NCBI RefSeq assembly: GCF_001562055.1
Contig: NZ_LLWE01000041.1
Span: forward strand, 84,994 to 148,993
From: Polycladidibacter stylochi
Lineage (GTDB): Bacteria; Pseudomonadota; Alphaproteobacteria; Rhizobiales; Stappiaceae
DNA: 64,000 nucleotides
Reading direction: 5' to 3'
Below, one piece after another: positions 1 to 64,000 of this stretch (position 1 is its first letter; each line of letters opens with the position of its first letter). The position numbers were made by a program, and so were the translations under genes. Below the pieces are notes generated by a model. It searched no databases and was not told the DNA's origin. It saw only the letters and a program-made list of their open reading frames with translations.

Positions 1-249
1 TCAGTTCAGCCTTGGAGCCGTTTCAATCCACGCCCCTGTATGAGGGGCGACGTGGAAAATAACGGCCCGGGCCGCTACACCATGGTTTCAATCCACGCCC
101 CTGTATGAGGGGCGACGACCAAAAACGCTTATGCTTTAGGCAACGAGGTGGTTTCAATCCACGCCCCTGTATGAGGGGCGACATATAGCTTGTGATTACG
201 TGATTAATATTGTCGTCGTTTCAATCCACGCCCCTGTATGAGGGGCGAC
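1..249 (-). CRISPR. Type I-C CRISPR array (leader-proximal end)
   Basis: Four identical 32-bp repeats lie at 20-51, 85-116, 151-182 and 218-249. On the plus strand each begins GTTTCAATCCACGCCCC and ends GAGGGGCGAC. The minus-strand form starts GTCGCCCC and ends GGATTGAAAC, which is the typical I-C repeat with a 7-bp hairpin and an 11-nt 5' handle. Spacers are 52-84 (33 nt), 117-150 (34 nt) and 183-217 (35 nt). A partial spacer occupies 1-19, so the array continues beyond the left edge. Transcription is inferred to run on the minus strand, in the same direction as the cas genes, with the repeat at 218-249 next to the leader. There is no variation among the four repeats. Confidence 0.98.
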
Positions 250-453
250 AGCTGGAGGCTAGCACACACTAACAACTGAGAAAATAGCGACGTTTGCGCG
301 AACCTAACTTTTTATAAGTCAAATATTCAGTACCCAAAGGTTGCAAACAAGAAAACTATTATATTAACAATGAGAAAGAACCTGCGCGAACCTAACAGTT
401 AATTAATGGGCACTTAGGGTTCGCACACAATACATCTTAAGTTGGTTGACTAC
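250..453 (-). promoter_or_regulatory. CRISPR leader between cas2 and the array
   Basis: This 204-bp AT-rich stretch separates the end of cas2 from the first repeat and should contain the array promoter and the adaptation signals. A 14-nt direct repeat, TGCGCGAACCTAAC, occurs at 295-308 and 383-396, exactly 88 bp apart. A related inverted copy (TTAGGGTTCGCA) lies near 415-424. No ORF is convincing here. The role as leader follows from position; the function of the repeated motif is inference. Confidence 0.75.
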
Positions 454-744
454 TCACATTATCAGCGTACCATCAAAATCTATCGTTGCTTTCGCGCCGC
501 AGTGCTCAACCCGCCGCTGCCAGTTTGTTCCTAAATAGTAGAACCGCAAGCTGTCCTTATCTTCGTTATAAATCGAAAGAAGCCGCGCTTTTAGCTCAGT
601 CCATTGAGCCGGGTTAACATCGCATTCGAAAACAGAATACTGCACACGTTGGCCATAATCCAGACAGGCCTTTGCCAAGCGCCGCAACCGCCTTGCACCA
701 CCAGCACTATCGGTTTTAACATCATAAGTAATCAAAACCAGCAT
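454..744 (-). CDS. cas2: CRISPR-associated endonuclease Cas2
   Basis: The protein has 96 residues and begins [11 protein letters not shown], the standard Cas2 N-terminus with the conserved Asp after the first beta strand. An RVQYSVFEC strand follows. Cas2 is the structural dimer between two Cas1 dimers in the spacer-integration complex. The longer reading to 783 adds 13 residues unlike any Cas2. ATG at 744 has a GGAGAT ribosome site just upstream and leaves cas2 one base from the end of cas1. It is the last gene of the cas operon, directly before the leader. Confidence 0.97.
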
Positions 745-745
745 G

Positions 746-1759
746 TTATCTCCAAACAAAGGGCGGATAACCTTCCAACTCATCTCGCAGGAAACGTGCC
801 ATTAACTGCGCCTGAATTAATGGGAATAAGCCAAACGCCACTTTCTCGCCAATAAATGGATGTTTTATTTCAGCACGCTTACGCTCTTGCCAAGCCTCAA
901 GGACGGTTTTCCGGCTCTCCTCTTTTAAATAGACAGCACCGCTGCTTTCGCGCGAAAAATCTTTAGGACTCAGCTGACGCCTGTTGATAAGCGATAAACA
1001 CACCCGATCGGCCAGTGGTGCACGAAACTCCTCCATTAAATCAAGTGCCAGCGAGGGCCTTCCCGGTCGGTCTGCATGGAGAAAACCCATTTGTGGATCC
1101 AGCCCCACAGTTTCCAATGCCGAGCGACAATCTGCTGTGAGCAATACATAGAGAAACGAAAGCAGCGCGTTCACTTCATCGCGCGGTGGGCGGCGCGATC
1201 TACCTGCAAAACCAAAACTCTCTTGACCTATCAGTTTCCCGAATACAGAAAAGTAAATACGGGCGGCATCTCCCTCATGCCCGCGTAGTTCCTCCACGTT
1301 GCAGGTTTCTAGTGCACCATTGCAAATACGCGTTAAGTTCTGCTCCGCTGTGTTAACGGCCCCGTCATCATCTTTATAATCACGCAGGTAGCGCCGTAAC
1401 ACGCTACGCTGATTAGCTATTTTGGCTGACACTATAGCCCCTGCAACCTCATGCGGGGCTTGTAGGCTGCGTAGGTGCTGTGCCCGTCGCAGCAGTATAT
1501 TCCCGCTTAGCGGGCCCTCTACTCTTGCCAGAAATTTGCCATAGGTATTTAGATAGCAAATCGAAACTCCACTTTCGGCACATGCATACATAAGCTGCGG
1601 TGAAAGCCCTACATTTCCAAAACAAACAACCGCGCTTAATAAATGCAACGGGGCACGGCCTTTAACGGTTCCGTCTAGCTGAACAACAATATTGGCACCT
1701 TCTTTACGTGCCCAAGCGCCATCACTGGTAATATATAATGTATTAAGAAACTTCTTCAT
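746..1759 (-). CDS. cas1: CRISPR-associated endonuclease Cas1 (type I-C)
   Basis: A 337-residue integrase that inserts new spacers at the leader end of the array together with Cas2. The N-terminal beta domain starts [15 protein letters not shown]. The C-terminal helical domain carries the acidic and histidine active-site region: the NALLSFLY helix, GFLH near residue 226, and LDLMEEFR near 238-245. The ATG overlaps the cas4 stop by four bases, so the two are translationally coupled. The length is normal for subtype I-C. Confidence 0.97.
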
Positions 1760-2394
1760 TCGGGCACATCTTCAGCTTGTATTTGAGCTTTTAGCCACGC
1801 TTTGATGTTGCGCTTTTTGCTCAAAACTCTGGGAAGGCATTGTTGCAGAAGCGAACAATTATCACAGCGCTGCTTTTCATAGTGGGGTGGCGGTACAACG
1901 CCATGCTTGCGGCAATTACGAATGTCTTCAATTGTCGCAAGGGTTAAATTGCGTAGCTCCACATCCAGCATAACAGTCATGCGCCGACGGGTTTTGCCAT
2001 AATACAACGCCCCTTCTGGCAAGTTACACCCAAACTGTTCCTCAAGGCACAAGGCTTGCGCGCACAATTGCACTTCGTCTGCCCGGTGGGCTTTCGGCTT
2101 ACCGCGCTTATACTCAACGGGAAAGGGCAGCCCACCGTGTAATTCCACCATATCGGCCACACCGTAAAGCCCATAGCGCGCGGAAGTCAGCTCAACCGAA
2201 CGCAATAAGCGTAGTCCCGACCGATTTTCCGAGCTTCTTTGGTCGACGTTCTCATGCAGCAGCCTGCCCTCGGCAGTAAAACGGTTTTCTTCCCAAATCT
2301 GATCGAGATGAATTAAACCGTATTGACGCGGGCAGAACTGCCAATGCTGCAGCGCAGAAATTGCTATGGCATCAGAACGGCTCGACAATTTCAA
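1756..2394 (-). CDS. cas4: Cas4 RecB-like nuclease
   Basis: The protein has 212 residues. It carries the four cysteines of a Cas4 iron-sulfur cluster (C21, C177, C180, C186) and the RecB nuclease motifs GVADMVE (D81) and PVEYKRGK (E94, K96). Cas4 trims prespacers and selects those with a correct PAM before Cas1-Cas2 integration. The start overlaps the end of cas7 by 23 bases and the end overlaps cas1 by 4, consistent with one operon. All catalytic and cluster residues are present. Confidence 0.96.
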   Translation of the reverse strand: MKLSSRSDAIAISALQHWQFCPRQYGLIHLDQIWEENRFTAEGRLLHENVDQRSSENRSGLRLLRSVELTSARYGLYGVADMVELHGGLPFPVEYKRGKPKAHRADEVQLCAQALCLEEQFGCNLPEGALYYGKTRRRMTVMLDVELRNLTLATIEDIRNCRKHGVVPPPHYEKQRCDNCSLLQQCLPRVLSKKRNIKAWLKAQIQAEDVPE

Positions 2395-3274
2395 TACCTT
2401 GCGGCAGGTTCAACGCATCCAAATTGATTTTGTAATCACTGAAGCGCCGCGCAGCCGGTAAGTTATGGCTGCGTTGATCCCCAAGCGGCACCTCCTCACC
2501 ATTCAACACTCTGGCTACACTAACACGGTCAAACAGTTTATGGGCCTGTGCATTTCCCAGTGCACTTTCGTGTTTAAATGCAATCAACCGGCGGGAAGCC
2601 ATTTCTCCACGCGCGGCTGAGCGGTCAAAATCAAACATATCACGCAGGGCCGCCCACAAGGTGTCTAGATCACCTTCTGAGAAGCCGGTTTTTTCCGCCA
2701 ATTTCGGGTTGATGAAGCCATGAACACGATAAAGCCCGTAGGGCACAATGTGTTTGCGGCCCATGGTCCGTTCTTTATCCCTGTCCTTTTCGTTGGTCAC
2801 AGAGGAGCGGGTGATAGAGATTTCAAGCGGTAAGACGGCCTCTTCAGAACGGGCAAACGACAGCTGAACTGGCCCGCGCACCTGACCGCAATTAACCTCG
2901 GTTGTCATAACCGCGCCAAAGCTGCGAATGTCGAAGTAGTTATCGCACATCCACTTGGTCAGTGCTTTTGCTTCCTCATCCTTTTTAGGAAGTTTCTTTT
3001 TTTCTGACTTCAATTCTAAAGCAGTATAAGCTTTGGCGTTATTTTCATTGAGCACTGCGCGCTCACTCATATAAATCTCGTGACGCTGCTCGCCTTCATG
3101 GGCCATTGCAACATAATTGCGGATTTTGCGTTTCAGGCAAACATCCGACACCAATCCCTGATTGGTTTCCGGGTCCATGCGCGGCAGGTTACCGGCATCC
3201 GGGTCGCCATTCGGATTGCCATTGCTCACATCAAAAAACATAACAAAATCGTAGCGGTTCTGTAAATTAGACAT
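2372..3274 (-). CDS. cas7: Cas7 backbone protein, Csd2 family (type I-C)
   Basis: A 300-residue protein starting with a typical Csd2 N-terminus, RYDFVMFFDVSNGNPNGDPD near residues 7-26. It also has the ITRSSVTNEKD and HIVPYGLYRVHGFINP segments characteristic of Cas7c. Several copies polymerise along the crRNA to form the Cascade backbone. The gene overlaps the end of cas8c by 8 bases. No lesions are seen. Confidence 0.96.
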   Translation of the reverse strand: MSNLQNRYDFVMFFDVSNGNPNGDPDAGNLPRMDPETNQGLVSDVCLKRKIRNYVAMAHEGEQRHEIYMSERAVLNENNAKAYTALELKSEKKKLPKKDEEAKALTKWMCDNYFDIRSFGAVMTTEVNCGQVRGPVQLSFARSEEAVLPLEISITRSSVTNEKDRDKERTMGRKHIVPYGLYRVHGFINPKLAEKTGFSEGDLDTLWAALRDMFDFDRSAARGEMASRRLIAFKHESALGNAQAHKLFDRVSVARVLNGEEVPLGDQRSHNLPAARRFSDYKINLDALNLPQGIEIVEPF

Positions 3275-5039
3275 CGATCATCTCTTTTTCTTCAATGGAT
3301 TGTTTCGCATCGTTTTTTGTCCAACGCTGATGGTAGTAGCCAGCACAAAAACGACCCTGATCTTCAAGGGTTAAAGAACGCGGTAGTTCCGCATCCAGCC
3401 CCAGCCAGACCTGCCCAATTTCTTTTTCCAACCAGTGGCCAAGCCCCTTGTTTTCTGCTTTCTTTAAATTGGCTAAATGATGATTGCTATTGCGTAACAG
3501 CAAGGGGAAAATACGCGCCGGTGTTGCTGAGGCCGCTGAAAAATAGCGATCTTTAATCGTGGCGTTTAGCCCAGGCAATGCCGCAGATTGAGAGCGCTCC
3601 AGCAATGCAAACAAGCGTCCTAACCTATACGCCGAGTTGGTTGTTTCACTATCCAAACTCACCGAAATCTCCTCCTGTGTTCTTCGATTTATAACAGCTT
3701 TCAAAATGGCAACTCTGCGCCCGCTAATATCTTTTTCGGCGCGGATACGGGTCATGACAGCACTTAACAGTGTGCTCGGTAGCGGTTGGCCAGCCAGCAC
3801 AGCACGCATCACCTCCCCCCCAAGTAGTGGCGGGATGTTTTCTGCTTTACGTTGCAAAGCGATTTCGTATAATAAAGCCCAAGCAGCGGGAGGCCCATTA
3901 AAACCTGAAGGTTCCAAGCTAAGGTCTTGCCAAAAGCGGGCGATATTTTGCGCAAAAGTTTGCAAGCCCGATTGCTGCCAAAAACGAATAGATAGCCGAG
4001 CCGCATTGGGGGCTAAACCCAGCACAAAAATTTTGGTATTTTCATCAAATTCAGGCGCATCAGCATAACGCCCCTGCGAAATATTCATCAAACTGGCTTG
4101 TAATTTGTTGGTTTCATCAGCCTCGGTTGGCGGGTTTAAAGCCTGCCCTATTAGCAGTTCGGCAAAACTAGCGGCTTTTTGGCTGGCAGCTTCTGCCCAA
4201 AAGACCACCGTTGTATCACCTACACGCAAACTTCGCCGCGAGCCTTTCGCCAGTAATATGTTAAGCGCCGTTCCATAAGCAAGCGAGGCTGCTTCTGATA
4301 CCGGTGCATTCTCCCCTTGCTTTTTTCCATAGGATTCATAGGGTTCACCATTAAATGACACCAAAGCAGCGCCTGAGCTTTGTGCACCCATGACACCTTT
4401 TATCGGCGGGTGAAGACGGGCAATTGGAGCCTCTTCGCCGCTGACCAGACACAAGCCATTGGCACCATCCTCGTGGCTGTTTTGTAAATACTCCAAGACA
4501 GCTGGGCGCTCATGTAAAAAACGAAAGCCATTATCCGGCCCTTTGTCATCAACCAACCGAAACACAATATTCTGGTCGAGCGCATCATTAGGAAAACCAA
4601 GCTCTGAAAATTGCGTAGGCTGCCAATTCCCATAGAACTTGAAGAGTGCTTGTAACCCCTCATCTTCAGTGGAGGATAACAACTCTCGATGCGCCGTCAC
4701 AAAAGCATTATGTTCTTCGAGCGTCCGCTTCCCTTGGCCGGGGTGGATTTTTCCCTCTGCATCTTCAATAGCAGTCATACCTAGTACGTATGAGGTTTTA
4801 TCCCAAAACAGGTTGGGTTTAATGCCAGCTGTTCTTTTGACAGCTTGAGGCACTGCCATAACCCGCGCACTGGTTTTATTGCCTACGATTTCTTGTAGGC
4901 TACTGAGCCCAAGTGGTTTTCCTTCCCTGTCAATAACCAGCTCGAAGCTGATTTTTTCAAAAGAAAAGCCCGGCCTTGGTGCCTCGCCAACTTCCAGCAT
5001 GCGTACATGTAGTTGCGCCAGACTTTGCAAGACCGTCAT
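3267..5039 (-). CDS. cas8c: Cas8c large subunit, Csd1 family (type I-C)
   Basis: A 590-residue Csd1 protein. In I-C Cascade it recognises the PAM, and an internal start in the gene usually also supplies the small Cas11c subunit. Family features include the Csd1-like N-terminus, [11 protein letters not shown] (about residues 78-88), [16 protein letters not shown], and a C-terminal region ending [12 protein letters not shown]. The start overlaps the cas5 stop in an ATGA. It is intact and of family length. Confidence 0.96.
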
Positions 5040-5695
5040 CGTACCATCCCCGCAGCATGGGCGCCGGCAACATCTATTACGCCGTCCACCATTTGGGCAC
5101 GGAAAAACATTGGTGTTTTATCCCGTGCAAAGTCGATGTCATAGAGCATCCACCCCAAATCGCGAGAAAGCCCTGATGTTTGTTCCGGCAACTCTTCCAA
5201 CAGCTCGAAATCGGCCACAAATTCACGAAGACCTAAGCAAGGGCGATGAAAGCATTGCCCTTTTGAGGCACGACGGCGAAAGGTATCCAGATGCTTTGCT
5301 ACGGTTTCATCTTTGCCAGCTTTTTCTGTCATCTCGAAATGCGCTTCAATCACATAAGCGACGTCTCTCAGGGCCATTGTTGCCCGCTGTTGCCGTTTTT
5401 CGTCCACGCACATATGCAAGCCCTTTAAGCTTCCTGCATTCATGGCTGTCTTGACATTCCTTGCAGAAATTTTCGAGCCAACTTCATTGCGGCGGATATT
5501 CTCAAAACGGATAGGTTCAAGGACGTGAATCTTGTCAATCACCCACTTAATTGCCGGCTTCCAATGAATCGCCTCCAAAACCCCCCGGGCGGCCGATGGT
5601 GTCAATACATCGTAGGAGACCCGCTCCACCTTCATTTCCGGTCGGGTAAAACAGGCATAGTCCCCCCATACCTTCAGCTTAACGCCGTAACTCAC
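5036..5695 (-). CDS. cas5: Cas5c (Cas5d) crRNA-processing endonuclease
   Basis: About 219 residues. In I-C systems, which lack Cas6, this protein cleaves the repeat at the base of its hairpin and caps the 5' handle. The chosen GTG start at 5695 gives (M)[21 protein letters not shown], the canonical Cas5d N-terminus. A GGAGGAG ribosome site sits immediately upstream; the longer TTG start at 5707 would swallow it. Its presence implies that the degenerate repeat upstream could also be processed. The gene begins the cas5-8c-7-4-1-2 block. Confidence 0.94.
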
Positions 5696-5715
5696 TGGCT
5701 CCTCCAACTATTTTG

Positions 5716-5745
5716 AATGCCCCCCACAAATAAATGGGAGGCATT
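5716..5745 (-). other. Hairpin between the degenerate repeat and cas5
   Basis: An imperfect inverted repeat with arms AATGCCCCCC (5716-5725) and GGGAGGCATT (5736-5745) around a 10-nt loop; one pair is G-U. It follows the spacer-like sequence in the minus-strand direction and could be a vestigial second repeat, a 3' stabilising end for a small guide RNA, or a weak attenuator before cas5. There is no U-tract, so a classical terminator is unlikely. Confidence 0.5.
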
Positions 5746-5802
5746 GCTTGATAACAATCTAGGAAGGTTACATGTTTCAATCCACGCCTACAAATAGGCG
5801 AC
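5746..5802 (-). ncRNA. CreA/CreR-like guide RNA: degenerate CRISPR repeat plus spacer-like sequence
   Basis: A lone 29-nt repeat-like element at 5774-5802 keeps the last 14 nt of the array repeat in transcript sense (GGCGTGGATTGAAAC end) and a shortened 6-bp CGCCTA/TAGGCG stem. The following 28 nt (5773 down to 5746) act as a spacer. Its first 16 nt, ATGTAACCTTCCTAGA, match the plus strand at 5981-5996 at 14 positions, and that target is preceded by TTC, the I-C PAM. One mismatch is at position 6, a base normally flipped out in type I complexes. The expected product is a crRNA-like RNA that sends Cascade to the promoter at 5947-5974. The sequence match is directly visible; the RNA itself is inferred. 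Confidence 0.75.
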
Positions 5803-5808
5803 AAGTAA

Positions 5809-5916
5809 TTACAAAATAAATCTCAGCATCATAATTAAGCGCAGAACACCTAGAGCAAGGCGCAAAATAGCACTTATTCTGCGATATAGCTTAAAATGCT
5901 CATTAGGATATTGCAT
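5809..5916 (-). CDS. 35-codon ORF, candidate CreT-type toxin
   Basis: The ORF reads MQYPNEHFKLYRRISAIL, then continues through a very hydrophobic, arginine-dotted stretch (RLALGV, LRLIMM, LRFIL) to TAA at 5809-5811. A perfect AAGGAG lies 6 nt before the ATG (5923-5928), and a promoter lies 24 nt further upstream. Two AGA codons and an ATA are present (AGA-ATA are adjacent), which are often rare codons. It is followed at once by the degenerate repeat. Toxicity could come from the membrane-active peptide or from tRNA sequestration. It could instead be a harmless leader ORF. No homologue is recognised. Confidence 0.55.
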   Translation of the reverse strand: MQYPNEHFKLYRRISAILRLALGVLRLIMMLRFIL

Positions 5917-5946
5917 ATTGCTCTCCTTAAATATGAGTACATTGAC

Positions 5947-5974
5947 TATATACAACCTTATGTTACTTTTTCAA
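5947..5974 (-). promoter_or_regulatory. Promoter of the small ORF (and possibly of cas5-cas2)
   Basis: Minus-strand -35 TTGAAA (5969-5974) and -10 TATATA (5947-5952) with 16-bp spacing, a near-consensus sigma70 promoter. It starts right after the cas3 stop. The predicted start lies near 5940, about 24 nt before the small ORF. Confidence 0.65.
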
Positions 5975-5977
5975 TAC

Positions 5978-5996
5978 TTCATGTAGCCTTCCTATA
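5978..5996 (+). promoter_or_regulatory. Predicted Cascade self-target site with PAM
   Basis: TTC at 5978-5980 followed by a protospacer beginning at 5981 that matches spacer-like positions 1-5, 7-14 and 16 of the guide at 5746-5773. The site lies in the last codons of cas3, and the PAM side is 4 bp from the -35 box. Bound Cascade would obstruct RNA polymerase. The match ends after position 16, too short for efficient cleavage by family precedent, but suitable for repression. Confidence 0.75.
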
Positions 5997-8183
5997 AAAA
6001 ATATCCATTTCTCCCTGCTTCTCCTCGGAGAAACCAGCTTGCTCACTGTAAAGCGTTGAATTTTCCAGAATGACAAATTGCGCCCCAAAATCATTGGGTC
6101 GGCAGATTTTCGCATCTCCGCTGGCAATTAAACCACTGAGAACCCATGGAGACACTTGGATTGAGTAGTTCTGCATTTTGCGGGCGATCACCCCAGCGTG
6201 CTGGCAGTGCTTGAGCAGTTCGCGTGCCTCTTCGGTAAGACCATAAGTCCCCCCGCCTATGATGAGTGGCTTACTGGTATCTTCTATGAGCCGAACAGTT
6301 GCTGCCATCTTGGCGAAGTTGAAATTCAGCTCCGAACCGGCATCGGCAATTTCAATCAGTGTTCCGCCTTGATCCATAGCGGTTGACCGGCTCCAGTAAA
6401 TTTCCCTGAAATAAGCTTCTACGGCCTCCAATGAAAGCGGGTCGTCAAACTGTGTCAATATAGTCAGCGCTTTTTCGGCATTGAGTTTTATTTCCGGAGG
6501 CGCCCCGTAAGTTTCCTCAGCTTCAAAAATATGTAACTGGCCAGAAGCCAATTTACCTTCCCGGTTACAACGTCCCGCCGCTTGTGCTATTGAATCAAGA
6601 CCGGCTACAGCCCGCCAAACCTCGGGAAAATCCAAATCAACGCCTGCTTCAACCAATGCAGTTGCAATTAAGAGCGTTGGCCGTTTATTCAGCTGTTGTT
6701 TCACCTGATCCAAGACATGACGACGATGCGTGGCGCTCATGTTGGTAGAGAGATGAAAAACCCCCTCGTCCTGTAAAGCGTTGTATAGATCGCGTGCCTG
6801 TTTTTTATTGTTTACAATAATGAGTGCGGTTTTACCGCTTAACTGCGCCACTAACTGACGGTTGGTTTGTAAGCCGACAAATTTTGCTTGAACGCGTTTC
6901 AAGCGGTTAAATAATTCAGGAGGATTAGGGGCTATCTCACGCGTATTTTCTTGCGACAGCGCCTCGGCAGCAGAAAAACCGCATTCCTTGTAGATTGCCG
7001 GCTGTGTTGCGGTGCACAACACCAGTGAGCAGCCATAGCCTCGCACCAACTCTTTTAGTGCTGCCAAACACGGGCGTAATAAATGAACAGGCAGGTTTTG
7101 CGCCTCATCCAGTATAATCACCGAATCTGCAATATTATGAAGCTTACGGCACTTTGAGGGTCGGTTTGCATAGAGGCTTTCAAACAACTGTACAGCTGTT
7201 GTTACAATGATCGGTGAGTCCCAGTTCTGAGCCGCATTTTTAATTTTCTCCGCTTTGCTTTCATCTTCTATCGTATCACTATCAAAAGCGCTGTGGTGCT
7301 CAAGTATCGCATCTGTGTCCCCAAGAAAGCTGCGAAAAACATCCGAAGTTTGCTCGATAATGGATGTATAGGGGGCAACATAAATAACGCGTCTCTTTTT
7401 GTGTTGAACAGCATGCTCAATCGCAAACTGAAGCGAAGATAACGTTTTACCGCCACCGGTAGGCACTGTTAGAGAAAACAGGCCTGGCTGATCTTTGGCC
7501 CGTTTGAGAGCAGCTGCCAACACCTGAGCCCGCAATCCATTCACTACATCACCATCTTGAACGGGAGGAAATTCGGCTAGCTTTTGTTTTAGGTGCTGGT
7601 TGAGGTTCTCTAGTGTGCCCTTATAACCGCGCTCAACCTCGGGGCTGTAAAAAGCTTCCGTTTGAATAAAATCGGCATCCACGAGAGCTGAAAACAACAT
7701 ACGTATAAAAAACTGGATTTCAAATAAACTGTTTTGACTGTCAAGTTCTTCAAATAATTTAGGTAATCTCAAAGGAGCCAGCGTCAACCATTCAGGTTTT
7801 TTAAGTAACTCTGCCTGTTTGAGCCGCTCGTTGAGCGGGGTAACCGGTCTATCTGAACCCGTTAAAAGACCATTGGCCAAACCCGCATGGTGACCGGCAA
7901 TACAGTAGGCCAGCATTTTTCCAAAGACCCCAAAGTTTTCAGCAGCATAACAAGCACCTTCACCACTGTGACCAACACTGTTCTTTTCCCCTTTGAGTTT
8001 TGCCTGAAAAGCCGGTTTTATTTTACCTAAATCGTGTAGCAAGCCTGCCACTTCACCTAGTGATGAGGCATCAAAAGCTGCAGCATTTTCGGCAGATTTT
8101 CTCGCAACAGCTGATAAATGGTCAGATAGTAACTCCCATTCATCAGCAGCAGTGTTTTCGAGTGAATGCGCATAAATCACCAC
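5979..8183 (-). CDS. cas3: Cas3 HD nuclease-helicase (type I-C)
   Basis: A 734-residue effector. The N-terminal HD nuclease domain has HDLGK at residues 50-54. The SF2 helicase has Walker A PTGGGKT near 241-247 and a DEAQ box at 359-362. Helicase motif VI is in the IAQAAGRCNREG segment. Cas3 is recruited by DNA-bound Cascade and degrades the target. Two GTG codons (8183, 8180) can serve as start, with GAGG upstream. It is separated from cas5 by the small-ORF and degenerate-repeat unit instead of abutting it. Confidence 0.97.
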   Translation of the reverse strand: MVIYAHSLENTAADEWELLSDHLSAVARKSAENAAAFDASSLGEVAGLLHDLGKIKPAFQAKLKGEKNSVGHSGEGACYAAENFGVFGKMLAYCIAGHHAGLANGLLTGSDRPVTPLNERLKQAELLKKPEWLTLAPLRLPKLFEELDSQNSLFEIQFFIRMLFSALVDADFIQTEAFYSPEVERGYKGTLENLNQHLKQKLAEFPPVQDGDVVNGLRAQVLAAALKRAKDQPGLFSLTVPTGGGKTLSSLQFAIEHAVQHKKRRVIYVAPYTSIIEQTSDVFRSFLGDTDAILEHHSAFDSDTIEDESKAEKIKNAAQNWDSPIIVTTAVQLFESLYANRPSKCRKLHNIADSVIILDEAQNLPVHLLRPCLAALKELVRGYGCSLVLCTATQPAIYKECGFSAAEALSQENTREIAPNPPELFNRLKRVQAKFVGLQTNRQLVAQLSGKTALIIVNNKKQARDLYNALQDEGVFHLSTNMSATHRRHVLDQVKQQLNKRPTLLIATALVEAGVDLDFPEVWRAVAGLDSIAQAAGRCNREGKLASGQLHIFEAEETYGAPPEIKLNAEKALTILTQFDDPLSLEAVEAYFREIYWSRSTAMDQGGTLIEIADAGSELNFNFAKMAATVRLIEDTSKPLIIGGGTYGLTEEARELLKHCQHAGVIARKMQNYSIQVSPWVLSGLIASGDAKICRPNDFGAQFVILENSTLYSEQAGFSEEKQGEMDIFYRKAT

Positions 8184-8758
8184 AAATCCTCAACAAAAAA
8201 CTACAAAATTAATGTAAATATTTACTAGTATATTAGTCTAGCAGGTATAATGTATATTGCTAATATTATTTTAGCCAAGCCCCTAATTCCCCCTATTAAA
8301 TAAACCCAAATGCAATTTCATCTCAGTGTCAGCAATGTATGATAAAGTTGTCTAATAAGATATCGATCTGTTGAATATGGGGGCAGAAACTCGAGAGAAT
8401 GCCAGTTGAGGACCCCAAAATACCGTTCTCCAATGCAGGCATAGCTAAGAGTGCCAAGCATATGAGTGGCAAAGCCACTTTCATCTACTCAGGCGATCGT
8501 CCGTCCTTGCTTATCATACACACTGAGTTTTTCATGTTAAGGAGCTCCCCCTGAAATGAGGGGATTACCTTAAAGGTTTGATTTAGTTAAAAATGCTATT
8601 GATATCTCCTAGAGTAATTATTCAATAATACACAAATCAACGGCAAAATGCGATGAAATATAATCTCTAGTATTCAGTATATAATTTATTATACAATAGT
8701 ATAATTCAGATTTTACTGTAGGGTGGGTGTAAGATATTTTATATAACGGCAGAGAAAA
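8184..8758. promoter_or_regulatory. Divergent intergenic region between cas3 and zorA
   Basis: 575 bp of AT-rich DNA that must hold the promoters for the two divergent defence operons. A short hairpin AGTGGC-AAA-GCCACT sits at 8465-8479 and another with CCCCT/AGGGG arms lies near 8550. There is no convincing ORF and no recognisable insertion sequence. Confidence 0.4.
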
Positions 8759-10918
8759 ATGTATTTATTAGGAAGAATAATCTGGAACGGTTGGGTACGT
8801 TTCTTGATATTTTGGGTAATTGTAGCAGCCGTATTGTATGGGTTTGATAATACATTTAAAGATATAAATTACTCGCAATTACTTGAAAGAATGTCTTTGG
8901 CAATTAAGCTTGCCGCCAATCAACTAAATGCTTTAGAGGCAAAAGTAGCCCTTTTTCAACTAAGTGAAACAAAATTTATTCTGTCTCTAGCATATGGTAT
9001 AGCAGTTGTTGCGATATCATTTGCGATTTCCTTTTTTATTCTTCATGTTCTAATCATTAAATTGTCTGTTTATTTGGTTAAAAGAAAAATCAATAAATTT
9101 GATAGACCCGAAGATTTTAAAAGAGCCTATGAGAACCAAATCGATCCCGTATTACGTTCTCATAGACTAATCGGTAATGTCTGGCGTGAGTTCGATGAAA
9201 CACTTGTTCACCCGAGAGAAGGTGAACGGCAAGTTATAAGAAATACTGTGCGTCCCCATACATTTCTCAATATGGGGCTGGTGCGAGATAAACTTGCAGG
9301 CATCAAAATGATGCCATCAATCCCAGGTTATTTTGTGGCTGTAGGCTTACTATTAACTTTTGCAGGTATTGTATTAGCGCTTTACAAGGCCGGAGCAGCT
9401 TCGAGCGCAAATGATGTTACAAAAATGCAAGAGGCGATGACGGAGCTACTGCAAATTGCTTCATTTAAATTTGCCACATCAATTGCTGGGTTAGGCTGCT
9501 CACTACTGCTTTCTATTGTTTTCAAAATGTATATGATTTGGATTGAAAGCGACTTCTCCTCTCTTTGCGAGACGATAGAAAAGAAGTTACTTTATGTTGC
9601 CCCACAAGCTCTTGCTGTACAAATGAATAGCATTATGGAGGAGCAACGGGATCAGTTAAAAGACATCGGCTCCGAGCAGTTCTTTAATCAAATGGGGCAG
9701 TCGCTTGCTCCACAGATCCATTCTGCATTTACGCATGCTATGGCACCTGTCAATCAAAGTATTTCAAACGCACTCGAAAAGGTGACTGAATCTAGCCAAA
9801 CTGGCATTACTGAAATGCTTCAGAAATTTTCTCATGATGTACAGAGTAGTGCCGGGACTGAACTACGAGAATTGGCTGTTTCTCTTACAGCTATGCAGCA
9901 AACTCTGAGCGACATGCAAGCAGGTATGAAAACTAGTGGAGAAGACTTTGCCCAATGCTTAAGCAAAGCGGCTGAAAATCTAAATCAGCTCGTTGGTGAA
10001 GCTGCAAAATCAATGAATGATGGTGCAGCAAGTAGCCGTGATAGCCTTCACGAAATTGTATCTGCTTTACAAGCCACATTTGAGAAAGCAAATCTGGCAA
10101 TTGAACAAGACCTTACCAAAGCTGCAACCGGCGCATCTGACAAGATAGAGCGCGCCATGGGACGGGTCCTGGAGAACCTTGAGGGGCAAATAACACAATT
10201 AAGCAGCGGTATGAGTCAGTTGGAAGGGAACTTGGCAGGTTCAGTACAACAAACTCAACAATCAATGGAATTAGCTCAGAAAAACGCAATTGAAACAGTT
10301 AATTCTGTTGCAGTAAATACTGCAAATGCCCTTAAAAATGGGCTAACTGAGACCTTGCAAACACTGCGTAGTGAAATTGACAGGTTCGAAAAAGCACTCG
10401 GTAGTTCAAGCGTTGCACTAGGTTCGCAAGCGACGGCTATTGGTGATGCCACATCTCAGACAAAGCAGGTATCTGATGTTATTGGTCAAACAGCATCAAC
10501 TCTGCGTCAAACAATTACCCCCTTTACTCAGTCCGTAAGTAAAATCGAGAATGCTACGCTTGACTTTAAACAATCCCTGAGCAAGGCAGTTGTCGCTCTT
10601 GGAGAAAGTCAGAGTGGTTCAAACGAGCTCGCAGCAACTTTGAAGGATGAAGGGCAAAAACTGACAAGGATGTGGCAAGATTATGAAGTTCGCTTCCAAC
10701 GTATTGATACGGAACTTGGGAATGCCGTTGAAAGTTTAGCCTCAGCAACAAGCCAGCAAGGTGCAACACTTACCAAATACTCTAGTGAGGTCGATAAGTC
10801 GCTTGCGCAAGCTGTGAGGCATCTTAACAGTAATGTTACTGATATTGCAGATTCTGTTGAAGAATTTGCTGATGAGGTTGGAAAGTTACACTCCGTTTTA
10901 CGACCAGCTGCGGAGTAA
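8759..10918 (+). CDS. zorA: ZorA, MotA-like stator/motor protein of type I Zorya
   Basis: A 719-residue inner-membrane protein. Four membrane segments are visible near residues 13-30, 73-100, 188-210 and 236-262. A long, largely helical cytoplasmic tail (about 290-719) rich in Q, S, A and E heptads follows. The MotA/ExbB-like core pairs with ZorB to make a proton-driven complex that senses phage infection, and the tail is thought to relay the signal. It is the first of four closely packed genes. Identification rests on the membrane layout, the tail and the ZorB, ZorC and ZorD neighbours. Confidence 0.93.
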   Translation: MYLLGRIIWNGWVRFLIFWVIVAAVLYGFDNTFKDINYSQLLERMSLAIKLAANQLNALEAKVALFQLSETKFILSLAYGIAVVAISFAISFFILHVLIIKLSVYLVKRKINKFDRPEDFKRAYENQIDPVLRSHRLIGNVWREFDETLVHPREGERQVIRNTVRPHTFLNMGLVRDKLAGIKMMPSIPGYFVAVGLLLTFAGIVLALYKAGAASSANDVTKMQEAMTELLQIASFKFATSIAGLGCSLLLSIVFKMYMIWIESDFSSLCETIEKKLLYVAPQALAVQMNSIMEEQRDQLKDIGSEQFFNQMGQSLAPQIHSAFTHAMAPVNQSISNALEKVTESSQTGITEMLQKFSHDVQSSAGTELRELAVSLTAMQQTLSDMQAGMKTSGEDFAQCLSKAAENLNQLVGEAAKSMNDGAASSRDSLHEIVSALQATFEKANLAIEQDLTKAATGASDKIERAMGRVLENLEGQITQLSSGMSQLEGNLAGSVQQTQQSMELAQKNAIETVNSVAVNTANALKNGLTETLQTLRSEIDRFEKALGSSSVALGSQATAIGDATSQTKQVSDVIGQTASTLRQTITPFTQSVSKIENATLDFKQSLSKAVVALGESQSGSNELAATLKDEGQKLTRMWQDYEVRFQRIDTELGNAVESLASATSQQGATLTKYSSEVDKSLAQAVRHLNSNVTDIADSVEEFADEVGKLHSVLRPAAE

Positions 10919-10926
10919 ATTGAGCG

Positions 10927-11844
10927 ATGCTAGCCCTTGATGAAACACAGTATGATCATGAAGAGGAAAGTGAAAACTACTTTGTCTCGATGACTGATAT
11001 GATGGTTGGTATCCTGTTCATCTTTATCATTATGCTCATGGTATTCGCGCTCCAGTTTCAAGAACAAACGGATACTTCAGAGACTAAGCTTTCTGAAATA
11101 CTTGAGCGTATTGAGGATGTAACTAAAAAGCTAAGCAATTTACAAGATGAAATTGATGTTCGTTTAACTGCGCTTAATGCCTCACGACAAAAGCGAACTC
11201 AATTGCTTGTCGACATAGAACAAGAATTGAAGGCTGTTGGCCTGGAAGTTCAAATAGATCCCGAAAATGGCGTGTTACGCCTAACAGAGAACGCGATCCA
11301 TTTTGCAAGCAATCAATCAATTCTGGACCGGGTTGCAAAAAAGAATGTCGAAAAAGTCTCGCGTGTTTTGGCAAAAGTTTTGCCAAGTTATACAAGCTGT
11401 ATCAATACGGGAGGTGTAGAAAGCTGTAAAGAGTTGCCGCCGGGTGGTGCAATTGACACTGTTTTTATTGAAGGCCATACAGATAGCCAGGGGTCGGACA
11501 CTGAAGCTGGTGACAAGCGCAATTGGCAACTTTCTACTGAAAGAGCTGTTTCAACCTATAGAGCATTACTTACTGCTGCGCCGACTTTACGTAGTTTGAT
11601 GAATCCTGACCGCAAGCAAATATTATCTGTCTCAGGCTATGCTTCAACCCGACCCATACCTGGCACAGAGAAAGCCAGCCTTGATAGGGCTTCACGAGCA
11701 CAAACGCTTCTTCGCAATCGCCGCATTGATATTCGCTTTGTTATGCAAGTCGATCCTACAGATCGATTGAACAAAGTTCTTAAACTCACCCGAGATATGC
11801 AAGGCGAAATTGAAGTACTCAAGAAGACACTTGGCGCACAATGA
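10927..11844 (+). CDS. zorB: ZorB, MotB-like protein with OmpA peptidoglycan-binding domain
   Basis: 305 residues. A short cytoplasmic N-terminus leads into one membrane helix (about 20-42) with a conserved Asp at residue 24 (SMTDMMVG), the predicted proton-carrying residue. A periplasmic coiled coil (about 50-100) and a C-terminal OmpA/MotB domain with IEGHTDSQG and RIDIRF follow. It anchors the ZorAB motor to peptidoglycan. It starts 8 bases after zorA and overlaps zorC by 4. Confidence 0.94.
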   Translation: MLALDETQYDHEEESENYFVSMTDMMVGILFIFIIMLMVFALQFQEQTDTSETKLSEILERIEDVTKKLSNLQDEIDVRLTALNASRQKRTQLLVDIEQELKAVGLEVQIDPENGVLRLTENAIHFASNQSILDRVAKKNVEKVSRVLAKVLPSYTSCINTGGVESCKELPPGGAIDTVFIEGHTDSQGSDTEAGDKRNWQLSTERAVSTYRALLTAAPTLRSLMNPDRKQILSVSGYASTRPIPGTEKASLDRASRAQTLLRNRRIDIRFVMQVDPTDRLNKVLKLTRDMQGEIEVLKKTLGAQ

Positions 11845-13277
11845 CGAATACATCTCTCAAACAAATTTGTAGCGACACGGTCAGCAGCTTCACACATGCT
11901 ACTGTACAATTAAATTTGCCAGAAATAACCTTTGTGGGACAGGAACTAAAACAACTTCCATCAGAGACATGGGCACAGCAGGATAAGACAGATCTTCCGA
12001 CCTTGAATAAAATATCATATGATATTATCGAAGCGCTCAGTAACGACAGGGATTTAACAAAAAAGCAGCTGCGGAAAGCAGCTTGGTGCCTATGGGAAAC
12101 AAAGCCAGCACTTTCTTCTGATCCCGTCATTTTGCAAAAAATACTAGCGATACTAACTCAAGGTAAAAAACGTCTATTTAAAATACTGGCAACTGTATAT
12201 CTTTCACAGTTTCGAAAGGATAGACCCGGCCTAACAGCGGTTTCAAAAGCGTTACAAATCGGAGCAATTCAAATAGGACAACCTTGGCAACAGTTACAAG
12301 AGAACTACGCGCTTTATGATAGGGACAATGGTCCTAAGCGTATCGCGCAAGTTGCCTTACAGCAAAATTATTCAGTACCTCAACTTATGCGGGACTTGGG
12401 ACTTTCAGATCAAAGTGCCCTTTCCGGTTTTTCTCAGGCGGTGACCAGCTCAATACTCAAATCGCTGTCTGCTGACACAAGCAATGAACACTTGAGACGC
12501 CTTGAACTTGTACGCCAATATGCACTAGATGAAAGTCAGAGCCAATTATTCGCGGGGCAAGACGTAGAGATTGCGACAGCTCTTATTGAGCCATTCGTGA
12601 AATCACAGCAGAAACCGGATGATGAGGTAAAAGATAGCTTCCTAGATACATTGATAGGTTTGTTCGAAGATCCTCGCCTCAATCCCGGGCGTTGGGTTAA
12701 GATGGGGCCTCTTAAAGAAGAAATAATATCATGGTTAACGAAGCAATCTTTACGCCAATTTTTAGACATTGTTGATCGAATTACCAACGAACCCTCTGAG
12801 AAAGCTATGTGGCAATATAGACGTGCTTTTTGGGAGGCTGTCTACCAGAAAGACTTAATTAAGGGGGCTTGGGTCATTTTTGCAGATGATGGCGCAACTG
12901 CAACTCGTAACCACTATGGAAAAGAAGTTCAATTCGGGCGCTTTTTTAAAGGTGGCTCAAAAGCAGCAAGAAGCAGTCACGCCGTACTCCTATTAAGAAT
13001 TGGAAATGGCGTTGTTGCTGACTGGAGCCATAACGGAAAAGTGAATATTTGGAGCAATTATGATGCTCGAAAAGCACCGAAACTCTACAAAAATTGGTAT
13101 AATACAGATGAAGTCCGTTATTATGTCGGCCAGGGCAACATTAATACGCCAGAACATTTTGTGCAAATTCACAGCTCACCTCAAACTTACAGTTGGCAGA
13201 AAGCCGTTGCAGAGCGCATTAAAGCAATGACCAATACGCGCATACAAGAACGGGAATACAAGGTTAGGAGTTACTGA
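11841..13277 (+). CDS. zorC: ZorC, EH-signature domain protein
   Basis: 478 residues, soluble, with the C-terminal EH_Signature region: the WQYRRAFWEAVYQKDLIKGAWVIF segment, around residues 315-337, and the WSHNGKVNIW segment. In type I Zorya, ZorC is a cytoplasmic effector acting with ZorD on invading DNA. Start and stop overlap zorB (4 bases) and zorD (1 base). The length is slightly shorter than commonly seen but no truncation is evident. Confidence 0.9.
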   Translation: MTNTSLKQICSDTVSSFTHATVQLNLPEITFVGQELKQLPSETWAQQDKTDLPTLNKISYDIIEALSNDRDLTKKQLRKAAWCLWETKPALSSDPVILQKILAILTQGKKRLFKILATVYLSQFRKDRPGLTAVSKALQIGAIQIGQPWQQLQENYALYDRDNGPKRIAQVALQQNYSVPQLMRDLGLSDQSALSGFSQAVTSSILKSLSADTSNEHLRRLELVRQYALDESQSQLFAGQDVEIATALIEPFVKSQQKPDDEVKDSFLDTLIGLFEDPRLNPGRWVKMGPLKEEIISWLTKQSLRQFLDIVDRITNEPSEKAMWQYRRAFWEAVYQKDLIKGAWVIFADDGATATRNHYGKEVQFGRFFKGGSKAARSSHAVLLLRIGNGVVADWSHNGKVNIWSNYDARKAPKLYKNWYNTDEVRYYVGQGNINTPEHFVQIHSSPQTYSWQKAVAERIKAMTNTRIQEREYKVRSY

Positions 13278-16243
13278 TGGGCTTCTTAGGTATCCCCCAC
13301 CCTCAGGGAGCGATTGTTCAACTATGTAAGCCGAAAATTCTAGGTAGAAAAAAAACCATTAACTTGGCTGACTGGGATCGATCACTTTCGAAAGCGCTGA
13401 AGCCTACCTATCGCTTGCTAATGAACTTGCTCGCTGAAGGGGCCGGTGAAAAATACGAGGAAGGCGTACTAATTCCCACCAAAACACTGCTTTCACTGCC
13501 GGATAATCAATTGAGTCGATTAGGCATACCTCCTTTAGCTGGTCTTTCGTTGTCTCTATCCATGAACGGCAGGGTTGATAGCACTGATAGTAACTTGATA
13601 CTTGTGTGGCAAGACAGCAATTCACGGACAATTACCCCAGATTTTAAAGGCCCATTTTTACAAAGCAATGGAGAATGGCGCAGGCTTTCCAAATTCATGT
13701 ATGAGCTGCAACATGCAGCACGTGAATTTAATGCGAGTGCAGGACAGAACTTCGAAGATCGGCTTCCTTACTGGTCTCAGGTGCAACAATACTTAAATGA
13801 ACTTGATCACGGGGTTGATGCAGATAAATATTTAAATTCCTTACGAATTTATCAAGCTGGTGCACTTACGTTGGATGTTAGGGAGACACAAAACGGACCT
13901 GACTTTATTCCCGTGATGCTGCCCAAAGGAGCGCCGGCTGAACTACTGGAAACTGATGATGGACCGAACACCTCTGAATTAGACAGTGCCAATTATCATG
14001 AGAATGAAGAAGCTACCAATCTGTTGCCACCACTACTGCAAGACAAGTTTGATAGCCAGTTTTCGCAGCTTCGCGGTCAAACACCGCCTGCTATGGTACT
14101 GGAGAAGGGAGCCTACTTATTAATCGAAAAGCCTTTACAAACCGCAATAGACATCGTCAAAAGCGCCCGTACACTGCCGCTAGCGGGGCGACGCGAGTTC
14201 TTACGCAATCCTAGAACTGTGTTATCGCAGGCATTAGGTTCTGAGGGCGATTCTCTAGCTCAGGAAATATTCGTTGAAACAGAACAATACTCAGAAAGAA
14301 TTCAGGGATTAGGACTTTGGGAAAAGCCTAATTTGCCTTGGCTGTCTCGCAAGTCTACTCAATGGTTACCCGAACGGTTTTACTTCACCATTGGTACAAA
14401 GACAAAAGAGGCAACTCCGGAAACTATAGAAAATCTACGTATCAGCTTTGAGCAAGCTAAAGAGAATGACCTTGATGTCGTTCAGTTCCAAGGAGAAAGC
14501 TTCAAGTGTGCTGACGTAGAGAAGTGCCTAGAGAACCTCTCGCCTCAAACCATAGTAGAACTCGGTGATATAGAGCAAAAAGAACAGTCAGTGCAACTTG
14601 AACCTGACGAAAAGAAAGAGGCTGCTGTCCTACTCATTCAGGAAAATTTGGAATCGAATGATTATACAGCGAATTTTTCTAAGCGCAGCCACATATTCCC
14701 GATTGAGTTTCCAAACGATTATATCAACGGTACAATACCAAAGAGCCATCAAATGGTTGGTTTCGACTGGGTATGCCGTGCTTGGAAAGAGGGCTGGCCG
14801 GGCGTTTTACTTGCTGATGATATGGGGGTTGGTAAAACCTTTCAAGCTTTGGCCTTCTTGGCATGGATACGCCAAAATAAACTCGGAGCCAACAACTCGT
14901 TCCGTGCCTTGAAAGGGCCAATACTTATTGTTGCGCCTACAGCACTACTTGCCAATTGGCGAAAAGAGGCTGAAATACATTTGCTTCCCGATACACTAGG
15001 CCAATGCTGTGAGGTCTACGGTAAAGGGCTGAAGAGTTTAAAAAGAAAACAATGTGATATTACAAAGGGCGAGGATTTGCTCCATATTGAGCAATTACGC
15101 GAAGCAGAGTGGGTACTAACGACATATGATACACTGGCTTTATACCACCAATCCTTTGCCCGAATTGCTTTTTCTATAGGGATATTTGATGAGATCCAGA
15201 AAATAAAATCTCCAGATTCAATCAACTCTCATGCGGCAAAAACAGTCAATATTGATTTCGTCGTTGGGATGACTGGAACACCAATTGAAAACCGTATTGA
15301 GGACCTATGGTGTATTATGGATAGGATTGCCCCCGGTTATTTGGAGGATTTAAAAAGCTTTTCAAAAACCTATGGCGATGAAAATGCTGAGTCTCTCAAT
15401 GCCTTGAAGTCCAAACTTGATGAACCACAAGGCAACGCTCCACCAATTATGTTAAGGCGTATGAAGGAGCAAATCTCCACTGATTTACCGAATAAAGATA
15501 TTAAGTCCTACAAAATTAACATGAGTACAGAGCAAGCCCGTGCTTATGATGGCATCATTCAAAAGGCAAAATCCAGCGACGCTAGTCCAAGATTTATTTT
15601 ACAAACCCTACATGAAATGCGTAGTATTTCCTTACATCCCAACGGTCATTCTCAATCTGATCTCTACGATAAAAAGCAACGAGAAGAGTGGATAAAGGCT
15701 TCAGCCCGCCTTGCGAAAACCATTCAAATTCTTGAGGAAATTGAGAGTAAAGGCGAAAAAGCACTCGTTTTTCTAGAAGATAGAATCATTCAGCAGAGCC
15801 TCTCGACAGCATTGGCCGAGCATTTTTGTTTTGCGGCGCCTCCGGTTATCATTAATGGTGAGATGACAGGTTTGAAGCGGCAAGAACACGTTGATGCTTT
15901 CCAAAATTTGCCTAAAGGTTTTGCCGTTATGATTTTATCACCTAAAGCTGCGGGCATTGGTTTAACAATAACGGCGGCTAATCATGTTATTCATCTAAGC
16001 CGCTGGTGGAATCCAGCCGTTGAAGACCAGTGCAACGACCGTACCTATCGGATTGGACAGAAGAAAGACGTCACCATACATGTGCCAATGGCAGTCCACC
16101 CCACTTATGGCCAGGCTTCCTTTGATATCCGCCTCGATGAACTTTTGAAGAAAAAGAGGAATCTTTCGCAAAATATGCTTGCCCCGCCGGTTTGCGAGGG
16201 AGATTCGGAAGCGCTATATAGTCAGGTCATAAAAAACAATTAA
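13277..16243 (+). CDS. zorD: ZorD, SNF2/SWI2-family helicase of type I Zorya
   Basis: 988 residues. An N-terminal ZorD-specific region (about 1-480) is followed by a SNF2 ATPase: motif I DDMGVGKT near 512-519, DEIQ near 637, GMTGTPIENR near 660. The second RecA lobe has AAGIGLTITAANHVIHLSRW and the arginine motif DRTYRIGQ near 922-929. It completes the zorABCD set, and the absence of a ZorE HNH gene makes this type I. Codon use resembles the other zor genes and is more AT-rich than the cas genes, suggesting a separate acquisition. Confidence 0.95.
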   Translation: MGFLGIPHPQGAIVQLCKPKILGRKKTINLADWDRSLSKALKPTYRLLMNLLAEGAGEKYEEGVLIPTKTLLSLPDNQLSRLGIPPLAGLSLSLSMNGRVDSTDSNLILVWQDSNSRTITPDFKGPFLQSNGEWRRLSKFMYELQHAAREFNASAGQNFEDRLPYWSQVQQYLNELDHGVDADKYLNSLRIYQAGALTLDVRETQNGPDFIPVMLPKGAPAELLETDDGPNTSELDSANYHENEEATNLLPPLLQDKFDSQFSQLRGQTPPAMVLEKGAYLLIEKPLQTAIDIVKSARTLPLAGRREFLRNPRTVLSQALGSEGDSLAQEIFVETEQYSERIQGLGLWEKPNLPWLSRKSTQWLPERFYFTIGTKTKEATPETIENLRISFEQAKENDLDVVQFQGESFKCADVEKCLENLSPQTIVELGDIEQKEQSVQLEPDEKKEAAVLLIQENLESNDYTANFSKRSHIFPIEFPNDYINGTIPKSHQMVGFDWVCRAWKEGWPGVLLADDMGVGKTFQALAFLAWIRQNKLGANNSFRALKGPILIVAPTALLANWRKEAEIHLLPDTLGQCCEVYGKGLKSLKRKQCDITKGEDLLHIEQLREAEWVLTTYDTLALYHQSFARIAFSIGIFDEIQKIKSPDSINSHAAKTVNIDFVVGMTGTPIENRIEDLWCIMDRIAPGYLEDLKSFSKTYGDENAESLNALKSKLDEPQGNAPPIMLRRMKEQISTDLPNKDIKSYKINMSTEQARAYDGIIQKAKSSDASPRFILQTLHEMRSISLHPNGHSQSDLYDKKQREEWIKASARLAKTIQILEEIESKGEKALVFLEDRIIQQSLSTALAEHFCFAAPPVIINGEMTGLKRQEHVDAFQNLPKGFAVMILSPKAAGIGLTITAANHVIHLSRWWNPAVEDQCNDRTYRIGQKKDVTIHVPMAVHPTYGQASFDIRLDELLKKKRNLSQNMLAPPVCEGDSEALYSQVIKNN

Positions 16244-16370
16244 CTCAATAAAAATCACAGCAAAACTAATGTGTTTGATACCAGAAAATGACTTGAGAAG
16301 ATTGACTAGGCATCTGGAAAGCAAAAAAGACACCAAATGGTGCCTTACGTTTCTTAATTTGAAGAGAGGA

Positions 16371-16447
16371 TGGTAGCGAGGGAGGGACTTGAACCCCCGA
16401 CACGCGGATTATGATTCCGCTGCTCTAACCAACTGAGCTACCCCGCC
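16371..16447 (-). tRNA. tRNA-Met (CAT), elongator type
   Basis: A 77-nt cloverleaf including an encoded CCA. The acceptor pairs GGCGGGG with CCTCGCT, the D arm begins GCTC, the anticodon stem is GCGGA/TCCGC with loop ATCATAA (anticodon CAT), and the T arm is GGGGG-TTCAAGT-CCCTC. The sequence resembles alphaproteobacterial elongator tRNA-Met. A tRNA-Ile2 with modified C34 also reads CAT and is not fully excluded. It borders the defence genes, a usual place for island insertion, although I see no integrase. Confidence 0.93.
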
Positions 16448-16603
16448 ATCCGTTGCGCTATATGACACTTGAGAGTGTCGCGCTCTGTGAGGAGGGTGTA
16501 TAAGGGGCTTAGCGGTTGGCGTCAAGCGGATTTACTAGCGATTTTGTGGAAACTGTAAAATTGTGAAAAAACTAGCTCGAACAAGGGGCTAGCTGTTAAT
16601 AAG

Positions 16604-17029
16604 TCAGGAATTAGTTTCCCTGTTTTGGTCTTGCACCCAATTCTCAAGCCTGAGGCCGGGCACGCGGACAAACTCCTTGGTGTTATTGGTTACCACAATA
16701 AGGCCGCTGGCGCGGGCATGCCCGGCAATCATAACGTCGAATGGGCCAATCGTTCGCCCCTGTTTTGCCAGTTCGGCGCGGATTTGTCCCGTTTGCGCGG
16801 CCGCTAAACTGTCATAATCCAGCACTGCCAAACGGGCGGCAAACCCCTCAATAATTTCTAGATTTTGGGCAGGACGTGCAGATTTCTCAGCCCCATATAT
16901 CAGCTCCATAAGGGTAATAGAGGAGATAGCTAAATATTGGCTGTACCGTTCGAATTGTTCACGCACACTTTGCGGGCGATTTTTGATTGTATAAATGCAA
17001 ATGTTGGTATCCAACAGGTATTTGAGCAT
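16604..17029 (-). CDS. vapC: VapC-type PIN-domain ribonuclease toxin
   Basis: 141 residues with the PIN layout: LLDTNICIY at 5-13 (first Asp), the E in LMELIYGAEKS near 42, and FDVMIAGHA near 98-106, followed by a VTNNTKEF-type strand. VapC toxins cut specific RNAs, commonly initiator tRNA or rRNA, until neutralised by VapB. The ATG overlaps the vapB stop by one base (TAATG). All acidic residues are present, so the toxin should be active. Confidence 0.93.
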   Translation of the reverse strand: MLKYLLDTNICIYTIKNRPQSVREQFERYSQYLAISSITLMELIYGAEKSARPAQNLEIIEGFAARLAVLDYDSLAAAQTGQIRAELAKQGRTIGPFDVMIAGHARASGLIVVTNNTKEFVRVPGLRLENWVQDQNRETNS

Positions 17030-17259
17030 TAAAAATCCTCACGCTCCTGCATTTGGGGCTGCTCTCTATTCTCCATACAATCATCGCTCACCGAGGGGCC
17101 ATCAAACCATGCTGCCCAGCTTTCACCAACCGGCGTGATTATACGTGTATTACCAATAGCCACGATTTCAACACGCTTCACTGTGTCAGGTAAGGCTGCC
17201 GCCTTTGGTAAACGAACAGCCTGAGAGCGATTGGATTTGAAAATTGCACCTTCAAACAT
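17029..17259 (-). CDS. vapB: VapB-type antitoxin (AbrB-like)
   Basis: 76 residues starting MFEGAIFKSNRSQAVRLPKA, a swapped-hairpin AbrB fold that binds the operon promoter, with an acidic C-terminal tail that wraps VapC. The start at 17259 is chosen over the longer one at 17280 because AAAAGGAGGG lies just upstream and the homologous family begins here. It is cotranscribed with the toxin and probably autoregulates its own promoter. Confidence 0.92.
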   Translation of the reverse strand: MFEGAIFKSNRSQAVRLPKAAALPDTVKRVEIVAIGNTRIITPVGESWAAWFDGPSVSDDCMENREQPQMQEREDF

Positions 17260-17411
17260 AACACCCTCCTTTTGCCGCATATTGTCGATATTTATATATC
17301 CTTATTGTATATACAAAATACGCCGCATCTCGGGATATGTCAAGTGGATATACACTTCTTGCACTCAGGCACCATATCGTCTCCCCGCCAATAATTGGCC
17401 ATGAAACCGGC

Positions 17412-20400
17412 TCAAAACCGCATTGCAAGTTTGGCTTTGACCCCTTGGTCTGTGAAACCGGCGGCATAGCTGCCATTGTAGGAAACATCGATTGCAACGT
17501 TCTTTGACAAATCCACTTTAGCCCCTACATTGAGCAATAGGGCGTCTTTGCTCACCGGTGCTCCTGTAACAGAAAATTCATCGCCCCCGGCAAAGGACTG
17601 GCTGGTTACAGGTGTAATGTCGTTAAATGCATGCTGCCAAGCGGCATCTGCTTTTAAACCTGCGGTAAAACCTCCCAAATTTGCCATTGTTTGTAGCCGA
17701 AAACCAACAGACGTAAAGGTTGTGTCCATAGCCTGAGCGTGGGCTAAAAGCGCGGCAGAGCCACCGGTTTCCTCATATGCGTTCGAGGACAAATTAACAT
17801 GCGCGACGTTTACAAAAGGCTCCATAGTGGTTGAGCCGTAACGAAGACCATAGCCGACTTCGCCAAATATCTGGGCGGTTTGCGATTGATAAGAGCTCGC
17901 TAGATCATTGGAAAAACTGCCAAAAGCAACCGCGCGATTTGTATCAATATCGTGCAATGCGTAACTCACACCCGCGCGTAGCCCTAATGCGCCCAGTTTT
18001 GTACCAGCGTAAGCACCAATTTGTACTGTCTCTGTGCTTGCGGATGACGCTCTCTCGCCAACCTTCAAACTGGCGTTATCATGACCCACAAAAAATCCCA
18101 GACGGCCATTTTCGCCTATACGACTATCCCCGCCCATAAAAAAACCATGAATTGAGCGATCAAGCGCCGCACTATTTTCATTAGCAGACCAATTCGCCCA
18201 AGAACCGAACCCCTGCCCCCAAGCAGTAAAGTTATCGCCAATAGTTTTTTCTGTTTGTTCATGCTCAGCGACGTCAGTGTCGTCCATTGCAAAACGCAAA
18301 CGACCAAGCGCTGCATCTCGTGCAAAACGGCTATCTTCAATTAGAGCCGTCTTTATTGAGGCGTGGGCTTCGCCTGAAAGCTGATCAAGGGCTCCTGGTG
18401 CATCTGAATTGGACAGGTTCAAGACTGAATTGAACAAACCTCCGCTGCCAAGGGAGAATGCACCTTCACCTGTCGCGCACTGATTTGCGCTCATGCCCCC
18501 AACACAGAATGTGCTGGATGCCATTTTGGAATTTAGAAAAACGCTGTTGGCATCATAAGAAAGCTCGAAGTCAAGAAAGGCGAATTCATCAGTTGGCGCG
18601 GGTCCGTCAAATGTACCTGACCCACCCCCAGCTGCGTTTATAATCGTATAGCGCGTGTCGGCGGCATAGGTTGACCCGTCGTCGGTTCCATTCTCCGGCT
18701 TAACATGCACCGTGCCACCATTGATTGTCACCGCACCGCTGGCGGCAAGCAGATCATTGTTGATGCCCGCCGCGTTGCCGCCATCGTTCAACTCCACCTC
18801 ATAGGTTGAGAGACTATTGAAAACAAGAGAAGTCGCGTTCAATGTCCCGATGGAGTTTCCAGGCGCAACCACAGCACCTGCATTAACATCGACAGCCCCA
18901 ATAGTCCCCGAGCCGCCAATGCTACCGCCATTGACGGTCACATCACCATTGGAGCCATTAACAAGCAGTTTACCTGCTGACAGAGTTGTGCCGCCTGAAT
19001 AGCTATTGTTGCCCTCGAGAATAAGTGTGCCCAAGTCGGTTTTATTTAGAGAGCCTGCTCCTTTTATGTCAGAGGCGATGGTCGCAGAGAAGTTTGCACC
19101 AGTATTTGTACCATCACCAACACGGACCGAGGTCGCGCCGTTGAGCTTAAGATCGCCACCTTTGACCTGATAGCCATCTGCGGCAAACTGTAGACCTGAT
19201 GAAACCGAGACACCGACGCTATCCACAGTGACAGTCCCTCCAGTGCCTTGAAAAACAAGAGAGCTGTTAGGGTCATAGTCCAGATTTTCGAAGCTGGCGG
19301 AATTGGTCCAATTCTTGCTTGTCGTATTCCATGTGCCTGCGCCGCCATGCACGGTGCCGTTGGCAGCCGAGGTGCCGTTCCAAAACAATAAATCCTGCGT
19401 CGAGGCCAATAGCGACACTGTACCGGGCGTTACAGTGGTGCTCAGAACATAGTCGTAGCCAACCGGGGAAAGCCCGATTGTAAGACCGTTATCTGTAAGG
19501 GCGCCGCCATAGGTGATTAATGAATAAACACCTGCACCAAACGCGTCAGTATCGCTTACATCAAGTGTGCCATCCAACGTCAGATTGCCGCCAACGGTGA
19601 TGAGGTCGCTGTTCACGCCTGCTGTGCCATCGGGTGCGCCAAGGCCAAAAGCGAGCTTCGTGCTTTCGCCCAATACAAGGTTGCCGCCGATCTTCAAAGT
19701 GCCGCTCCCGTTGAAGCCTGGAGAGAGCGTACCATCTGTCGCCTCGACATTGCCGACAGTGCCTGTGCCCCCAAGTGTTCCGCCCGTCAACTTGATTTGC
19801 CCAGGCAGCTCGCCATTAACGATCAGCGCACCACCAGTGATATTCGTCGTACCAGCAAAACTATTGGCCCCACCATAGAATTCACCCACACCGCCGGTCC
19901 AAATCGTTGTGCCCGCTATTTGATTGATTGTGTGGTTAGGTCCCTCACTGGCTAGTACCGATCCGATGTCGACATCGAAAATATAAGCATCATCCGTGTG
20001 ATTGAAATTCAGCTCGCTCTTGGCATACCGAAAATAGATGCTTGGAATATCCAGTATGCCCGGGGCCTGCGCAGCTTCACCTTTCGCAGCGCCAATATTG
20101 ACGGCAAACCGGGCGTTTCGATTATCTCCAAATCTGATCCAATAGGGCGCAGAAAAAGTACCGCCATTCGCAACGGTGAGTGAGCTGTTTCCATAATAGA
20201 AACTCAGCTGACTTAAAGTTGATAGTATAGACCCTTCGCCGGAAACCAGTATTTGGGCTCCTTCCTTCGCTGCTGGACGGCCATCGATGTAATCGCTAGC
20301 ACGAATACTTTTGTTCACAGTCAAGCGCGCACCGTCAAGCACGTATAGCTCACCGCGGGCGATACCGCTACCAACAGAACTACGGTAGCCAAGATTCAAA

Positions 20401-20648
20401 TCGCCGACAATCGTTTTATTTTCTCTGACGCCATGTTCATCCACGCCAGAAACTGTGAGCGTGCCAATCCCCCCGTTACCAATGGTCATATAACTACCGC
20501 CAAAAGAGCCGCGTTTTTTACCGGTAAAGACAACATCTGCCTGACTATTCTGGGGAGTTACCGTCAACGCGCCTGCAATGATTAACATGGCAAGCCTATG
20601 GGAAACTAAGGCTGGTGTGTTTTTGTATGCAAAGATCAAGCGTTGCAT
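17412..20648 (-). CDS. Classical autotransporter (type Va) with beta-helical passenger
   Basis: 1078 residues. A signal peptide (MQRLIFAYK... to about residue 38, NSQADV) leads into a repetitive beta-helix passenger of about 700 residues. It includes autotransporter-associated strand repeats such as TLILEGNNSYSGGTTLSAGKL. The C-terminal autotransporter barrel occupies about the last 280 residues and ends in MRF with the terminal aromatic residue of outer-membrane proteins. The passenger is glycine-, threonine- and asparagine-rich with no protease motif. A surface adhesin or biofilm role is the usual family inference; the ligand cannot be predicted. Confidence 0.92.
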   Translation of the reverse strand: MQRLIFAYKNTPALVSHRLAMLIIAGALTVTPQNSQADVVFTGKKRGSFGGSYMTIGNGGIGTLTVSGVDEHGVRENKTIVGDLNLGYRSSVGSGIARGELYVLDGARLTVNKSIRASDYIDGRPAAKEGAQILVSGEGSILSTLSQLSFYYGNSSLTVANGGTFSAPYWIRFGDNRNARFAVNIGAAKGEAAQAPGILDIPSIYFRYAKSELNFNHTDDAYIFDVDIGSVLASEGPNHTINQIAGTTIWTGGVGEFYGGANSFAGTTNITGGALIVNGELPGQIKLTGGTLGGTGTVGNVEATDGTLSPGFNGSGTLKIGGNLVLGESTKLAFGLGAPDGTAGVNSDLITVGGNLTLDGTLDVSDTDAFGAGVYSLITYGGALTDNGLTIGLSPVGYDYVLSTTVTPGTVSLLASTQDLLFWNGTSAANGTVHGGAGTWNTTSKNWTNSASFENLDYDPNSSLVFQGTGGTVTVDSVGVSVSSGLQFAADGYQVKGGDLKLNGATSVRVGDGTNTGANFSATIASDIKGAGSLNKTDLGTLILEGNNSYSGGTTLSAGKLLVNGSNGDVTVNGGSIGGSGTIGAVDVNAGAVVAPGNSIGTLNATSLVFNSLSTYEVELNDGGNAAGINNDLLAASGAVTINGGTVHVKPENGTDDGSTYAADTRYTIINAAGGGSGTFDGPAPTDEFAFLDFELSYDANSVFLNSKMASSTFCVGGMSANQCATGEGAFSLGSGGLFNSVLNLSNSDAPGALDQLSGEAHASIKTALIEDSRFARDAALGRLRFAMDDTDVAEHEQTEKTIGDNFTAWGQGFGSWANWSANENSAALDRSIHGFFMGGDSRIGENGRLGFFVGHDNASLKVGERASSASTETVQIGAYAGTKLGALGLRAGVSYALHDIDTNRAVAFGSFSNDLASSYQSQTAQIFGEVGYGLRYGSTTMEPFVNVAHVNLSSNAYEETGGSAALLAHAQAMDTTFTSVGFRLQTMANLGGFTAGLKADAAWQHAFNDITPVTSQSFAGGDEFSVTGAPVSKDALLLNVGAKVDLSKNVAIDVSYNGSYAAGFTDQGVKAKLAMRF

Positions 20649-21246
20649 CTGCGTCTATCCCTAACTATCAACGACAAGCTTTGTTTTGCCATCAATAACC
20701 TCGGCAAACGCAAAACGGCTATTCGCCGTAATTCCTAAAAAAGCTAGAATTAACAAATAGATAATCGACGTTGAGTTAAGAAGTTTTGCCTTTTTGATTA
20801 AACATAATCTATTATTCTTCTTAGGCATAAATACCTCGTTATTCTTAAAAGCAGCTCAATTTTGTGGGATTGAAATTTTGTGTTTTAAAAACTGCTCCGC
20901 GGTACATAATCATATTTATGTACGCTACATTACGTTAAGTAATTTAACAACGATACATGATGAATCTAATTAATACTTTAGTATGAAATGAAGACTGACT
21001 ATCGCTTTTTAAGAATAAATACAGAGCCTTAAGCCAAGGCACTGTCTGTTGGTAATTGCCAAGGGCAAAAGACACTGGCAGAGCGCATAGTTATGCGCAC
21101 TGCACCGAAAAACCGCACACTATGATATCTCCCCTTAAAGAAGTTAAAGCAGCTTGCTATTACATTTAAGCACTCAAACTGCTTTAACTTCTTATTTTGG
21201 CGCATATTCTTACCCGAAAACCGCTAGCACTTTTCGGGATTACGCT
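20649..21246. other. Intergenic region upstream of the autotransporter, with a perfect 15-bp inverted repeat
   Basis: About 600 bp without a gene. The minus-strand half should carry the autotransporter promoter. A perfect inverted repeat AAGAAGTTAAAGCAG (21138-21152) and CTGCTTTAACTTCTT (21179-21193) encloses a 26-nt loop, 54 bp beyond the end of the exonuclease gene. It may be a terminator-like or small-RNA structure. Nothing else is recognised. Confidence 0.5.
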
Positions 21247-22659
21247 CTAGTTCATATCTTTTAAAAGGCGGCCATACTTGCGGGTTTGTTCAATAACTTT
21301 TTCGAGTGTGTCATAACCGCGAGATTGCAAAATAGGCAAAAGCTTGCATAGTGCTTCACCAGTCGCCAGCGCATCGCCCAAAGCAGTATGGCGTACCTCT
21401 TCGGCGATAGTAATGCCCAAGCGTTGGCAAAGGGCATCCAGCGTATGTTCTTGCTCTGCCCCGAAAACCACAGCCGATAGCAAAACACTATCTAAAATGG
21501 GATGGTCCCATTGATCGCCGGAAATCTTGGCGTAGCGGTTCACGAAAGCCATATCAAAAGGTGCATTATGCGCAACAATCACCGCATCGCGGGCAAAACC
21601 ATGCAGCAAGCTCGTGGCCGTAACACAATCGGGCGCTCCAATAACCATCAGGTCGCTAATACCATGCACTTTGGTAGAGGATGGCGGAATAGGACGCCCC
21701 GGATTAACCAGTAAATCCAGTTCTTCACCGGGTATAATTCGCCCGCCCACCACACGTACGGCACCAATTTGCACGATATCGTCTTTGCTGGGCATCAACC
21801 CTGTGGTTTCACTATCAAACACCATAAAGCTCAGCTCTCTTAACGGGCGCTGATACAACGCTTTTTCTGTGCCGGTTTGTAATGCCGAAAAGTCATAGAT
21901 AAGCCCACGGGATTCACTGGGCTTCAATGTGGTTGTGGCTTCATCGATTAAAATCATATAACCCGCCGCATCGCCCAATTTTTTAAGCCGCAATTGAAAA
22001 CTCATCTCGCAACCAACACCAGCAACCTGCGCAACTGTTTCGCTTTTGTGAGGACCCAATGTCATCAGTGCAGGCCGTAATTGCTCTTCTTCAAAATAAT
22101 CAAATATCGATGCGGCCAGCCGCGGGACATGAACTAGCCCCAAGACAGTTGCCGCCTGACCATCATACAACGAAATTTTAAAATTCGGTCCAAGTAAAAC
22201 AATAGCTAGCGGAATTTCCGAGAGCAAAAGCGCCAGCTGTGAGCGCTCTTCCCTTATCCTTGCTTTATCATCAGCCGATGCGCTTTCACTGCCCGTTTGC
22301 ATTTGAAAAAAACGCCCTGTTGCCGCTATGGCAGCAGGGGCAATATCGCCAAGGTATTTCGCCGCCCCTAGGTCAATTTCCACATCAACATCTGCATGGG
22401 TACGGGTTCGTATGGCCGAAGAAATGTGTTGTAGGGGTTTTGCCACGTTCTCGTCGAACAACAGCCATATAACAACACTTACCGCTAACAGTCCGAAACC
22501 GGCAATAATGCCTGCCTGTAAAAAGCCGGTCAGCAAACCATCTGCAAGCGCTTTGGTATAACCAACATATAGCGCACCGCCAACAATACAAAGGCTTGCA
22601 ACAGCGACCGCGGAAAACAAAAGAAATATACGTAGACGCAGGCCGAGTTTAACAATCAT
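21247..22659 (-). CDS. Membrane-anchored DnaQ-family 3'-5' exonuclease
   Basis: 470 residues. Two membrane helices (about 8-30 and 40-65) are followed by a HAMP-like stretch and a PAS-like middle domain, an arrangement resembling a sensor kinase. The C-terminus is a DEDDh exonuclease instead of a kinase: FDSETTG near 281-287, AHNAPFDMAF near 365, and HTALGDALATGE near 427-438. All four acidic residues and the His are visible. Genes like this sit beside symporter and DUF294 genes in many proteobacteria. It overlaps the next gene by one base and is probably cotranscribed. The substrate is unknown. Confidence 0.85.
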   Translation of the reverse strand: MIVKLGLRLRIFLLFSAVAVASLCIVGGALYVGYTKALADGLLTGFLQAGIIAGFGLLAVSVVIWLLFDENVAKPLQHISSAIRTRTHADVDVEIDLGAAKYLGDIAPAAIAATGRFFQMQTGSESASADDKARIREERSQLALLLSEIPLAIVLLGPNFKISLYDGQAATVLGLVHVPRLAASIFDYFEEEQLRPALMTLGPHKSETVAQVAGVGCEMSFQLRLKKLGDAAGYMILIDEATTTLKPSESRGLIYDFSALQTGTEKALYQRPLRELSFMVFDSETTGLMPSKDDIVQIGAVRVVGGRIIPGEELDLLVNPGRPIPPSSTKVHGISDLMVIGAPDCVTATSLLHGFARDAVIVAHNAPFDMAFVNRYAKISGDQWDHPILDSVLLSAVVFGAEQEHTLDALCQRLGITIAEEVRHTALGDALATGEALCKLLPILQSRGYDTLEKVIEQTRKYGRLLKDMN

Positions 22660-23180
22660 TAGCCTGCTCCGCAGACCGCTTCAATTATCGGGTCGTTTGC
22701 CGGAGCTTTAACCCAGTCCACGCCTTTTATTGTGCCATCATTTTCAAAAGTAATCGCATCACTTAACGCCGCCCGTTGCCCGCTGGCGCAATCTGTGGCG
22801 ATTGGCAGCTTGTTTAATGGCGCCCACCGGCCAAAGAAGTAAGCTTGTGCAATGCGCAAGTCCGGCTGTGCTGAATGATGCTGAATAGTTGCTTGGTCGA
22901 TGGCCACAAACCGCTCAACAAAAGGCTTTACATAGGTCCAAGGCCGGTAAATTGCTTGACTCTCAATGGTTTGGGCAACCACGAGCCCTTCAGGAAGGCT
23001 CGCTTTTGTACGCGAGTACCAACCGTATTCGCTGGAGATTGTCGCCAGCAACATGGCCACCCCCGCCGCAACAGGTGCAAGCCAGCGCGGCAGCCGCCCC
23101 TTTAAAAGGTGGTTGAGTAAAAACACAAGGCCAGCGCCCGCAACACCGGCAACAAAGGTGGCGATTAATTCGATAAACAT
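22659..23180 (-). CDS. Small inner-membrane protein of the symporter cluster, unknown function
   Basis: 173 residues with two N-terminal membrane helices (about 2-24 and 34-50), then an extracytoplasmic domain with a YRPWTYVKPFVERF stretch and one Cys pair (C135 and the C-terminal CGAG). It lies between the exonuclease and the DUF294 gene and keeps that place in related clusters, so a shared role is likely. I recognise no enzymatic motif. Confidence 0.75.
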   Translation of the reverse strand: MFIELIATFVAGVAGAGLVFLLNHLLKGRLPRWLAPVAAGVAMLLATISSEYGWYSRTKASLPEGLVVAQTIESQAIYRPWTYVKPFVERFVAIDQATIQHHSAQPDLRIAQAYFFGRWAPLNKLPIATDCASGQRAALSDAITFENDGTIKGVDWVKAPANDPIIEAVCGAG

Positions 23181-23239
23181 TTCTCTCTCCCAAGGTCTGC
23201 CAGTCTTATTTGCGAACTGGTGTGACCCAAACTATTCCA

Positions 23240-25069
23240 TTAGCTCAGCATACCACGGCCTTGGCCAACAGCTGATTGCATTGTTTTCACCACCACAAAA
23301 GCATCACGTAGATGTGAGCGTTCAAAATCTGAAAGCGTGGACGGCTCCAGGAAATTATCGGGTGCCATCCCCTGACGTACCAGCGCGGCTTGATGCTGCA
23401 AGCGGGTTTCAGCAATCAAATCATAGGCATCTAACAAGTCCCCTGCCCCGGATTTGCTGAGCTGGCCACTGGCGCGTGCTTCCTCTAGCCGTGCCCGCGT
23501 GTTCACTGCCGTAATTTGCCCTTGCAAGGTGTAGATACGTGCCAAATCCACCACCGGCACCACACCATTATGCTTCATATCCAGCGCGTTTTTATGCTCT
23601 CCCGAGCGAATAGTCGCCAAACCGCGCAGTAGGCTGAGCGGCGGCGTATGCTTGAGCGAGTTGCTGGTCATATGCGCCACAAAAATCGAGTTCTTACTGG
23701 CTGCTTGCAAGGTATGCGCCTGTAAATTGGCAAAAAGCGTTTCATCGCCACCAATTGGTCGCAAGTCAAACATCACTGAAGCAAGCATTTGCGCCATGGG
23801 ATCGGGCTTGGCGATCCAGCCCTCAAAGTAACTTTTCCAAACTCTGAGCGGCTGGCACCAACGCGCGTTGGTGGCCATCATATCCCCCGGACAATACACA
23901 TAACCTGCCGTATTCAGGCCATCACAAACAAACTTCGCCAGCTGAGCAAAATAACCGGCTCTTTGTTCCTCGCTCACATCATCATGCAAAAACAAGCAAT
24001 TATCCTGATCGCTCACCCCAGTTTGCTCGCGCCGCCCCTGTGAGCCGCAGGCAAGCCAAAGGTAGGGTACAGGTGCTGGCCCCAGTGCTTCGTGAGCCAG
24101 TGCCAGCAAGCGCCGGGTGGTGGCATCGGCAATATCGGTAATCAACCGGGTGACGATTTCATGGCGGCTTCCACCAGCTACCAATTGCACCAATAGGCCC
24201 GGAATACGCGCCGTTGCCTGTGCAATTTCTTGCGCATCCTTTGCCTTGGCAATCTGGCTGACCAGCTCTGCCGAGCTAACCGCTTGAAAGCGGGTGAGAT
24301 CGGTTTGCGTAACAATGCCCAACAAGCGACCGCTCTCAACAATCGGCACATGGCCAATATGCTTTTCCATCATCAAATGCAGCACATCCGAGCCAATGGC
24401 CGAGGGGTCAAGGGTCAGTGGACCAGGCGTCATCACCGCATCCACCAATGTTTGCGCCCCCATATCTTCGGCGACCACTTTGAAGGTAAGGTCGCGCAAG
24501 GTGAGAATACCTGTCAGCGCACCGTCAGTATCTGTCACACACAACGAGGAAACTTTCGAATCGCGCATCTTTTGCGCTGCACTCAAGACGCTGTCTTGTG
24601 CTGAACAGGTCAGTGGGTTGGCCGCCATCAAACTGTCAATGGTAATTGCGGCAAGGTCGTTACCTTGCGAAGGGGCTTTATAGCTACGGTCAAAAAAGCG
24701 GGCAAATGTCGGGTGATTGCGCAAGAGCTGGGTGAAAACAGAAGCCGGGACAACAAGCAGTGTTGCCGCCTCGCTGGCCTTGGCCGCCGTTACGGCCTTG
24801 CCGTCTTGCAACAGGCCACGCTCACCAAAGGAATTACGCGGTCCCAAGCGACTGAGCAGTGCGCCGTTATCATCGCTAATCTCTACAGTTCCGCGGAAAA
24901 CAATAAACAAACCGGGCAAATCGGCCCCATGCTGGTAGATATCAGCATTGTCACTCACATCCCATGTTTCGATTTGCGCGGCCAAGCCCTCTAATTCAGC
25001 AAGCTTAAGCGTATCGTATGGATGAACCGACTGTAAAAAACCAAGAATGTCAGCAGGATTAAGCGACAT
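23240..25069 (-). CDS. cNMP-binding / CBS / DUF294 putative nucleotidyltransferase
   Basis: 609 residues. A cyclic-nucleotide-binding fold (about 1-130, GLFIVFRGTVEISD) is followed by two CBS domains (about 145-270) that usually bind adenosyl ligands. A DUF294 nucleotidyltransferase core follows with the GSQGRREQTGVSDQDN signature near 349-364, then a DUF294 C-terminal helical domain. The family is related to the GlnD/KNTase type and is believed to sense nucleotides and control the adjacent transport genes. The catalytic G-S...D-x-D motif is intact. It lies 60 bp downstream of the small membrane protein's start. Confidence 0.9.
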   Translation of the reverse strand: MSLNPADILGFLQSVHPYDTLKLAELEGLAAQIETWDVSDNADIYQHGADLPGLFIVFRGTVEISDDNGALLSRLGPRNSFGERGLLQDGKAVTAAKASEAATLLVVPASVFTQLLRNHPTFARFFDRSYKAPSQGNDLAAITIDSLMAANPLTCSAQDSVLSAAQKMRDSKVSSLCVTDTDGALTGILTLRDLTFKVVAEDMGAQTLVDAVMTPGPLTLDPSAIGSDVLHLMMEKHIGHVPIVESGRLLGIVTQTDLTRFQAVSSAELVSQIAKAKDAQEIAQATARIPGLLVQLVAGGSRHEIVTRLITDIADATTRRLLALAHEALGPAPVPYLWLACGSQGRREQTGVSDQDNCLFLHDDVSEEQRAGYFAQLAKFVCDGLNTAGYVYCPGDMMATNARWCQPLRVWKSYFEGWIAKPDPMAQMLASVMFDLRPIGGDETLFANLQAHTLQAASKNSIFVAHMTSNSLKHTPPLSLLRGLATIRSGEHKNALDMKHNGVVPVVDLARIYTLQGQITAVNTRARLEEARASGQLSKSGAGDLLDAYDLIAETRLQHQAALVRQGMAPDNFLEPSTLSDFERSHLRDAFVVVKTMQSAVGQGRGMLS

Positions 25070-25168
25070 GGGAACCCCTCCCCCGAGAAGGAAGTGCCCT
25101 GCCCGGTTTTGCCGGACAGGACACGCTAGAATACAGCGGGAATGCGAAGCAGCATCCCCGCAGTTTTA

Positions 25169-26956
25169 TTAGTGGTCTTGTGCGACACCAGCACCGCGTG
25201 GAATACGCACACTTTCAACAAGGTCCTTAATGGATTCAGGTGTTGCTTTGGTCATGCTTGCCACAATGTAGGCAACAGCAAAGTTCACCATTGCACCAAC
25301 TGCACCAAACGAGGTGGACTTGATGGTACCCAGCAGCGGATCTGCATCTGTGAAGCTGTTGGTTCCAGGAATGAAGAGCCAGCCTTTATGCAAGAAGATG
25401 TAGATCAAGGTGACTGTCAAACCAGCCAGCATGCCCCATACTGCACCGCTATTGTTGATGCGGGTTGAGAAAATACCCATCATCAGCGCCGGGAAGATAG
25501 AAGCCGCCGCGAGGCCAAACGCCAGTGCCACCGTTTGCGCCGCGAATCCAGGAGGATTAAGGCCCAAATAGGTTGCAACGATAATCGCCACAGCCATGGC
25601 AACACGCGCCCACATCAACTCGCCTTTTTCCGAAATGGTCGGTTTAATAGCACCTTTAATCAAGTCGTGGCTCACCGCAGAGGAAATCGCCAATAGCAGA
25701 CCCGCAGCCGTTGACAGCGCCGCAGCCAAACCACCAGCTGCAACCAGACCAATCACCCAACCTGGCAGGTTGGCAATTTCCGGGTTGGCCAGCACAAGGA
25801 TATCGCGGTTGAACTTGGTCAGCTCGTTACCACTCCAGCCCTTTTCAGCGGCCATAGTTTGCATGTCGGCGTTTTTATCGTTGTAGTACTGGATTTTGCC
25901 ATCGCCGTTCTTGTCTTCCCAATTCAACAAGCCGGTTTGCTGCCAAGTGTCCATCCAGTCATACTTCGGATCATTCTGGATTTGCTCAACAGTTACAGCA
26001 CCACCCTGAACGCCGCCGTTTGGCCACATCATCTCGGTAATGTTAAGGCGTGCCATGGCACCAACTGCAGGCGCAGTAATGTAAAGCAGCGCAATAAATA
26101 CCAATGCCCAACCGGCAGACCAACGCGCATCAGACACTTTAGGAACAGTGAAGAAGCGCATAATCACGTGTGGCAGACCAGCAGTACCAATCATCAAGGA
26201 GAGCGTGAACAACACCATATTTGTGATATCAAGGTGATTCTCGGTGTAAGACGCAAAGCCCAGCTCGGTCACGATTTGGTCAAGCTTTGTTAGCAAAGGT
26301 TCACCAGAAGCAACGTGATCACCAAACAGGCCGAGACCCGGAATAGGGTTGCCGGTAAGCTGCATGGAAATAAAGATTGCCGGAATGGTGTAAGCGGTAA
26401 TCAGCACCACGTACTGGGCAACCTGCGTGTAGGTAACGCCTTTCATGCCGCCAAACACCGCATAGGCAAACACCACACAAGCACCGATAAGCAAACCGGT
26501 TGTGTTATCAACCTCCAGGAAGCGGCCGAAAGCCACGCCCACGCCGGTCATCTGACCGATAACATATGTGGTAGAGGCCACAATCAAACACATCACGGCC
26601 ACAATGCGTGCGGTTTGGCTGTAAAAGCGGTCACCGATAAACTCGGAAACGGTGAACTTGCCGAATTTACGCAAATAAGGCGCAAGCAGCAATGCCAGCA
26701 GCACGTAACCGCCGGTCCAGCCCATCAGGAATGATGAGTTGTCATAGCCGGTAAAGGCGATCAAGCCCGCCATGGAAATAAAGGAGGCTGCAGACATCCA
26801 GTCGGCGGCTGTAGCCATACCGTTGGTAACAGGATGCACGCCGCGACCCGCCGCATAAAACTCGGAGGTAGAGCCCGCTCGAGCCCAAATTGCGATGCCG
26901 ATGTAAAGCGCAAATGAAGCACCAACAAACAGCAGGTTAATGGTAAATTGATCCAT
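25169..26956 (-). CDS. Sodium:solute symporter, ActP-like VC_2705 subfamily
   Basis: 595 residues with about 13 membrane helices typical of the SSS family, starting with an extracytoplasmic N-terminus (MDQFTINLLFVGASF). It has an extended hydrophilic loop (about 335-385, MDTWQQTGLLNWEDKNGDGKIQ) found in the VC_2705 subfamily. The family transports short organic acids such as acetate with Na+. It is cotranscribed with the small DUF4212 subunit 13 bases upstream. The EF-hand-like DKNGDGKIQ in the loop suggests calcium binding. Confidence 0.93.
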   Translation of the reverse strand: MDQFTINLLFVGASFALYIGIAIWARAGSTSEFYAAGRGVHPVTNGMATAADWMSAASFISMAGLIAFTGYDNSSFLMGWTGGYVLLALLLAPYLRKFGKFTVSEFIGDRFYSQTARIVAVMCLIVASTTYVIGQMTGVGVAFGRFLEVDNTTGLLIGACVVFAYAVFGGMKGVTYTQVAQYVVLITAYTIPAIFISMQLTGNPIPGLGLFGDHVASGEPLLTKLDQIVTELGFASYTENHLDITNMVLFTLSLMIGTAGLPHVIMRFFTVPKVSDARWSAGWALVFIALLYITAPAVGAMARLNITEMMWPNGGVQGGAVTVEQIQNDPKYDWMDTWQQTGLLNWEDKNGDGKIQYYNDKNADMQTMAAEKGWSGNELTKFNRDILVLANPEIANLPGWVIGLVAAGGLAAALSTAAGLLLAISSAVSHDLIKGAIKPTISEKGELMWARVAMAVAIIVATYLGLNPPGFAAQTVALAFGLAAASIFPALMMGIFSTRINNSGAVWGMLAGLTVTLIYIFLHKGWLFIPGTNSFTDADPLLGTIKSTSFGAVGAMVNFAVAYIVASMTKATPESIKDLVESVRIPRGAGVAQDH

Positions 26957-26969
26957 ATTTCAAACGCCC

Positions 26970-27230
26970 TTATTCTTCATCAACGCCGTGTTCACGGTCC
27001 AAGCGGTTCATGTACCAAGCATAGAAAAAAATGATCGCTAGAAAGACGATGATGGATCCTTGCTGGGCAAACCAGAAGCCAAGGTCGGTACCGCCGACAG
27101 CAATGCCACTAAGCATTGGACGCATCAAAATACCGAAGCCGAACGAAACCAGCGCCCAAATAATGAGGCTGATTGAAATAATGCGCATATTGGCAGACCA
27201 ATAAGCGTTGTTGGATGATTTTTCGGACAT
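26970..27230 (-). CDS. DUF4212 small subunit of the sodium:solute symporter
   Basis: 86 residues with two membrane helices (about 17-38 and 52-72) and a charged tail NRLDREHGVDEE. This is the putative symporter small subunit that always precedes VC_2705-type symporters. The start at 27230 (MSEKSSNNAYW) is preferred over 27308 because GGGAGGAAAA immediately precedes it. Confidence 0.92.
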   Translation of the reverse strand: MSEKSSNNAYWSANMRIISISLIIWALVSFGFGILMRPMLSGIAVGGTDLGFWFAQQGSIIVFLAIIFFYAWYMNRLDREHGVDEE

Positions 27231-27696
27231 TTTTCCTCCCATATAGCCCGGATCAACTAAAACTATTGCCTGACATTCGTGCACCGAAGAGCACGAATGA
27301 ATAGTCAAAGGGGCAAGCGCTCCCAGCCTGCCGTGAAGTTGTGAGGGCTACGCCTTTCAATAATCTCAAACCAGCCAGCGCAATGCTTTATTACGCTAGA
27401 GCAAGCTCAACGCGCGTTTGCACAGGCCAAGAGATGCTTTGAAAGACTTGCTGATAAACAAAAGGCTATATCAAATAGCTTTTTCTGCGATATGCGCGCC
27501 AAAACGATTTGATTGTCTTGTGTCATCTGTCTTGCCCTCAGATATACTAGTGTCAAAGAGCAGTGTGATATGACTTGTACAGCTTGTACAAGCCTACTTA
27601 CGTAGGAAATACTTATGTATAAGCCCGCATACACTAAGGAACCAGCAGGCTTAAACGTCTTATCAAAGCTAAAAGATTGCTTCGTAAAGCTCTTAA
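27231..27696. other. Intergenic stretch before the left duplicated segment
   Basis: 466 bp carrying the presumed promoter of the symporter operon at its left edge. It contains no credible gene. The minus-strand reading frame across 27407-27781 is an artefact of the duplicated downstream region of the gene at 57230-59932. Confidence 0.4.
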
Positions 27697-27739
27697 TTTG
27701 CAGCAAGCAACCTATGCGGGCATAAGATTTAACACGAAA

Positions 27740-27769
27740 AGTGGTGATGGCGGGTAAGCCATCACCACT
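27740..27769 (-). terminator. Terminator hairpin in the left repeat copy
   Basis: A perfect 12-bp stem, AGTGGTGATGGC / GCCATCACCACT with a 6-nt loop, followed on the minus strand by TTTTCG. It is identical to the hairpin at 57146-57175, which follows the full-length gene. Confidence 0.7.
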
Positions 27770-27823
27770 CAGTTTATTCAACAGCGCGTTGATTTAATAA
27801 ACCTCACTATGATCTGATCGCGA

Positions 27824-28075
27824 TCAGAACCTATGTGTAATTGAGCTTAACAGTTTTGCCCCAGTTTTTCCTTGCTTGCCACTCTCGTTCAGCATTAATG
27901 CGCCGCCAAGGTGGAAGTTGGTTGCTGGAGTTACTGGTGAGGCGTATTCAAAACCAACTTGGAATTGACGGGCGCTATCGGCCAAATCGACATGCTTTTC
28001 AGCAAAATTAACTTCACCTTGCAGGTTGCGCCCCTGCGGCAGACGTAGGTTTAGGCTTCCCTGTTCCATATACAG
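27824..28075 (-). pseudogene. 3' fragment of the lipoprotein autotransporter gene
   Basis: It encodes the last 83 residues of the beta domain (from MEQGSLNLRLPQGR to SITHRF), with one substitution (S for T) relative to the intact gene at 57230-59932. It has no start signal and is cut at 28075 by the IS110-type insertion. It is not expected to be functional. Confidence 0.85.
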
Positions 28076-29260
28076 GGTTGTGATGGAATGGATGCCTCAC
28101 CCGGCGCATTTCTGCAATACTGTGCAGAGTTGAGCACCAGCGGGTAATAGGGGGATTGATGATGGAAGTTGCAATTATTGGCGTAGATCTGTCGAAAAAC
28201 GTCTTTCAACTGCATGGATCCGGTGCGGATGGAGCGACGGTCTTTTCAAAGAAGGTGTCCCGGACGAGGTTTTTGAGTTTTCTTAGCCGTTTCCCTTCTT
28301 GCATTGTTGCCATGGAAGCCTGTGCAAGCTCGCATTACTGGAGTAGGGAAATTCGCGAGCTCGGTCACGAAGTGCGGTTGATCGCGCCAATCTATGTCAA
28401 ACCTTTTGTTAAGCGACATAAAAATGACGCCAATGACGCTTTCGCGATCGCCGAGGCCGCCGCCCGTCCAACCATGCGGTTTGTGGAAGTGAAAAGCGAG
28501 GCTCAACAAAGCCAGTCAATGGTGTTTCGCACCCGCGAGCTTCTGGTGCGTCAGCGCACGCAGATGATCAACGCGGTGCGAGCGCACCTGGCAGAGCATG
28601 GGTTGGTTGTAGCTAATGGTGCTGTCCATCTGGAGAAGTTAAGACAACGCCTTGAAGATGCTTCCGAACAGATACCGGAGATTGTTCACGATATGGCTGA
28701 TCTGTATTTTGAGCAAATTGCGGGACATACTCAAAAGATCAAGGAGCTGGAGAAAAAACTCCAAACTTTGGCCAAAAACAGCGACGAGGCAAAGCTCTTG
28801 CAAACCATCCCTGGACTGGGTCCGATCACTGCGATTGCCATTCAGGCTTTTGCCCCGGCCTTGACGATTTTCAAACGCGGGCGGGATTTTGCAGCTTGGC
28901 TTGGTCTGGTTCCCAAACAACATTCAACAGGAGGCAAACAGCGGCTTGGTAAAACATCTAAAGCGGGTCAGCGCGATATCCGCAGACTTCTGATTATTGG
29001 AGCAACGACTGTTATATGGTGGGCACGTAAGAAAGGGGCGCCCCGCCATCCGTGGCTTGAAGAAATATTGGCAAGGAAAGCGCCTATGGTGGCTGCTGTT
29101 GCCCTGGCGAACAAAATTGCGCGGATGGGAGCACATCATTCTTTCGGGCGATTTCGACTGGCACTCTGGCGCGGCAGAACGCAAAATCGCTAGACCGCTG
29201 AACATAAGGTCAACGAGATCGGGGAAAATCAGCACGTTCGCGTAACACCACTTCTTAACG
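28076..29260 (+). mobile_element. IS110-family insertion sequence
   Basis: The left end is fixed at 28076, where homology to 57103-57481 stops. The left non-coding end is only about 80 bp. The right end is not defined because sequence beyond the insertion does not continue the pseudo-protease gene; it should lie between the transposase stop and the IS6-type relic at 29280. A short left end suggests that any guide (bridge/seek) RNA is encoded in the right end, as in the IS1111 subgroup. Confidence 0.75.
28156..29193 (+). CDS. IS110-family DEDD transposase
   Basis: 345 residues. The RuvC-like DEDD domain is at the N-terminus: GVDLSKNVFQLHG (D10), MEACASSHYW (E near 54), RHKNDANDAF (two Asp near 94-97). 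The C-terminal Transposase_20 domain has TIPGLGPITAIAIQAF and the conserved serine region HSTGGKQRLG. Such enzymes move an unmarked element with target choice set by a guide RNA. The frame is intact, so the element may be active. Translation can start at either of three consecutive ATGs, with a GGGGG-containing site just upstream. Confidence 0.94.
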   Translation: MMMEVAIIGVDLSKNVFQLHGSGADGATVFSKKVSRTRFLSFLSRFPSCIVAMEACASSHYWSREIRELGHEVRLIAPIYVKPFVKRHKNDANDAFAIAEAAARPTMRFVEVKSEAQQSQSMVFRTRELLVRQRTQMINAVRAHLAEHGLVVANGAVHLEKLRQRLEDASEQIPEIVHDMADLYFEQIAGHTQKIKELEKKLQTLAKNSDEAKLLQTIPGLGPITAIAIQAFAPALTIFKRGRDFAAWLGLVPKQHSTGGKQRLGKTSKAGQRDIRRLLIIGATTVIWWARKKGAPRHPWLEEILARKAPMVAAVALANKIARMGAHHSFGRFRLALWRGRTQNR

Positions 29261-29279
29261 TGGCTCTACGCAGAAACCT

Positions 29280-29425
29280 TCCGATAGGGCAATATATGAG
29301 ATCAAATTTCCACGTTCCATCAGCATCTCTTCCAACTCTCGCAGGTTTATTGAAAGGCGGAGGAGGAAGCGATCCACGCGATCGATAATCTGATGTGGAG
29401 AATACTGGTGCTTGTAGCTAGTCCT
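29280..29425 (-). pseudogene. N-terminal relic of an IS6-family transposase
   Basis: The minus-strand translation contains HQYSPHQIIDRVDRF, LLRLSINLRELEEML and ERGNLISYIAL, matching the start of IS6/IS240-type transposases (the FLRF-LSYRDVEELLAERG pattern). It lacks a start and the catalytic DDE region. The rest of 29194-29656 is non-coding DNA with nothing else recognised. Confidence 0.55.
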
Positions 29426-29656
29426 AGATTTGGTAATAGATAAGTTACAAGTTAATCACTCTTGCACGGTAGTTTTTTCGACAACACCATTTGCTATTGG
29501 TTGCATACTCTATTCTCAAGCATGAAACCTGACGCTATTATCAACTAAATTGGTTTTAGAAATGAAATAAATTGTAGGGTGCAGCTTTTGCTATCACCCT
29601 ACAGAACTTTTGATAATTCATTCTCAATGAGAAGGTAGTTACATAATTATTACGAA

Positions 29657-30697
29657 CTATTCTGCAGTCACAATTACTTTTGTAACATTTGAAGCTAATG
29701 CGGCCTCGAAACCCTCTTGGGCCTTTTGCAACGGCACGATCTTAGAAACTAAAGGCGAGAGGTCAACTTTCCTATTAACAACCCAATCCAGCGCGGTCGC
29801 AAACTCTTTGTCAAAGCGCATTGAGCCTTTATAGCTCAGCTCCTTGGTCATGATGGCGTTGATATTGGCTCTACCTTGCATTTGCGGTAGCGTGCCCACC
29901 TGCACAATGGAACCACGGCGTGCGACCAGTTCAATACAATCTGCCAGTGAGGCCTCAACACCTGCTGCCTCGAAGCAAACATCAATATGGCCAAGCGCTT
30001 CTTGCTTGCTTTCTAAAGATAAAAAACTATCGAGCTGTGCGTCGATACCTAATCTTTTAGCAATGTTACGCGCGTGAGGGGTTGGGTCCGAAAGAACAAC
30101 TTTGAGTGCCCCGGCTTTTTGTGCCCCCAGTGCCACGAGCAATCCTATGGTGCCACCACCCGATACCATAACTGTTTTGCCAAGCAGCGGTCCAGCTTGT
30201 GCCACAGCATGTAATGCAACAGAAAAGGGCTCGATGAGTGCAAGTGTCTCAACCTGTACTTGACTATCCACTTTGGTGCATTGAAAAGCCCCAACACTAA
30301 AATAACGTCGCATCATACCTTGCGAGTGCGGAAAGCGGCTTGCCGAGCCCATAAAGCCGTTATTGAGGCAAAGGTGCGCCTCACCGTTAACGCAGTGGGA
30401 ACAAGAGCCACAAGGGCGTGAAGGGTTGATCGCCACCAGATCGCCTCGTGCGAGGCCTATTACATCACCACCAAGTGCTTCTACATAGCCGCAAGCTTCA
30501 TGGCCCGGAGTAAAGGGCTGTTGAATGGCGAAGGCACCGCAAGCACCCTCCTTATAATAATGGATATCAGACCCGCAAATGCCAACAGCGGCCATCTTTA
30601 TAAGAACATCTTGTTTACCAAGCATTGGCATTTCAATGTTGGCAATTCCCTTTTTATCGGCGCTCTTAATAATGAAGCCTGAATTTTGCTGTGACAT
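29657..30697 (-). CDS. Zinc-dependent dehydrogenase, L-idonate 5-dehydrogenase type
   Basis: 346 residues from ATG 30697 (MSQQNSGFIIK), preceded by AAGAGAAAA; the upstream extension to 30841 is not supported. It is a medium-chain dehydrogenase: catalytic Zn site CGSDIHYY and GHEACGYVE, the structural-zinc cysteine run PCGSCSHCVNGEAHLC, and Rossmann VSGGGTIGLL. The GSASRFPHSQGMMRRY stretch resembles L-idonate 5-dehydrogenase (idonate to 5-ketogluconate). A related polyol or sugar-acid substrate is possible. It is divergent from the TRAP binding-protein gene and shares a promoter region with it. Confidence 0.8.
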   Translation of the reverse strand: MSQQNSGFIIKSADKKGIANIEMPMLGKQDVLIKMAAVGICGSDIHYYKEGACGAFAIQQPFTPGHEACGYVEALGGDVIGLARGDLVAINPSRPCGSCSHCVNGEAHLCLNNGFMGSASRFPHSQGMMRRYFSVGAFQCTKVDSQVQVETLALIEPFSVALHAVAQAGPLLGKTVMVSGGGTIGLLVALGAQKAGALKVVLSDPTPHARNIAKRLGIDAQLDSFLSLESKQEALGHIDVCFEAAGVEASLADCIELVARRGSIVQVGTLPQMQGRANINAIMTKELSYKGSMRFDKEFATALDWVVNRKVDLSPLVSKIVPLQKAQEGFEAALASNVTKVIVTAE

Positions 30698-31073
30698 TGT
30701 TTTCTCTTTTCGTTGAGCGGTAATGCGCCGCGCTTGTGCGATCTTTGGCGATACCATTGCACGTTTATTGATTGTTAGTATGGTAGTATATAGACCAATA
30801 AGATGTAAATCAACTAGCTTTAATTTTGTTACATGGGACATACTTATTTTATATTGAATACCAATTTCGTAGTTAGTAAAAAATATATCTAATTATTCAC
30901 GCCAAATTTTGTCGATAATTATGTTTTTTGATTGACAGTTATCATTAAACTAAAGCAATATGTCGATGTAAGGAAGATATCACAGCGCATAAGGTCGGTA
31001 GCTCTAAATAAAAAAAACGCCGGTCTTTGTTGTGAAATTAAATAATAAAAATGGTTCTTCATGGGAGTGAAAA
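30698..31073. promoter_or_regulatory. Divergent promoter region, dehydrogenase / TRAP binding protein
   Basis: 376 AT-rich bases between the two divergent catabolic genes. No gene is seen. It should contain promoters in both directions and a shared operator, but I cannot assign a specific site. Confidence 0.4.
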
Positions 31074-32102
31074 GTGCCAAGATATCTTAAATACGCAGCC
31101 GCCGCAGCATTCGCTATTCAGTTGTCAACAAGTGCCTTAGCGGCAGAGTTTACAATGAAAATTGCTGTTCCGGATCCAATGCCAGGCCCTGGTGAAGTAC
31201 ACTATTCAACAACACCTCTCATGGCATATGCTAAAGAGATTGAAGAAAAGTCCAATGGTCGAATTGATGTTACAATTTACTGGAACGACCAGTTGGGTAA
31301 GGCCGGTGCCGTAGTTAACATGGTTAGAGAAGGCATTGTGGAAGCAATTATGACTGGTGATGGTCAAATTGCACCCTTTGCACCAGACGTACAAGTGCTT
31401 GGAGTTCCTTACCTCTTTCAAAACCGTAGTATCGCGCACGAGGTTCTTGATGGTCCGGCAGGACAGATGCTATCTGACCGCATAGCCGAGACTTCGGGAA
31501 TCAGACCGCTTCCATGGCTGGAAAATGGTGGTTATCGCCACTACTCATCCAATAGGCTAATGAAGACCGTGGATGATATGAAAGGCCTGAAAATACGGAC
31601 AGTGAACAACCGCCTTCATATGCAAATTGTACGCTCACTTGGCGCTAACCCAACCCCAATTCCATGGGCTGACCTCTATACAGGGTTACAAACCGGCGTT
31701 GTGGATGGCCAGGAAAATTCACTTTCAACCTTCCGTATTCCTAAGTTGGAAGAGGTTCAGAAGTACATTATCCTTGATGGCCATGTGTATTCAATCCTGT
31801 TGATTGGTGTATCAGAAAAATGGCTTAATACGCTGCCAGAGGATTTGCGTGCAGTTATTAATGAAGCTGCCAAAAACATGCGTGATAGCAATCGACGCAT
31901 ATCAGCCGCGCAAGAAGCCTCTGATCGTAAGTATTTAGAAGAAAAAGGCGTAACAGTGGTTGATGTTCCGGCCGAAGAAAAGGTTAAGTTTAGGGACAAA
32001 ACACAAGGAGACGCAATTAAACTCCTTAAAGATGTCGTTAGTGAGGACATCTGGGCTCGCATGAAATCTGCTGTAGAAGCTGCAGAAAAAGCTCAAAACT
32101 AA
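31074..32102 (+). CDS. TRAP transporter solute-binding protein, DctP family
   Basis: 342 residues from a GTG start with GGGAG upstream. A signal peptide (about 1-23, ending TSALA-AEF) precedes the DctP fold. It includes the LKIRTVNN strand with the conserved arginine that clamps the carboxylate, and the GLQTGVVDGQEN motif. The substrate is probably an organic or sugar acid. The DctQ and DctM membrane subunits are not in the window, so the protein must use a distant transporter or act as a sensor. Followed by a hairpin at 32118-32143. Confidence 0.92.
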   Translation: MPRYLKYAAAAAFAIQLSTSALAAEFTMKIAVPDPMPGPGEVHYSTTPLMAYAKEIEEKSNGRIDVTIYWNDQLGKAGAVVNMVREGIVEAIMTGDGQIAPFAPDVQVLGVPYLFQNRSIAHEVLDGPAGQMLSDRIAETSGIRPLPWLENGGYRHYSSNRLMKTVDDMKGLKIRTVNNRLHMQIVRSLGANPTPIPWADLYTGLQTGVVDGQENSLSTFRIPKLEEVQKYIILDGHVYSILLIGVSEKWLNTLPEDLRAVINEAAKNMRDSNRRISAAQEASDRKYLEEKGVTVVDVPAEEKVKFRDKTQGDAIKLLKDVVSEDIWARMKSAVEAAEKAQN

Positions 32103-32117
32103 GCGAATGAAAGCAAG

Positions 32118-32143
32118 TTCCAGCCGCAGTATGGCGGCTGGAA
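32118..32143 (+). terminator. Hairpin after the TRAP binding-protein gene
   Basis: A 10-bp perfect stem, TTCCAGCCGC / GCGGCTGGAA, with a 6-nt loop, 15 bases after the stop. It lacks a U-tract, so it may stabilise the mRNA end instead of terminating fully. Confidence 0.5.
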
Positions 32144-32348
32144 ATCATAGCTGATCCATCACCGTGCATTCAAATGGGCACTTAGCCCCAAAAAAACCCT
32201 GATTAACAACTGATTTGAGCGTTGGCTCAAGAAATACGGCAGGTTTGAAGCTAGAGAAAGCTATTGAGCAGCACCAACCCTAACACTACTGGTGCGAGTC
32301 ATTTCTAGTTCACAAGAAGCTGAAATAACAAACAACTAGGGAAGAATA

Positions 32349-33281
32349 ATGAAAAAAATACTGATCATAGGTGCAGGTGGTGTTGGCGGCTATCTGGGCG
32401 CACGCATGGCAGAAGTTGGCTTGGATGTAAGCTTCCTTGTGCGGGGTAAAAGGCTTGAGCAACTTCGCAGTAATGGTCTTGTTTATGAAAGTGTTCACGG
32501 TGGTGGTCAAGTAAATGTAAATACAGTTACGAAAGATGACGATCTAACAATATTTGACTTTATTGTTGTGGCGACCAAAGCTTATCATTTGAATGATGAC
32601 CTTATTGAGCTGCTGAAAAAAGCCTCTAACGGATCTAATTACGTCATCCCATTTTTGAATGGCCTCAGCCACATGGATTTGCTGGAAAGCGTATTTGGGC
32701 GCAGCCGCACCATGGGTGGTTTATGTCGTATCGCGACAACCTTGACCGACGATGGCACGGTAAAGCATCTAAACGATGCACATGAATATGTTATTGGCGG
32801 GCGTACCCCCGAAAGCGCCAATGCTGCAGCACAATTGGTTGAGGCCATGAAAGAGGCCAAGATCATTATGAAAACCACAGATGATGTGGACTATTCAATG
32901 TGGGAGAAAGCTTATAGCTTAAGTGTTCTTGCAGCTGCCACGTGCCTTATGCGCGCTCCTTTGGGCTGCATCAACTCTAGTGTTGGTGGTCGCCAGTTTA
33001 TCGAGCAGCTTACAAAAGAGGCCGCAAGCATAGCTTCCGCCTATGGGTACACGCCGAAAACTGCTTTCTACAAAGCTGTGCTACAGCAACAAACAGACCA
33101 GTCCTCTGCACTAACGGCTTCTATGCTGCGTGATCTTGAGGCAGGTGGTCAGATCGAGAATGACCACATTATTGGTGATCTCTATTACAAGGGCTGTGCT
33201 GCTGGCCTTGATCTGCCGTTGTTTGGTTTGGCAAAAATTCACCTTGAAGCCTATGAGCTTCGCAAAGCACGTCATCAGTAA
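32349..33281 (+). CDS. 2-dehydropantoate 2-reductase (PanE/ApbA) family protein
   Basis: 310 residues. N-terminal Rossmann domain with GAGGVGGYLG near 8-17 and the VRGKRLEQL segment; the C-terminal helical domain contains the WEKAYSLSVLAAATCL region with the family lysine. The classical reaction is NADPH reduction of ketopantoate. Its place between a TRAP binding protein and an HpcH-type aldolase suggests instead reduction of a 2-keto acid in a catabolic route. It starts at ATG 32349 with AGGGAAGAATA upstream. Confidence 0.87.
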   Translation: MKKILIIGAGGVGGYLGARMAEVGLDVSFLVRGKRLEQLRSNGLVYESVHGGGQVNVNTVTKDDDLTIFDFIVVATKAYHLNDDLIELLKKASNGSNYVIPFLNGLSHMDLLESVFGRSRTMGGLCRIATTLTDDGTVKHLNDAHEYVIGGRTPESANAAAQLVEAMKEAKIIMKTTDDVDYSMWEKAYSLSVLAAATCLMRAPLGCINSSVGGRQFIEQLTKEAASIASAYGYTPKTAFYKAVLQQQTDQSSALTASMLRDLEAGGQIENDHIIGDLYYKGCAAGLDLPLFGLAKIHLEAYELRKARHQ

Positions 33282-33436
33282 ATCCGGCCAAATACTAAGC
33301 GACACATAGAATAAACATTACGAATATGGCGCCTCAGAGACTAGCAATAGTAATTTGGTGATGAAATTCTGATGTTGATAGCAAATATTATAATAAAACT
33401 AGCATTATTGCTAAATAATCAAGAAGAGGAAAAATA

Positions 33437-34216
33437 ATGTCTAATAAAAAACTCAGCCCAATGGAGAAATTTAAAGCAATTTTTGGGACTGAAGAAGCTG
33501 TTCCATGTTGCTGGTTTAACTTGCCTTGTGTTGAAAGTGTGGAAATTGCCGCCGAGATGGGCTTTCCAATGGCGGTTATTGATCTAGAGCATACGGTTAT
33601 TTCTTTAGAAACGGCTCAAAAGCAAATGATGGCCATGAAAGGCACATCTATGAAGCCGTTTGTGCGTTTGCCAGAACGCTCTACCGGCCTGACCAAACGC
33701 GTTCTGGATATGGGGGCTTCTGGCCTGTTATTACCATATGTTGAGAGTGTTGAAGAAGTTAAGCAAGCAATTGAAGATATGAAATACCCGCCTGAAGGTA
33801 AACGGGGTCTTTCTGCATATATTTCTCGTTGCGGCAATTATGGCATGAACGCAAAAGCTTATGTTGAAAAATGGCGTGATACCGGTTTTCTGATGGTCAT
33901 GATCGAAAGCCAAAAGGGCTTGGATATTGTTGAAGAGCTGGCCGCACTAGATGGTGTTGACGGCATCTTGTTTGGTACCAACGATTTTGCATTGGATTGT
34001 GGTGTATCGGGTGAAGCAGATCCGGTTGTTGAAGCTGCTTTTGAACGGATTAGTGCGGCTACTGCAGCCCACGGCAAAATTTTGGCTTGTCACCCATTTG
34101 GTAACAAGGACCTGAAAACAATTATCGATGCTGGCTGTAAATTGGTTGGTGCGGCTAACGATGTTTATGCGCTGCAAAATTCGTGGAGAGCTTCTCTCGA
34201 AAGATTCGGCCGCTAA
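33437..34216 (+). CDS. HpcH/HpaI-type aldolase (2-keto acid lyase)
   Basis: 259 residues. A TIM-barrel aldolase of the HpcH/HpaI and citrate lyase family: the VIDLEHT strand, RLPERS near 78, EGKRGLSAY, and the metal-binding pair MIESQKG (Glu near 155) and GTNDFALDCG (Asp near 181). These enzymes cleave 2-keto-3-deoxy acids to pyruvate (or glyoxylate) and an aldehyde. With the dehydrogenase, TRAP protein and ketoreductase nearby it suggests a small sugar-acid breakdown locus. A strong AGAAGAGGAAAA site precedes the ATG. Confidence 0.88.
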   Translation: MSNKKLSPMEKFKAIFGTEEAVPCCWFNLPCVESVEIAAEMGFPMAVIDLEHTVISLETAQKQMMAMKGTSMKPFVRLPERSTGLTKRVLDMGASGLLLPYVESVEEVKQAIEDMKYPPEGKRGLSAYISRCGNYGMNAKAYVEKWRDTGFLMVMIESQKGLDIVEELAALDGVDGILFGTNDFALDCGVSGEADPVVEAAFERISAATAAHGKILACHPFGNKDLKTIIDAGCKLVGAANDVYALQNSWRASLERFGR

Positions 34217-34276
34217 ATGCCTCCAAGCAGCCTATTCAATTTAACAATTAGCGCTGATCAATTGAATAGGTGAGCC

Positions 34277-34316
34277 AACCACAGGCCTCAATGAGAAATC
34301 AATGGGGCCTGTGGTT
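34277..34316 (+). terminator. Rho-independent terminator after the aldolase gene
   Basis: Stem AACCACAGGCC / GGCCTGTGGTT with an 18-nt loop, followed by TATT. An adjacent inverted repeat (CCTATTCAATT near 34232 and AATTGAATAGG near 34260) adds a second stem. Confidence 0.65.
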
Positions 34317-34431
34317 TATTGAATTGCTTTGATTATTTCAAAGGTGACGTTTTACAGATATTGCAAATAAACTTAAGTTGGCGATCTCTTCGAGAGGCAG
34401 TTCTTGTGATAGAGATATTTGGATAGTTAGT

Positions 34432-35226
34432 TTAAGTAGATGCATACATCTTTGCAAACCAACTTATTTTTTTTAACTCATTACATCTCGATTTGCTTAT
34501 TGGAACGTTCGTACCGTTTTGTAGTAGAAGACTTAGTTTTCCATTTGATTTTTCTATTTTAACTGTAGAGTTCTTTGATACCCAGTGAGAGCGATGCACT
34601 TGTGCTCCTTCAATAACGTTGAGTTGTAGCAATACATCAGTAAAACGCATCAGGATAAGTGTTGATCCTCTGCATGTTGTGACTTGTACATAATGATCTT
34701 GTGCTGACACATGGAGGATGTTCTTGCCAAATTTAGCAGTATGAACTCGCCAGAAAAGCGGCGTTCCATCACAGGATTCTGCCGGTTCTTCTGCGTCAAT
34801 TGGAGTAACAGTCTTAGCTTGTTTCATCTCGCTCATATTTTTTGCTTGAACAAACAAAAAGGAAAAAATGCCGGATGTTACTGCCGTTATTGCCAATAGA
34901 TAATGAAATGGTGGTGGTGCACCTCGTAATTCAGATTCTAAGACTGAAATAAAAAGAGCAATCGGAAAGGTGTTTGCAAGAACCGCGTAAATTGCTCGAG
35001 TTGCACGTGAGTACTTTTGTAAGAAGGAAATATTCACGGATAGGTAGATGGTGGTTTGGATTAAAGCCCAAGGTATGGAAATTGCTAGTAGCCAATACAC
35101 TATTCTTTCAAGATAGCTTAGGTCTTGATAGGTCCCAAATGGACCCATGAAAGAAAACGACGCTATGACACAAAAGCCAACGGCCGCATGTAAGTATAGT
35201 TTGTTACTTAAGAGTATTCCTAACAT
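34432..35226 (-). CDS. Membrane-anchored LytTR transcription factor
   Basis: 264 residues. Four membrane helices (about 8-28, 38-64, 78-97, 108-127) are followed by a cytoplasmic linker and a C-terminal LytTR DNA-binding domain (about 160-258; ILHVSAQDHYVQVTT, VHRSHWVSKNSTV). There is no receiver domain, so it likely senses a membrane or lipid-related cue directly. It lies upstream of, and divergent from, the lipid operon at 36389 and is the nearest regulator to it. A regulatory link is inference. Confidence 0.85.
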   Translation of the reverse strand: MLGILLSNKLYLHAAVGFCVIASFSFMGPFGTYQDLSYLERIVYWLLAISIPWALIQTTIYLSVNISFLQKYSRATRAIYAVLANTFPIALFISVLESELRGAPPPFHYLLAITAVTSGIFSFLFVQAKNMSEMKQAKTVTPIDAEEPAESCDGTPLFWRVHTAKFGKNILHVSAQDHYVQVTTCRGSTLILMRFTDVLLQLNVIEGAQVHRSHWVSKNSTVKIEKSNGKLSLLLQNGTNVPISKSRCNELKKISWFAKMYAST

Positions 35227-35639
35227 ATTCCACTACCAGTAACTAAGAACTAACCTTGATGATGTTATATAATATAAATATTAGATTATGAACAAATTTA
35301 TATGTAAATTAGTATTATGTATATAATTAATACGTATACCTAACTTAAAAGTGAATATTTATAAGTATTTGAAGGTTTTCTTTTGTATCTATTCTGCAAT
35401 TTTATACAACTAATATCTTGGATAAGTTATTTTATAGATTATATATTCTTCTATAAATATCCTGTCATGTACTAGGCTCTTGGTCCGGATCGACTTCAAC
35501 GAACCTTCTCTTGAGAAACTGTATTACCCAAATCTTCTATCAGGAACAAATTGTTGTTTTAAAGATAATAATCTTTCAGTTGTGAATGCTAGCCATACAC
35601 CAGACCCTTCGAAGTTTAAGGATGCATCAGGGGGATCGT

Positions 35640-36123
35640 TAAGTTCACTTGGTTGAGGTTATAGTTGCCTCAGGACTTGAACTTTTGCATGGCTCACTCT
35701 CGTTTTCGCAAAGGCAAATGTGCTTTCTCCGCACGATTGTTGTGGCCCTTGCGACTGACATGCCCTACTTCTGACATGGTTTTACGTTTTGCGTCGTCGC
35801 TTGCGAAGCTTAATATCCCAGCGATGGTGGTTTAATAAGAGACGACAATAACACGCTACAACATCACTCCTTCAACTCCACGCAGGCTGAATGAGAAATG
35901 GCGTTAAAGACAATAGATCAACAATCTGGCCCGAAAATTAACGTGACTCACCTATCAGCTCTGATTGCGTAATTTTGAAAATCATAGAACAGAAGTAAAA
36001 CGGGCGTTACAGCTCAAACAAATTGATGATCTTAGGGCAGCCCACGTTCGAGAAGGTTCCTGCATGAACTCCATATGGGTATTGGAGATGACGTAACCAA
36101 AATTCTATTTTTGCAACACAGCC
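35640..36123 (-). mobile_element. Decayed IS6-family element with one terminal repeat
   Basis: The minus strand encodes a broken transposase C-terminus, including GHNNRAEKAHLPLRKRE, stop, AMQKFKS (compare the NNRAENSH...RRRER-M-RFKS signature of IS6 transposases), around 35660-35840. A terminal repeat resembling the IS6 end, GGCTGTGTTGCAAAAAT on the minus strand, lies at 36107-36123. Most of the middle is deleted or unreadable. It matches the terminal repeat at 55473-55489 at 15 of 17 bases. Confidence 0.55.
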
Positions 36124-36146
36124 GCCAAATTCAAAAAAAATACTAG

Positions 36147-36310
36147 ATTTCGCGAAGCGTGAACTATTTAAGAGAGATCAATACATAAGTGAGCCGAATA
36201 CAAGTATAATTTGTAATTATACTTGTATCCATATGAATTCAATATCAATTTTCTTTAGTAAATACCGACATATTGAAACATTTCGCGAATTTTAGCTGCC
36301 ATTTCGCGAA
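36147..36310. promoter_or_regulatory. Three ATTTCGCGAA boxes upstream of the lipid operon
   Basis: The 10-mer ATTTCGCGAA (core palindrome TTCGCGAA) occurs at 36147-36156, 36280-36289 and 36301-36310. The last two are 21 bp apart, two helical turns on the same face, ending about 80 bp before the first gene. It is a good operator candidate for the operon. The binding protein is not known. Confidence 0.6.
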
Positions 36311-36388
36311 AATCGGCAACCAAAAATCAGTGAAGTGTGTATTTGAAAAGATGTAGTTTTTAATTGTGAAAATACTGAGGCAAGTTCG

Positions 36389-37180
36389 TTGTTGCAGGTC
36401 GATACAAATACCATCCTTCGCCATAAACCACCTTTTCTGTTTTTAGAAAGTGCTCAACTTAATGAAAATGGTTTTGCCTCTGCAACGGTTGAGCTTCCAT
36501 TGGAGAAGTTAACTTGGGCTGCTCAACTTAATTTAAGTTTGCTTCACATAGAGTGTGCTGCACAACTCATTAGTGTGGTCATGCGACTTCGTTTGAAACG
36601 TGAGAGAAGTCGGGGTGTTTTCGCTGGAATTCGCTTTTTTGAATGGCTAAGCACACCGCAAAGTGTGCGACGCGTGACGGTACAATACCAAAAGACCACC
36701 TCGAATTTTCACGAGTTTGAGGGAACATTCTACGACAAGGAGCAAGTCCGCTGTGCCCACCTTGTTGGCACAACACATCTGTCGAATGACTTGATCCCTA
36801 ACTCCCCTAACGAGCATGATTTTAGTTTCTCCGCAACATCACCCATCTTCCAGCTGCAGGAAAAAGGAAACGAAAAGGGAGAAAGCATATCTGCACAAGC
36901 CAGTCGCGAGTGTGAAGTATATCGCGGCCACTTCCCTGGAGAACCTATCACTCCTGGTGTTCTTATCGCAGAAATGATGCTCGCAGCCATCCAAAAACAA
37001 AGTGAAATTCCGTTGCGCCTCAAACGTGTTGAGGCTTTGAGTTTTAACGCACCGGTCAAACCGGGGGATGTTGTGACAGTAAATACTAAGTCCCTCGAAG
37101 ATTACAGGTTTCGTGTTTCCGTTGCGAGCGGGCGAAAGAGAATTGCGAAGGCTGGCTTTGAATTACAACCAGTTGCTTGA
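36389..37180 (+). CDS. Double hotdog 3-hydroxyacyl-ACP dehydratase (ApeP/FabZ-like)
   Basis: 263 residues from TTG 36389 with GAGG 8 nt upstream. The N-terminal half (about 1-125) resembles ApeP-type dehydratases (RHKPPFLFLES; IECAAQ). The C-terminal half is FabZ-like, with GHFPGEPITPGVLIAEMM near 184-201, holding the catalytic His and Glu. It removes water from 3-hydroxyacyl chains on ACP to give enoyl groups. It is the first gene of a compact plus-strand operon to 54893, in which adjacent genes overlap or are spaced by a few tens of bases. Confidence 0.82.
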   Translation: MLQVDTNTILRHKPPFLFLESAQLNENGFASATVELPLEKLTWAAQLNLSLLHIECAAQLISVVMRLRLKRERSRGVFAGIRFFEWLSTPQSVRRVTVQYQKTTSNFHEFEGTFYDKEQVRCAHLVGTTHLSNDLIPNSPNEHDFSFSATSPIFQLQEKGNEKGESISAQASRECEVYRGHFPGEPITPGVLIAEMMLAAIQKQSEIPLRLKRVEALSFNAPVKPGDVVTVNTKSLEDYRFRVSVASGRKRIAKAGFELQPVA

Positions 37181-37203
37181 AGCTACCTTAGGAGGAGGAC
37201 AAA

Positions 37204-37506
37204 ATGACATTCCAATTTAGTGAACAAGAAATTTCAAAGATCATTCAGGAGAAGGTGATTTACGAAGGTCTGGAATTAGAAGAGCTTGGTATCGAGCTGG
37301 ATGAAATTACTCCTGACAAACTGTTGTTTGATGAAGACGGCCTTGCTCTAGATTCAGTTGATGCGTTGGAAGTGATTGCCGGTGTGCAGCGGGAGTTCAA
37401 GATTACATTTCCTGAAGTTGATAAGGAGTTCATTGAGAATAATTGCTCTAGCATTGAACAATTAACTCAGACGGTCATGAGCTTTTCAAAAGCGACTGCA
37501 GCTTGA
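37204..37506 (+). CDS. Acyl carrier protein 1
   Basis: 100 residues, acidic, with ALDSVDALE around Ser51, the site for the 4'-phosphopantetheine arm. This DSVDALE form is typical of carrier proteins in aryl-polyene and related clusters rather than the DSLD of housekeeping AcpP. A very strong AGGAGGAGG precedes the ATG. It should carry the growing chain made by the KS/CLF pairs of this operon and be primed by the PPTase at its end. Confidence 0.93.
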   Translation: MTFQFSEQEISKIIQEKVIYEGLELEELGIELDEITPDKLLFDEDGLALDSVDALEVIAGVQREFKITFPEVDKEFIENNCSSIEQLTQTVMSFSKATAA

Positions 37507-37546
37507 ACCCGTGAAGCGATAACTCCTCTAATTCAGGGCTACCAGT

Positions 37547-38197
37547 TTGATAATCTTTGACAAAATAGATCATTTGCTCAGCAGATCGATTGTTGAGGCG
37601 TGTACAGCAGCAGGCTTGGAATGTGTGAACGCAGCACGAAATGGTGGTGTGCAAGCTGAGCTCGAAAAATTGCAGGGGCCAGGTGCTTTAGTGATAGGTC
37701 CACCAAGCTTTTGCGAAGCTACCGCGTTAAAATCAAAGCTATATGGTTCGGATGATTCCCTTGCACTTGCTCAGGCGATTGAAGCAGAAGTGCGTTACTT
37801 TCTGGAGACTTGCAGGTCTGCAACACAGGCCATGATGCGTCATGGTGGTGGCCAGTTGCTTTCGCTTGGGATTGATGATGTCGCATCAAAAATTGTTGGG
37901 TTGCCTCAAAGCCCGATTGTTAATCAGATGCGCTCATCCTGTATTAAGTCACTGGCGAAAGAGTATGGCCGACTAAAAATCTCATACAATTCCGTCCTAT
38001 GTCATCCTTCAAAGGAAAGTGTGGATTCCAAACTCTGGCGTAGTCAGCGTGATGCGCTCAAAGTTTACACAATGCGATTTACGCCAAGCACTGTGCAGGA
38101 ATATGCAGAATTTTGCCGGCAGCTACTAACCTCTAATCCTCCTCTGAACGGTGGACAAATTTGCCTTGGCAAAGGTGTGATGGAGACTGCAGCATGA
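37547..38197 (+). CDS. Degenerate SDR (pseudo-ketoreductase)
   Basis: 216 residues from TTG 37547 with AGGG 8 nt upstream. It aligns loosely with FabG-like proteins in its C-terminal half (MRSSCIKSLAKEYGRLKISYNSVL, compare K-A-x-x-G-x-x-KSLA-x-E). It lacks the N-terminal glycine-rich NADP loop and the YxxxK pair, so it should be non-catalytic. It may scaffold the following active ketoreductase, whose ATG overlaps its stop (ATGA). I do not recognise an exact family. Confidence 0.6.
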   Translation: MIIFDKIDHLLSRSIVEACTAAGLECVNAARNGGVQAELEKLQGPGALVIGPPSFCEATALKSKLYGSDDSLALAQAIEAEVRYFLETCRSATQAMMRHGGGQLLSLGIDDVASKIVGLPQSPIVNQMRSSCIKSLAKEYGRLKISYNSVLCHPSKESVDSKLWRSQRDALKVYTMRFTPSTVQEYAEFCRQLLTSNPPLNGGQICLGKGVMETAA

Positions 38198-38958
38198 GTA
38201 CTCAAGAACATGCAAAGGGCACTGTGCTTATCACTGGAGCTACCCGGGGAATTGGTCGATCCATTACTCTGCGATACGCACAAGAGGGCTGGAACTTAGC
38301 GCTGGTTTATCGATCTAATCAGGCAACAGCAGACAGTGTTGCAATAGAGCTCGATAAGCTTGGTGCTTCCTACGTTATGATCAAAGCCGATCTAATCAAT
38401 CCAGCCGCATGTAAGCATGTTGTTGAGCAAACTCTCGAGGAGTTTCAGGCGCTGGATGTACTAATAAACAATGCTGGAAGCACATTTGATGGCGCTTTCG
38501 CATCAATGAAAACCACCGATTATGAAAGCCTCATCAGCTGTAATCTAATAGCGCCTTTGCTTTTGACAACTGCCGCTGCGCCTGAGTTGATTAAATCAGC
38601 AGAAGCTGGTCGTGGAGGTTCGGTTGTCATGATGTCGTCAATGGCGGGTATCACTGGCAAAGAAGGACAAGTCCCTTATTCCACGACGAAAGGCGGCCTT
38701 ATTGGTCAAACCCGTCTGCTTGCACGTGAGCTTGGTGAAAAAGGTGTTCGTGTTAACGCCATTGCACCGGGCTTTATTCGCACTGAGATGGTCGAAATTC
38801 TTGAACCGAAGATGTATCAACACGTGCTTGCGGCAAGTGCGACCCCTCGCATGGGGGAGCCTTCTGAAGTGGCGGATACCGCTTGGTTCCTCGGATCTTC
38901 AAACTCAACATACCTGAATGGTACCGTACACCGTATCGACGGAGGATTCTTACGTTGA
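38194..38958 (+). CDS. 3-oxoacyl-ACP reductase (FabG-like SDR) 1
   Basis: 254 residues from ATG 38194. NADP-binding GATRGIG near 16-22, NNAG near 94-97, catalytic Ser in MMSSMAG, YSTTK near 162-166, and the post-active-site GFIRTEM. It reduces 3-oxoacyl-ACP to 3-hydroxyacyl-ACP. Its start overlaps the pseudo-ketoreductase stop, suggesting a heteromeric pair. All catalytic residues are present. Confidence 0.92.
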   Translation: MSTQEHAKGTVLITGATRGIGRSITLRYAQEGWNLALVYRSNQATADSVAIELDKLGASYVMIKADLINPAACKHVVEQTLEEFQALDVLINNAGSTFDGAFASMKTTDYESLISCNLIAPLLLTTAAAPELIKSAEAGRGGSVVMMSSMAGITGKEGQVPYSTTKGGLIGQTRLLARELGEKGVRVNAIAPGFIRTEMVEILEPKMYQHVLAASATPRMGEPSEVADTAWFLGSSNSTYLNGTVHRIDGGFLR

Positions 38959-38969
38959 GGCAGGAAAGT

Positions 38970-41294
38970 ATGAGCCATACCAAAGCATCAGGAACATCTG
39001 CGGCACATATTGTAGGTATGGGGGTATATTGCCCATTGGGTAAGAGTTGTGCTCAGCTTGAAAAGGCGATGCTCTATGGTCAAGATTCAATTACACCGGT
39101 TGAGTTATTTGACGCGAGCATGTTCCTTAGTGAACTGGCATCGTCATTTCCCTATGATTTGAAAGGGGAAATTAAAGCTGCCGATTGGATGGACCGGGCA
39201 ACACTTTTCACAATTACCGCTTATAACGAAGCGTTGAAGCAATCTGGTTTGAATCTCTCTGAAATTGAACCAGAGCGCATCTCTGTGTGTTTGGGAAGTT
39301 CTCATGCAGGCCTAGTTAGCACAGAAGATGTAGCAGTGAAGGCACTTAATGCCGAACTTGAAAAAGTAGATCCAAAAACCTTAGCAGCAACTCTAGTTTC
39401 CAGTAGTACCTCGGTCATCAAACGGCTCTGTGGTGCGAAAGGGCGTATGCTCACCATATCGTCTGCTTGTGCAAGCTCTAACTCAGCAATTGGAGTTGCT
39501 GCAGAACTTGTTCGTACTGATCAAGCAGATGTTGTCATCGCGGGTGGTGCTGATACCGTCTCAGTTTCTGTTATGGCGGGGTTCAATGCGCTGCGCGCTC
39601 TATCTCCTGAGAAAACTGCGCCATTTTCCCCTCAAATAGGCCTGAGTCTTGGTGAGGGAGCAGGAATTGTTGTTTTAGTCAGCGACCGCCTGCGCGCACA
39701 ACTAAATTTGGTGAGTCTGGCACGTGTCCTTGGATATGGGCTGTCAGGTGACGCGCATCATGCAACTTCGCCTGATCAGGACGGCACTGGTGCAGAAAAT
39801 GCAATGCGCAGTGCTTTGAACGATGCTGATGTTGCGCCAATACAAATTTCTTATATCAACGCACATGGTACAGGCACTGAGGCGAATGACGGCGCAGAGA
39901 CCCGAGCTATGAAGCGTATGTTTGGTTCACAAGTTCCGGTCAGCTCAACCAAGAGCTATTACGGTCATACTCTTGGTGCGAGTGGTGTGATTGAAACAAT
40001 TTCAACACTCTTACTTGCTCAGGAAAACAAACTTCCAGCAAATTTAAGATTGGAGGACGTTCGTAAAGGCTGTGAGCACCTGAACTATGTCAAGCTAATG
40101 GATAATTCAGGGGCACCTCAAAAGCTGCTGATTAATAATTTTGGATTTGGTGGCAATAACAGTTCTCTGGTTTTGGAAGTGAATGGAAAAAATACTTCCA
40201 ATGAGGTGCCTGCTTACAAAGAAGATGACGTTGTTATCACAGGGATTGGGCTGCACACCTGCGCTGGTGATGTGAAAGAATCTAGTGCTGAGCATCTAAA
40301 GTCGCAGCAATGTTTTGCTCAATTGGATGAGGAGACTGGATTTACATCAGCACTTTCAAACATCCCACGATTTACAAGCAAAGAGCTTCGCCCGTTTGCA
40401 CGTACAGCCCGCAGCACAAAATTTGCTCTGCTTGCACTCAAAGATGCGTTAGGTGATGAGCATGATCTGTATGCCGAGAACCTAAGGTCTGGAATTATCA
40501 GCGGTGTTGTCTTTGGCGCACAGAAACCGACCGAAAAATATCTTGAGAGTGTTTTCTTGGGAAACCCGGCTTTGGCAAATGCTCATTTTTTTCCAATGAT
40601 CACACTCAATGCTACGGGCGGTGCAGCATCCATGGCTTTCCAGATTAAGGGTTTTACGACAACCGTTACCGGATCAGCCTCAGCTGCCGCTTATGCTGCA
40701 GATCTTGTTAAATACCAGAGGCAAGACCGGGCGGCTGTGGTGTCATGTGATGAGCTTACCCCTGCTCTGGAGAAAATCTATCATCGAGCCGGTGTAGTTG
40801 CAAAAACCAAAGAAAAACGTCCAAGACGTGCTCAGTCGCTGGGTGAGGCTGGAGCTGCAATTGCTCTTGAACGAAGATCCGAAGTGGACGCCCGAGGTGG
40901 GCAAGTTCAGGGGAAACTCATAGGTTGGGCGGTTTCACAAGATCCTATTGATATCTCAATGCAACGCGATGGCGAGGCATTAACTCGTGTCTTGAATAAA
41001 GCTTTATCGGCTGCGAATGTCGCGGCAGATAATATTCATCAGATTATGTTGTTGGATCAGGGACCGAGTGTCACAAAATCAGCTTGCAGCAAAGCACTGG
41101 CAAAGGTTTTCAGTGGCGAGTCAATCCAGATATATCGTCCGGCTCAAATCTATGGTTATGGGCCTTCATCAGGTCCGCTCATGGCACTAAACTGTGCGGT
41201 TGCCAACACCCCAAATGGTAAGATTTCTATTGCTGCGGGCTATGACGTGGTTGGTGAAGCTTTTGCCTTCGTTTTGGAAGGAGAAGGCAAATGA
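38970..41294 (+). CDS. KS-CLF fusion: beta-ketoacyl synthase joined to an inactive KS domain
   Basis: 774 residues from ATG 38970 (AGGAAAG upstream). The N-terminal domain (about 10-400) is a complete KS with Cys167 (SSACASS), His299 (NAHGTGT) and His333 (KSYYGHTLGASG). The C-terminal domain (about 410-770) has KS fold features but has lost Cys (TGSASAAA) and both His (QGPSVTK; YGYGPSSGP), like a chain-length factor. KSα and KSβ are normally separate genes, so the fusion is unusual. It should extend acyl chains on the operon's ACPs with malonyl units. Confidence 0.87.
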   Translation: MSHTKASGTSAAHIVGMGVYCPLGKSCAQLEKAMLYGQDSITPVELFDASMFLSELASSFPYDLKGEIKAADWMDRATLFTITAYNEALKQSGLNLSEIEPERISVCLGSSHAGLVSTEDVAVKALNAELEKVDPKTLAATLVSSSTSVIKRLCGAKGRMLTISSACASSNSAIGVAAELVRTDQADVVIAGGADTVSVSVMAGFNALRALSPEKTAPFSPQIGLSLGEGAGIVVLVSDRLRAQLNLVSLARVLGYGLSGDAHHATSPDQDGTGAENAMRSALNDADVAPIQISYINAHGTGTEANDGAETRAMKRMFGSQVPVSSTKSYYGHTLGASGVIETISTLLLAQENKLPANLRLEDVRKGCEHLNYVKLMDNSGAPQKLLINNFGFGGNNSSLVLEVNGKNTSNEVPAYKEDDVVITGIGLHTCAGDVKESSAEHLKSQQCFAQLDEETGFTSALSNIPRFTSKELRPFARTARSTKFALLALKDALGDEHDLYAENLRSGIISGVVFGAQKPTEKYLESVFLGNPALANAHFFPMITLNATGGAASMAFQIKGFTTTVTGSASAAAYAADLVKYQRQDRAAVVSCDELTPALEKIYHRAGVVAKTKEKRPRRAQSLGEAGAAIALERRSEVDARGGQVQGKLIGWAVSQDPIDISMQRDGEALTRVLNKALSAANVAADNIHQIMLLDQGPSVTKSACSKALAKVFSGESIQIYRPAQIYGYGPSSGPLMALNCAVANTPNGKISIAAGYDVVGEAFAFVLEGEGK

Positions 41295-41734
41295 ATGCAC
41301 ATATCGTAAACAATCTTTTTGAAACCCAGTTACGGGTGATCTTCGGAGACACGGACGCTGGTGGTATTGTCTACCACCCGCGATACTTGGAGATGGCTGA
41401 GCGTGGACGTAATGAAACGATGCGTGCGCTGGGTCTCGATGTTGGCGCTATGTTTTATGACAAAGATATTGGGCTGGCTTTGCGGTCTTCAAATGTTAAG
41501 TACCGCAACCCGGCACACTTTGACGATGCTCTGACTGTGCAAACACACCTGAACAAACTTGCCTCTGCCAGTTCTGTCTGGATCAGTACTATTCGTCGAG
41601 GCCCCACGCCAATTTGTATCGTGACTGCAGAACTAATTTGCATCTGCCGTAATACACTTCGGCCAATCATGTATCCAAATTATGTAACTGAAGGTTTCAA
41701 GCGCGCCTTAGCTCCAATCGAGGTGGACCAATGA
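41291..41734 (+). CDS. YbgC/4HBT-type acyl thioesterase
   Basis: 147 residues, one hotdog domain with the catalytic GDTDAGGIVYHPRYLEMAE (Asp near 20-22), as in YbgC and 4-hydroxybenzoyl-CoA thioesterases. It could release or proof-read acyl-ACP intermediates; similar genes (ApeN-like) occur in aryl-polyene clusters. It overlaps the KS-CLF gene and the next reductase by 4 bases each. Confidence 0.9.
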   Translation: MNAHIVNNLFETQLRVIFGDTDAGGIVYHPRYLEMAERGRNETMRALGLDVGAMFYDKDIGLALRSSNVKYRNPAHFDDALTVQTHLNKLASASSVWISTIRRGPTPICIVTAELICICRNTLRPIMYPNYVTEGFKRALAPIEVDQ

Positions 41735-42477
41735 GGTTACTGGAAGACAAGGTCGCCATCATTACGGGTGCTTCCCGAGGTATTGGCCGTGCAATTGCTC
41801 TGGAGTTTGCGAAAAACGGAGCCAATGTAGTTGTAAACTCAACAAAACCTTCAGAACTGATGGAAGAAACCATCAGATTGATTGAGGAAACCGGTGCGTC
41901 CTGCACTGCGGTTTATGGCAGTGTTGAAAAGGAAAGCACAGCCCGTGAGTTGGTCGACAGCGCAGTTCGTAGACACAACAAACTGGATATTCTGATCAAT
42001 AATGCTGGTGTTACACGCGATAAACCTCTGATGCTTATGCGAGAAGATGAGTTTGATGACGTAATGTCAGTTAATCTCAAAGGCACATATCAATGCTCCC
42101 GAGAAGCTGCACGGCAAATGATGAAGCAACGCAGAGGACGTATCATTCAGGTGAGCTCAATCTCTGCACTTTCCGGCCGACCAGGGCAATGTAACTATTC
42201 AGCCTCTAAAGCAGCAGTTGTTGGCTTTACGAAGTCGCTGGCAAGAGAACTCGGCAAATTCAATGTGCTTGTTAACGCCTTGTATGTAGGCGTAATAGAC
42301 ACAGAAATGACCCGCAAAATGCCGGCTTCAGCACACAAAGAAATCACCAGAAATATTCCTCTTGGCCGCATCGGCACACCTTTAGAAGTCGCGGGTCCTT
42401 GTGTCTTTCTCGGCTCAGATCTCTCAACATTCGTTAACGGGACAACTATCAATATCAGCGGTGGAGCTTACACATGA
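41731..42477 (+). CDS. 3-oxoacyl-ACP reductase (FabG-like SDR) 2
   Basis: 248 residues. GASRGIG near 14-20, NNAG near 89-92, QVSSISALSG, YSASK near 157-161, and a C-terminal NGTTINISGG typical of FabG. It is fully catalytic by motif. With the reductase at 38194 there are two active ketoreductases, possibly one for each KS/CLF pair or for different chain stages. Confidence 0.93.
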   Translation: MRLLEDKVAIITGASRGIGRAIALEFAKNGANVVVNSTKPSELMEETIRLIEETGASCTAVYGSVEKESTARELVDSAVRRHNKLDILINNAGVTRDKPLMLMREDEFDDVMSVNLKGTYQCSREAARQMMKQRRGRIIQVSSISALSGRPGQCNYSASKAAVVGFTKSLARELGKFNVLVNALYVGVIDTEMTRKMPASAHKEITRNIPLGRIGTPLEVAGPCVFLGSDLSTFVNGTTINISGGAYT

Positions 42478-42779
42478 ACCCACATAGCTTAGAGCAAGCG
42501 CGTGCCATTACTGCACGCAGGCATGAAATGACATTTCGCCTCAAAGAAATTCTCATCGACTGTTTGGTGCTGGATCGAGAACCAGAAGACATCCCTGATG
42601 ATTGTTTATTGTTCGGAATCGGCCTTGGTCTAGATTCTGTAGACGCACTTGAGATCGTTGTAGCGATCGAATCTAACTTCGATCTTCGCATTGAAGACAG
42701 CGATATGCGCGAAATCAGATCCATCAATTCCATTGTTGATCTTGTTGAATTCAAAACAGATTTAGAGGACGTGGCCTAA
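42474..42779 (+). CDS. Acyl carrier protein 2
   Basis: 101 residues with LGLDSVDALE around Ser55, the phosphopantetheine site. It has a longer basic N-terminus (about 20 residues) than ACP 1. Start and stop overlap its neighbours by 4 and 1 bases. Two distinct ACPs with two KS sets suggest separated starter and elongation functions, as in aryl-polyene assembly. Confidence 0.92.
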   Translation: MNPHSLEQARAITARRHEMTFRLKEILIDCLVLDREPEDIPDDCLLFGIGLGLDSVDALEIVVAIESNFDLRIEDSDMREIRSINSIVDLVEFKTDLEDVA

Positions 42780-43765
42780 TGTCTGGTACTTATGAAGTTC
42801 TTCGCAATGATGTGGGTATTGTAGATTGTGATTGCTGGGTAAGAATTCAGGTTTCCGGGCCTGATGCATGCGCTGCACTGGATAGTGTGGTTGGAGCCAA
42901 TATGCATGAATTGTTCGACGGACACGCAATCAACACGCTTATTCCTTCTCTAACCGGTGGTGTTGACGCCATTTTATGGATCGCAGTGATCGAAAATAGC
43001 TACTTGCTGGTGGCAGAACCTTCAGAGAAAGAGGTGATCGAAACTGTCCTGTCTGAACTTATATCTGAATTTGATATTTCCATTACAGATAAGCAGTCAA
43101 ATACCTCTCACCTCATACTAACTGGTCCAAATGCAGAGACGCTAGCTGTCAATACGTTGGGCGACGATGTTCACTCTATTGGTTTTCTAGGTGTTTTTGA
43201 GTTGCCGGAATCTGTCTTGGCTATGCGGATTGGCTATTTCGGAGAATATGAGCTTCATCTGTTTAGCGGAAAAAACCAACAAGCCGACTTACTGCGTCAA
43301 TTTGCTGATCAGAGCGGAAAAGATCTTTTAGTGTCTTCTGATGGCTTACCAGCAATGATGGCTGAGATGCGAATTCTAAACACCAAGCGCGACATTCCAC
43401 CGGGTGTGTCTGTGTTCGAAACTGGTTTGCAATGGATGATCGACTTTCAAAAAAACTCACTACGTGGAAGGAGTGCGCTGGACGCAAAGAAGAAGACCAT
43501 CAGAAATCTATGCATGCTGGTGGTTTTGGAGACTGATGTCGTCGAAGCTGGGGGCCAGCTTGCTGTTGAGGGGCAGGAAGTTGGTTGGATTCAGTCTGCG
43601 TTTTTCTCACCTACGCTGGAAAAATGGATCGCTATTGCTTATCTGCAAAAAGATATTTGTGCTCCCGGCTTAATGCTGGCAACCCAAATTGGCCTTGCAA
43701 GTACAGTGTCAGCACCAGCATTCCTTAGTGTTTCTGTCCGCAATTCTTTAGAGCAGGCCGCTTGA
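42779..43765 (+). CDS. GcvT/YgfZ-like folate-binding (aminomethyltransferase-fold) protein
   Basis: 328 residues with the T-protein fold: the YFGEYELHLF segment near 149-158 (compare GYTGE.G.E), the VFETGLQWMIDFQKNSLRGRSAL region near 210-231, and a C-terminal beta barrel. GcvT moves a one-carbon unit from an aminomethyl donor to tetrahydrofolate; YgfZ relatives help Fe-S enzymes. Neither fits ordinary fatty-acid synthesis, so a one-carbon step on the nitrogen head group or a redox-linked step is possible. It lies between ACP 2 and the acyltransferase. Confidence 0.75.
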   Translation: MSGTYEVLRNDVGIVDCDCWVRIQVSGPDACAALDSVVGANMHELFDGHAINTLIPSLTGGVDAILWIAVIENSYLLVAEPSEKEVIETVLSELISEFDISITDKQSNTSHLILTGPNAETLAVNTLGDDVHSIGFLGVFELPESVLAMRIGYFGEYELHLFSGKNQQADLLRQFADQSGKDLLVSSDGLPAMMAEMRILNTKRDIPPGVSVFETGLQWMIDFQKNSLRGRSALDAKKKTIRNLCMLVVLETDVVEAGGQLAVEGQEVGWIQSAFFSPTLEKWIAIAYLQKDICAPGLMLATQIGLASTVSAPAFLSVSVRNSLEQAA

Positions 43766-45081
43766 TGTCGAACTCTGGTGATAAACCCTCAACCCGAGAC
43801 GGGGTATTTCTACGCGCTGCCGTACGACTGATGCTCTTGAGTTTGGTTGTTATGTTGTTAGCACTGAGTTGCTTGTACTTTGTACCAATCTTCGTTGCGC
43901 CATTTATCTCGTGTGCACTCTATCTCGCATTGTGGACTTATGAAAAACGTATTGGTGTGTGGTCTCCAGTAACACGCCTTATGAGTGTTTTTTATATGAT
44001 GCTTGCTATAGCACGCTTTGCGGTCGAAGACATTGCATGGTCTGCATATTCTGCTCCTATTATCTATTCAGTTCTTGCAGTCCTAATTTTGTTTCTACTC
44101 GCCTTAGGTAAGCCTTTCACAATTTTCTACTCCAAGGGAAACGGGTTTTATACATTGCATTATCGTGCCTCCCTGATGTGGGGGCTACTGCATGTATGTG
44201 CTGCATTTTCTAGCATCTACCTGATGCCGAACATTCTCTTCCTTTATGTACCAATGGGACTAATGATACTTGGAGCTCTTGGCACTATCTGGCTAAATTT
44301 CATTTCCATGGGTGCTAAGTTTGACCGACAGGCTCGCTTTAAACTTGGGAAGTTTGAGTTTGAACAGGTGCAGAATGAACGACAGCGCGACGAGTTTTAT
44401 AGGGTCATCGCCACAGCCTATGTAAGTGATCTGCAGCGCGCTTCGGGAAGCCGCAAGAAAATTGATAGGGCCAAGATTGAACAGGAACATCGAAACTCGG
44501 ATGCAAAACGCCCCGGACATCAGGTTCCTTTTCTTGTCCGGCACCAAGGTAAAGCCGTTGGTGGAATCTGTATGTTTCTCGACCATGCAGAAAAAGGGCT
44601 GCCGATTGAAAGCGAGACAGACTTTAATGCTACTACCTATCGCGAGAGGGGAGCTGTTATTGAAGTTGGGCGTCTTGGTGTTATGCCTAGATACCGACTA
44701 GAGCGAAATTTGCTCATTGGCCTATTCAAATGCATCGTTGAGAAGTCTGCGGAGCTGAGAGTACATACGATTGTCAATGACAGCTTTGCATTCCAAGAAA
44801 AGCTATACTCGAAGATCGGTTTTCATGCGATGTCGGATGGCTACTACTCCGGTGGGGAAGAAGATTCCACCGGGTATGGTTTGACTGCCATTCCAATGGT
44901 GATGGATCTTGCTGATGCAATCCGCCTAGACACTCAGACTTCGACTGGTAAAGAAGTGATGGAGTGTTTGCAGCCATACGTAATCGAAAAGTTCTTCAAA
45001 ATACTTGCTCTACAGGAAGTTTGGGAAAACTTCAAAGGCCTAGCTCTCGCAAAGGAGGGCATAAGGCATGAAACGCATTAG
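43762..45081 (+). CDS. Membrane GNAT acyltransferase, N-acyl amino acid synthase-like
   Basis: 439 residues. The N-terminal 190 residues form five or six membrane helices. The C-terminal part (about 195-400) is a GNAT fold resembling FeeM/PEP-CTERM-associated acyltransferases: VIEVGRLGVMPRYR and IVNDSFAFQEKLYSKIGF. Those enzymes transfer an acyl chain from ACP to the amino group of an amino acid. Here it likely joins the chain made by the operon to an amine head group at the inner membrane. The membrane domain is not part of typical FeeM and is notable. Confidence 0.72.
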   Translation: MMSNSGDKPSTRDGVFLRAAVRLMLLSLVVMLLALSCLYFVPIFVAPFISCALYLALWTYEKRIGVWSPVTRLMSVFYMMLAIARFAVEDIAWSAYSAPIIYSVLAVLILFLLALGKPFTIFYSKGNGFYTLHYRASLMWGLLHVCAAFSSIYLMPNILFLYVPMGLMILGALGTIWLNFISMGAKFDRQARFKLGKFEFEQVQNERQRDEFYRVIATAYVSDLQRASGSRKKIDRAKIEQEHRNSDAKRPGHQVPFLVRHQGKAVGGICMFLDHAEKGLPIESETDFNATTYRERGAVIEVGRLGVMPRYRLERNLLIGLFKCIVEKSAELRVHTIVNDSFAFQEKLYSKIGFHAMSDGYYSGGEEDSTGYGLTAIPMVMDLADAIRLDTQTSTGKEVMECLQPYVIEKFFKILALQEVWENFKGLALAKEGIRHETH

Positions 45082-45898
45082 CTTCAGAAAAGGTGTTAGA
45101 TTATTTTCAGCTTGCTGGATCTTGCTTGGCCTCGTTCTCTTTGCGTACAGCGAATTGCAGTTGATTGGGTCCCCGCAGATGCCTGAGCTGGTTGTAACGG
45201 TTCAGAAGGATTCCGCTGAAGATGCAATCCAGCGTTGGAACCAGAGGCGCTTGAGGGAAGCAACGTATCTGTGGCGGGAGGAGAACTCTTCTGAAGGGGA
45301 TACCTTTACTGCTGGCCTGGCTGCTTATCGAATAGGCTCAATAACACATGATCCTCTTTGGGTGGCTTTTGCAAAGGATAAGCTTCTTGAGGCCACAGAA
45401 ACGCTGTCGCAGTTTGCGCAGGCTCGAGCCTGGCTGGGATCTGCTCACGCTCTGATTGCTCGTGACTATCCAATACAAGGATATTGGCAGGTTTTTCCAG
45501 GTATCGGATTTGCTCGGATCTATAACGTATTGCAGGCAAATAAGTATCTGGATGAGGCTGTAGCGCTTGATGAGTTTGATCCGATCTCCCGGCTTATTCG
45601 AGCATCTACCCTTTCTGCGATGCCTGACATCTTTGTGTCGAAAGAAAGCGTTGGAAACGATATGCGGCTCTTGCTGAGCTGGGTCGAAGACCCATCAAGC
45701 AATCCTAAGTACAAACAAGTTCTTCAGTATGAAACTTTCCGAGATGAGTTCTATCTTGCCTATGCTCAATGGCTTGAGGCGAGAGGAGATAAAGCGGCCG
45801 CAAAGAACGCTTGGGACAAGCTTTCCAGACGGGCGGGAATAAAAGAAATAAAGGAGTTTGCAAGATGGAAAGCAACCAGCCTAACTCAGTTGCAATAA
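45068..45898 (+). CDS. Membrane-anchored TPR-like envelope protein A
   Basis: 276 residues: one N-terminal membrane helix (about 12-30), then a helical-repeat periplasmic domain with TPR-like stretches (ARAWLGSAHALIARD; ANKYLDEAVALDEFDPISRLIRAS). It resembles the product of 49675-50241 in its second half (LDEAV...D...RLIRA...S.MP..F...DM.LLL). It probably has a scaffold or chaperone role in lipid handling; no catalytic motif. It overlaps the acyltransferase by 14 bases and the next gene by 34. Confidence 0.7.
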   Translation: MKRISFRKGVRLFSACWILLGLVLFAYSELQLIGSPQMPELVVTVQKDSAEDAIQRWNQRRLREATYLWREENSSEGDTFTAGLAAYRIGSITHDPLWVAFAKDKLLEATETLSQFAQARAWLGSAHALIARDYPIQGYWQVFPGIGFARIYNVLQANKYLDEAVALDEFDPISRLIRASTLSAMPDIFVSKESVGNDMRLLLSWVEDPSSNPKYKQVLQYETFRDEFYLAYAQWLEARGDKAAAKNAWDKLSRRAGIKEIKEFARWKATSLTQLQ

Positions 45899-47031
45899 CA
45901 GGTATTGGGATGGTTGGACCATTTGGTACAACCCTAGAAGATTTGTGGGTGGCATGTGAAAGGGGGCCGCAACCATTTCCAGCAGCGGAGCGTTTTGATC
46001 ATGGTCTCCCTTCTTCTGAAGCGCATAAAGTTGACATGCGGCAGGAATTTGGAACTGGTCAGCTTTCCCGTGCTCCTCTGGTTTCTCAATACGCTATGTT
46101 CGCAATCAACCGAGCGCTTCAACAAGCTGGAATTATTTTGGATCGCAGGAAAAAAAACTCTGAAATTGCGATTATATTCGGTACGTCCAATGGACCGGGT
46201 GCAGCAACTCAGCAGATCTACGATGATTTGATCGATCAAGGGCCAGCAGGTGTTAAACCGCGCACCTTTCAGGAATCTGTCTTCAATGCTCCAGCCAGTC
46301 TAGCCAGCATTCATTACGGCATTACCGGGGCGATTCAAGTCGTGCCTGCCAGTAGCAATTCAGGTGCTGCCGTTTTGTATCAAGCGCAACTCTTACTAGC
46401 TCAACCAAACATCACAACGGCCATTGCAATTTGCTCCGAAGAGCTATGTGACGCTTTGCAAGTCGGCTTGCACGATTTGAAGTGGCACGCTGGCTACAAC
46501 GCTGATGGAAGCCTTACTTCTGGCGCTGTGATGGCGGAAGGAGCGGTGGCGTTGGTACTGGAACAGACATCAGTTGCTAAAAAACGTGAAGCCAAGGTTC
46601 TAGCTGAAATCACAGGTGTTGGGTTTAGCAATGATACTGCAGCCGTTGGTAAGCCAGATAAAGCCGGAGGTGGGATGATCGCAGCGATAAACAGCTGTCT
46701 GGAAGATGCTGAAATTACCCCTGCACATGTTCATAAAATTATCCCAGGAGCTACTGGGACAAATGTTGAGTTCCAGCTAGAGACCAATGCGATTGAAAAG
46801 GTGTTTTCAACCACAGAAAAACGAATTACTCCGGCCAAGAGCGTTCTTGGTTGCGCCATGGGAAGCTCGTTGTTTTTTGAGATTGCTCTTGCAGTTCAAG
46901 CTTTTGCTGAAAGACGTTTTCCAACTGAGCCGACAAATAATAAAGATGAAGTAACGCTGCGAAATGTACTCTGTAATGCCATTGGCTTGAATGGGCAATT
47001 TGGCTCCGTTCTGGTGAAGGAAGCACTATGA
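45865..47031 (+). CDS. Inactive beta-ketoacyl synthase (CLF-like)
   Basis: 388 residues from ATG 45865, with AAGGAG 9 nt upstream. KS fold, but the active Cys is replaced (VPASSNSG instead of ACASSNS), the HGTGT His is lost (PGATGTN), and the second His is Cys (KSVLGCAMGSS). By analogy with KSβ/CLF it should partner the active KS at 47984 to set chain length. It is part of a second KS/CLF set in which the subunits are separate genes with the FabD gene between them. Confidence 0.83.
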   Translation: MESNQPNSVAITGIGMVGPFGTTLEDLWVACERGPQPFPAAERFDHGLPSSEAHKVDMRQEFGTGQLSRAPLVSQYAMFAINRALQQAGIILDRRKKNSEIAIIFGTSNGPGAATQQIYDDLIDQGPAGVKPRTFQESVFNAPASLASIHYGITGAIQVVPASSNSGAAVLYQAQLLLAQPNITTAIAICSEELCDALQVGLHDLKWHAGYNADGSLTSGAVMAEGAVALVLEQTSVAKKREAKVLAEITGVGFSNDTAAVGKPDKAGGGMIAAINSCLEDAEITPAHVHKIIPGATGTNVEFQLETNAIEKVFSTTEKRITPAKSVLGCAMGSSLFFEIALAVQAFAERRFPTEPTNNKDEVTLRNVLCNAIGLNGQFGSVLVKEAL

Positions 47032-47987
47032 ACACAACTTGCTGGTTGTTTCCTGGGCAGGGGTCGCAGAGACAAGCGATGGGTAAAGACTTTTTGCAAA
47101 TACCTACATTTTACAAGGTTATTGAAGAGATTGAAACGGCGTGTAACTTACCAGTTACCCAGTACATCTCCTCTTTGAGGGAAAATGATCTGAAACAAAC
47201 TGATCGAGCCCAGCTCAGCATTTTCGCTATGTCCATGGGAGTGGCGGCATGCTTACAGGAAAAGCATCTCTCATCAATCGCGGTGGCTGGGCACAGCCTT
47301 GGCCATTTTTCTGCACTAACAATAGCAGGTGTTTTGGATTTGAAAGATGCCTCAATGCTGGTACGCGAGCGTGGCAGGTTGATGCTTTCTGCTAATGCTA
47401 GGCAAGCTGGTGGGATGGGAGTGGTTCAGGGACTATCTGAGACTGTTGTTAATGACTGCCTTGAGAAAGGCGATCTAGATATCTGGCCTGCGAATGTCAA
47501 CCTGTTTGATCAGATCGTTGTTTCTGGTCGTGCTGATCAGCTTAACCAAGCCAAAGATGTACTGATTGCTGCTGGTGGACGTTGGATTCCTTTGAATGTC
47601 TCAGGTGCTTTTCACACTCCTCTGCTGGATGAAGAGGCTGAAGCGTTTGCGGATATTATCGATACAGTTACTTTCCATAAGCCAGAAAGAGTTGTCCTGA
47701 GTAACTCTACTGGGAGAATTTTGCATTCGCCGGAAGATATTAGAGATGATCTGAAAAAGCACATGACGTCTCGCGTCTCATGGTTTCAGGTCATGGCAAA
47801 ACTCAGCTGTCTTGGCATTTCAGAATACTGTGAAGTTGGCCCAGGCAAGGTACTGACTAGTTTGTTATTGCGTCATTCACGCAAAACCCCAGTCGGCAGT
47901 ACAGGCACACCGACACTTCTCAATCGCTATATGCAGAAGCAGTGCGACAGCATCAAGGCAAACAGCCTTAATGAGGATGCAACATGA
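47028..47987 (+). CDS. Malonyl-CoA:ACP transacylase (FabD-like)
   Basis: 319 residues. FPGQGSQ at 9-15, nucleophile Ser90 in AGHSLGHFSAL, catalytic His in SGAFHTPLL near 197, and the C-terminal EVGPGKVL. It loads malonyl units onto the operon's ACPs, giving the cluster its own extender supply. It overlaps both neighbouring KS genes by 4 bases. Confidence 0.93.
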   Translation: MNTTCWLFPGQGSQRQAMGKDFLQIPTFYKVIEEIETACNLPVTQYISSLRENDLKQTDRAQLSIFAMSMGVAACLQEKHLSSIAVAGHSLGHFSALTIAGVLDLKDASMLVRERGRLMLSANARQAGGMGVVQGLSETVVNDCLEKGDLDIWPANVNLFDQIVVSGRADQLNQAKDVLIAAGGRWIPLNVSGAFHTPLLDEEAEAFADIIDTVTFHKPERVVLSNSTGRILHSPEDIRDDLKKHMTSRVSWFQVMAKLSCLGISEYCEVGPGKVLTSLLLRHSRKTPVGSTGTPTLLNRYMQKQCDSIKANSLNEDAT

Positions 47988-49201
47988 TCCCAGTTTATAC
48001 TAATCGTGAAGCCGTAATAACCGGCTGCGGCGTTGTTAATTCTGTTTCCAATTGTTTTGCAGAGTTTCAGGAAGCCCTAATAAAAGGTTCATCAGGAGTG
48101 CGCCCGATCCAAAGCTTCCTGCCAGAAGGCTTACGCAATCCTAATGCTTGTGAAGCAATCTACTTTGATGAGGAGGCTGTTAAAGCCAAGCATGGTGCCC
48201 GCCGGATGGATCGCAGTTCCTCCCTGGTTCTGGCAACGTTGCAAGAAGCTACGCAAGCTGCTGGACTAGATTGGGCGAGTGTTGATCCAATGCGTGGAGC
48301 AGTCCTTTCCGGTTCGACACTTGGCGGGGCGAGAACCGGTGTAAGGTATTATCGGGATCATAGAAACGGGCACAGACGCGTTGCAGATTTAAAGGATTAC
48401 TCTATTCACTCCGCAGGGTATCGGGTTTGCATCCATATAGGCACTCTTGGCCCTAATTTAGTGTTCTCAACGGCTTGTACATCCTCAAACCTTGCAATTG
48501 CTTCTGCGCTTGACCTTATCCGTGCAAACAAAGTTGATGTAGTAGTGGTGTCTGGCTTCGATCCAATGTCCGAAGTCTCCTGCGCTGGCTTTACAGTTAT
48601 GCGCAATGTTTCTCCAGATCTTTGTCGCCCCTTCGACAAGAACCGTAAGGGGCTGGTGCTGGGTGAAGGTGCGGCAACCCTTATCATTGAGGGGGCTGAC
48701 TTTGCGGCCAAGCGGAATGCGCCTGTACTGGCAAAAGTGCGTGGACATGGCCTTACCTCAGATGCACATCACATGACAGCACCGGATGTAACGGCGCAAG
48801 GGCCTAAACGTGCAATGCAGATGGCTTTAGAGATGGCAGGCGCTACAGAAACCCAAGTGGATTTTGTCTGTACTCATGGCACTGGAACAATCCATAACGA
48901 TGCTATAGAGGCGAAAGCCATTCATGGTTTATTGGGTTCAGCCGCTGGTGATGTGCCATGTAGTTCAATCAAGTCAATGGTGGGCCACACACTGGGTGCT
49001 GCGGGAACAATGAATGTTGCTGCAATCCTTGCTGCGGGACGCGGCAACTTCATTCCTCCAACCCTCAATTTTGAAGAGCCTGACACTCAGAACCCACTTG
49101 CCATATCGGCAATTCCTCGACCTGCAAAGCCGTCTCTGGTTCTGTCCAACACACTTGGATTTGGCGGCTCTAATTGCAGCATTTGTATTGAACTTGGATA
49201 G
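47984..49201 (+). CDS. Beta-ketoacyl-ACP synthase, active
   Basis: 405 residues. Active triad complete: Cys165 (STACTSS), His in THGTGTIHND near 300, His in KSMVGHTLGAAG near 335, and the closing LGFGGSNCS. It catalyses chain extension by decarboxylative condensation. It is the catalytic partner of the CLF-like protein at 45865 by position. Overlaps fabD-like by 4 bases. Confidence 0.94.
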   Translation: MIPVYTNREAVITGCGVVNSVSNCFAEFQEALIKGSSGVRPIQSFLPEGLRNPNACEAIYFDEEAVKAKHGARRMDRSSSLVLATLQEATQAAGLDWASVDPMRGAVLSGSTLGGARTGVRYYRDHRNGHRRVADLKDYSIHSAGYRVCIHIGTLGPNLVFSTACTSSNLAIASALDLIRANKVDVVVVSGFDPMSEVSCAGFTVMRNVSPDLCRPFDKNRKGLVLGEGAATLIIEGADFAAKRNAPVLAKVRGHGLTSDAHHMTAPDVTAQGPKRAMQMALEMAGATETQVDFVCTHGTGTIHNDAIEAKAIHGLLGSAAGDVPCSSIKSMVGHTLGAAGTMNVAAILAAGRGNFIPPTLNFEEPDTQNPLAISAIPRPAKPSLVLSNTLGFGGSNCSICIELG

Positions 49202-49209
49202 GATTAAAA

Positions 49210-49665
49210 ATGAATCGGGTTGTTTATCAGCAATATGATATTGAGGCGATAACTAGAAGATTGCCTCATCGATATCCTTTTTTAATGGTCGACCGAATTC
49301 TAAAAGCAGGGCCTGGCTACGCTTTGGGCATGAAGAACGTCACAATCAATGAACCATATTTTGGTGGCCACTTTCCAGAGTACCCTGTGATGCCAGGGGT
49401 CCTGGTAACCGAGTTCTTGCTCCAAACCTCTGCGTTTATGGGAGCCACCTCAACAGAGGATCAAGTGCCCGATCCAGCTAATACTCGTTTCTTCTGTGTC
49501 GGTTTCAATATGAAATTCAACAGGCCTGTTGTGCCCGGAAATCAGTTGAGTGGAGAGGTTAAACTTCTCCGCAAACTAAAGGATATGTCTCGAGTAAAAG
49601 CTGTTGTGACGACAGACGAGGGGCAGGTTGCCTCTGGTGAATTAAGTATCGCAATCGTTAACTAG
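49210..49665 (+). CDS. 3-hydroxyacyl-ACP dehydratase (FabZ-like)
   Basis: 151 residues, single hotdog domain. LPHRYPFLMVDRIL near 15-28 and GHFPEYPVMPGVLVTEFLLQ, with catalytic His near 57 and Glu near 70. It dehydrates 3-hydroxyacyl-ACP. With the double-hotdog protein at 36389 the operon has two dehydratase genes but no enoyl reductase, so double bonds should persist in the product. Confidence 0.93.
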   Translation: MNRVVYQQYDIEAITRRLPHRYPFLMVDRILKAGPGYALGMKNVTINEPYFGGHFPEYPVMPGVLVTEFLLQTSAFMGATSTEDQVPDPANTRFFCVGFNMKFNRPVVPGNQLSGEVKLLRKLKDMSRVKAVVTTDEGQVASGELSIAIVN

Positions 49666-49674
49666 GTGATTTTC

Positions 49675-50241
49675 ATGTTTAAATTATTTCCCTTTGTCTT
49701 TGTTCTTTTCTTCTCACTTACCTCAATAGTGCAAATGAGCAGTGCTCAGTCCTCTGTTACGTTCAAAAGTGCCAAATCTCTACATGATCAAGCTCGTGAA
49801 GGTAATGAAGAGGCAATCAAGCAATCTATCGATGCTTTCACAAATCTTGTGAAGTCGGAACCTGAAAATGCTCTGGCTCTGGCTTACCTGGGTAGCAGCT
49901 ATGCAATTTCAGCCCGGGAAGCGAGTGTTGTGACAAACAAGATCCGCTACACAAATCGCGGGCTTCGTTATCTGGATCAGGCCGTCACTCTGGCACCTCA
50001 AAATTTTGTTATCCGCCTAATTCGCGCAAATGTGACGTCTAATCTTCCTTCCATGTTTGGTCGGAGTGACACTGCCCTTGAGGATATGTTGCTCCTAGAT
50101 GAATTGTATTCTTCTGCACCAACACCCAAATTGGCAGGTCCAATGCTGGGGATTTATGCCAAGCTTGAAGATGTTGCTCCCAAGAAAAGCGATTGGGCCA
50201 ACAAAGCCGCACAAGCCAAATCTCTCTTGGCAGGGAAATGA
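49675..50241 (+). CDS. Periplasmic TPR-like envelope protein B
   Basis: 188 residues from ATG 49675, preceded by AGGTGA (the GTG at 49666 is less likely). A signal peptide MFKLFPFVFVLFFSL (cleavage near SSAQS) is followed by helical repeats (LALAYLGSSYAISARE; GLRYLDQAVTLAPQNFVIRLIRAN). It is a shorter relative of the protein at 45068-45898. Placed directly before the transporter genes, it may hold or hand over the lipid in the periplasm. Confidence 0.72.
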   Translation: MFKLFPFVFVLFFSLTSIVQMSSAQSSVTFKSAKSLHDQAREGNEEAIKQSIDAFTNLVKSEPENALALAYLGSSYAISAREASVVTNKIRYTNRGLRYLDQAVTLAPQNFVIRLIRANVTSNLPSMFGRSDTALEDMLLLDELYSSAPTPKLAGPMLGIYAKLEDVAPKKSDWANKAAQAKSLLAGK

Positions 50242-50244
50242 CCC

Positions 50245-50955
50245 GTGGGCAATATTAGTATTCGTGAGCTTTCCTATGCTTACCAAACGGATGGTAATAC
50301 TCTGCCTATTCTGCGTGCGGCAAGCCTTGAGCTTCCAAGCGGAGCCTTTGCGACCGTATCCGGTCCATCTGGAAGTGGAAAAAGTACTCTGCTCAACCTC
50401 ATAGGCGCTCTTGACCGGCCACAACACGGAAACATCAAGGTTGGTGTTGTTGAGCTGGGAGAATTGTCGGACTGGCAATTGGCTGGATTTCGCAGCAGGA
50501 TGATTGGTTTTGTATTTCAATCCTTTCATCTACTTCCTGTATTAAGTGCGACTGAGAATGTTGCTTGGCCTTTGTACTTTCAGGGTATAAAGCGTTCCAA
50601 ACGTATGGAAATTGCAAGAGAAAAGCTGGAACTAGTTGGATTGAAGGGTCACCTCAACAAAGTGCCAGGTAAGCTATCTGGAGGGCAAAGGCAGCGGGTC
50701 GCAATTGCCCGCGCTCTTGCTACCGAACCTTCTGTAGTTTTAGCTGATGAGCCAACTGCAAACCTTGATCGCAAGACCGCAGAAGAGATCGTTGTTTTGA
50801 TGAGAAGCCTTAATGAAAATGCAGGTGTTACATTCCTTATGGCAACACACGATCCAATGGTTGTTGCTCATGCTTTACAGCGCATAGAACTCGTGGATGG
50901 CAAGCTTATTGAGCAAAAGCAGATTCAAAGGCAAGAGGTGTTGGCTCATGCTTGA
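50245..50955 (+). CDS. ABC transporter ATPase, LolD/MacB type
   Basis: 236 residues. Walker A GPSGSGKST near 40-48, Q-loop FVFQSFHLLP, signature LSGGQRQRVAIARAL near 146-160, Walker B VVLADEP. It powers the FtsX-type permease encoded next. LolD/MacB ATPases do not open a channel but transmit mechanical force across the membrane to release a lipoprotein or pull a substrate. The GTG start at 50245 follows the previous stop by 3 bases. Confidence 0.93.
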   Translation: MGNISIRELSYAYQTDGNTLPILRAASLELPSGAFATVSGPSGSGKSTLLNLIGALDRPQHGNIKVGVVELGELSDWQLAGFRSRMIGFVFQSFHLLPVLSATENVAWPLYFQGIKRSKRMEIAREKLELVGLKGHLNKVPGKLSGGQRQRVAIARALATEPSVVLADEPTANLDRKTAEEIVVLMRSLNENAGVTFLMATHDPMVVAHALQRIELVDGKLIEQKQIQRQEVLAHA

Positions 50956-52174
50956 TCTGTTTTATTTGGCAACACTTAATACTCTTCGAAATACTCGTCG
51001 ATCTCTCATTACAATCCTATCGATTGCAGTGGGTTGTACTGCACTGATTTCTTTTGGGGCGTTTATTAATTTCTCTTTTGAGGGATTGAGAGAAACAACG
51101 ATCCGTACCCAATTAGGGCATATGCAGATTTATGCCAAGGGTTATTGGGAAAAGCGTATTGTTGATCCCGGCTCTGCAAAGATTGAGAATTTAAGTACAT
51201 TACAAAAAGCTCTCGAAAATATACCAGAAATTTCTAGTGTTACTCAAAGGCTTACCTTTTCAGGTATCGGCGGTATCGGCAATGCAACAGTCAACATGTC
51301 GGTAATAGGAGTTGATCCAGAAAGGGATGAAGAGTTCGTCGATTTTGAGATTGTTGAGGAAGGGCGAAACCTACTCATTGGTGACAGCGATGTTGGAGTT
51401 ATTGGACGAGAACTGGCCCATGGCTTAGGGGCAAAAATTGGTGATTGGGTTACTGTCATGACAACTTCAGTAGATGGCATCATCAATGCAGTTGACTTTC
51501 AGATTGTTGGTATTGTACGCACCGGTTCGACAGAATATGACAGCGTATTCGTGAAAATTCCTATCCAGTTGGCTCAAAGCGCTCTTGAGACAGACGGTGT
51601 CGACCGAGTTATTGTTCTGTTGGAAAAAACCGAAACGCTACCTATCGTTCGGCCAAAAATTGAAGCCGCATTGGCTAACATGCCAGAGCAATATGAATTT
51701 AAGCAGTGGGATGAGTTGGCAGGTTTTTATGAGGCCGTTTACTCGCTTTACACTGGCTTTTTCCGTATTTTCGCAGTAATCGTCTCGATCGTTGTTATGT
51801 TCTCGGTTGCCAATACTATGAGTATGGCTGTCTTTGAACGCCTCGGTGAGATTGGTGCCTTACGTGCCATTGGAGCGCCTCGTCGGACAATGGTTTGGAT
51901 GTTCCTGTATGAGGGAATTTTTATCGGTCTGCTTGGAAGTGGATCTGGTGTTGCACTGGCCTACGGCCTCTCTACACTTGTTGACACTTTTGGGGGTATT
52001 CCAATGCCTCCTCCACCTTCGATGTCTGAGGGATATCAAGCCTATTTTCCAATCACATTTGAAGTTTTAGCAAGTGCAGTTGCTTTGGCAATGACTGCAT
52101 CACTTATCTCTTCAATCTATCCGTCATGGGTTGCATCACGGGCAAACATTATTGAGGCTTTGCAAAAAAAATGA
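50948..52174 (+). CDS. ABC transporter permease, FtsX/LolE-type
   Basis: 408 residues from ATG 50948 (overlapping the ATPase stop by 8 bases). The N-terminal membrane helix (about 18-42) is followed by a large periplasmic MacB-like domain (about 45-260), then three helices (about 275-300, 325-350, 380-400), the FtsX fold. A single permease of this type should work as a homodimer. Together with the LolA-like protein it forms a plausible route from inner to outer membrane. Confidence 0.92.
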   Translation: MLDLFYLATLNTLRNTRRSLITILSIAVGCTALISFGAFINFSFEGLRETTIRTQLGHMQIYAKGYWEKRIVDPGSAKIENLSTLQKALENIPEISSVTQRLTFSGIGGIGNATVNMSVIGVDPERDEEFVDFEIVEEGRNLLIGDSDVGVIGRELAHGLGAKIGDWVTVMTTSVDGIINAVDFQIVGIVRTGSTEYDSVFVKIPIQLAQSALETDGVDRVIVLLEKTETLPIVRPKIEAALANMPEQYEFKQWDELAGFYEAVYSLYTGFFRIFAVIVSIVVMFSVANTMSMAVFERLGEIGALRAIGAPRRTMVWMFLYEGIFIGLLGSGSGVALAYGLSTLVDTFGGIPMPPPPSMSEGYQAYFPITFEVLASAVALAMTASLISSIYPSWVASRANIIEALQKK

Positions 52175-52896
52175 TTAATCGATTCATTTTAACGTTAGTA
52201 ACAGCAACGGTGTTTTTCGCCGGTTCGTTGACACAAACCCTTGCCGAAAATGGTGAAGATCTGTTGCGACTGGTGGATGAGATTCGTGCACCTGCCAAAA
52301 ACTTCCAGTTCCACATCAAAGTCTCTACCGGCTCGAAAAGCTCATTGACGATGCAGGTGAATGTGAAGGATCAGAGTAAGGGACTTGTGCGCTATCTGAC
52401 ACCAAAGAAGAACAAGGGACGCTCAATCCTATTTGTTGGACGTAATATGTGGGTTTACATACCCGGATCTCGTCGGCCTTTACGGATATCTCCACAGCAG
52501 CAAGTGCTTGGCGGGGTTTCCAGTGCTGATATAGCGAGAACTGTGTACTCAGCAGATTACAAAGTCATGAGTGTGAATGCAGATTCCAGTCGTGAAAAAA
52601 CGTTAAGCCTCAAAGCAAAATCCAAAGCAGCCGCATATGGACGCATCGCTTTGGTTGTATCAGCAAAAGATTCTCGACCACTTAGGGCTAAGTTTTTTTC
52701 AGCAAACGGAAAACGTCTTTTAAAGACGGCCTATTTTGAGGGATATAAGTCAGTTCTAGGGCGGCAACGTCCAACTAAACTACGCATTGTTGATCACCTT
52801 GCTGGCAATGCAATAACCACGATGCATTACTCTAAGTATCAGTTGAAGGATACGCCAGTTTCGTGGTTCCAACCTTCAAATTTGCAGCGTTTCTAG
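52171..52896 (+). CDS. LolA-like periplasmic lipid carrier
   Basis: 241 residues. Signal peptide about 1-25 (MINRFILTLVTATVFFAGS ... LAEN), then an open beta-barrel LolA/LolB-like fold: TGSKSSLTMQVNVKDQSKGLVRYLTPKKNKG, GRNMWVYIPGSRRPLRISPQQQ. Proteins of this outer-membrane lipoprotein-sorting family carry an acyl group through the periplasm. The gene overlaps the permease by 4 bases, which supports a matching transporter-carrier pair. Confidence 0.85.
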   Translation: MINRFILTLVTATVFFAGSLTQTLAENGEDLLRLVDEIRAPAKNFQFHIKVSTGSKSSLTMQVNVKDQSKGLVRYLTPKKNKGRSILFVGRNMWVYIPGSRRPLRISPQQQVLGGVSSADIARTVYSADYKVMSVNADSSREKTLSLKAKSKAAAYGRIALVVSAKDSRPLRAKFFSANGKRLLKTAYFEGYKSVLGRQRPTKLRIVDHLAGNAITTMHYSKYQLKDTPVSWFQPSNLQRF

Positions 52897-52918
52897 CTTT
52901 TTGATTTGAGTTTTCATT

Positions 52919-54184
52919 ATGCGTAGTTTCAATGTGTTTTTGATTAGCTATGGTGTTTTTTCGTTTTTGGCCACTGTTACGAAACAGGTCAGAGCAGAAG
53001 AATTTCGGTTTGATATAAATACAGAAATCGGGGTCTATGCTCGTAGTTATGACTCAGAGAAGACTGATCTATTTCCAAATGGAAAGTCTGCAGGGTTACT
53101 GACAAACCAGGCAGGAGCGGATGTAAGTGTAACTGGCACGTTGGGTAAGGGGCCGTTAAGACTTTCTGGTAAAAGTCGCTTTTCATATCTGCCTGGTTCA
53201 ACTTCCCCTGTTGCCGAAGTGACAGCTGATGAGCTTTATGCTGAGGTTAGATTCTCAGATCATTTGTTTGGCTACTTCGGCCGCAGAAGCTTAGCATTCG
53301 GTCAGTCCTATGGGTTTATTCCGGTTGATATCTATAATCAGCCCTTAAAGGAAAAACGACTCTACCCCTCCGACAAATCTCGCAATGATATGGAGGGAGT
53401 GGATCTGATCGGATTTGATTTTCTGACGAAGAATGGAGACACCTTCAAGATGTTCTATGCCCCAGAGTTCGAGTGGCTAAATGAAGGCTTCACAGAGGAT
53501 AATTGGTATTTGAGCTACTCTACATTTTTTGAAACTTCCGGAATTGATGTAACAACATCTGCTTTTTGGGGTGAGCGTCCGGGAGTAGGATTATCTGGAT
53601 CAGTTGCCTTGGGTGACAAAGTAGTTCTTTATGCTGACGGAACTATGCGACGTAACCGGGAGAAAAAGACACTTCAGCACTCAAAATTCATTGATGGATT
53701 CACTTTTGCATCCGGTAATGATAACAGGGTATTTACCTATCTAACTCTTGGGTCAGGATATACCTTTGACAATGGACTCAGTGTCAATCTTGAGTACACC
53801 TATGATGGAAGTGGATACTCACAGGATGAGTGGGATGATATCGACGAGAGTATTAACCTTGCTTCTTCCATGAGCGGTAGTTTAGCAAGCCGTGCAAGAG
53901 GACAGATAAATACTGCATTACGTCATCATTCTCTTCGTCGTAATTATGCCTTTTTAAGAATGGCGAAAGATGACTTGCTGGATCTAAACCTTGAATCAGA
54001 ATTTACTCTTCTGCATGGGCTGGATGACCAATCTGGCCGTGTTGGTTTACGGTTAGAAAAGGAAATCACAGAAGGAGCTAGTATCGGAGTTTTTGCCAGC
54101 CATCGATATGGGAAAGAGAACTCTGAGTTTCGTCTACGCCCTGACATCTCATCCCTTGCTCTTTATACGCTTATAAGATTCTGA
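52919..54184 (+). CDS. Outer-membrane beta-barrel protein of the lipid operon
   Basis: 421 residues. A signal peptide (about 1-27, VRAEE) precedes alternating aromatic and polar strands, and the protein ends LYTLIRF with a C-terminal phenylalanine, as in barrel proteins. Family not recognised with certainty; it recalls barrels found with LolA-like/FtsX-like export genes. It is likely the outer-membrane end of the route. Preceded by ATTATG with weak ribosome site; 22 bp after the LolA-like gene. Confidence 0.75.
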   Translation: MRSFNVFLISYGVFSFLATVTKQVRAEEFRFDINTEIGVYARSYDSEKTDLFPNGKSAGLLTNQAGADVSVTGTLGKGPLRLSGKSRFSYLPGSTSPVAEVTADELYAEVRFSDHLFGYFGRRSLAFGQSYGFIPVDIYNQPLKEKRLYPSDKSRNDMEGVDLIGFDFLTKNGDTFKMFYAPEFEWLNEGFTEDNWYLSYSTFFETSGIDVTTSAFWGERPGVGLSGSVALGDKVVLYADGTMRRNREKKTLQHSKFIDGFTFASGNDNRVFTYLTLGSGYTFDNGLSVNLEYTYDGSGYSQDEWDDIDESINLASSMSGSLASRARGQINTALRHHSLRRNYAFLRMAKDDLLDLNLESEFTLLHGLDDQSGRVGLRLEKEITEGASIGVFASHRYGKENSEFRLRPDISSLALYTLIRF

Positions 54185-54194
54185 GTGAGGCTGT

Positions 54195-54893
54195 TTGATC
54201 GCACTTGAAGAATTACCAACTTTTTCTCGTGATAAAGTTATTAGATTGAACCGTTATGTAGTTATCGCGCGCCCGCTTCAACACCAACTTGAAGCTCTGG
54301 CAGCGGCTGCTGACCAGTTTCTATACAAACAAGAAGTGCACACTATCACATATCGTCGGCATCCAGAACGTGGTCGTTGTTCCCTAGCATCCCGTGTACT
54401 TCTTAAGTGCATTATTGCGGAAGTTATTGATTGCGAAACTAAGCATTTCCGTCTCCATAAGATGGAAAGCGGAAAGTTGTGGTGCCAAAACATGTTGAAT
54501 AAGAAGCGTATAAATTTGGACCTATCAACTACAACAACAGAGAAATCGGTTGCTATCGCTGTTGGTTTTGGGTGCAAGGTTGGCATCGATACTCAGCACA
54601 TGAATCCAAAGCAACGCCAGGCCTACGCAACCATTTTTGGCAAACATACTGATAATACGCTGTCTGAGATTGCCATTTGGACACGCATGGAAGCCTATGG
54701 AAAAATGAATGGTACAGGATTATGGCAGGGACTAAGAAAGCTAAATGAGTTAGCCAAAACTCCTGACTTGGCTGATGAGCCATGTCAGTTCATTGATTTT
54801 CACGAAAATAGCGGCGAAGCTCTAACACTTAGCATTTGTGGCGATGCTCATACCAGAATATTTCGAGGAAAAGCGCAGCAGTTTTCATTGTGA
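54195..54893 (+). CDS. 4'-phosphopantetheinyl transferase (Sfp/AcpT type)
   Basis: 232 residues from TTG 54195 (GAGTGAGG upstream). VAIAVGFGCKVGID near 116-129 matches the first PPTase motif and WTRMEAYGKMNGTGLW near 156-171 the second (W-x-x-x-EA...K...G.GL). The metal motif reads GIDTQ instead of GIDIE, so the second ligand is Gln, a divergent feature. It should activate both operon ACPs. It closes the biosynthetic operon. Confidence 0.85.
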   Translation: MIALEELPTFSRDKVIRLNRYVVIARPLQHQLEALAAAADQFLYKQEVHTITYRRHPERGRCSLASRVLLKCIIAEVIDCETKHFRLHKMESGKLWCQNMLNKKRINLDLSTTTTEKSVAIAVGFGCKVGIDTQHMNPKQRQAYATIFGKHTDNTLSEIAIWTRMEAYGKMNGTGLWQGLRKLNELAKTPDLADEPCQFIDFHENSGEALTLSICGDAHTRIFRGKAQQFSL

Positions 54894-55049
54894 GAATAGG
54901 CTGTGAACTGATGAAAGAGAGCGTTGGCGATCCGACAATCTGCCATAGTTTAAGCAACTAAGAACAAGCTGTTGGCTAAATTATATTAATGCAACAACGC
55001 CGGGGGAGACCAAGAATGACCCTAAAACTCTACAGTCATTATAATTGAA

Positions 55050-55184
55050 GTGCCAACTGTTGAAACTGATAAGTTCTTGAGAACGGAATGCCTTGATGGT
55101 ATCGGACAGGCAAGATATGGCGATCTTCATAAATTTCGTAACTATATTGAGGTGATAGAGGATGGGTACTCTCGTTCACGTTAA
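55050..55184 (+). pseudogene. Short ORF tail overlapping the next gene, possible toxin C-terminal remnant
   Basis: An open frame from 55050 (GTG CCA ACT) reads VPTVETDKFLRTECLDGIG, then QARYGDLHKFRNYIEVIEDGY to TAA at 55182-55184, overlapping the start of 55162-55449. No upstream coding region continues it. Overlap of a toxin tail with an immunity start is typical of polymorphic toxin loci, but no toxin family is recognised. Confidence 0.35.
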
Positions 55185-55449
55185 AGTCGCTTGGGAGCCA
55201 TGTAAGCAGGAACCTCCTATATCAGGTAAGTATATAACTCCTGCTCATTTTTTAAACCCTGACGATAAGTGGCCAGATGAGGCCTGGAGTGTAGTCTTAG
55301 AATTTCACAAGCAAGAAGGTGCATTTAATTATCATAGAGGAACTGCAAGATTCTTAGTCCAGAATGCACCTAGTGATTGGTTAAAATCCGGATCTATTTT
55401 TGAAATGTTTGAAGGTAAAAAAAAGACAGCAAAGGTTACAGTTTTATAG
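55162..55449 (+). CDS. Small hypothetical protein, candidate immunity protein
   Basis: 95 residues, MGTLVHVKVAWEPCKQEPP to AKVTVL, with GAGGTGATAGAGG before the ATG. It is rich in aromatic residues and soluble by composition, like orphan immunity proteins. It lies between the lipid operon and the IS6-type end at 55473. Not recognised; the immunity idea rests on the overlapping upstream fragment only. Confidence 0.6.
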   Translation: MGTLVHVKVAWEPCKQEPPISGKYITPAHFLNPDDKWPDEAWSVVLEFHKQEGAFNYHRGTARFLVQNAPSDWLKSGSIFEMFEGKKKTAKVTVL

Positions 55450-55472
55450 CTTTATTACAATGCTTTATTCTC

Positions 55473-55596
55473 GGCTCTGTTGCAAAAACGTCGTTAGCTG
55501 TGAATAGACATTCTACAATGTTGGTTTGGTGATTTCATGAATGCATACAAAAGCCGTCATTGGTATTCCCCCATTCATGGAGGAGTATTCTTGTAG
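55473..55596 (+). mobile_element. IS6-family left-end relic with transposase start
   Basis: The terminal repeat GGCTCTGTTGCAAAAAC (55473-55489) is followed at 55537 by ATG and a frame reading MNAYKSRHWYSPIHGG and stopping at 55596; it resembles IS6-type transposase starts. It pairs with the inverted end at 36107-36123 on the other side of the operon. The rest of the element is gone. Confidence 0.55.
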
Positions 55597-55650
55597 AGTT
55601 ACGCCGCCAGTTTTAGTGTAGTGGCAGGTGTTATGCCGCCTCCCTAACAG

Positions 55651-55796
55651 AAACGACGGCCATATTTAGAACGCCACTTGTATTAACACGCCGCACTCAT
55701 ACCATGTTCATGGCAAAGCTGTGTCACCGATATACCGCTTTCCCCTTGCTTCAATATCGCAATGATTTGCGCATCGCTAAAACGAGATTCCTTCAT
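55651..55796 (-). pseudogene. IS3-family OrfA relic
   Basis: The minus strand from ATG 55796 encodes MKESRFSDAQIIAILKQGE and LCHEHGM, the typical IS3-group OrfA helix-turn-helix, then a TAA stop and YKWRSKYGRR before the homology ends. It is decayed. The remainder of 55450-55969 is otherwise non-coding. Confidence 0.75.
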
Positions 55797-55969
55797 AAAT
55801 ACAATCCTCAATATAAGGCAGCAAAATCTCTACTTTTAATTCGATCAATTTCAGAAGGGAAGAAGTGGTCCGGATGAGAATATAGGAAAGTTTGTTATAC
55901 GTGAGATATATTTCCTTTACTAGAATATTACTTGTGGTGTATATATTTAAAGTTCACGGAGAATGTTTA

Positions 55970-56971
55970 ATGGGAATATACTTTAGGGAAGCTGCTATCT
56001 TTTTGCTGCATATAATATCATTTCTATTGATAATGATATTTTCGAGTGCTGTCGGTAGCGTCCCAGGTCTTATTCTAGCTAACTATGTATTGAATAACTT
56101 CAATATTGATGTTCCAAACAATCTCTATGTCATTGCGGCATTTGGGTTTTGTATACTAGGGCTATTCATAATCTTTAATCTAAGGTTTCCCTTTTTTATT
56201 AATGGATTTATCAAGCTTGAGTTCAACCACCGTAGCCCGTCAAATCGTGAAGTAATCATTCTGCAAGAAGCTATGAACTTGCTTGAATCAGAAGCAAGGA
56301 AAAACAAAGTTCCACTTCCCAAAATTACATTCACTATTTGTGATGATAAGGAAGTAAATGCCTGCGCATATGGTACAAACATGGTTGGTGTAACCACCGG
56401 CTTACTAAATCATGCGGCAAAGCAAGGAGATGCAACCGGTATTTTAGCCTCTATCATCGCACATGAAATTGGTCACATAAGAGGTGGCGAAACCATTCCA
56501 ACTGTCGTAACTATACTCTCTTTAGTGCCAATAAAGTTGTTCGACATATTGTTAGCAATTTTGTGTAGATTACCATTTATCGGCATCTTTGCAGCACTCC
56601 TATATTACATCTCAACAGTGATATTTAATATAATCGTTAACTCAAGCAGATTCACTTCAGTTACATTAGAATACCGTGCTGACCGCTTCGCCTATCGCGC
56701 CTTGGGCAGTGATTTCTTAATTGACTTCTTTGAGTATATTAAAACTCAGGAACGATCTGAAAAAGGCATCCTGAATAATCTACTTAAAACACACCCACCT
56801 ACTGAGCTGCGTATCTGTGCCTTGCTTGAACTGGACCGGAAAAGTAAAGCCCGATTATCTAAGACTGAACAACCCTCCTGCTCTGACCCATCTACAAAAT
56901 ATGTAAGCGCTCCCATCACTGTTAAACCGCCGGACCTGTCCTTAAACGAAAACAGGACATTTAACAGATAA
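55970..56971 (+). CDS. M48-family membrane metalloprotease (HtpX-like)
   Basis: 333 residues from ATG 55970 with GGAGA 7 nt upstream; a TTG at 55892 would add 26 residues. Two N-terminal membrane helices are followed by the zinc motif HEIGH (SIIAHEIGHIRGG near 162-174), further hydrophobic segments and the third-ligand region LEYRADRFAYRAL. M48 proteases cut misfolded membrane proteins. There are no close partners; it is placed between IS relics and the duplicated repeat, so it may be part of the acquired segment. Confidence 0.88.
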   Translation: MGIYFREAAIFLLHIISFLLIMIFSSAVGSVPGLILANYVLNNFNIDVPNNLYVIAAFGFCILGLFIIFNLRFPFFINGFIKLEFNHRSPSNREVIILQEAMNLLESEARKNKVPLPKITFTICDDKEVNACAYGTNMVGVTTGLLNHAAKQGDATGILASIIAHEIGHIRGGETIPTVVTILSLVPIKLFDILLAILCRLPFIGIFAALLYYISTVIFNIIVNSSRFTSVTLEYRADRFAYRALGSDFLIDFFEYIKTQERSEKGILNNLLKTHPPTELRICALLELDRKSKARLSKTEQPSCSDPSTKYVSAPITVKPPDLSLNENRTFNR

Positions 56972-57102
56972 ATAACAGGGGTTTATGACTGCAGATTACC
57001 AGACTTGCCGTAAGTATATCCCACAATTTAATTTATCTGAATATACATACGGAACAACTCTATTCAGCCAACATTTTTTGCTCGTTTGAAAATAAGCCCG
57101 GT

Positions 57103-57481
57103 TTTGCAGCAAGCAACCTATGCGGGCATAAGATTTAACACGAAAAGTGGTGATGGCGGGTAAGCCATCACCACTCAGTTTATTCAACAGCGCGTTGATT
57201 TAATAAACCTCACTATGATCTGATCGCGATCAGAACCTATGCGTAATTGATGTTAACAGTTTTGCCCCAGTTTTTCCTTGCTTGCCACTCTCGTTCAGCA
57301 TTAATGCGCCGCCAAGGTGGAAGTTGGTTGCTGGAGTTACTGGTGAGGCGTATTCAAAACCAACTTGGAATTGACGGGCGCTATCGGCCAAATCGACATG
57401 CTTTTCAGCAAAATTAACTTCACCTTGCAGGTTACGCCCCTGCGGCAGACGTAGGTTTAGGCTTCCCTGTTCCATATACAG
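57103..57481 (-). repeat. Right copy of the 379-bp direct repeat
   Basis: This is the native 3' end of the pseudo-protease gene (57230-59932) plus its downstream DNA; four differences by eye from 27697-28075. The two copies point the same way and bracket 29.4 kb that includes the lipid operon. Confidence 0.93.
57146..57175 (-). terminator. Terminator of the pseudo-protease gene
   Basis: A perfect 12-bp stem AGTGGTGATGGC / GCCATCACCACT with a 6-nt loop, then TTTTCG on the minus strand, 55 bases after the stop codon. Confidence 0.75.
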
Positions 57482-59932
57482 TGGTTGGCTGAATGAAAGT
57501 GAAAGTTGATCGCCGTCCAGTAAATTATTGTTGCTCGCAACACTCAAAGCAAAGCCGGAATAGTAGCCTGTACTAATATCGGATATCAAGCCGGCCTCTT
57601 GGCCATTGGATATGCCAAGTTCTGCATTGGCAGCAAATGTTAGGCCGGCAATAGGCAGTTTAACGCCGGCACTTAAGCTGGTGTTATAAGCTGCCAACTC
57701 CCCGATTTGCTCTGGTGTGTTGATCGCCGAACCAAGCCCAAGGAACGAGCCGTTTTCCCGCATGCTGGTGAGACCGAGAGTATAGGTTGCCCCCATATCC
57801 ATTTTATAGGCCGCTGTTGCACCAAAACCGATTTTTTGTTTGTTATCAGTTGCTGCATCCATGTAAGAGAACATGCCAAACGTTGCAGCCCCTTCTTTAT
57901 GCAAAGCACCGGCTGCAAAACCGTTGGCAGTAAGGCCCATAATACTGGAAGAGCGCGCCAGACGGGTTGCACTGGTATTAGCAAAACCAAGGTTTTCTGC
58001 CATGGCCTGTGCACTATCAAAACCAAATTGCCAGTTACCGTGACTTATCGGTGCATTTTGCTGATTAAACGCGAATGAAGCAAAGTTTGCTTGCAGGCTA
58101 CTATTTTGAGCAGTGGTGCTTTTGAATTTACCAAGCTCGGCATTCAGCGCTGACGCACGTTGCTGGGTTAAGAGCTTGCCGGAAGTTACAAAGGGGGCGC
58201 CAAGACTATCAAACATGGTGAAGCTGGTGTTCTCTAATGCCTTGTTCAACGCCGGACTGACTACTTCAGAGCGTGTGAGGGTAAATGCGGAAAGCGGTGT
58301 TACGCCGCCAGCAGCTCTCGTCGTTGCTGGCAAACCTACTTTACCAATTGGTTTGAGTGCAGCTTCCAAGTCCATTAAACCATGACCGAATTCATCGTTG
58401 TAATCATGCTGGAAGCCATTGGTGAAAGTTGTTGTTCCTGTCTTTTTAAAGCTTGGAAAGTTATTGTTTGCTGATGCCAACATGCGATCAACAATTTCTT
58501 CTGGTTTTAAGGTTGGAAAAGCTTGACGCAATAATGCAACACTACCGGTGGCAACTGCTGCACCATATAATACATCAACAGATTGCTCATATTTTTGTTT
58601 GTCAGTTTTTTTTGCAAGACTGTAAATATGGGCGGGAGCTGATAGACAATAGGCTGCCGCTTGAAAACAGCCTGCTCCTTTGCTGGTTTTAGCCCCAACA
58701 ACAGCATCTGCACCCAACAACTTGATATCCAAAATTGCTGCGGAATACGGCTCAATTGCTAACATCGCCGAGGCAACTGCCAAAGATTTTTCCTTTAATT
58801 CATCAACTTGCATGGGAAGACCGGCAAGAAAATGAATACCCTGCCCTTTTTGGGTTTCATATGCAGGAAGTACCAAGACACCATTTTTGGTAAAGTCTTT
58901 TAAAGCAGCAACCAGCTCGTCAAACTTTGGAATAAATTTAGTTTGCAGGACTTTGTCTGCTTTAATCGCGCTATTACTTAGTGCCCAATTTTCTGCAATT
59001 GTTTTCGCCGGATTGCTATTGGATGTCTTTAAATAGTCAGCATAAGTTGTATCGCCAAGTGCTAGTTGATCAAGTGCCAGCAAGCTTACTTTTGCATTTG
59101 CAGCTGTTGCTTTAATAATTGTTTCAGAAAGACCGGACATAAGCGGAGTTTCGTCAACCGCAACGGCATCTTGTACAAAACTTCCGATGTGTAAATTTGC
59201 ATCATAAGCAACGCCTTTCAAAGAACCAGCCTCGCCACTTCCCGCCGCAATTGCAACAACACTATCTATGTTACTTAAAGCTCCTTTTTTATCTGCCGTT
59301 GCCTTAGTTACTTTTTTATTTTTAAATTCGGTAAACTCATTATGAAAACCTAGAGGTCCGAGAATGGAAATTGTTATTTCTTTACCTGTAAATGAGCTTG
59401 CATGCGCATATGCAAGCTTAATTGCATGGTATGCGCTTAAAATTGTGAAGGAATAATAATCAGCAGAGAAGCGAATGCTTGTATAGTCTGTTTGCCGCCA
59501 AAATGCAGCACTATTATTTATTGCGCTAACCTGACTTTGGTCTGGAGGTGTTATACCTACGTTATTACCTGGAAATTCACTTGATGGCTTAGGCGTACCT
59601 GGCTTAGGTTTGGTTGGCTTAGGTTTGGTTGGCTTTGGCGTTGTTGGTGTCGGCGTCGTTGGTGTCGGCGTTGTTGGTGTCGGCGTCGTTGGCTTTGGCG
59701 TCGTTGGTGTCGGCGTCGTTGGTTTAGGTGTCGTTGGTTTAGGTGTCGTTGGTTTAGGTGTCGTTGGTGTCGGCGTTGTTGGTGTCGGCGTTGTTGGTGT
59801 CGGCGTGGTCGTGTCGGGGTTTGTTTTCTTGGGTGAGTTAACACCTTGTCCCCCAGGCTCGCCAATACAAGCGGCCAACAAAGCTGTCATTGCAACTGAT
59901 GCGACTAATTGTTTACGCATAGTAATTCTCAT
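57230..59932 (-). CDS. Lipoprotein autotransporter with an inactive subtilase (S8) domain
   Basis: 900 residues. Lipoprotein signal with lipobox LLAAC (Cys22), then a proline/threonine linker of 15-bp repeats (about 41-110), an S8-like domain (about 125-545) and a C-terminal barrel ending SITHRF. The subtilase frame is recognisable (SSFTGKEITISILGPLGFHNEF; SLKGVAYDANLHIG; ALLRQAFPTLKPEEIVDRML), but the catalytic Asp (ILGPLG for VIDTG), His (NIDSVVA for GHGTHVA) and Ser (LYGAAVA for TSMAAPH) are all replaced. It cannot be a serine protease. It is probably cotranscribed with the TonB receptor 75 bp upstream and may bind a host protein or heme. Confidence 0.8.
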   Translation of the reverse strand: MRITMRKQLVASVAMTALLAACIGEPGGQGVNSPKKTNPDTTTPTPTTPTPTTPTPTTPKPTTPKPTTPKPTTPTPTTPKPTTPTPTTPTPTTPTPTTPKPTKPKPTKPKPGTPKPSSEFPGNNVGITPPDQSQVSAINNSAAFWRQTDYTSIRFSADYYSFTILSAYHAIKLAYAHASSFTGKEITISILGPLGFHNEFTEFKNKKVTKATADKKGALSNIDSVVAIAAGSGEAGSLKGVAYDANLHIGSFVQDAVAVDETPLMSGLSETIIKATAANAKVSLLALDQLALGDTTYADYLKTSNSNPAKTIAENWALSNSAIKADKVLQTKFIPKFDELVAALKDFTKNGVLVLPAYETQKGQGIHFLAGLPMQVDELKEKSLAVASAMLAIEPYSAAILDIKLLGADAVVGAKTSKGAGCFQAAAYCLSAPAHIYSLAKKTDKQKYEQSVDVLYGAAVATGSVALLRQAFPTLKPEEIVDRMLASANNNFPSFKKTGTTTFTNGFQHDYNDEFGHGLMDLEAALKPIGKVGLPATTRAAGGVTPLSAFTLTRSEVVSPALNKALENTSFTMFDSLGAPFVTSGKLLTQQRASALNAELGKFKSTTAQNSSLQANFASFAFNQQNAPISHGNWQFGFDSAQAMAENLGFANTSATRLARSSSIMGLTANGFAAGALHKEGAATFGMFSYMDAATDNKQKIGFGATAAYKMDMGATYTLGLTSMRENGSFLGLGSAINTPEQIGELAAYNTSLSAGVKLPIAGLTFAANAELGISNGQEAGLISDISTGYYSGFALSVASNNNLLDGDQLSLSFSQPLYMEQGSLNLRLPQGRNLQGEVNFAEKHVDLADSARQFQVGFEYASPVTPATNFHLGGALMLNESGKQGKTGAKLLTSITHRF
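59601..59810 (-). repeat. 15-bp tandem repeat (14 units) in the lipoprotein linker
   Basis: Units such as GGTGTCGGCGTCGTT and GGTTTAGGTGTCGTT, 14 in a row from 59601 to 59810, encode TPTTP/KPTTP modules on the minus strand. Unit-number change would lengthen or shorten the linker without a frameshift. Confidence 0.9.
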
Positions 59933-60007
59933 AGGTTAATAGGTTTTGCAGAAAGGAAGTGCTTGCCGGGCAGTAAATTGCCCGGCCTGTGATCAACGAT
60001 CGCTTCA

Positions 60008-62854
60008 TCAAAACTTCATGCTAAAGTTTGCCCGAAATGTTCTTCCTGGTGCCGGCATGTCGCTTTGGCTTATGGGGTCGAGATAAAATCTGTCGGTCAA
60101 GTTGCTAGCAGATGCAGTTAACTCGGCACCATTTTCAAATCTGTAAGAAGCAAAAGCATCGAGAGTTGTCACTGGAGCATAGGACTTTTGAATAGTCGTC
60201 ACTGAGGTTTGCCAGGATGCATCCAATTTATTTGTTGGCCCACTCGTATAATTAAGGGTAGAGCCAACAGTCAGCTTATCTTCAAAAAACCGCTTGCCCA
60301 GGGTAAGTGAGAGTTTGTATTTAGGCGGATTTTGCATATTACTGTAGCCGCCATTGAACCCCCCCTTTACACATTCCGGTGTCAACGCAAGGTTTTTATT
60401 ATGATAGTATTCTTTTCGAATAAGACTTGCTGTTTCTGCATCACATGTCTCGGTATCTATGTACATGGAGGCAGATAAATTACCGAAGAATTGCTCGCTG
60501 TCATAATCCGCCTGAAATTCAAGGCCAGAAACTGTGAAGCTGTCTGCATTATAAAGTTCTAGTAACATATCAGATAGGAAGAAGCGGCGTGTGATATAAT
60601 CTTCAATTGAGTTTCTAAAGTACGCCAGTTTAAAGGCGGCAATATCACCTTCAAAAATCATATCATCTGTCACTGTAGAAATACCAAGTTCAATATTTCT
60701 TGAAGTTTCTGGCGAGAGTACTTCTGGAATTTCTAGCAGGAACGTGCCAACAGCAGATTCAAAGATGCTCGGTGCACGTTGTGCTTGACGATAATTGGCA
60801 TAAAATTTCAAATTATCGTTATAATTATACTCTAACCCGACAAATGGATTGAGACCGTGTGACACTCTTTTAATAGGTTTGTGCACTTCAATCGACATCA
60901 GGATGTCTTTGTAACTAGGTGTTTTTTCTACAACAAATGACACAGCGCGGGCGCGAGCCTCATTGAAGGTTATTTTTCTTTTTTGATCCTTGACGTGAAT
61001 AATTTTAGGTGTAGCCTCGATATTTGCAATTTTCCCATTTGCATCTGCGAAATTGTCGCCATAAGCAAAAACATCACCATTTTGATCTTTAAAATACCAA
61101 CGAATAGTCCGTTTTTTTTCTGTGTGCCATTCATAATTGCGATTATAATCTTGCACATTGGAATAGTTGTAAGTTCCACCAGCTCGTAGTTTAAGATTCT
61201 CAAAAGGTTGATAGGTAAGCTCATTCGAAAATACAAATGATTCATAGCGACCACTTCTAGCCACACTATTAAACTTTAAATCTTCTTTGGTAAGTGCAAA
61301 GCCGTCAGAACGCTCTAATGTTTCACGCTTGAAAGAAGCTGAGGTATCAAGTGTGAAATCACCTATTTCATTAGAGAAATTCGCTTTATTGGATATATCA
61401 AGGGCATAACGATTGTTGTTCAAGTGCATCCATGCATAATCTAGCATGTTTGACTTCATTGCTTCAGGTGCATTGACACTACCATTGAGCTGGGCAGTCT
61501 CAGAGCCATTCCACCAGGCACGTGTTCTAAAGTCAAACCATTCATTATCGTCTGGATGCCATTTGTAGTCGAGTGTTATGCTGTCCATACGGACAGACCC
61601 ATAGGGCCATTGGGGCAGCATATCACGTGGTTGACGGCTTGGCTTGGCAACAACGGGACCTAGTTTTTTACCGCTCTTGCTATACTTATAAAGTCTATCT
61701 GGCGTAAAGCGCATTAGAGCTGACGGCATAATTTCGCCGAAATTTCCATGAAACCGGTTCCAGATAAACTCAACCTGATGATCATCTGATGGACGAAGAA
61801 CAGCTTTAGCTAGTGATGAAAACCGTTCAAAAGCAGTATTCGTTACTTCTTCACGCTCTTTGTAAACGTTCGCAACCGTGGTTATCTCATAGTTATAGGT
61901 TGGATCAAAACGACGATAGTTATCACGTCCATGACTACCGGCAAAGTAGTTCCCCTGTGAGCGCCGAGTTATTGCACCAACAAGCTCAAAGTTCTCGCCT
62001 AAATACGCAATTGTTGCGCTGCCGCTGTAAGCAGTGGAATTAAAGAAATTGGTCCTGTTATTACGTACTTCAGAACCATAATCATCCGTCATAAATGCAT
62101 CTCGCAACGGATCATTTTCAGGCATAGCATTAGGAGTGATGCTATTGCTAGTGCGACCTATTTTCAGCTTGGCGCCAAATTTTTTCCCCTCTCCTACGAT
62201 ATCTCTCGCACCAATTGTTTTAATTTCAACACTTCCCCCTACAGCGCTAGCACTTGAAGCGTGACCGTTGGGTCCCTTTGAAATTTTAATAGAACTAATC
62301 AAATCTGGGTCAAAATAACTACGCTGTTGAACCCCTGCATAACCACGATAAATATCAAGTGCATTTTGCGCACCATCAATTGTAAACTTGACACGGCTTT
62401 GCCCCTGTATACCGCGGATATTAATATCGGCACCACCCCCGTTACGGCTATCGCCCACGTGCACGCCGCCCAATTGCTTAAAAACATCTGAGGGAGAGGT
62501 TTGTCCAATACGATTAATCTGTTCACTTGAAATCAGATTAACGGAGTTAGCTGTTGAGTACTCAGTGTTAATTTTCTTTCTTGAATTTGATATAGTTACA
62601 TCAATTTCATCTAACTCAACAGTGCCATCTGCTGTTTTCGAGATTACTTCACCTTCTGAGGTAATTAAATCCCTATCGCCTACTTTATCCGAATTATCAG
62701 CCATGGCTACTGACGTGGTAAGTGCAACGATTGCAACTGATTGCAGAGCTGTTGCGCAAATACCCGCTTTTTGCTTGGTCAATTCCGGCAGCCTGAGTTC
62801 AAACTGCATTCCACCACCCATAGTGTATATGGTTATTACAACTAATGATGGCAT
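60008..62854 (-). CDS. TonB-dependent receptor, heme/hemoglobin type
   Basis: Up to 948 residues; the ATG at 62809 (MQFELRLPEL) may be the true start because a signal peptide follows it (to about SVAMADNSD). The plug (about 80-215) has VFKQLGGVHVGDSRNGGGADINIRG; the 22-strand barrel follows and ends RANFSMKF. YRQAQRAP resembles the heme-receptor FRAP box. TonB-ExbBD energy would import the ligand. Together with the pseudo-protease lipoprotein it suggests a two-part receptor like other receptor/lipoprotein pairs. The intergenic region beyond has no clear Fur box that I can assert. Confidence 0.9.
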   Translation of the reverse strand: MPSLVVITIYTMGGGMQFELRLPELTKQKAGICATALQSVAIVALTTSVAMADNSDKVGDRDLITSEGEVISKTADGTVELDEIDVTISNSRKKINTEYSTANSVNLISSEQINRIGQTSPSDVFKQLGGVHVGDSRNGGGADINIRGIQGQSRVKFTIDGAQNALDIYRGYAGVQQRSYFDPDLISSIKISKGPNGHASSASAVGGSVEIKTIGARDIVGEGKKFGAKLKIGRTSNSITPNAMPENDPLRDAFMTDDYGSEVRNNRTNFFNSTAYSGSATIAYLGENFELVGAITRRSQGNYFAGSHGRDNYRRFDPTYNYEITTVANVYKEREEVTNTAFERFSSLAKAVLRPSDDHQVEFIWNRFHGNFGEIMPSALMRFTPDRLYKYSKSGKKLGPVVAKPSRQPRDMLPQWPYGSVRMDSITLDYKWHPDDNEWFDFRTRAWWNGSETAQLNGSVNAPEAMKSNMLDYAWMHLNNNRYALDISNKANFSNEIGDFTLDTSASFKRETLERSDGFALTKEDLKFNSVARSGRYESFVFSNELTYQPFENLKLRAGGTYNYSNVQDYNRNYEWHTEKKRTIRWYFKDQNGDVFAYGDNFADANGKIANIEATPKIIHVKDQKRKITFNEARARAVSFVVEKTPSYKDILMSIEVHKPIKRVSHGLNPFVGLEYNYNDNLKFYANYRQAQRAPSIFESAVGTFLLEIPEVLSPETSRNIELGISTVTDDMIFEGDIAAFKLAYFRNSIEDYITRRFFLSDMLLELYNADSFTVSGLEFQADYDSEQFFGNLSASMYIDTETCDAETASLIRKEYYHNKNLALTPECVKGGFNGGYSNMQNPPKYKLSLTLGKRFFEDKLTVGSTLNYTSGPTNKLDASWQTSVTTIQKSYAPVTTLDAFASYRFENGAELTASASNLTDRFYLDPISQSDMPAPGRTFRANFSMKF

Positions 62855-63098
62855 TACTTATTAATATGATAACGAAAGTCAAGTTTTAAATTTTTTGAAT
62901 GAAATTTTTTGCTATTCATAATCTCTAAAATATGAGCAGTCTCTATGTTATTCTCACCATTATAGTGTATTAATATTTAATATACACAATAAATGGTATG
63001 ATTATTATCTGAATACATATTTTCTATAATTAATATTGAGTTCTTTTGATTAATAGACAAAATTTTATTTTAATCAACAAGCACCTTAGTTATTTATA
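62855..63098. promoter_or_regulatory. AT-rich divergent region upstream of the TonB receptor
   Basis: 244 very AT-rich bases, presumed promoter of the receptor operon on the minus strand. No gene is seen. Confidence 0.35.
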
Positions 63099-63323
63099 AT
63101 GAGTTATACTATAATGAGCACAGCGTCTGATCTTGCAACAAATCCCAATCTTTTATGGAAGCCACAGACTGGTAGCGGCGGGCTATACACAAAATCAGGT
63201 TTGCCTGCTCGTTTCGTTATCACAGACGCAAATGGGAAATTGCCTATCGTTGACGGTGTACCAGTGCGCGTGATCATCGAACCAGCTAGCGAAGGCATAA
63301 TCATGGCATATCCGAAGTATTGA
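63099..63323 (+). pseudogene. Polymorphic-toxin C-terminal fragment (possibly EndoU-like)
   Basis: 74 residues ending DGVPVRVIIEPASEGIIMAYP-KY, which resembles the terminal strands of EndoU-type and related toxin tips. No ribosome site is visible, and the upstream DNA is non-coding, so it looks like the orphan end of a larger toxin. It ends one base before the immunity gene. Assignment is based on context and the short tail similarity. Confidence 0.45.
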
Positions 63324-63324
63324 C

Positions 63325-63582
63325 ATGGAAAACGCAATTCAAAGAGCAACCGTATCCCTTATAGAACTGTACAGAGGCCGGCTTGATGATGAGTGGCTGG
63401 ACGACTACCTATCGACTGCTGAACACGGCGAATGGGGCGTAGCATTCGAAAACCTGTGTGAGCAAATTTTTGAATTTGGCGTTTTCCCAAGCGAACAGGA
63501 ATTTCAAACTATCTGCGAGATTGGTAAAAGTATGAAGATCGATCCAAATAGGTGGAGTTTTCTTGCTCCCAAAAAGAACTGA
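63325..63582 (+). CDS. MafI-type immunity protein
   Basis: 85 residues. The pattern LDDEWLDDYLSTAEHGEWGVAFENLCEQIFEF ... IDPNRW fits the MafI/CdiI immunity family, whose members block EndoU- or deaminase-type toxins. Adjacent to a truncated toxin tail, it is an orphan immunity gene or the remnant of an inherited toxin module. It is intact and could still protect against a sibling's toxin. Confidence 0.72.
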   Translation: MENAIQRATVSLIELYRGRLDDEWLDDYLSTAEHGEWGVAFENLCEQIFEFGVFPSEQEFQTICEIGKSMKIDPNRWSFLAPKKN

Positions 63583-64000
63583 ATATTTTCGACCAGTCGC
63601 AGGTGCCCTCAACTTAACCTGACATTGGTCGCACTAGTTTTCTCCAGACGCATTACAGGTATCAAGCATCGCGGCTTGTTTCCATCTTGCAAAAGCGTTG
63701 AGACGCTACAGGTGAATATCGATTGTACTGCGTTTGTCATGAGGGGGAACAGAATATATTGCGAAGCCTATAGAAACTTGCCAGAAATCTTTGGAGTTGC
63801 CTTGGCGATTTGAATTTCTTCATGTCTAGTTAGAGGTCCTCAAACGAGACATGCATTTTGACCTGCCCCCCATAATCTCCTCCAGTTTATGATAGGCTTC
63901 TACCTAACATGATGTGCTCCCCAATTTTCCCCCGGTCGGGAGGTAGAGATTTCTGGACCAAATCAGGAACACGGGCTGGATGCGTATTCCGATTTCATCA
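63583..64000. other. Right-edge region without an identified gene
   Basis: 418 bases. The short plus-strand frame at 63625-63813 has no recognisable similarity or ribosome site. The segment after 63825 might belong to another element outside the window, but I cannot support a call. Confidence 0.3.

What the first reader, a model, noticed from the sequence alone, without database searches (positions are those of the whole stretch)
5708..5999. Candidate CreTA/CreR unit inside the type I-C cas operon
Seen: between cas3 and cas5 lies a consensus-like promoter (TTGAAA-16-TATATA at 5947-5974), an AAGGAG-led 35-codon ORF (5809-5916), and one degenerate CRISPR repeat (5774-5802) with a spacer-like sequence. 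The first 16 spacer bases match 14 of 16 at 5981-5996 immediately after TTC, the I-C PAM; a mismatch falls at position 6, the base normally flipped out. The target begins 4 bp beyond the -35 box. Known: CreA RNAs carry a degenerate repeat and partly match the creT promoter so that Cascade represses a toxin; CreR RNAs similarly repress cas promoters. Inference: loss of Cascade would release the toxic ORF, guarding the cas genes; or the guide tunes cas5-cas2 transcription. In this I-C arrangement I know of no described example.
Basis: partly seen in the sequence, partly recalled or inferred. Interest (0 to 1): 0.95.

Follow-up and report, generated by a model that had tools for sequence, protein, structure and literature searches.

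The report
CRISPR-guided lock on a toxic peptide
Inside a type I-C CRISPR operon of a Pseudovibrio-like bacterium lies a lone, degenerate CRISPR repeat whose guide matches a site beside the predicted promoter of a 35-residue peptide gene; the CRISPR complex is predicted to hold that gene off, so that losing the complex would likely release a toxic peptide and punish the loss of immunity.

Summary
The 283-nt gap between cas3 and cas5c of a complete type I-C operon holds a predicted promoter, a Shine-Dalgarno-led 35-codon ORF, one degenerate repeat with an intact handle, and a guide matching 14 of 16 bases beside TTC, 3 nt from the -35 box. The unit recurs: of 53 non-redundant I-C gaps over 100 nt, a search that assumed no repeat found TTC-adjacent internal pairs in 18, and in all 18 a pair follows the repeat handle; 2 of 52 control cas3 segments had any pair. 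Mismatches pile up at guide positions 6 and 12 (10 of 16 loci each), and guide and target covary in related loci. Eleven loci carry 26-35-residue peptides in the toxin slot; one homologous pair shows purifying selection. Two loci with decayed targets have broken ORFs. Best reading: a type I-C CreTA module with a translated peptide toxin, probably also tuning cas5-cas2. Closest known: the Citrobacter rodentium type I-E CreTA (translated 96-bp ORF). Ten searches of an open-access library showed no type I-C description. RNA processing, repression and toxicity are inferred, not shown.

The parts
5978..5996 (+). Target of the guide: TTC PAM (5978-5980) and protospacer (5981-5996); overlaps the 3' end of cas3
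   Evidence: 14 of 16 matches; sole genomic match besides the guide
5945..5974 (-). Predicted promoter (TTGAAA -35, TATAGT or TATATA -10)
   Evidence: PAM ends 3 nt from the -35
5809..5916 (-). Shine-Dalgarno-led 35-codon ORF, putative toxic peptide (creT)
   Evidence: no Pfam or NCBIfam family; modelled as one helix, residues 6-34; similar short ORFs in 10 other loci
5774..5802 (-). Degenerate repeat with 6-bp stem and intact 11-nt handle (creA, 5' part)
5746..5773 (-). Guide (spacer-like part of creA), 28 nt, first 16 match the target
5716..5745 (-). Strong hairpin ending creA, in place of a second repeat; no T run
5036..5695 (-). cas5c, predicted processing enzyme and Cascade subunit
   Evidence: TIGR01876, 177 bits
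5979..8183 (-). cas3
   Evidence: TIGR01587 and TIGR01596 above cut-off
454..5039 (-). cas8c, cas7c, cas4, cas1c, cas2
1..249 (-). End of the CRISPR array that continues outside the window

Best explanation
The cas3-cas5 gap holds a degenerate CRISPR repeat whose guide matches a TTC-flanked site 3 nt upstream of a predicted promoter, and type I-C Cascade loaded with this guide is predicted to repress that promoter and so keep a likely toxic 35-residue peptide from being made. The RNA would be cut by Cas5c at the base of the retained stem, leaving the usual 5' handle; it pairs over only about 16 bases, likely enough for binding but too little for Cas3 cutting. If Cascade were lost or blocked, the promoter would open and the peptide, a predicted amphipathic helix, would arrest the cell, probably at the membrane, so that cells losing Cascade are selected against. 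As no terminator was seen before cas5, the same repression probably also tunes cas5-cas2. Shown: the parts, the guide-target match, its recurrence, the mismatch pattern at positions 6 and 12, guide-target covariation, and purifying selection on one homologous peptide pair. Inferred: RNA processing, repression, toxicity, addiction.
For: Unbiased pair search: 18 of 53 gaps have a TTC-adjacent pair, in each of the 18 one pair follows a repeat handle; 2 of 52 control cas3 segments have any pair. Handle in 30 of 66 gaps over 60 nt, 0 of 65 control segments. Mismatches over 16 loci: 10 at position 6, 10 at 12, 0 at 10, 11, 13. Compensatory changes: L128/L129 at 1, 4, 8; L103/L104 at 3, 4, 5, 8; L044/L045 at five positions. 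Stem beside the handle beats shuffles (p 0.03 or less) in 21 of 26 loci. PAM ends 1-3 nt from the best -35 in 6 of 20 loci, 7-9 nt in 5 more. Eleven short ORFs, mean hydrophobic fraction 0.58 against 0.44 and 0.46 in the other frames; L128/L129 dN 0.40, dS 2.24. Intact ORF with decayed target: 0 of 14 loci (Fisher p 0.033, post hoc). A translated 96-bp ORF in the cas3-casA gap of Citrobacter rodentium, with a PAM-flanked target over the UP element, is toxic without Cascade (PMC12055562, section 13 read).
Against: No expression, repression or toxicity data. The window's own ORF is not unusually hydrophobic (p 0.25; its +1 frame is more so). In 9 of 20 loci the best-scoring promoter is not just downstream of the target. 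L057 keeps a perfect match although its ORF looks frameshifted. Units without a peptide ORF exist (L032, L033, L038, L101, L103, L104), which fit autorepression or RNA toxins better. No separate creA promoter was found in 10 loci tested, whereas creA in Acinetobacter has its own start site (PMC10097628). Related CreT elements act as RNA, not peptide (PMC8501985, PMC10097628). 35 of 53 gaps show no strict pair.
Confidence: 0.76

Rival explanations
1. CreR-like autorepression only: the guide lets Cascade damp the promoter of cas5-cas2, and the ORF is an incidental or regulatory leader, not a toxin.
For: No terminator between ORF and cas5; ORF-less units with a strict pair in L103 and L104 and a near-match in L101.
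Against: Eleven loci keep Shine-Dalgarno-led short ORFs in the slot and L128/L129 show purifying selection; broken ORFs accompany decayed targets in L045 and L055.
Confidence: 0.14
2. CreTA with an RNA toxin: the creT transcript harms as RNA or by trapping rare tRNAs, and the peptide is irrelevant.
For: Known CreT of types I-B and I-F act as RNA despite conserved mini-ORFs (PMC8501985, PMC10097628); the window ORF has AGA, ATA and CTA codons.
Against: Purifying selection on L128/L129 peptides; no such codons in L013 and L127; the type I-E toxin must be translated (PMC12055562).
Confidence: 0.08
3. Chance or relic: a worn-out mini-array whose guide happens to match nearby DNA.
For: Single degenerate repeat; the nearest relative with a readable gap lacks it.
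Against: Recurrence, mismatch pattern at 6 and 12, and covariation.
Confidence: 0.02

Closest known systems
CreTA of Citrobacter rodentium, type I-E (PMC12055562; section 13 read in full)
   Same: Unit between cas3 and the first Cascade gene; translated short ORF (96 bp); PAM-flanked partial target over the UP element, upstream of the promoter; one repeat-like and one spacer-like segment.
   Different: Subtype I-E, PAM ATG; its creA lies upstream of the ORF on the opposite strand, while here it lies downstream on the same strand, next to cas5c. Authors report no homology of the toxin to other annotated sequences; I did not compare it with the peptides here.
CreTA of Acinetobacter, type I-F (PMC10097628; section 6 and passages)
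   Same: Gap after cas3; degenerate repeats; 17 of 20 guide bases match, with mismatches at 6, 11 and 18; Shine-Dalgarno-led mini-ORF.
   Different: Two repeats, divergent orientation, 33-bp ORF, toxin shown to be RNA.
CreTA of haloarchaea, type I-B (PMC8501985; sections 3, 14, 19 read)
   Same: Degenerate-repeat guide with partial match to the toxin promoter; a one-repeat form ended by a terminator exists.
   Different: tRNA-sequestering RNA toxin with a four- to six-codon ORF; processing by Cas6.
CreR, types I-B, I-E, V-A (seen only through reviews: PMC13131331 passages, PMC12737573 section 9)
   Same: Guide with limited match to a cas promoter.
   Different: Generally without a toxin gene; type I-C not named there.
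CrePA (seen only through PMC12737573 section 10)
   Same: Cascade-repressed protein toxin.
   Different: KilA-N domain protein, not a short peptide.
Type I toxin-antitoxin peptides (PMC12737573 passage)
   Same: Short hydrophobic or amphipathic peptide.
   Different: Held by antisense RNA, not by Cascade at the promoter; no homology tested.

Membership tests
CreTA | Located within a CRISPR-Cas locus | tested here: met
   Between cas3 and cas5c
CreTA | Degenerate repeat keeping the elements needed for crRNA processing | tested here: met
   Perfect handle and 6-bp stem in the window; by sequence only
CreTA | Guide partly matching a PAM-flanked site at the toxin promoter | tested here: met
   covariation in relatives
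CreTA | Cascade-dependent repression of the toxin | not testable with these tools
   Needs reporter or RNA data
CreTA | Toxic element | not testable with these tools
   Only indirect: selection on one peptide pair, joint decay in L045 and L055
CreTA | RNA toxin (original definition) | tested here: inconclusive
   Peptide-level selection in L128/L129 argues for translation; the type I-E CreT must be translated
CreR | Guide matches a promoter of the cas operon | tested here: inconclusive
   No terminator before cas5, but the transcript's extent is unknown
CreR | Generally not coupled with a toxin gene | tested here: inconclusive
   A short ORF sits in the slot here; ORF-less units occur elsewhere
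CrePA | KilA-N domain protein toxin | tested here: not met
   35-residue peptide, no Pfam family
Type I toxin-antitoxin | Antitoxin RNA antisense to the toxin mRNA | not tested
   The guide's match is to DNA upstream of the ORF

The most novel reading that the evidence does not exclude
Type I-C operons carry a replaceable Cascade-guarded toxin slot between cas3 and cas5c. Promoter, toxin, guide and Cascade genes lie on one transcript from one Cascade-repressed promoter, so a single circuit both sets Cascade levels and kills cells in which Cascade fails. The slot is filled by membrane-type peptides, HicA or structured RNA in different lineages, while guide and target coevolve and the flipped-out positions 6 and 12 drift.
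Probability: 0.45. Interest if true: 0.88.

Novelty: new variant of a known kind. Interest (0 to 1): 0.78.

Why it matters
Type I-C is a common CRISPR subtype (abstract of PMC7684278, listing), and a recurring guarded toxin slot in it would help explain why such costly operons persist and what happens when phages block Cascade. The loci supply natural guide-target pairs with covariation, which suggest that about 16 bases with free positions 6 and 12 suffice for lasting recognition. They make the addiction idea testable in a third kind of bacterial Cascade, one without Cas6.

Tried and rejected
Chance match: rejected. tRNA sequestration as a shared mechanism: rejected, since L013 and L127 lack the rare codons listed; not excluded for the window's own ORF. 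Known RNA family: none at gathering score in L032, L033, L038, L031, L016, L127; the window itself was not scanned. Peptide families: none in NCBIfam for 4 peptides, none in Pfam for the window peptide. Separate creA promoter: none convincing in 10 loci. HicB: 2 opposite-strand proteins beside HicA gave no HicB hit in Pfam. Fold search of the peptide not run: a single helix would match without meaning. Class sampling around G450 returned mostly the same places as and was not used in the counts. The Science 2021 CreTA paper, the CreR paper and the CrePA paper were not seen; I know them from reviews.

Full report
The window lies on contig C2 of a genome whose same-genus relatives with this operon are Pseudovibrio (G008 and G012, the latter Pseudovibrio flavus). 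On the minus strand it carries cas3, cas5c, cas8c, cas7c, cas4, cas1c and cas2, each above a curated NCBIfam cut-off, then an array with 16 repeat matches.

Between cas3 and cas5c, in transcription order, lie: the target (TTC 5978-5980 and 5981-5996, plus strand, overlapping the cas3 stop); a predicted promoter whose -35 starts 3 nt beyond the PAM; an ORF of 35 codons with AAGGAG; a degenerate repeat with a 6-bp stem and a perfect 11-nt handle; 28 nt of guide; a strong hairpin (repeat to hairpin z -2.98 against dinucleotide shuffles); and the cas5c Shine-Dalgarno. The guide matches the target at 14 of 16 positions, mismatching at 6 and 15. No other site in the genome matches within 2 mismatches except the guide itself.

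To ask whether this is chance I collected type I-C loci by Cas5c similarity. The sample is biased: the best 80 of 436 candidates, plus relatives and 6 of 30 plasmid records. 130 loci had cas3 just upstream of cas5; 120 were non-redundant; gaps were 60 nt or less in 54, 61-100 in 13, above 100 in 53. In those 53 I searched for any 17-nt stretch matching a TTC-adjacent site (first five equal, at least 12 of 15 scored positions, positions 6 and 12 not scored) without using the repeat. 18 of 53 had a pair, and in each of the 18 one pair follows a repeat handle; some of these loci hold further pairs that do not. Of 52 equal-length cas3 segments 2 had any pair. In an earlier, overlapping set 122 of 1800 shuffled regions had a pair. 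Handles themselves occur in 30 of 66 gaps over 60 nt and in 0 of 65 control segments. L125 and L139 have the unit on the other strand. L044 (weaker after position 10), L101 (mismatch at 3) and L048 (TTT PAM) are near-misses; L025, L058 and L102 have a handle but no convincing target. The nearest relative with a readable gap, P. flavus, has neither pair nor handle.

Over 16 loci (L033 and L104 dropped as near-duplicates) mismatches were 10 at position 6, 10 at 12, 0 at 10, 11 and 13, 1 to 3 at 7, 8, 9, 14 and 15, 5 at 16 and 10 at 17. Positions 1-5 were forced to match and the others limited by the filter; 6 and 12 were free. This is the period at which bases are flipped out in Cascade (recalled). 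In homologous loci guide and target change together: L128/L129 at 1, 4, 8; L103/L104 at 3, 4, 5, 8; L044/L045 at five positions; in the first two pairs one-sided changes within the first 14 positions fall only at 6 or 12. L032/L033 differ only at 12 (within 16). L101/L104 differ by one target change at 3.

The repeat stem is kept while its sequence is not: the best stem beside the handle beats shuffles at p 0.03 or less in 21 of 26 loci (not in L025, L045, L058, L071, L102), and the stretch after the handle folds with z of -2 or lower in 15 of 26. The PAM ends 1-3 nt from the best-scoring -35 in 6 of 20 loci and 7-9 nt in 5 more; in 9 the best-scoring promoter lies elsewhere. No creA promoter stood out in 10 loci, so guide and toxin may share one transcript.

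Toxin slot. Eleven loci (window, L013, L016, L031, L041, L044, L068, L071, L127, L128, L129) have a Shine-Dalgarno-led ORF of 26-35 codons, chosen by eye. Mean hydrophobic fraction is 0.58 against 0.44 and 0.46 in the other frames; 6 of 11 beat base shuffles at p 0.05 or less, and 6 of 11 have an amphipathic moment at p 0.05 or less. The window's own ORF is unusual only in moment (p 0.036), not in hydrophobicity (p 0.25). It models as one helix, residues 6-34, mean pLDDT 80.6, from a single sequence. L128 and L129 peptides are homologous, dN 0.40 and dS 2.24, over 31 codons with dS near saturation. By eye, in L045 the homologue of the L044 ORF has lost its start codon, and the guide mismatches the target at 3 and 10; in L055 no Shine-Dalgarno-led ORF of 18 codons or more is left and the target has decayed; L057 keeps a full match with an ORF that looks frameshifted. 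Among these 14 loci none has an intact ORF with a decayed target (Fisher p 0.033, post hoc).

Other slot contents: HicA-like ORFs in long gaps (PF07927 in L053, L058 and L066, 3 of 3 scanned; of these only L053 has a strict pair, L058 a handle alone, L066 neither), ORF-poor structured stretches (L032, L033, L038; no Rfam hit), or no ORF (L101, L103, L104). So the guide-promoter part is more general than the peptide, and for some loci plain autorepression is likelier.

Literature (open-access library, 10 searches). The listings showed no paper that couples CreTA or CreR with type I-C; one review names both, apart, and gives CreR for I-B, I-E and V-A (PMC13131331, passages). PMC10097628 states that creTA genes known before it all surround cas6 (section 6); type I-C has no cas6 (recalled). 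The nearest system is the C. rodentium type I-E toxin (PMC12055562, section 13). A type I-C repeat-spacer guide without a second repeat can repress genes (PMC10865793, passage). TTC as I-C PAM is in the abstract of PMC8406640 (listing) and a passage of PMC10865793. That shorter guides switch a type I-B system from cutting to repression is in the abstract of PMC10551041 (listing).

Verdict: the guide-target pairing is close to certain as a selected feature; that Cascade represses this promoter is very likely; that the ORF is a toxic peptide is likely; that it guards the operon follows if the rest is true.

Noticed in passing
window 8759-16243: A four-gene Zorya type I anti-phage system (ZorA1, ZorB1, ZorC1, ZorD1 models, best E-values from 8.9e-88 to 0) stands next to the CRISPR operon.
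   Followed up: partly
L053, L058, L066 (cas3-cas5 gaps of 820-864 nt); L048 and L052 look alike by eye: The slot holds a HicA-like ORF (PF07927) and an opposite-strand ORF with no Pfam hit; L053 has a strict guide-target pair upstream of it.
   Followed up: partly
L032, L033, L038 cas3-cas5 gaps: Guide and target are present, but the slot between them is GC-rich and hairpin-like without a convincing peptide ORF; possibly an RNA toxin.
   Followed up: partly
L126, L130, L142 cas3-cas5 gaps: Gaps hold related ORFs that by eye resemble a GIY-YIG nuclease; the L130 protein had no Pfam hit above cut-off.
   Followed up: partly
L071 and L074 (Candidatus Gastranaerophilales), gap of 305 nt: Same parts in another order: guide unit first, then its target, then a 28-codon hydrophobic ORF just before cas5.
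   Followed up: no
L112, L113, L125, L139 cas3-cas5 gaps: Repeat handles on the opposite strand; L125 and L139 have a handle-preceded TTC pair there.
   Followed up: no
L142 (Rhizobium sp. Q54 plasmid): Both cas3 and cas8c are annotated as two pieces each, and no guide unit is found in the gap.
   Followed up: no
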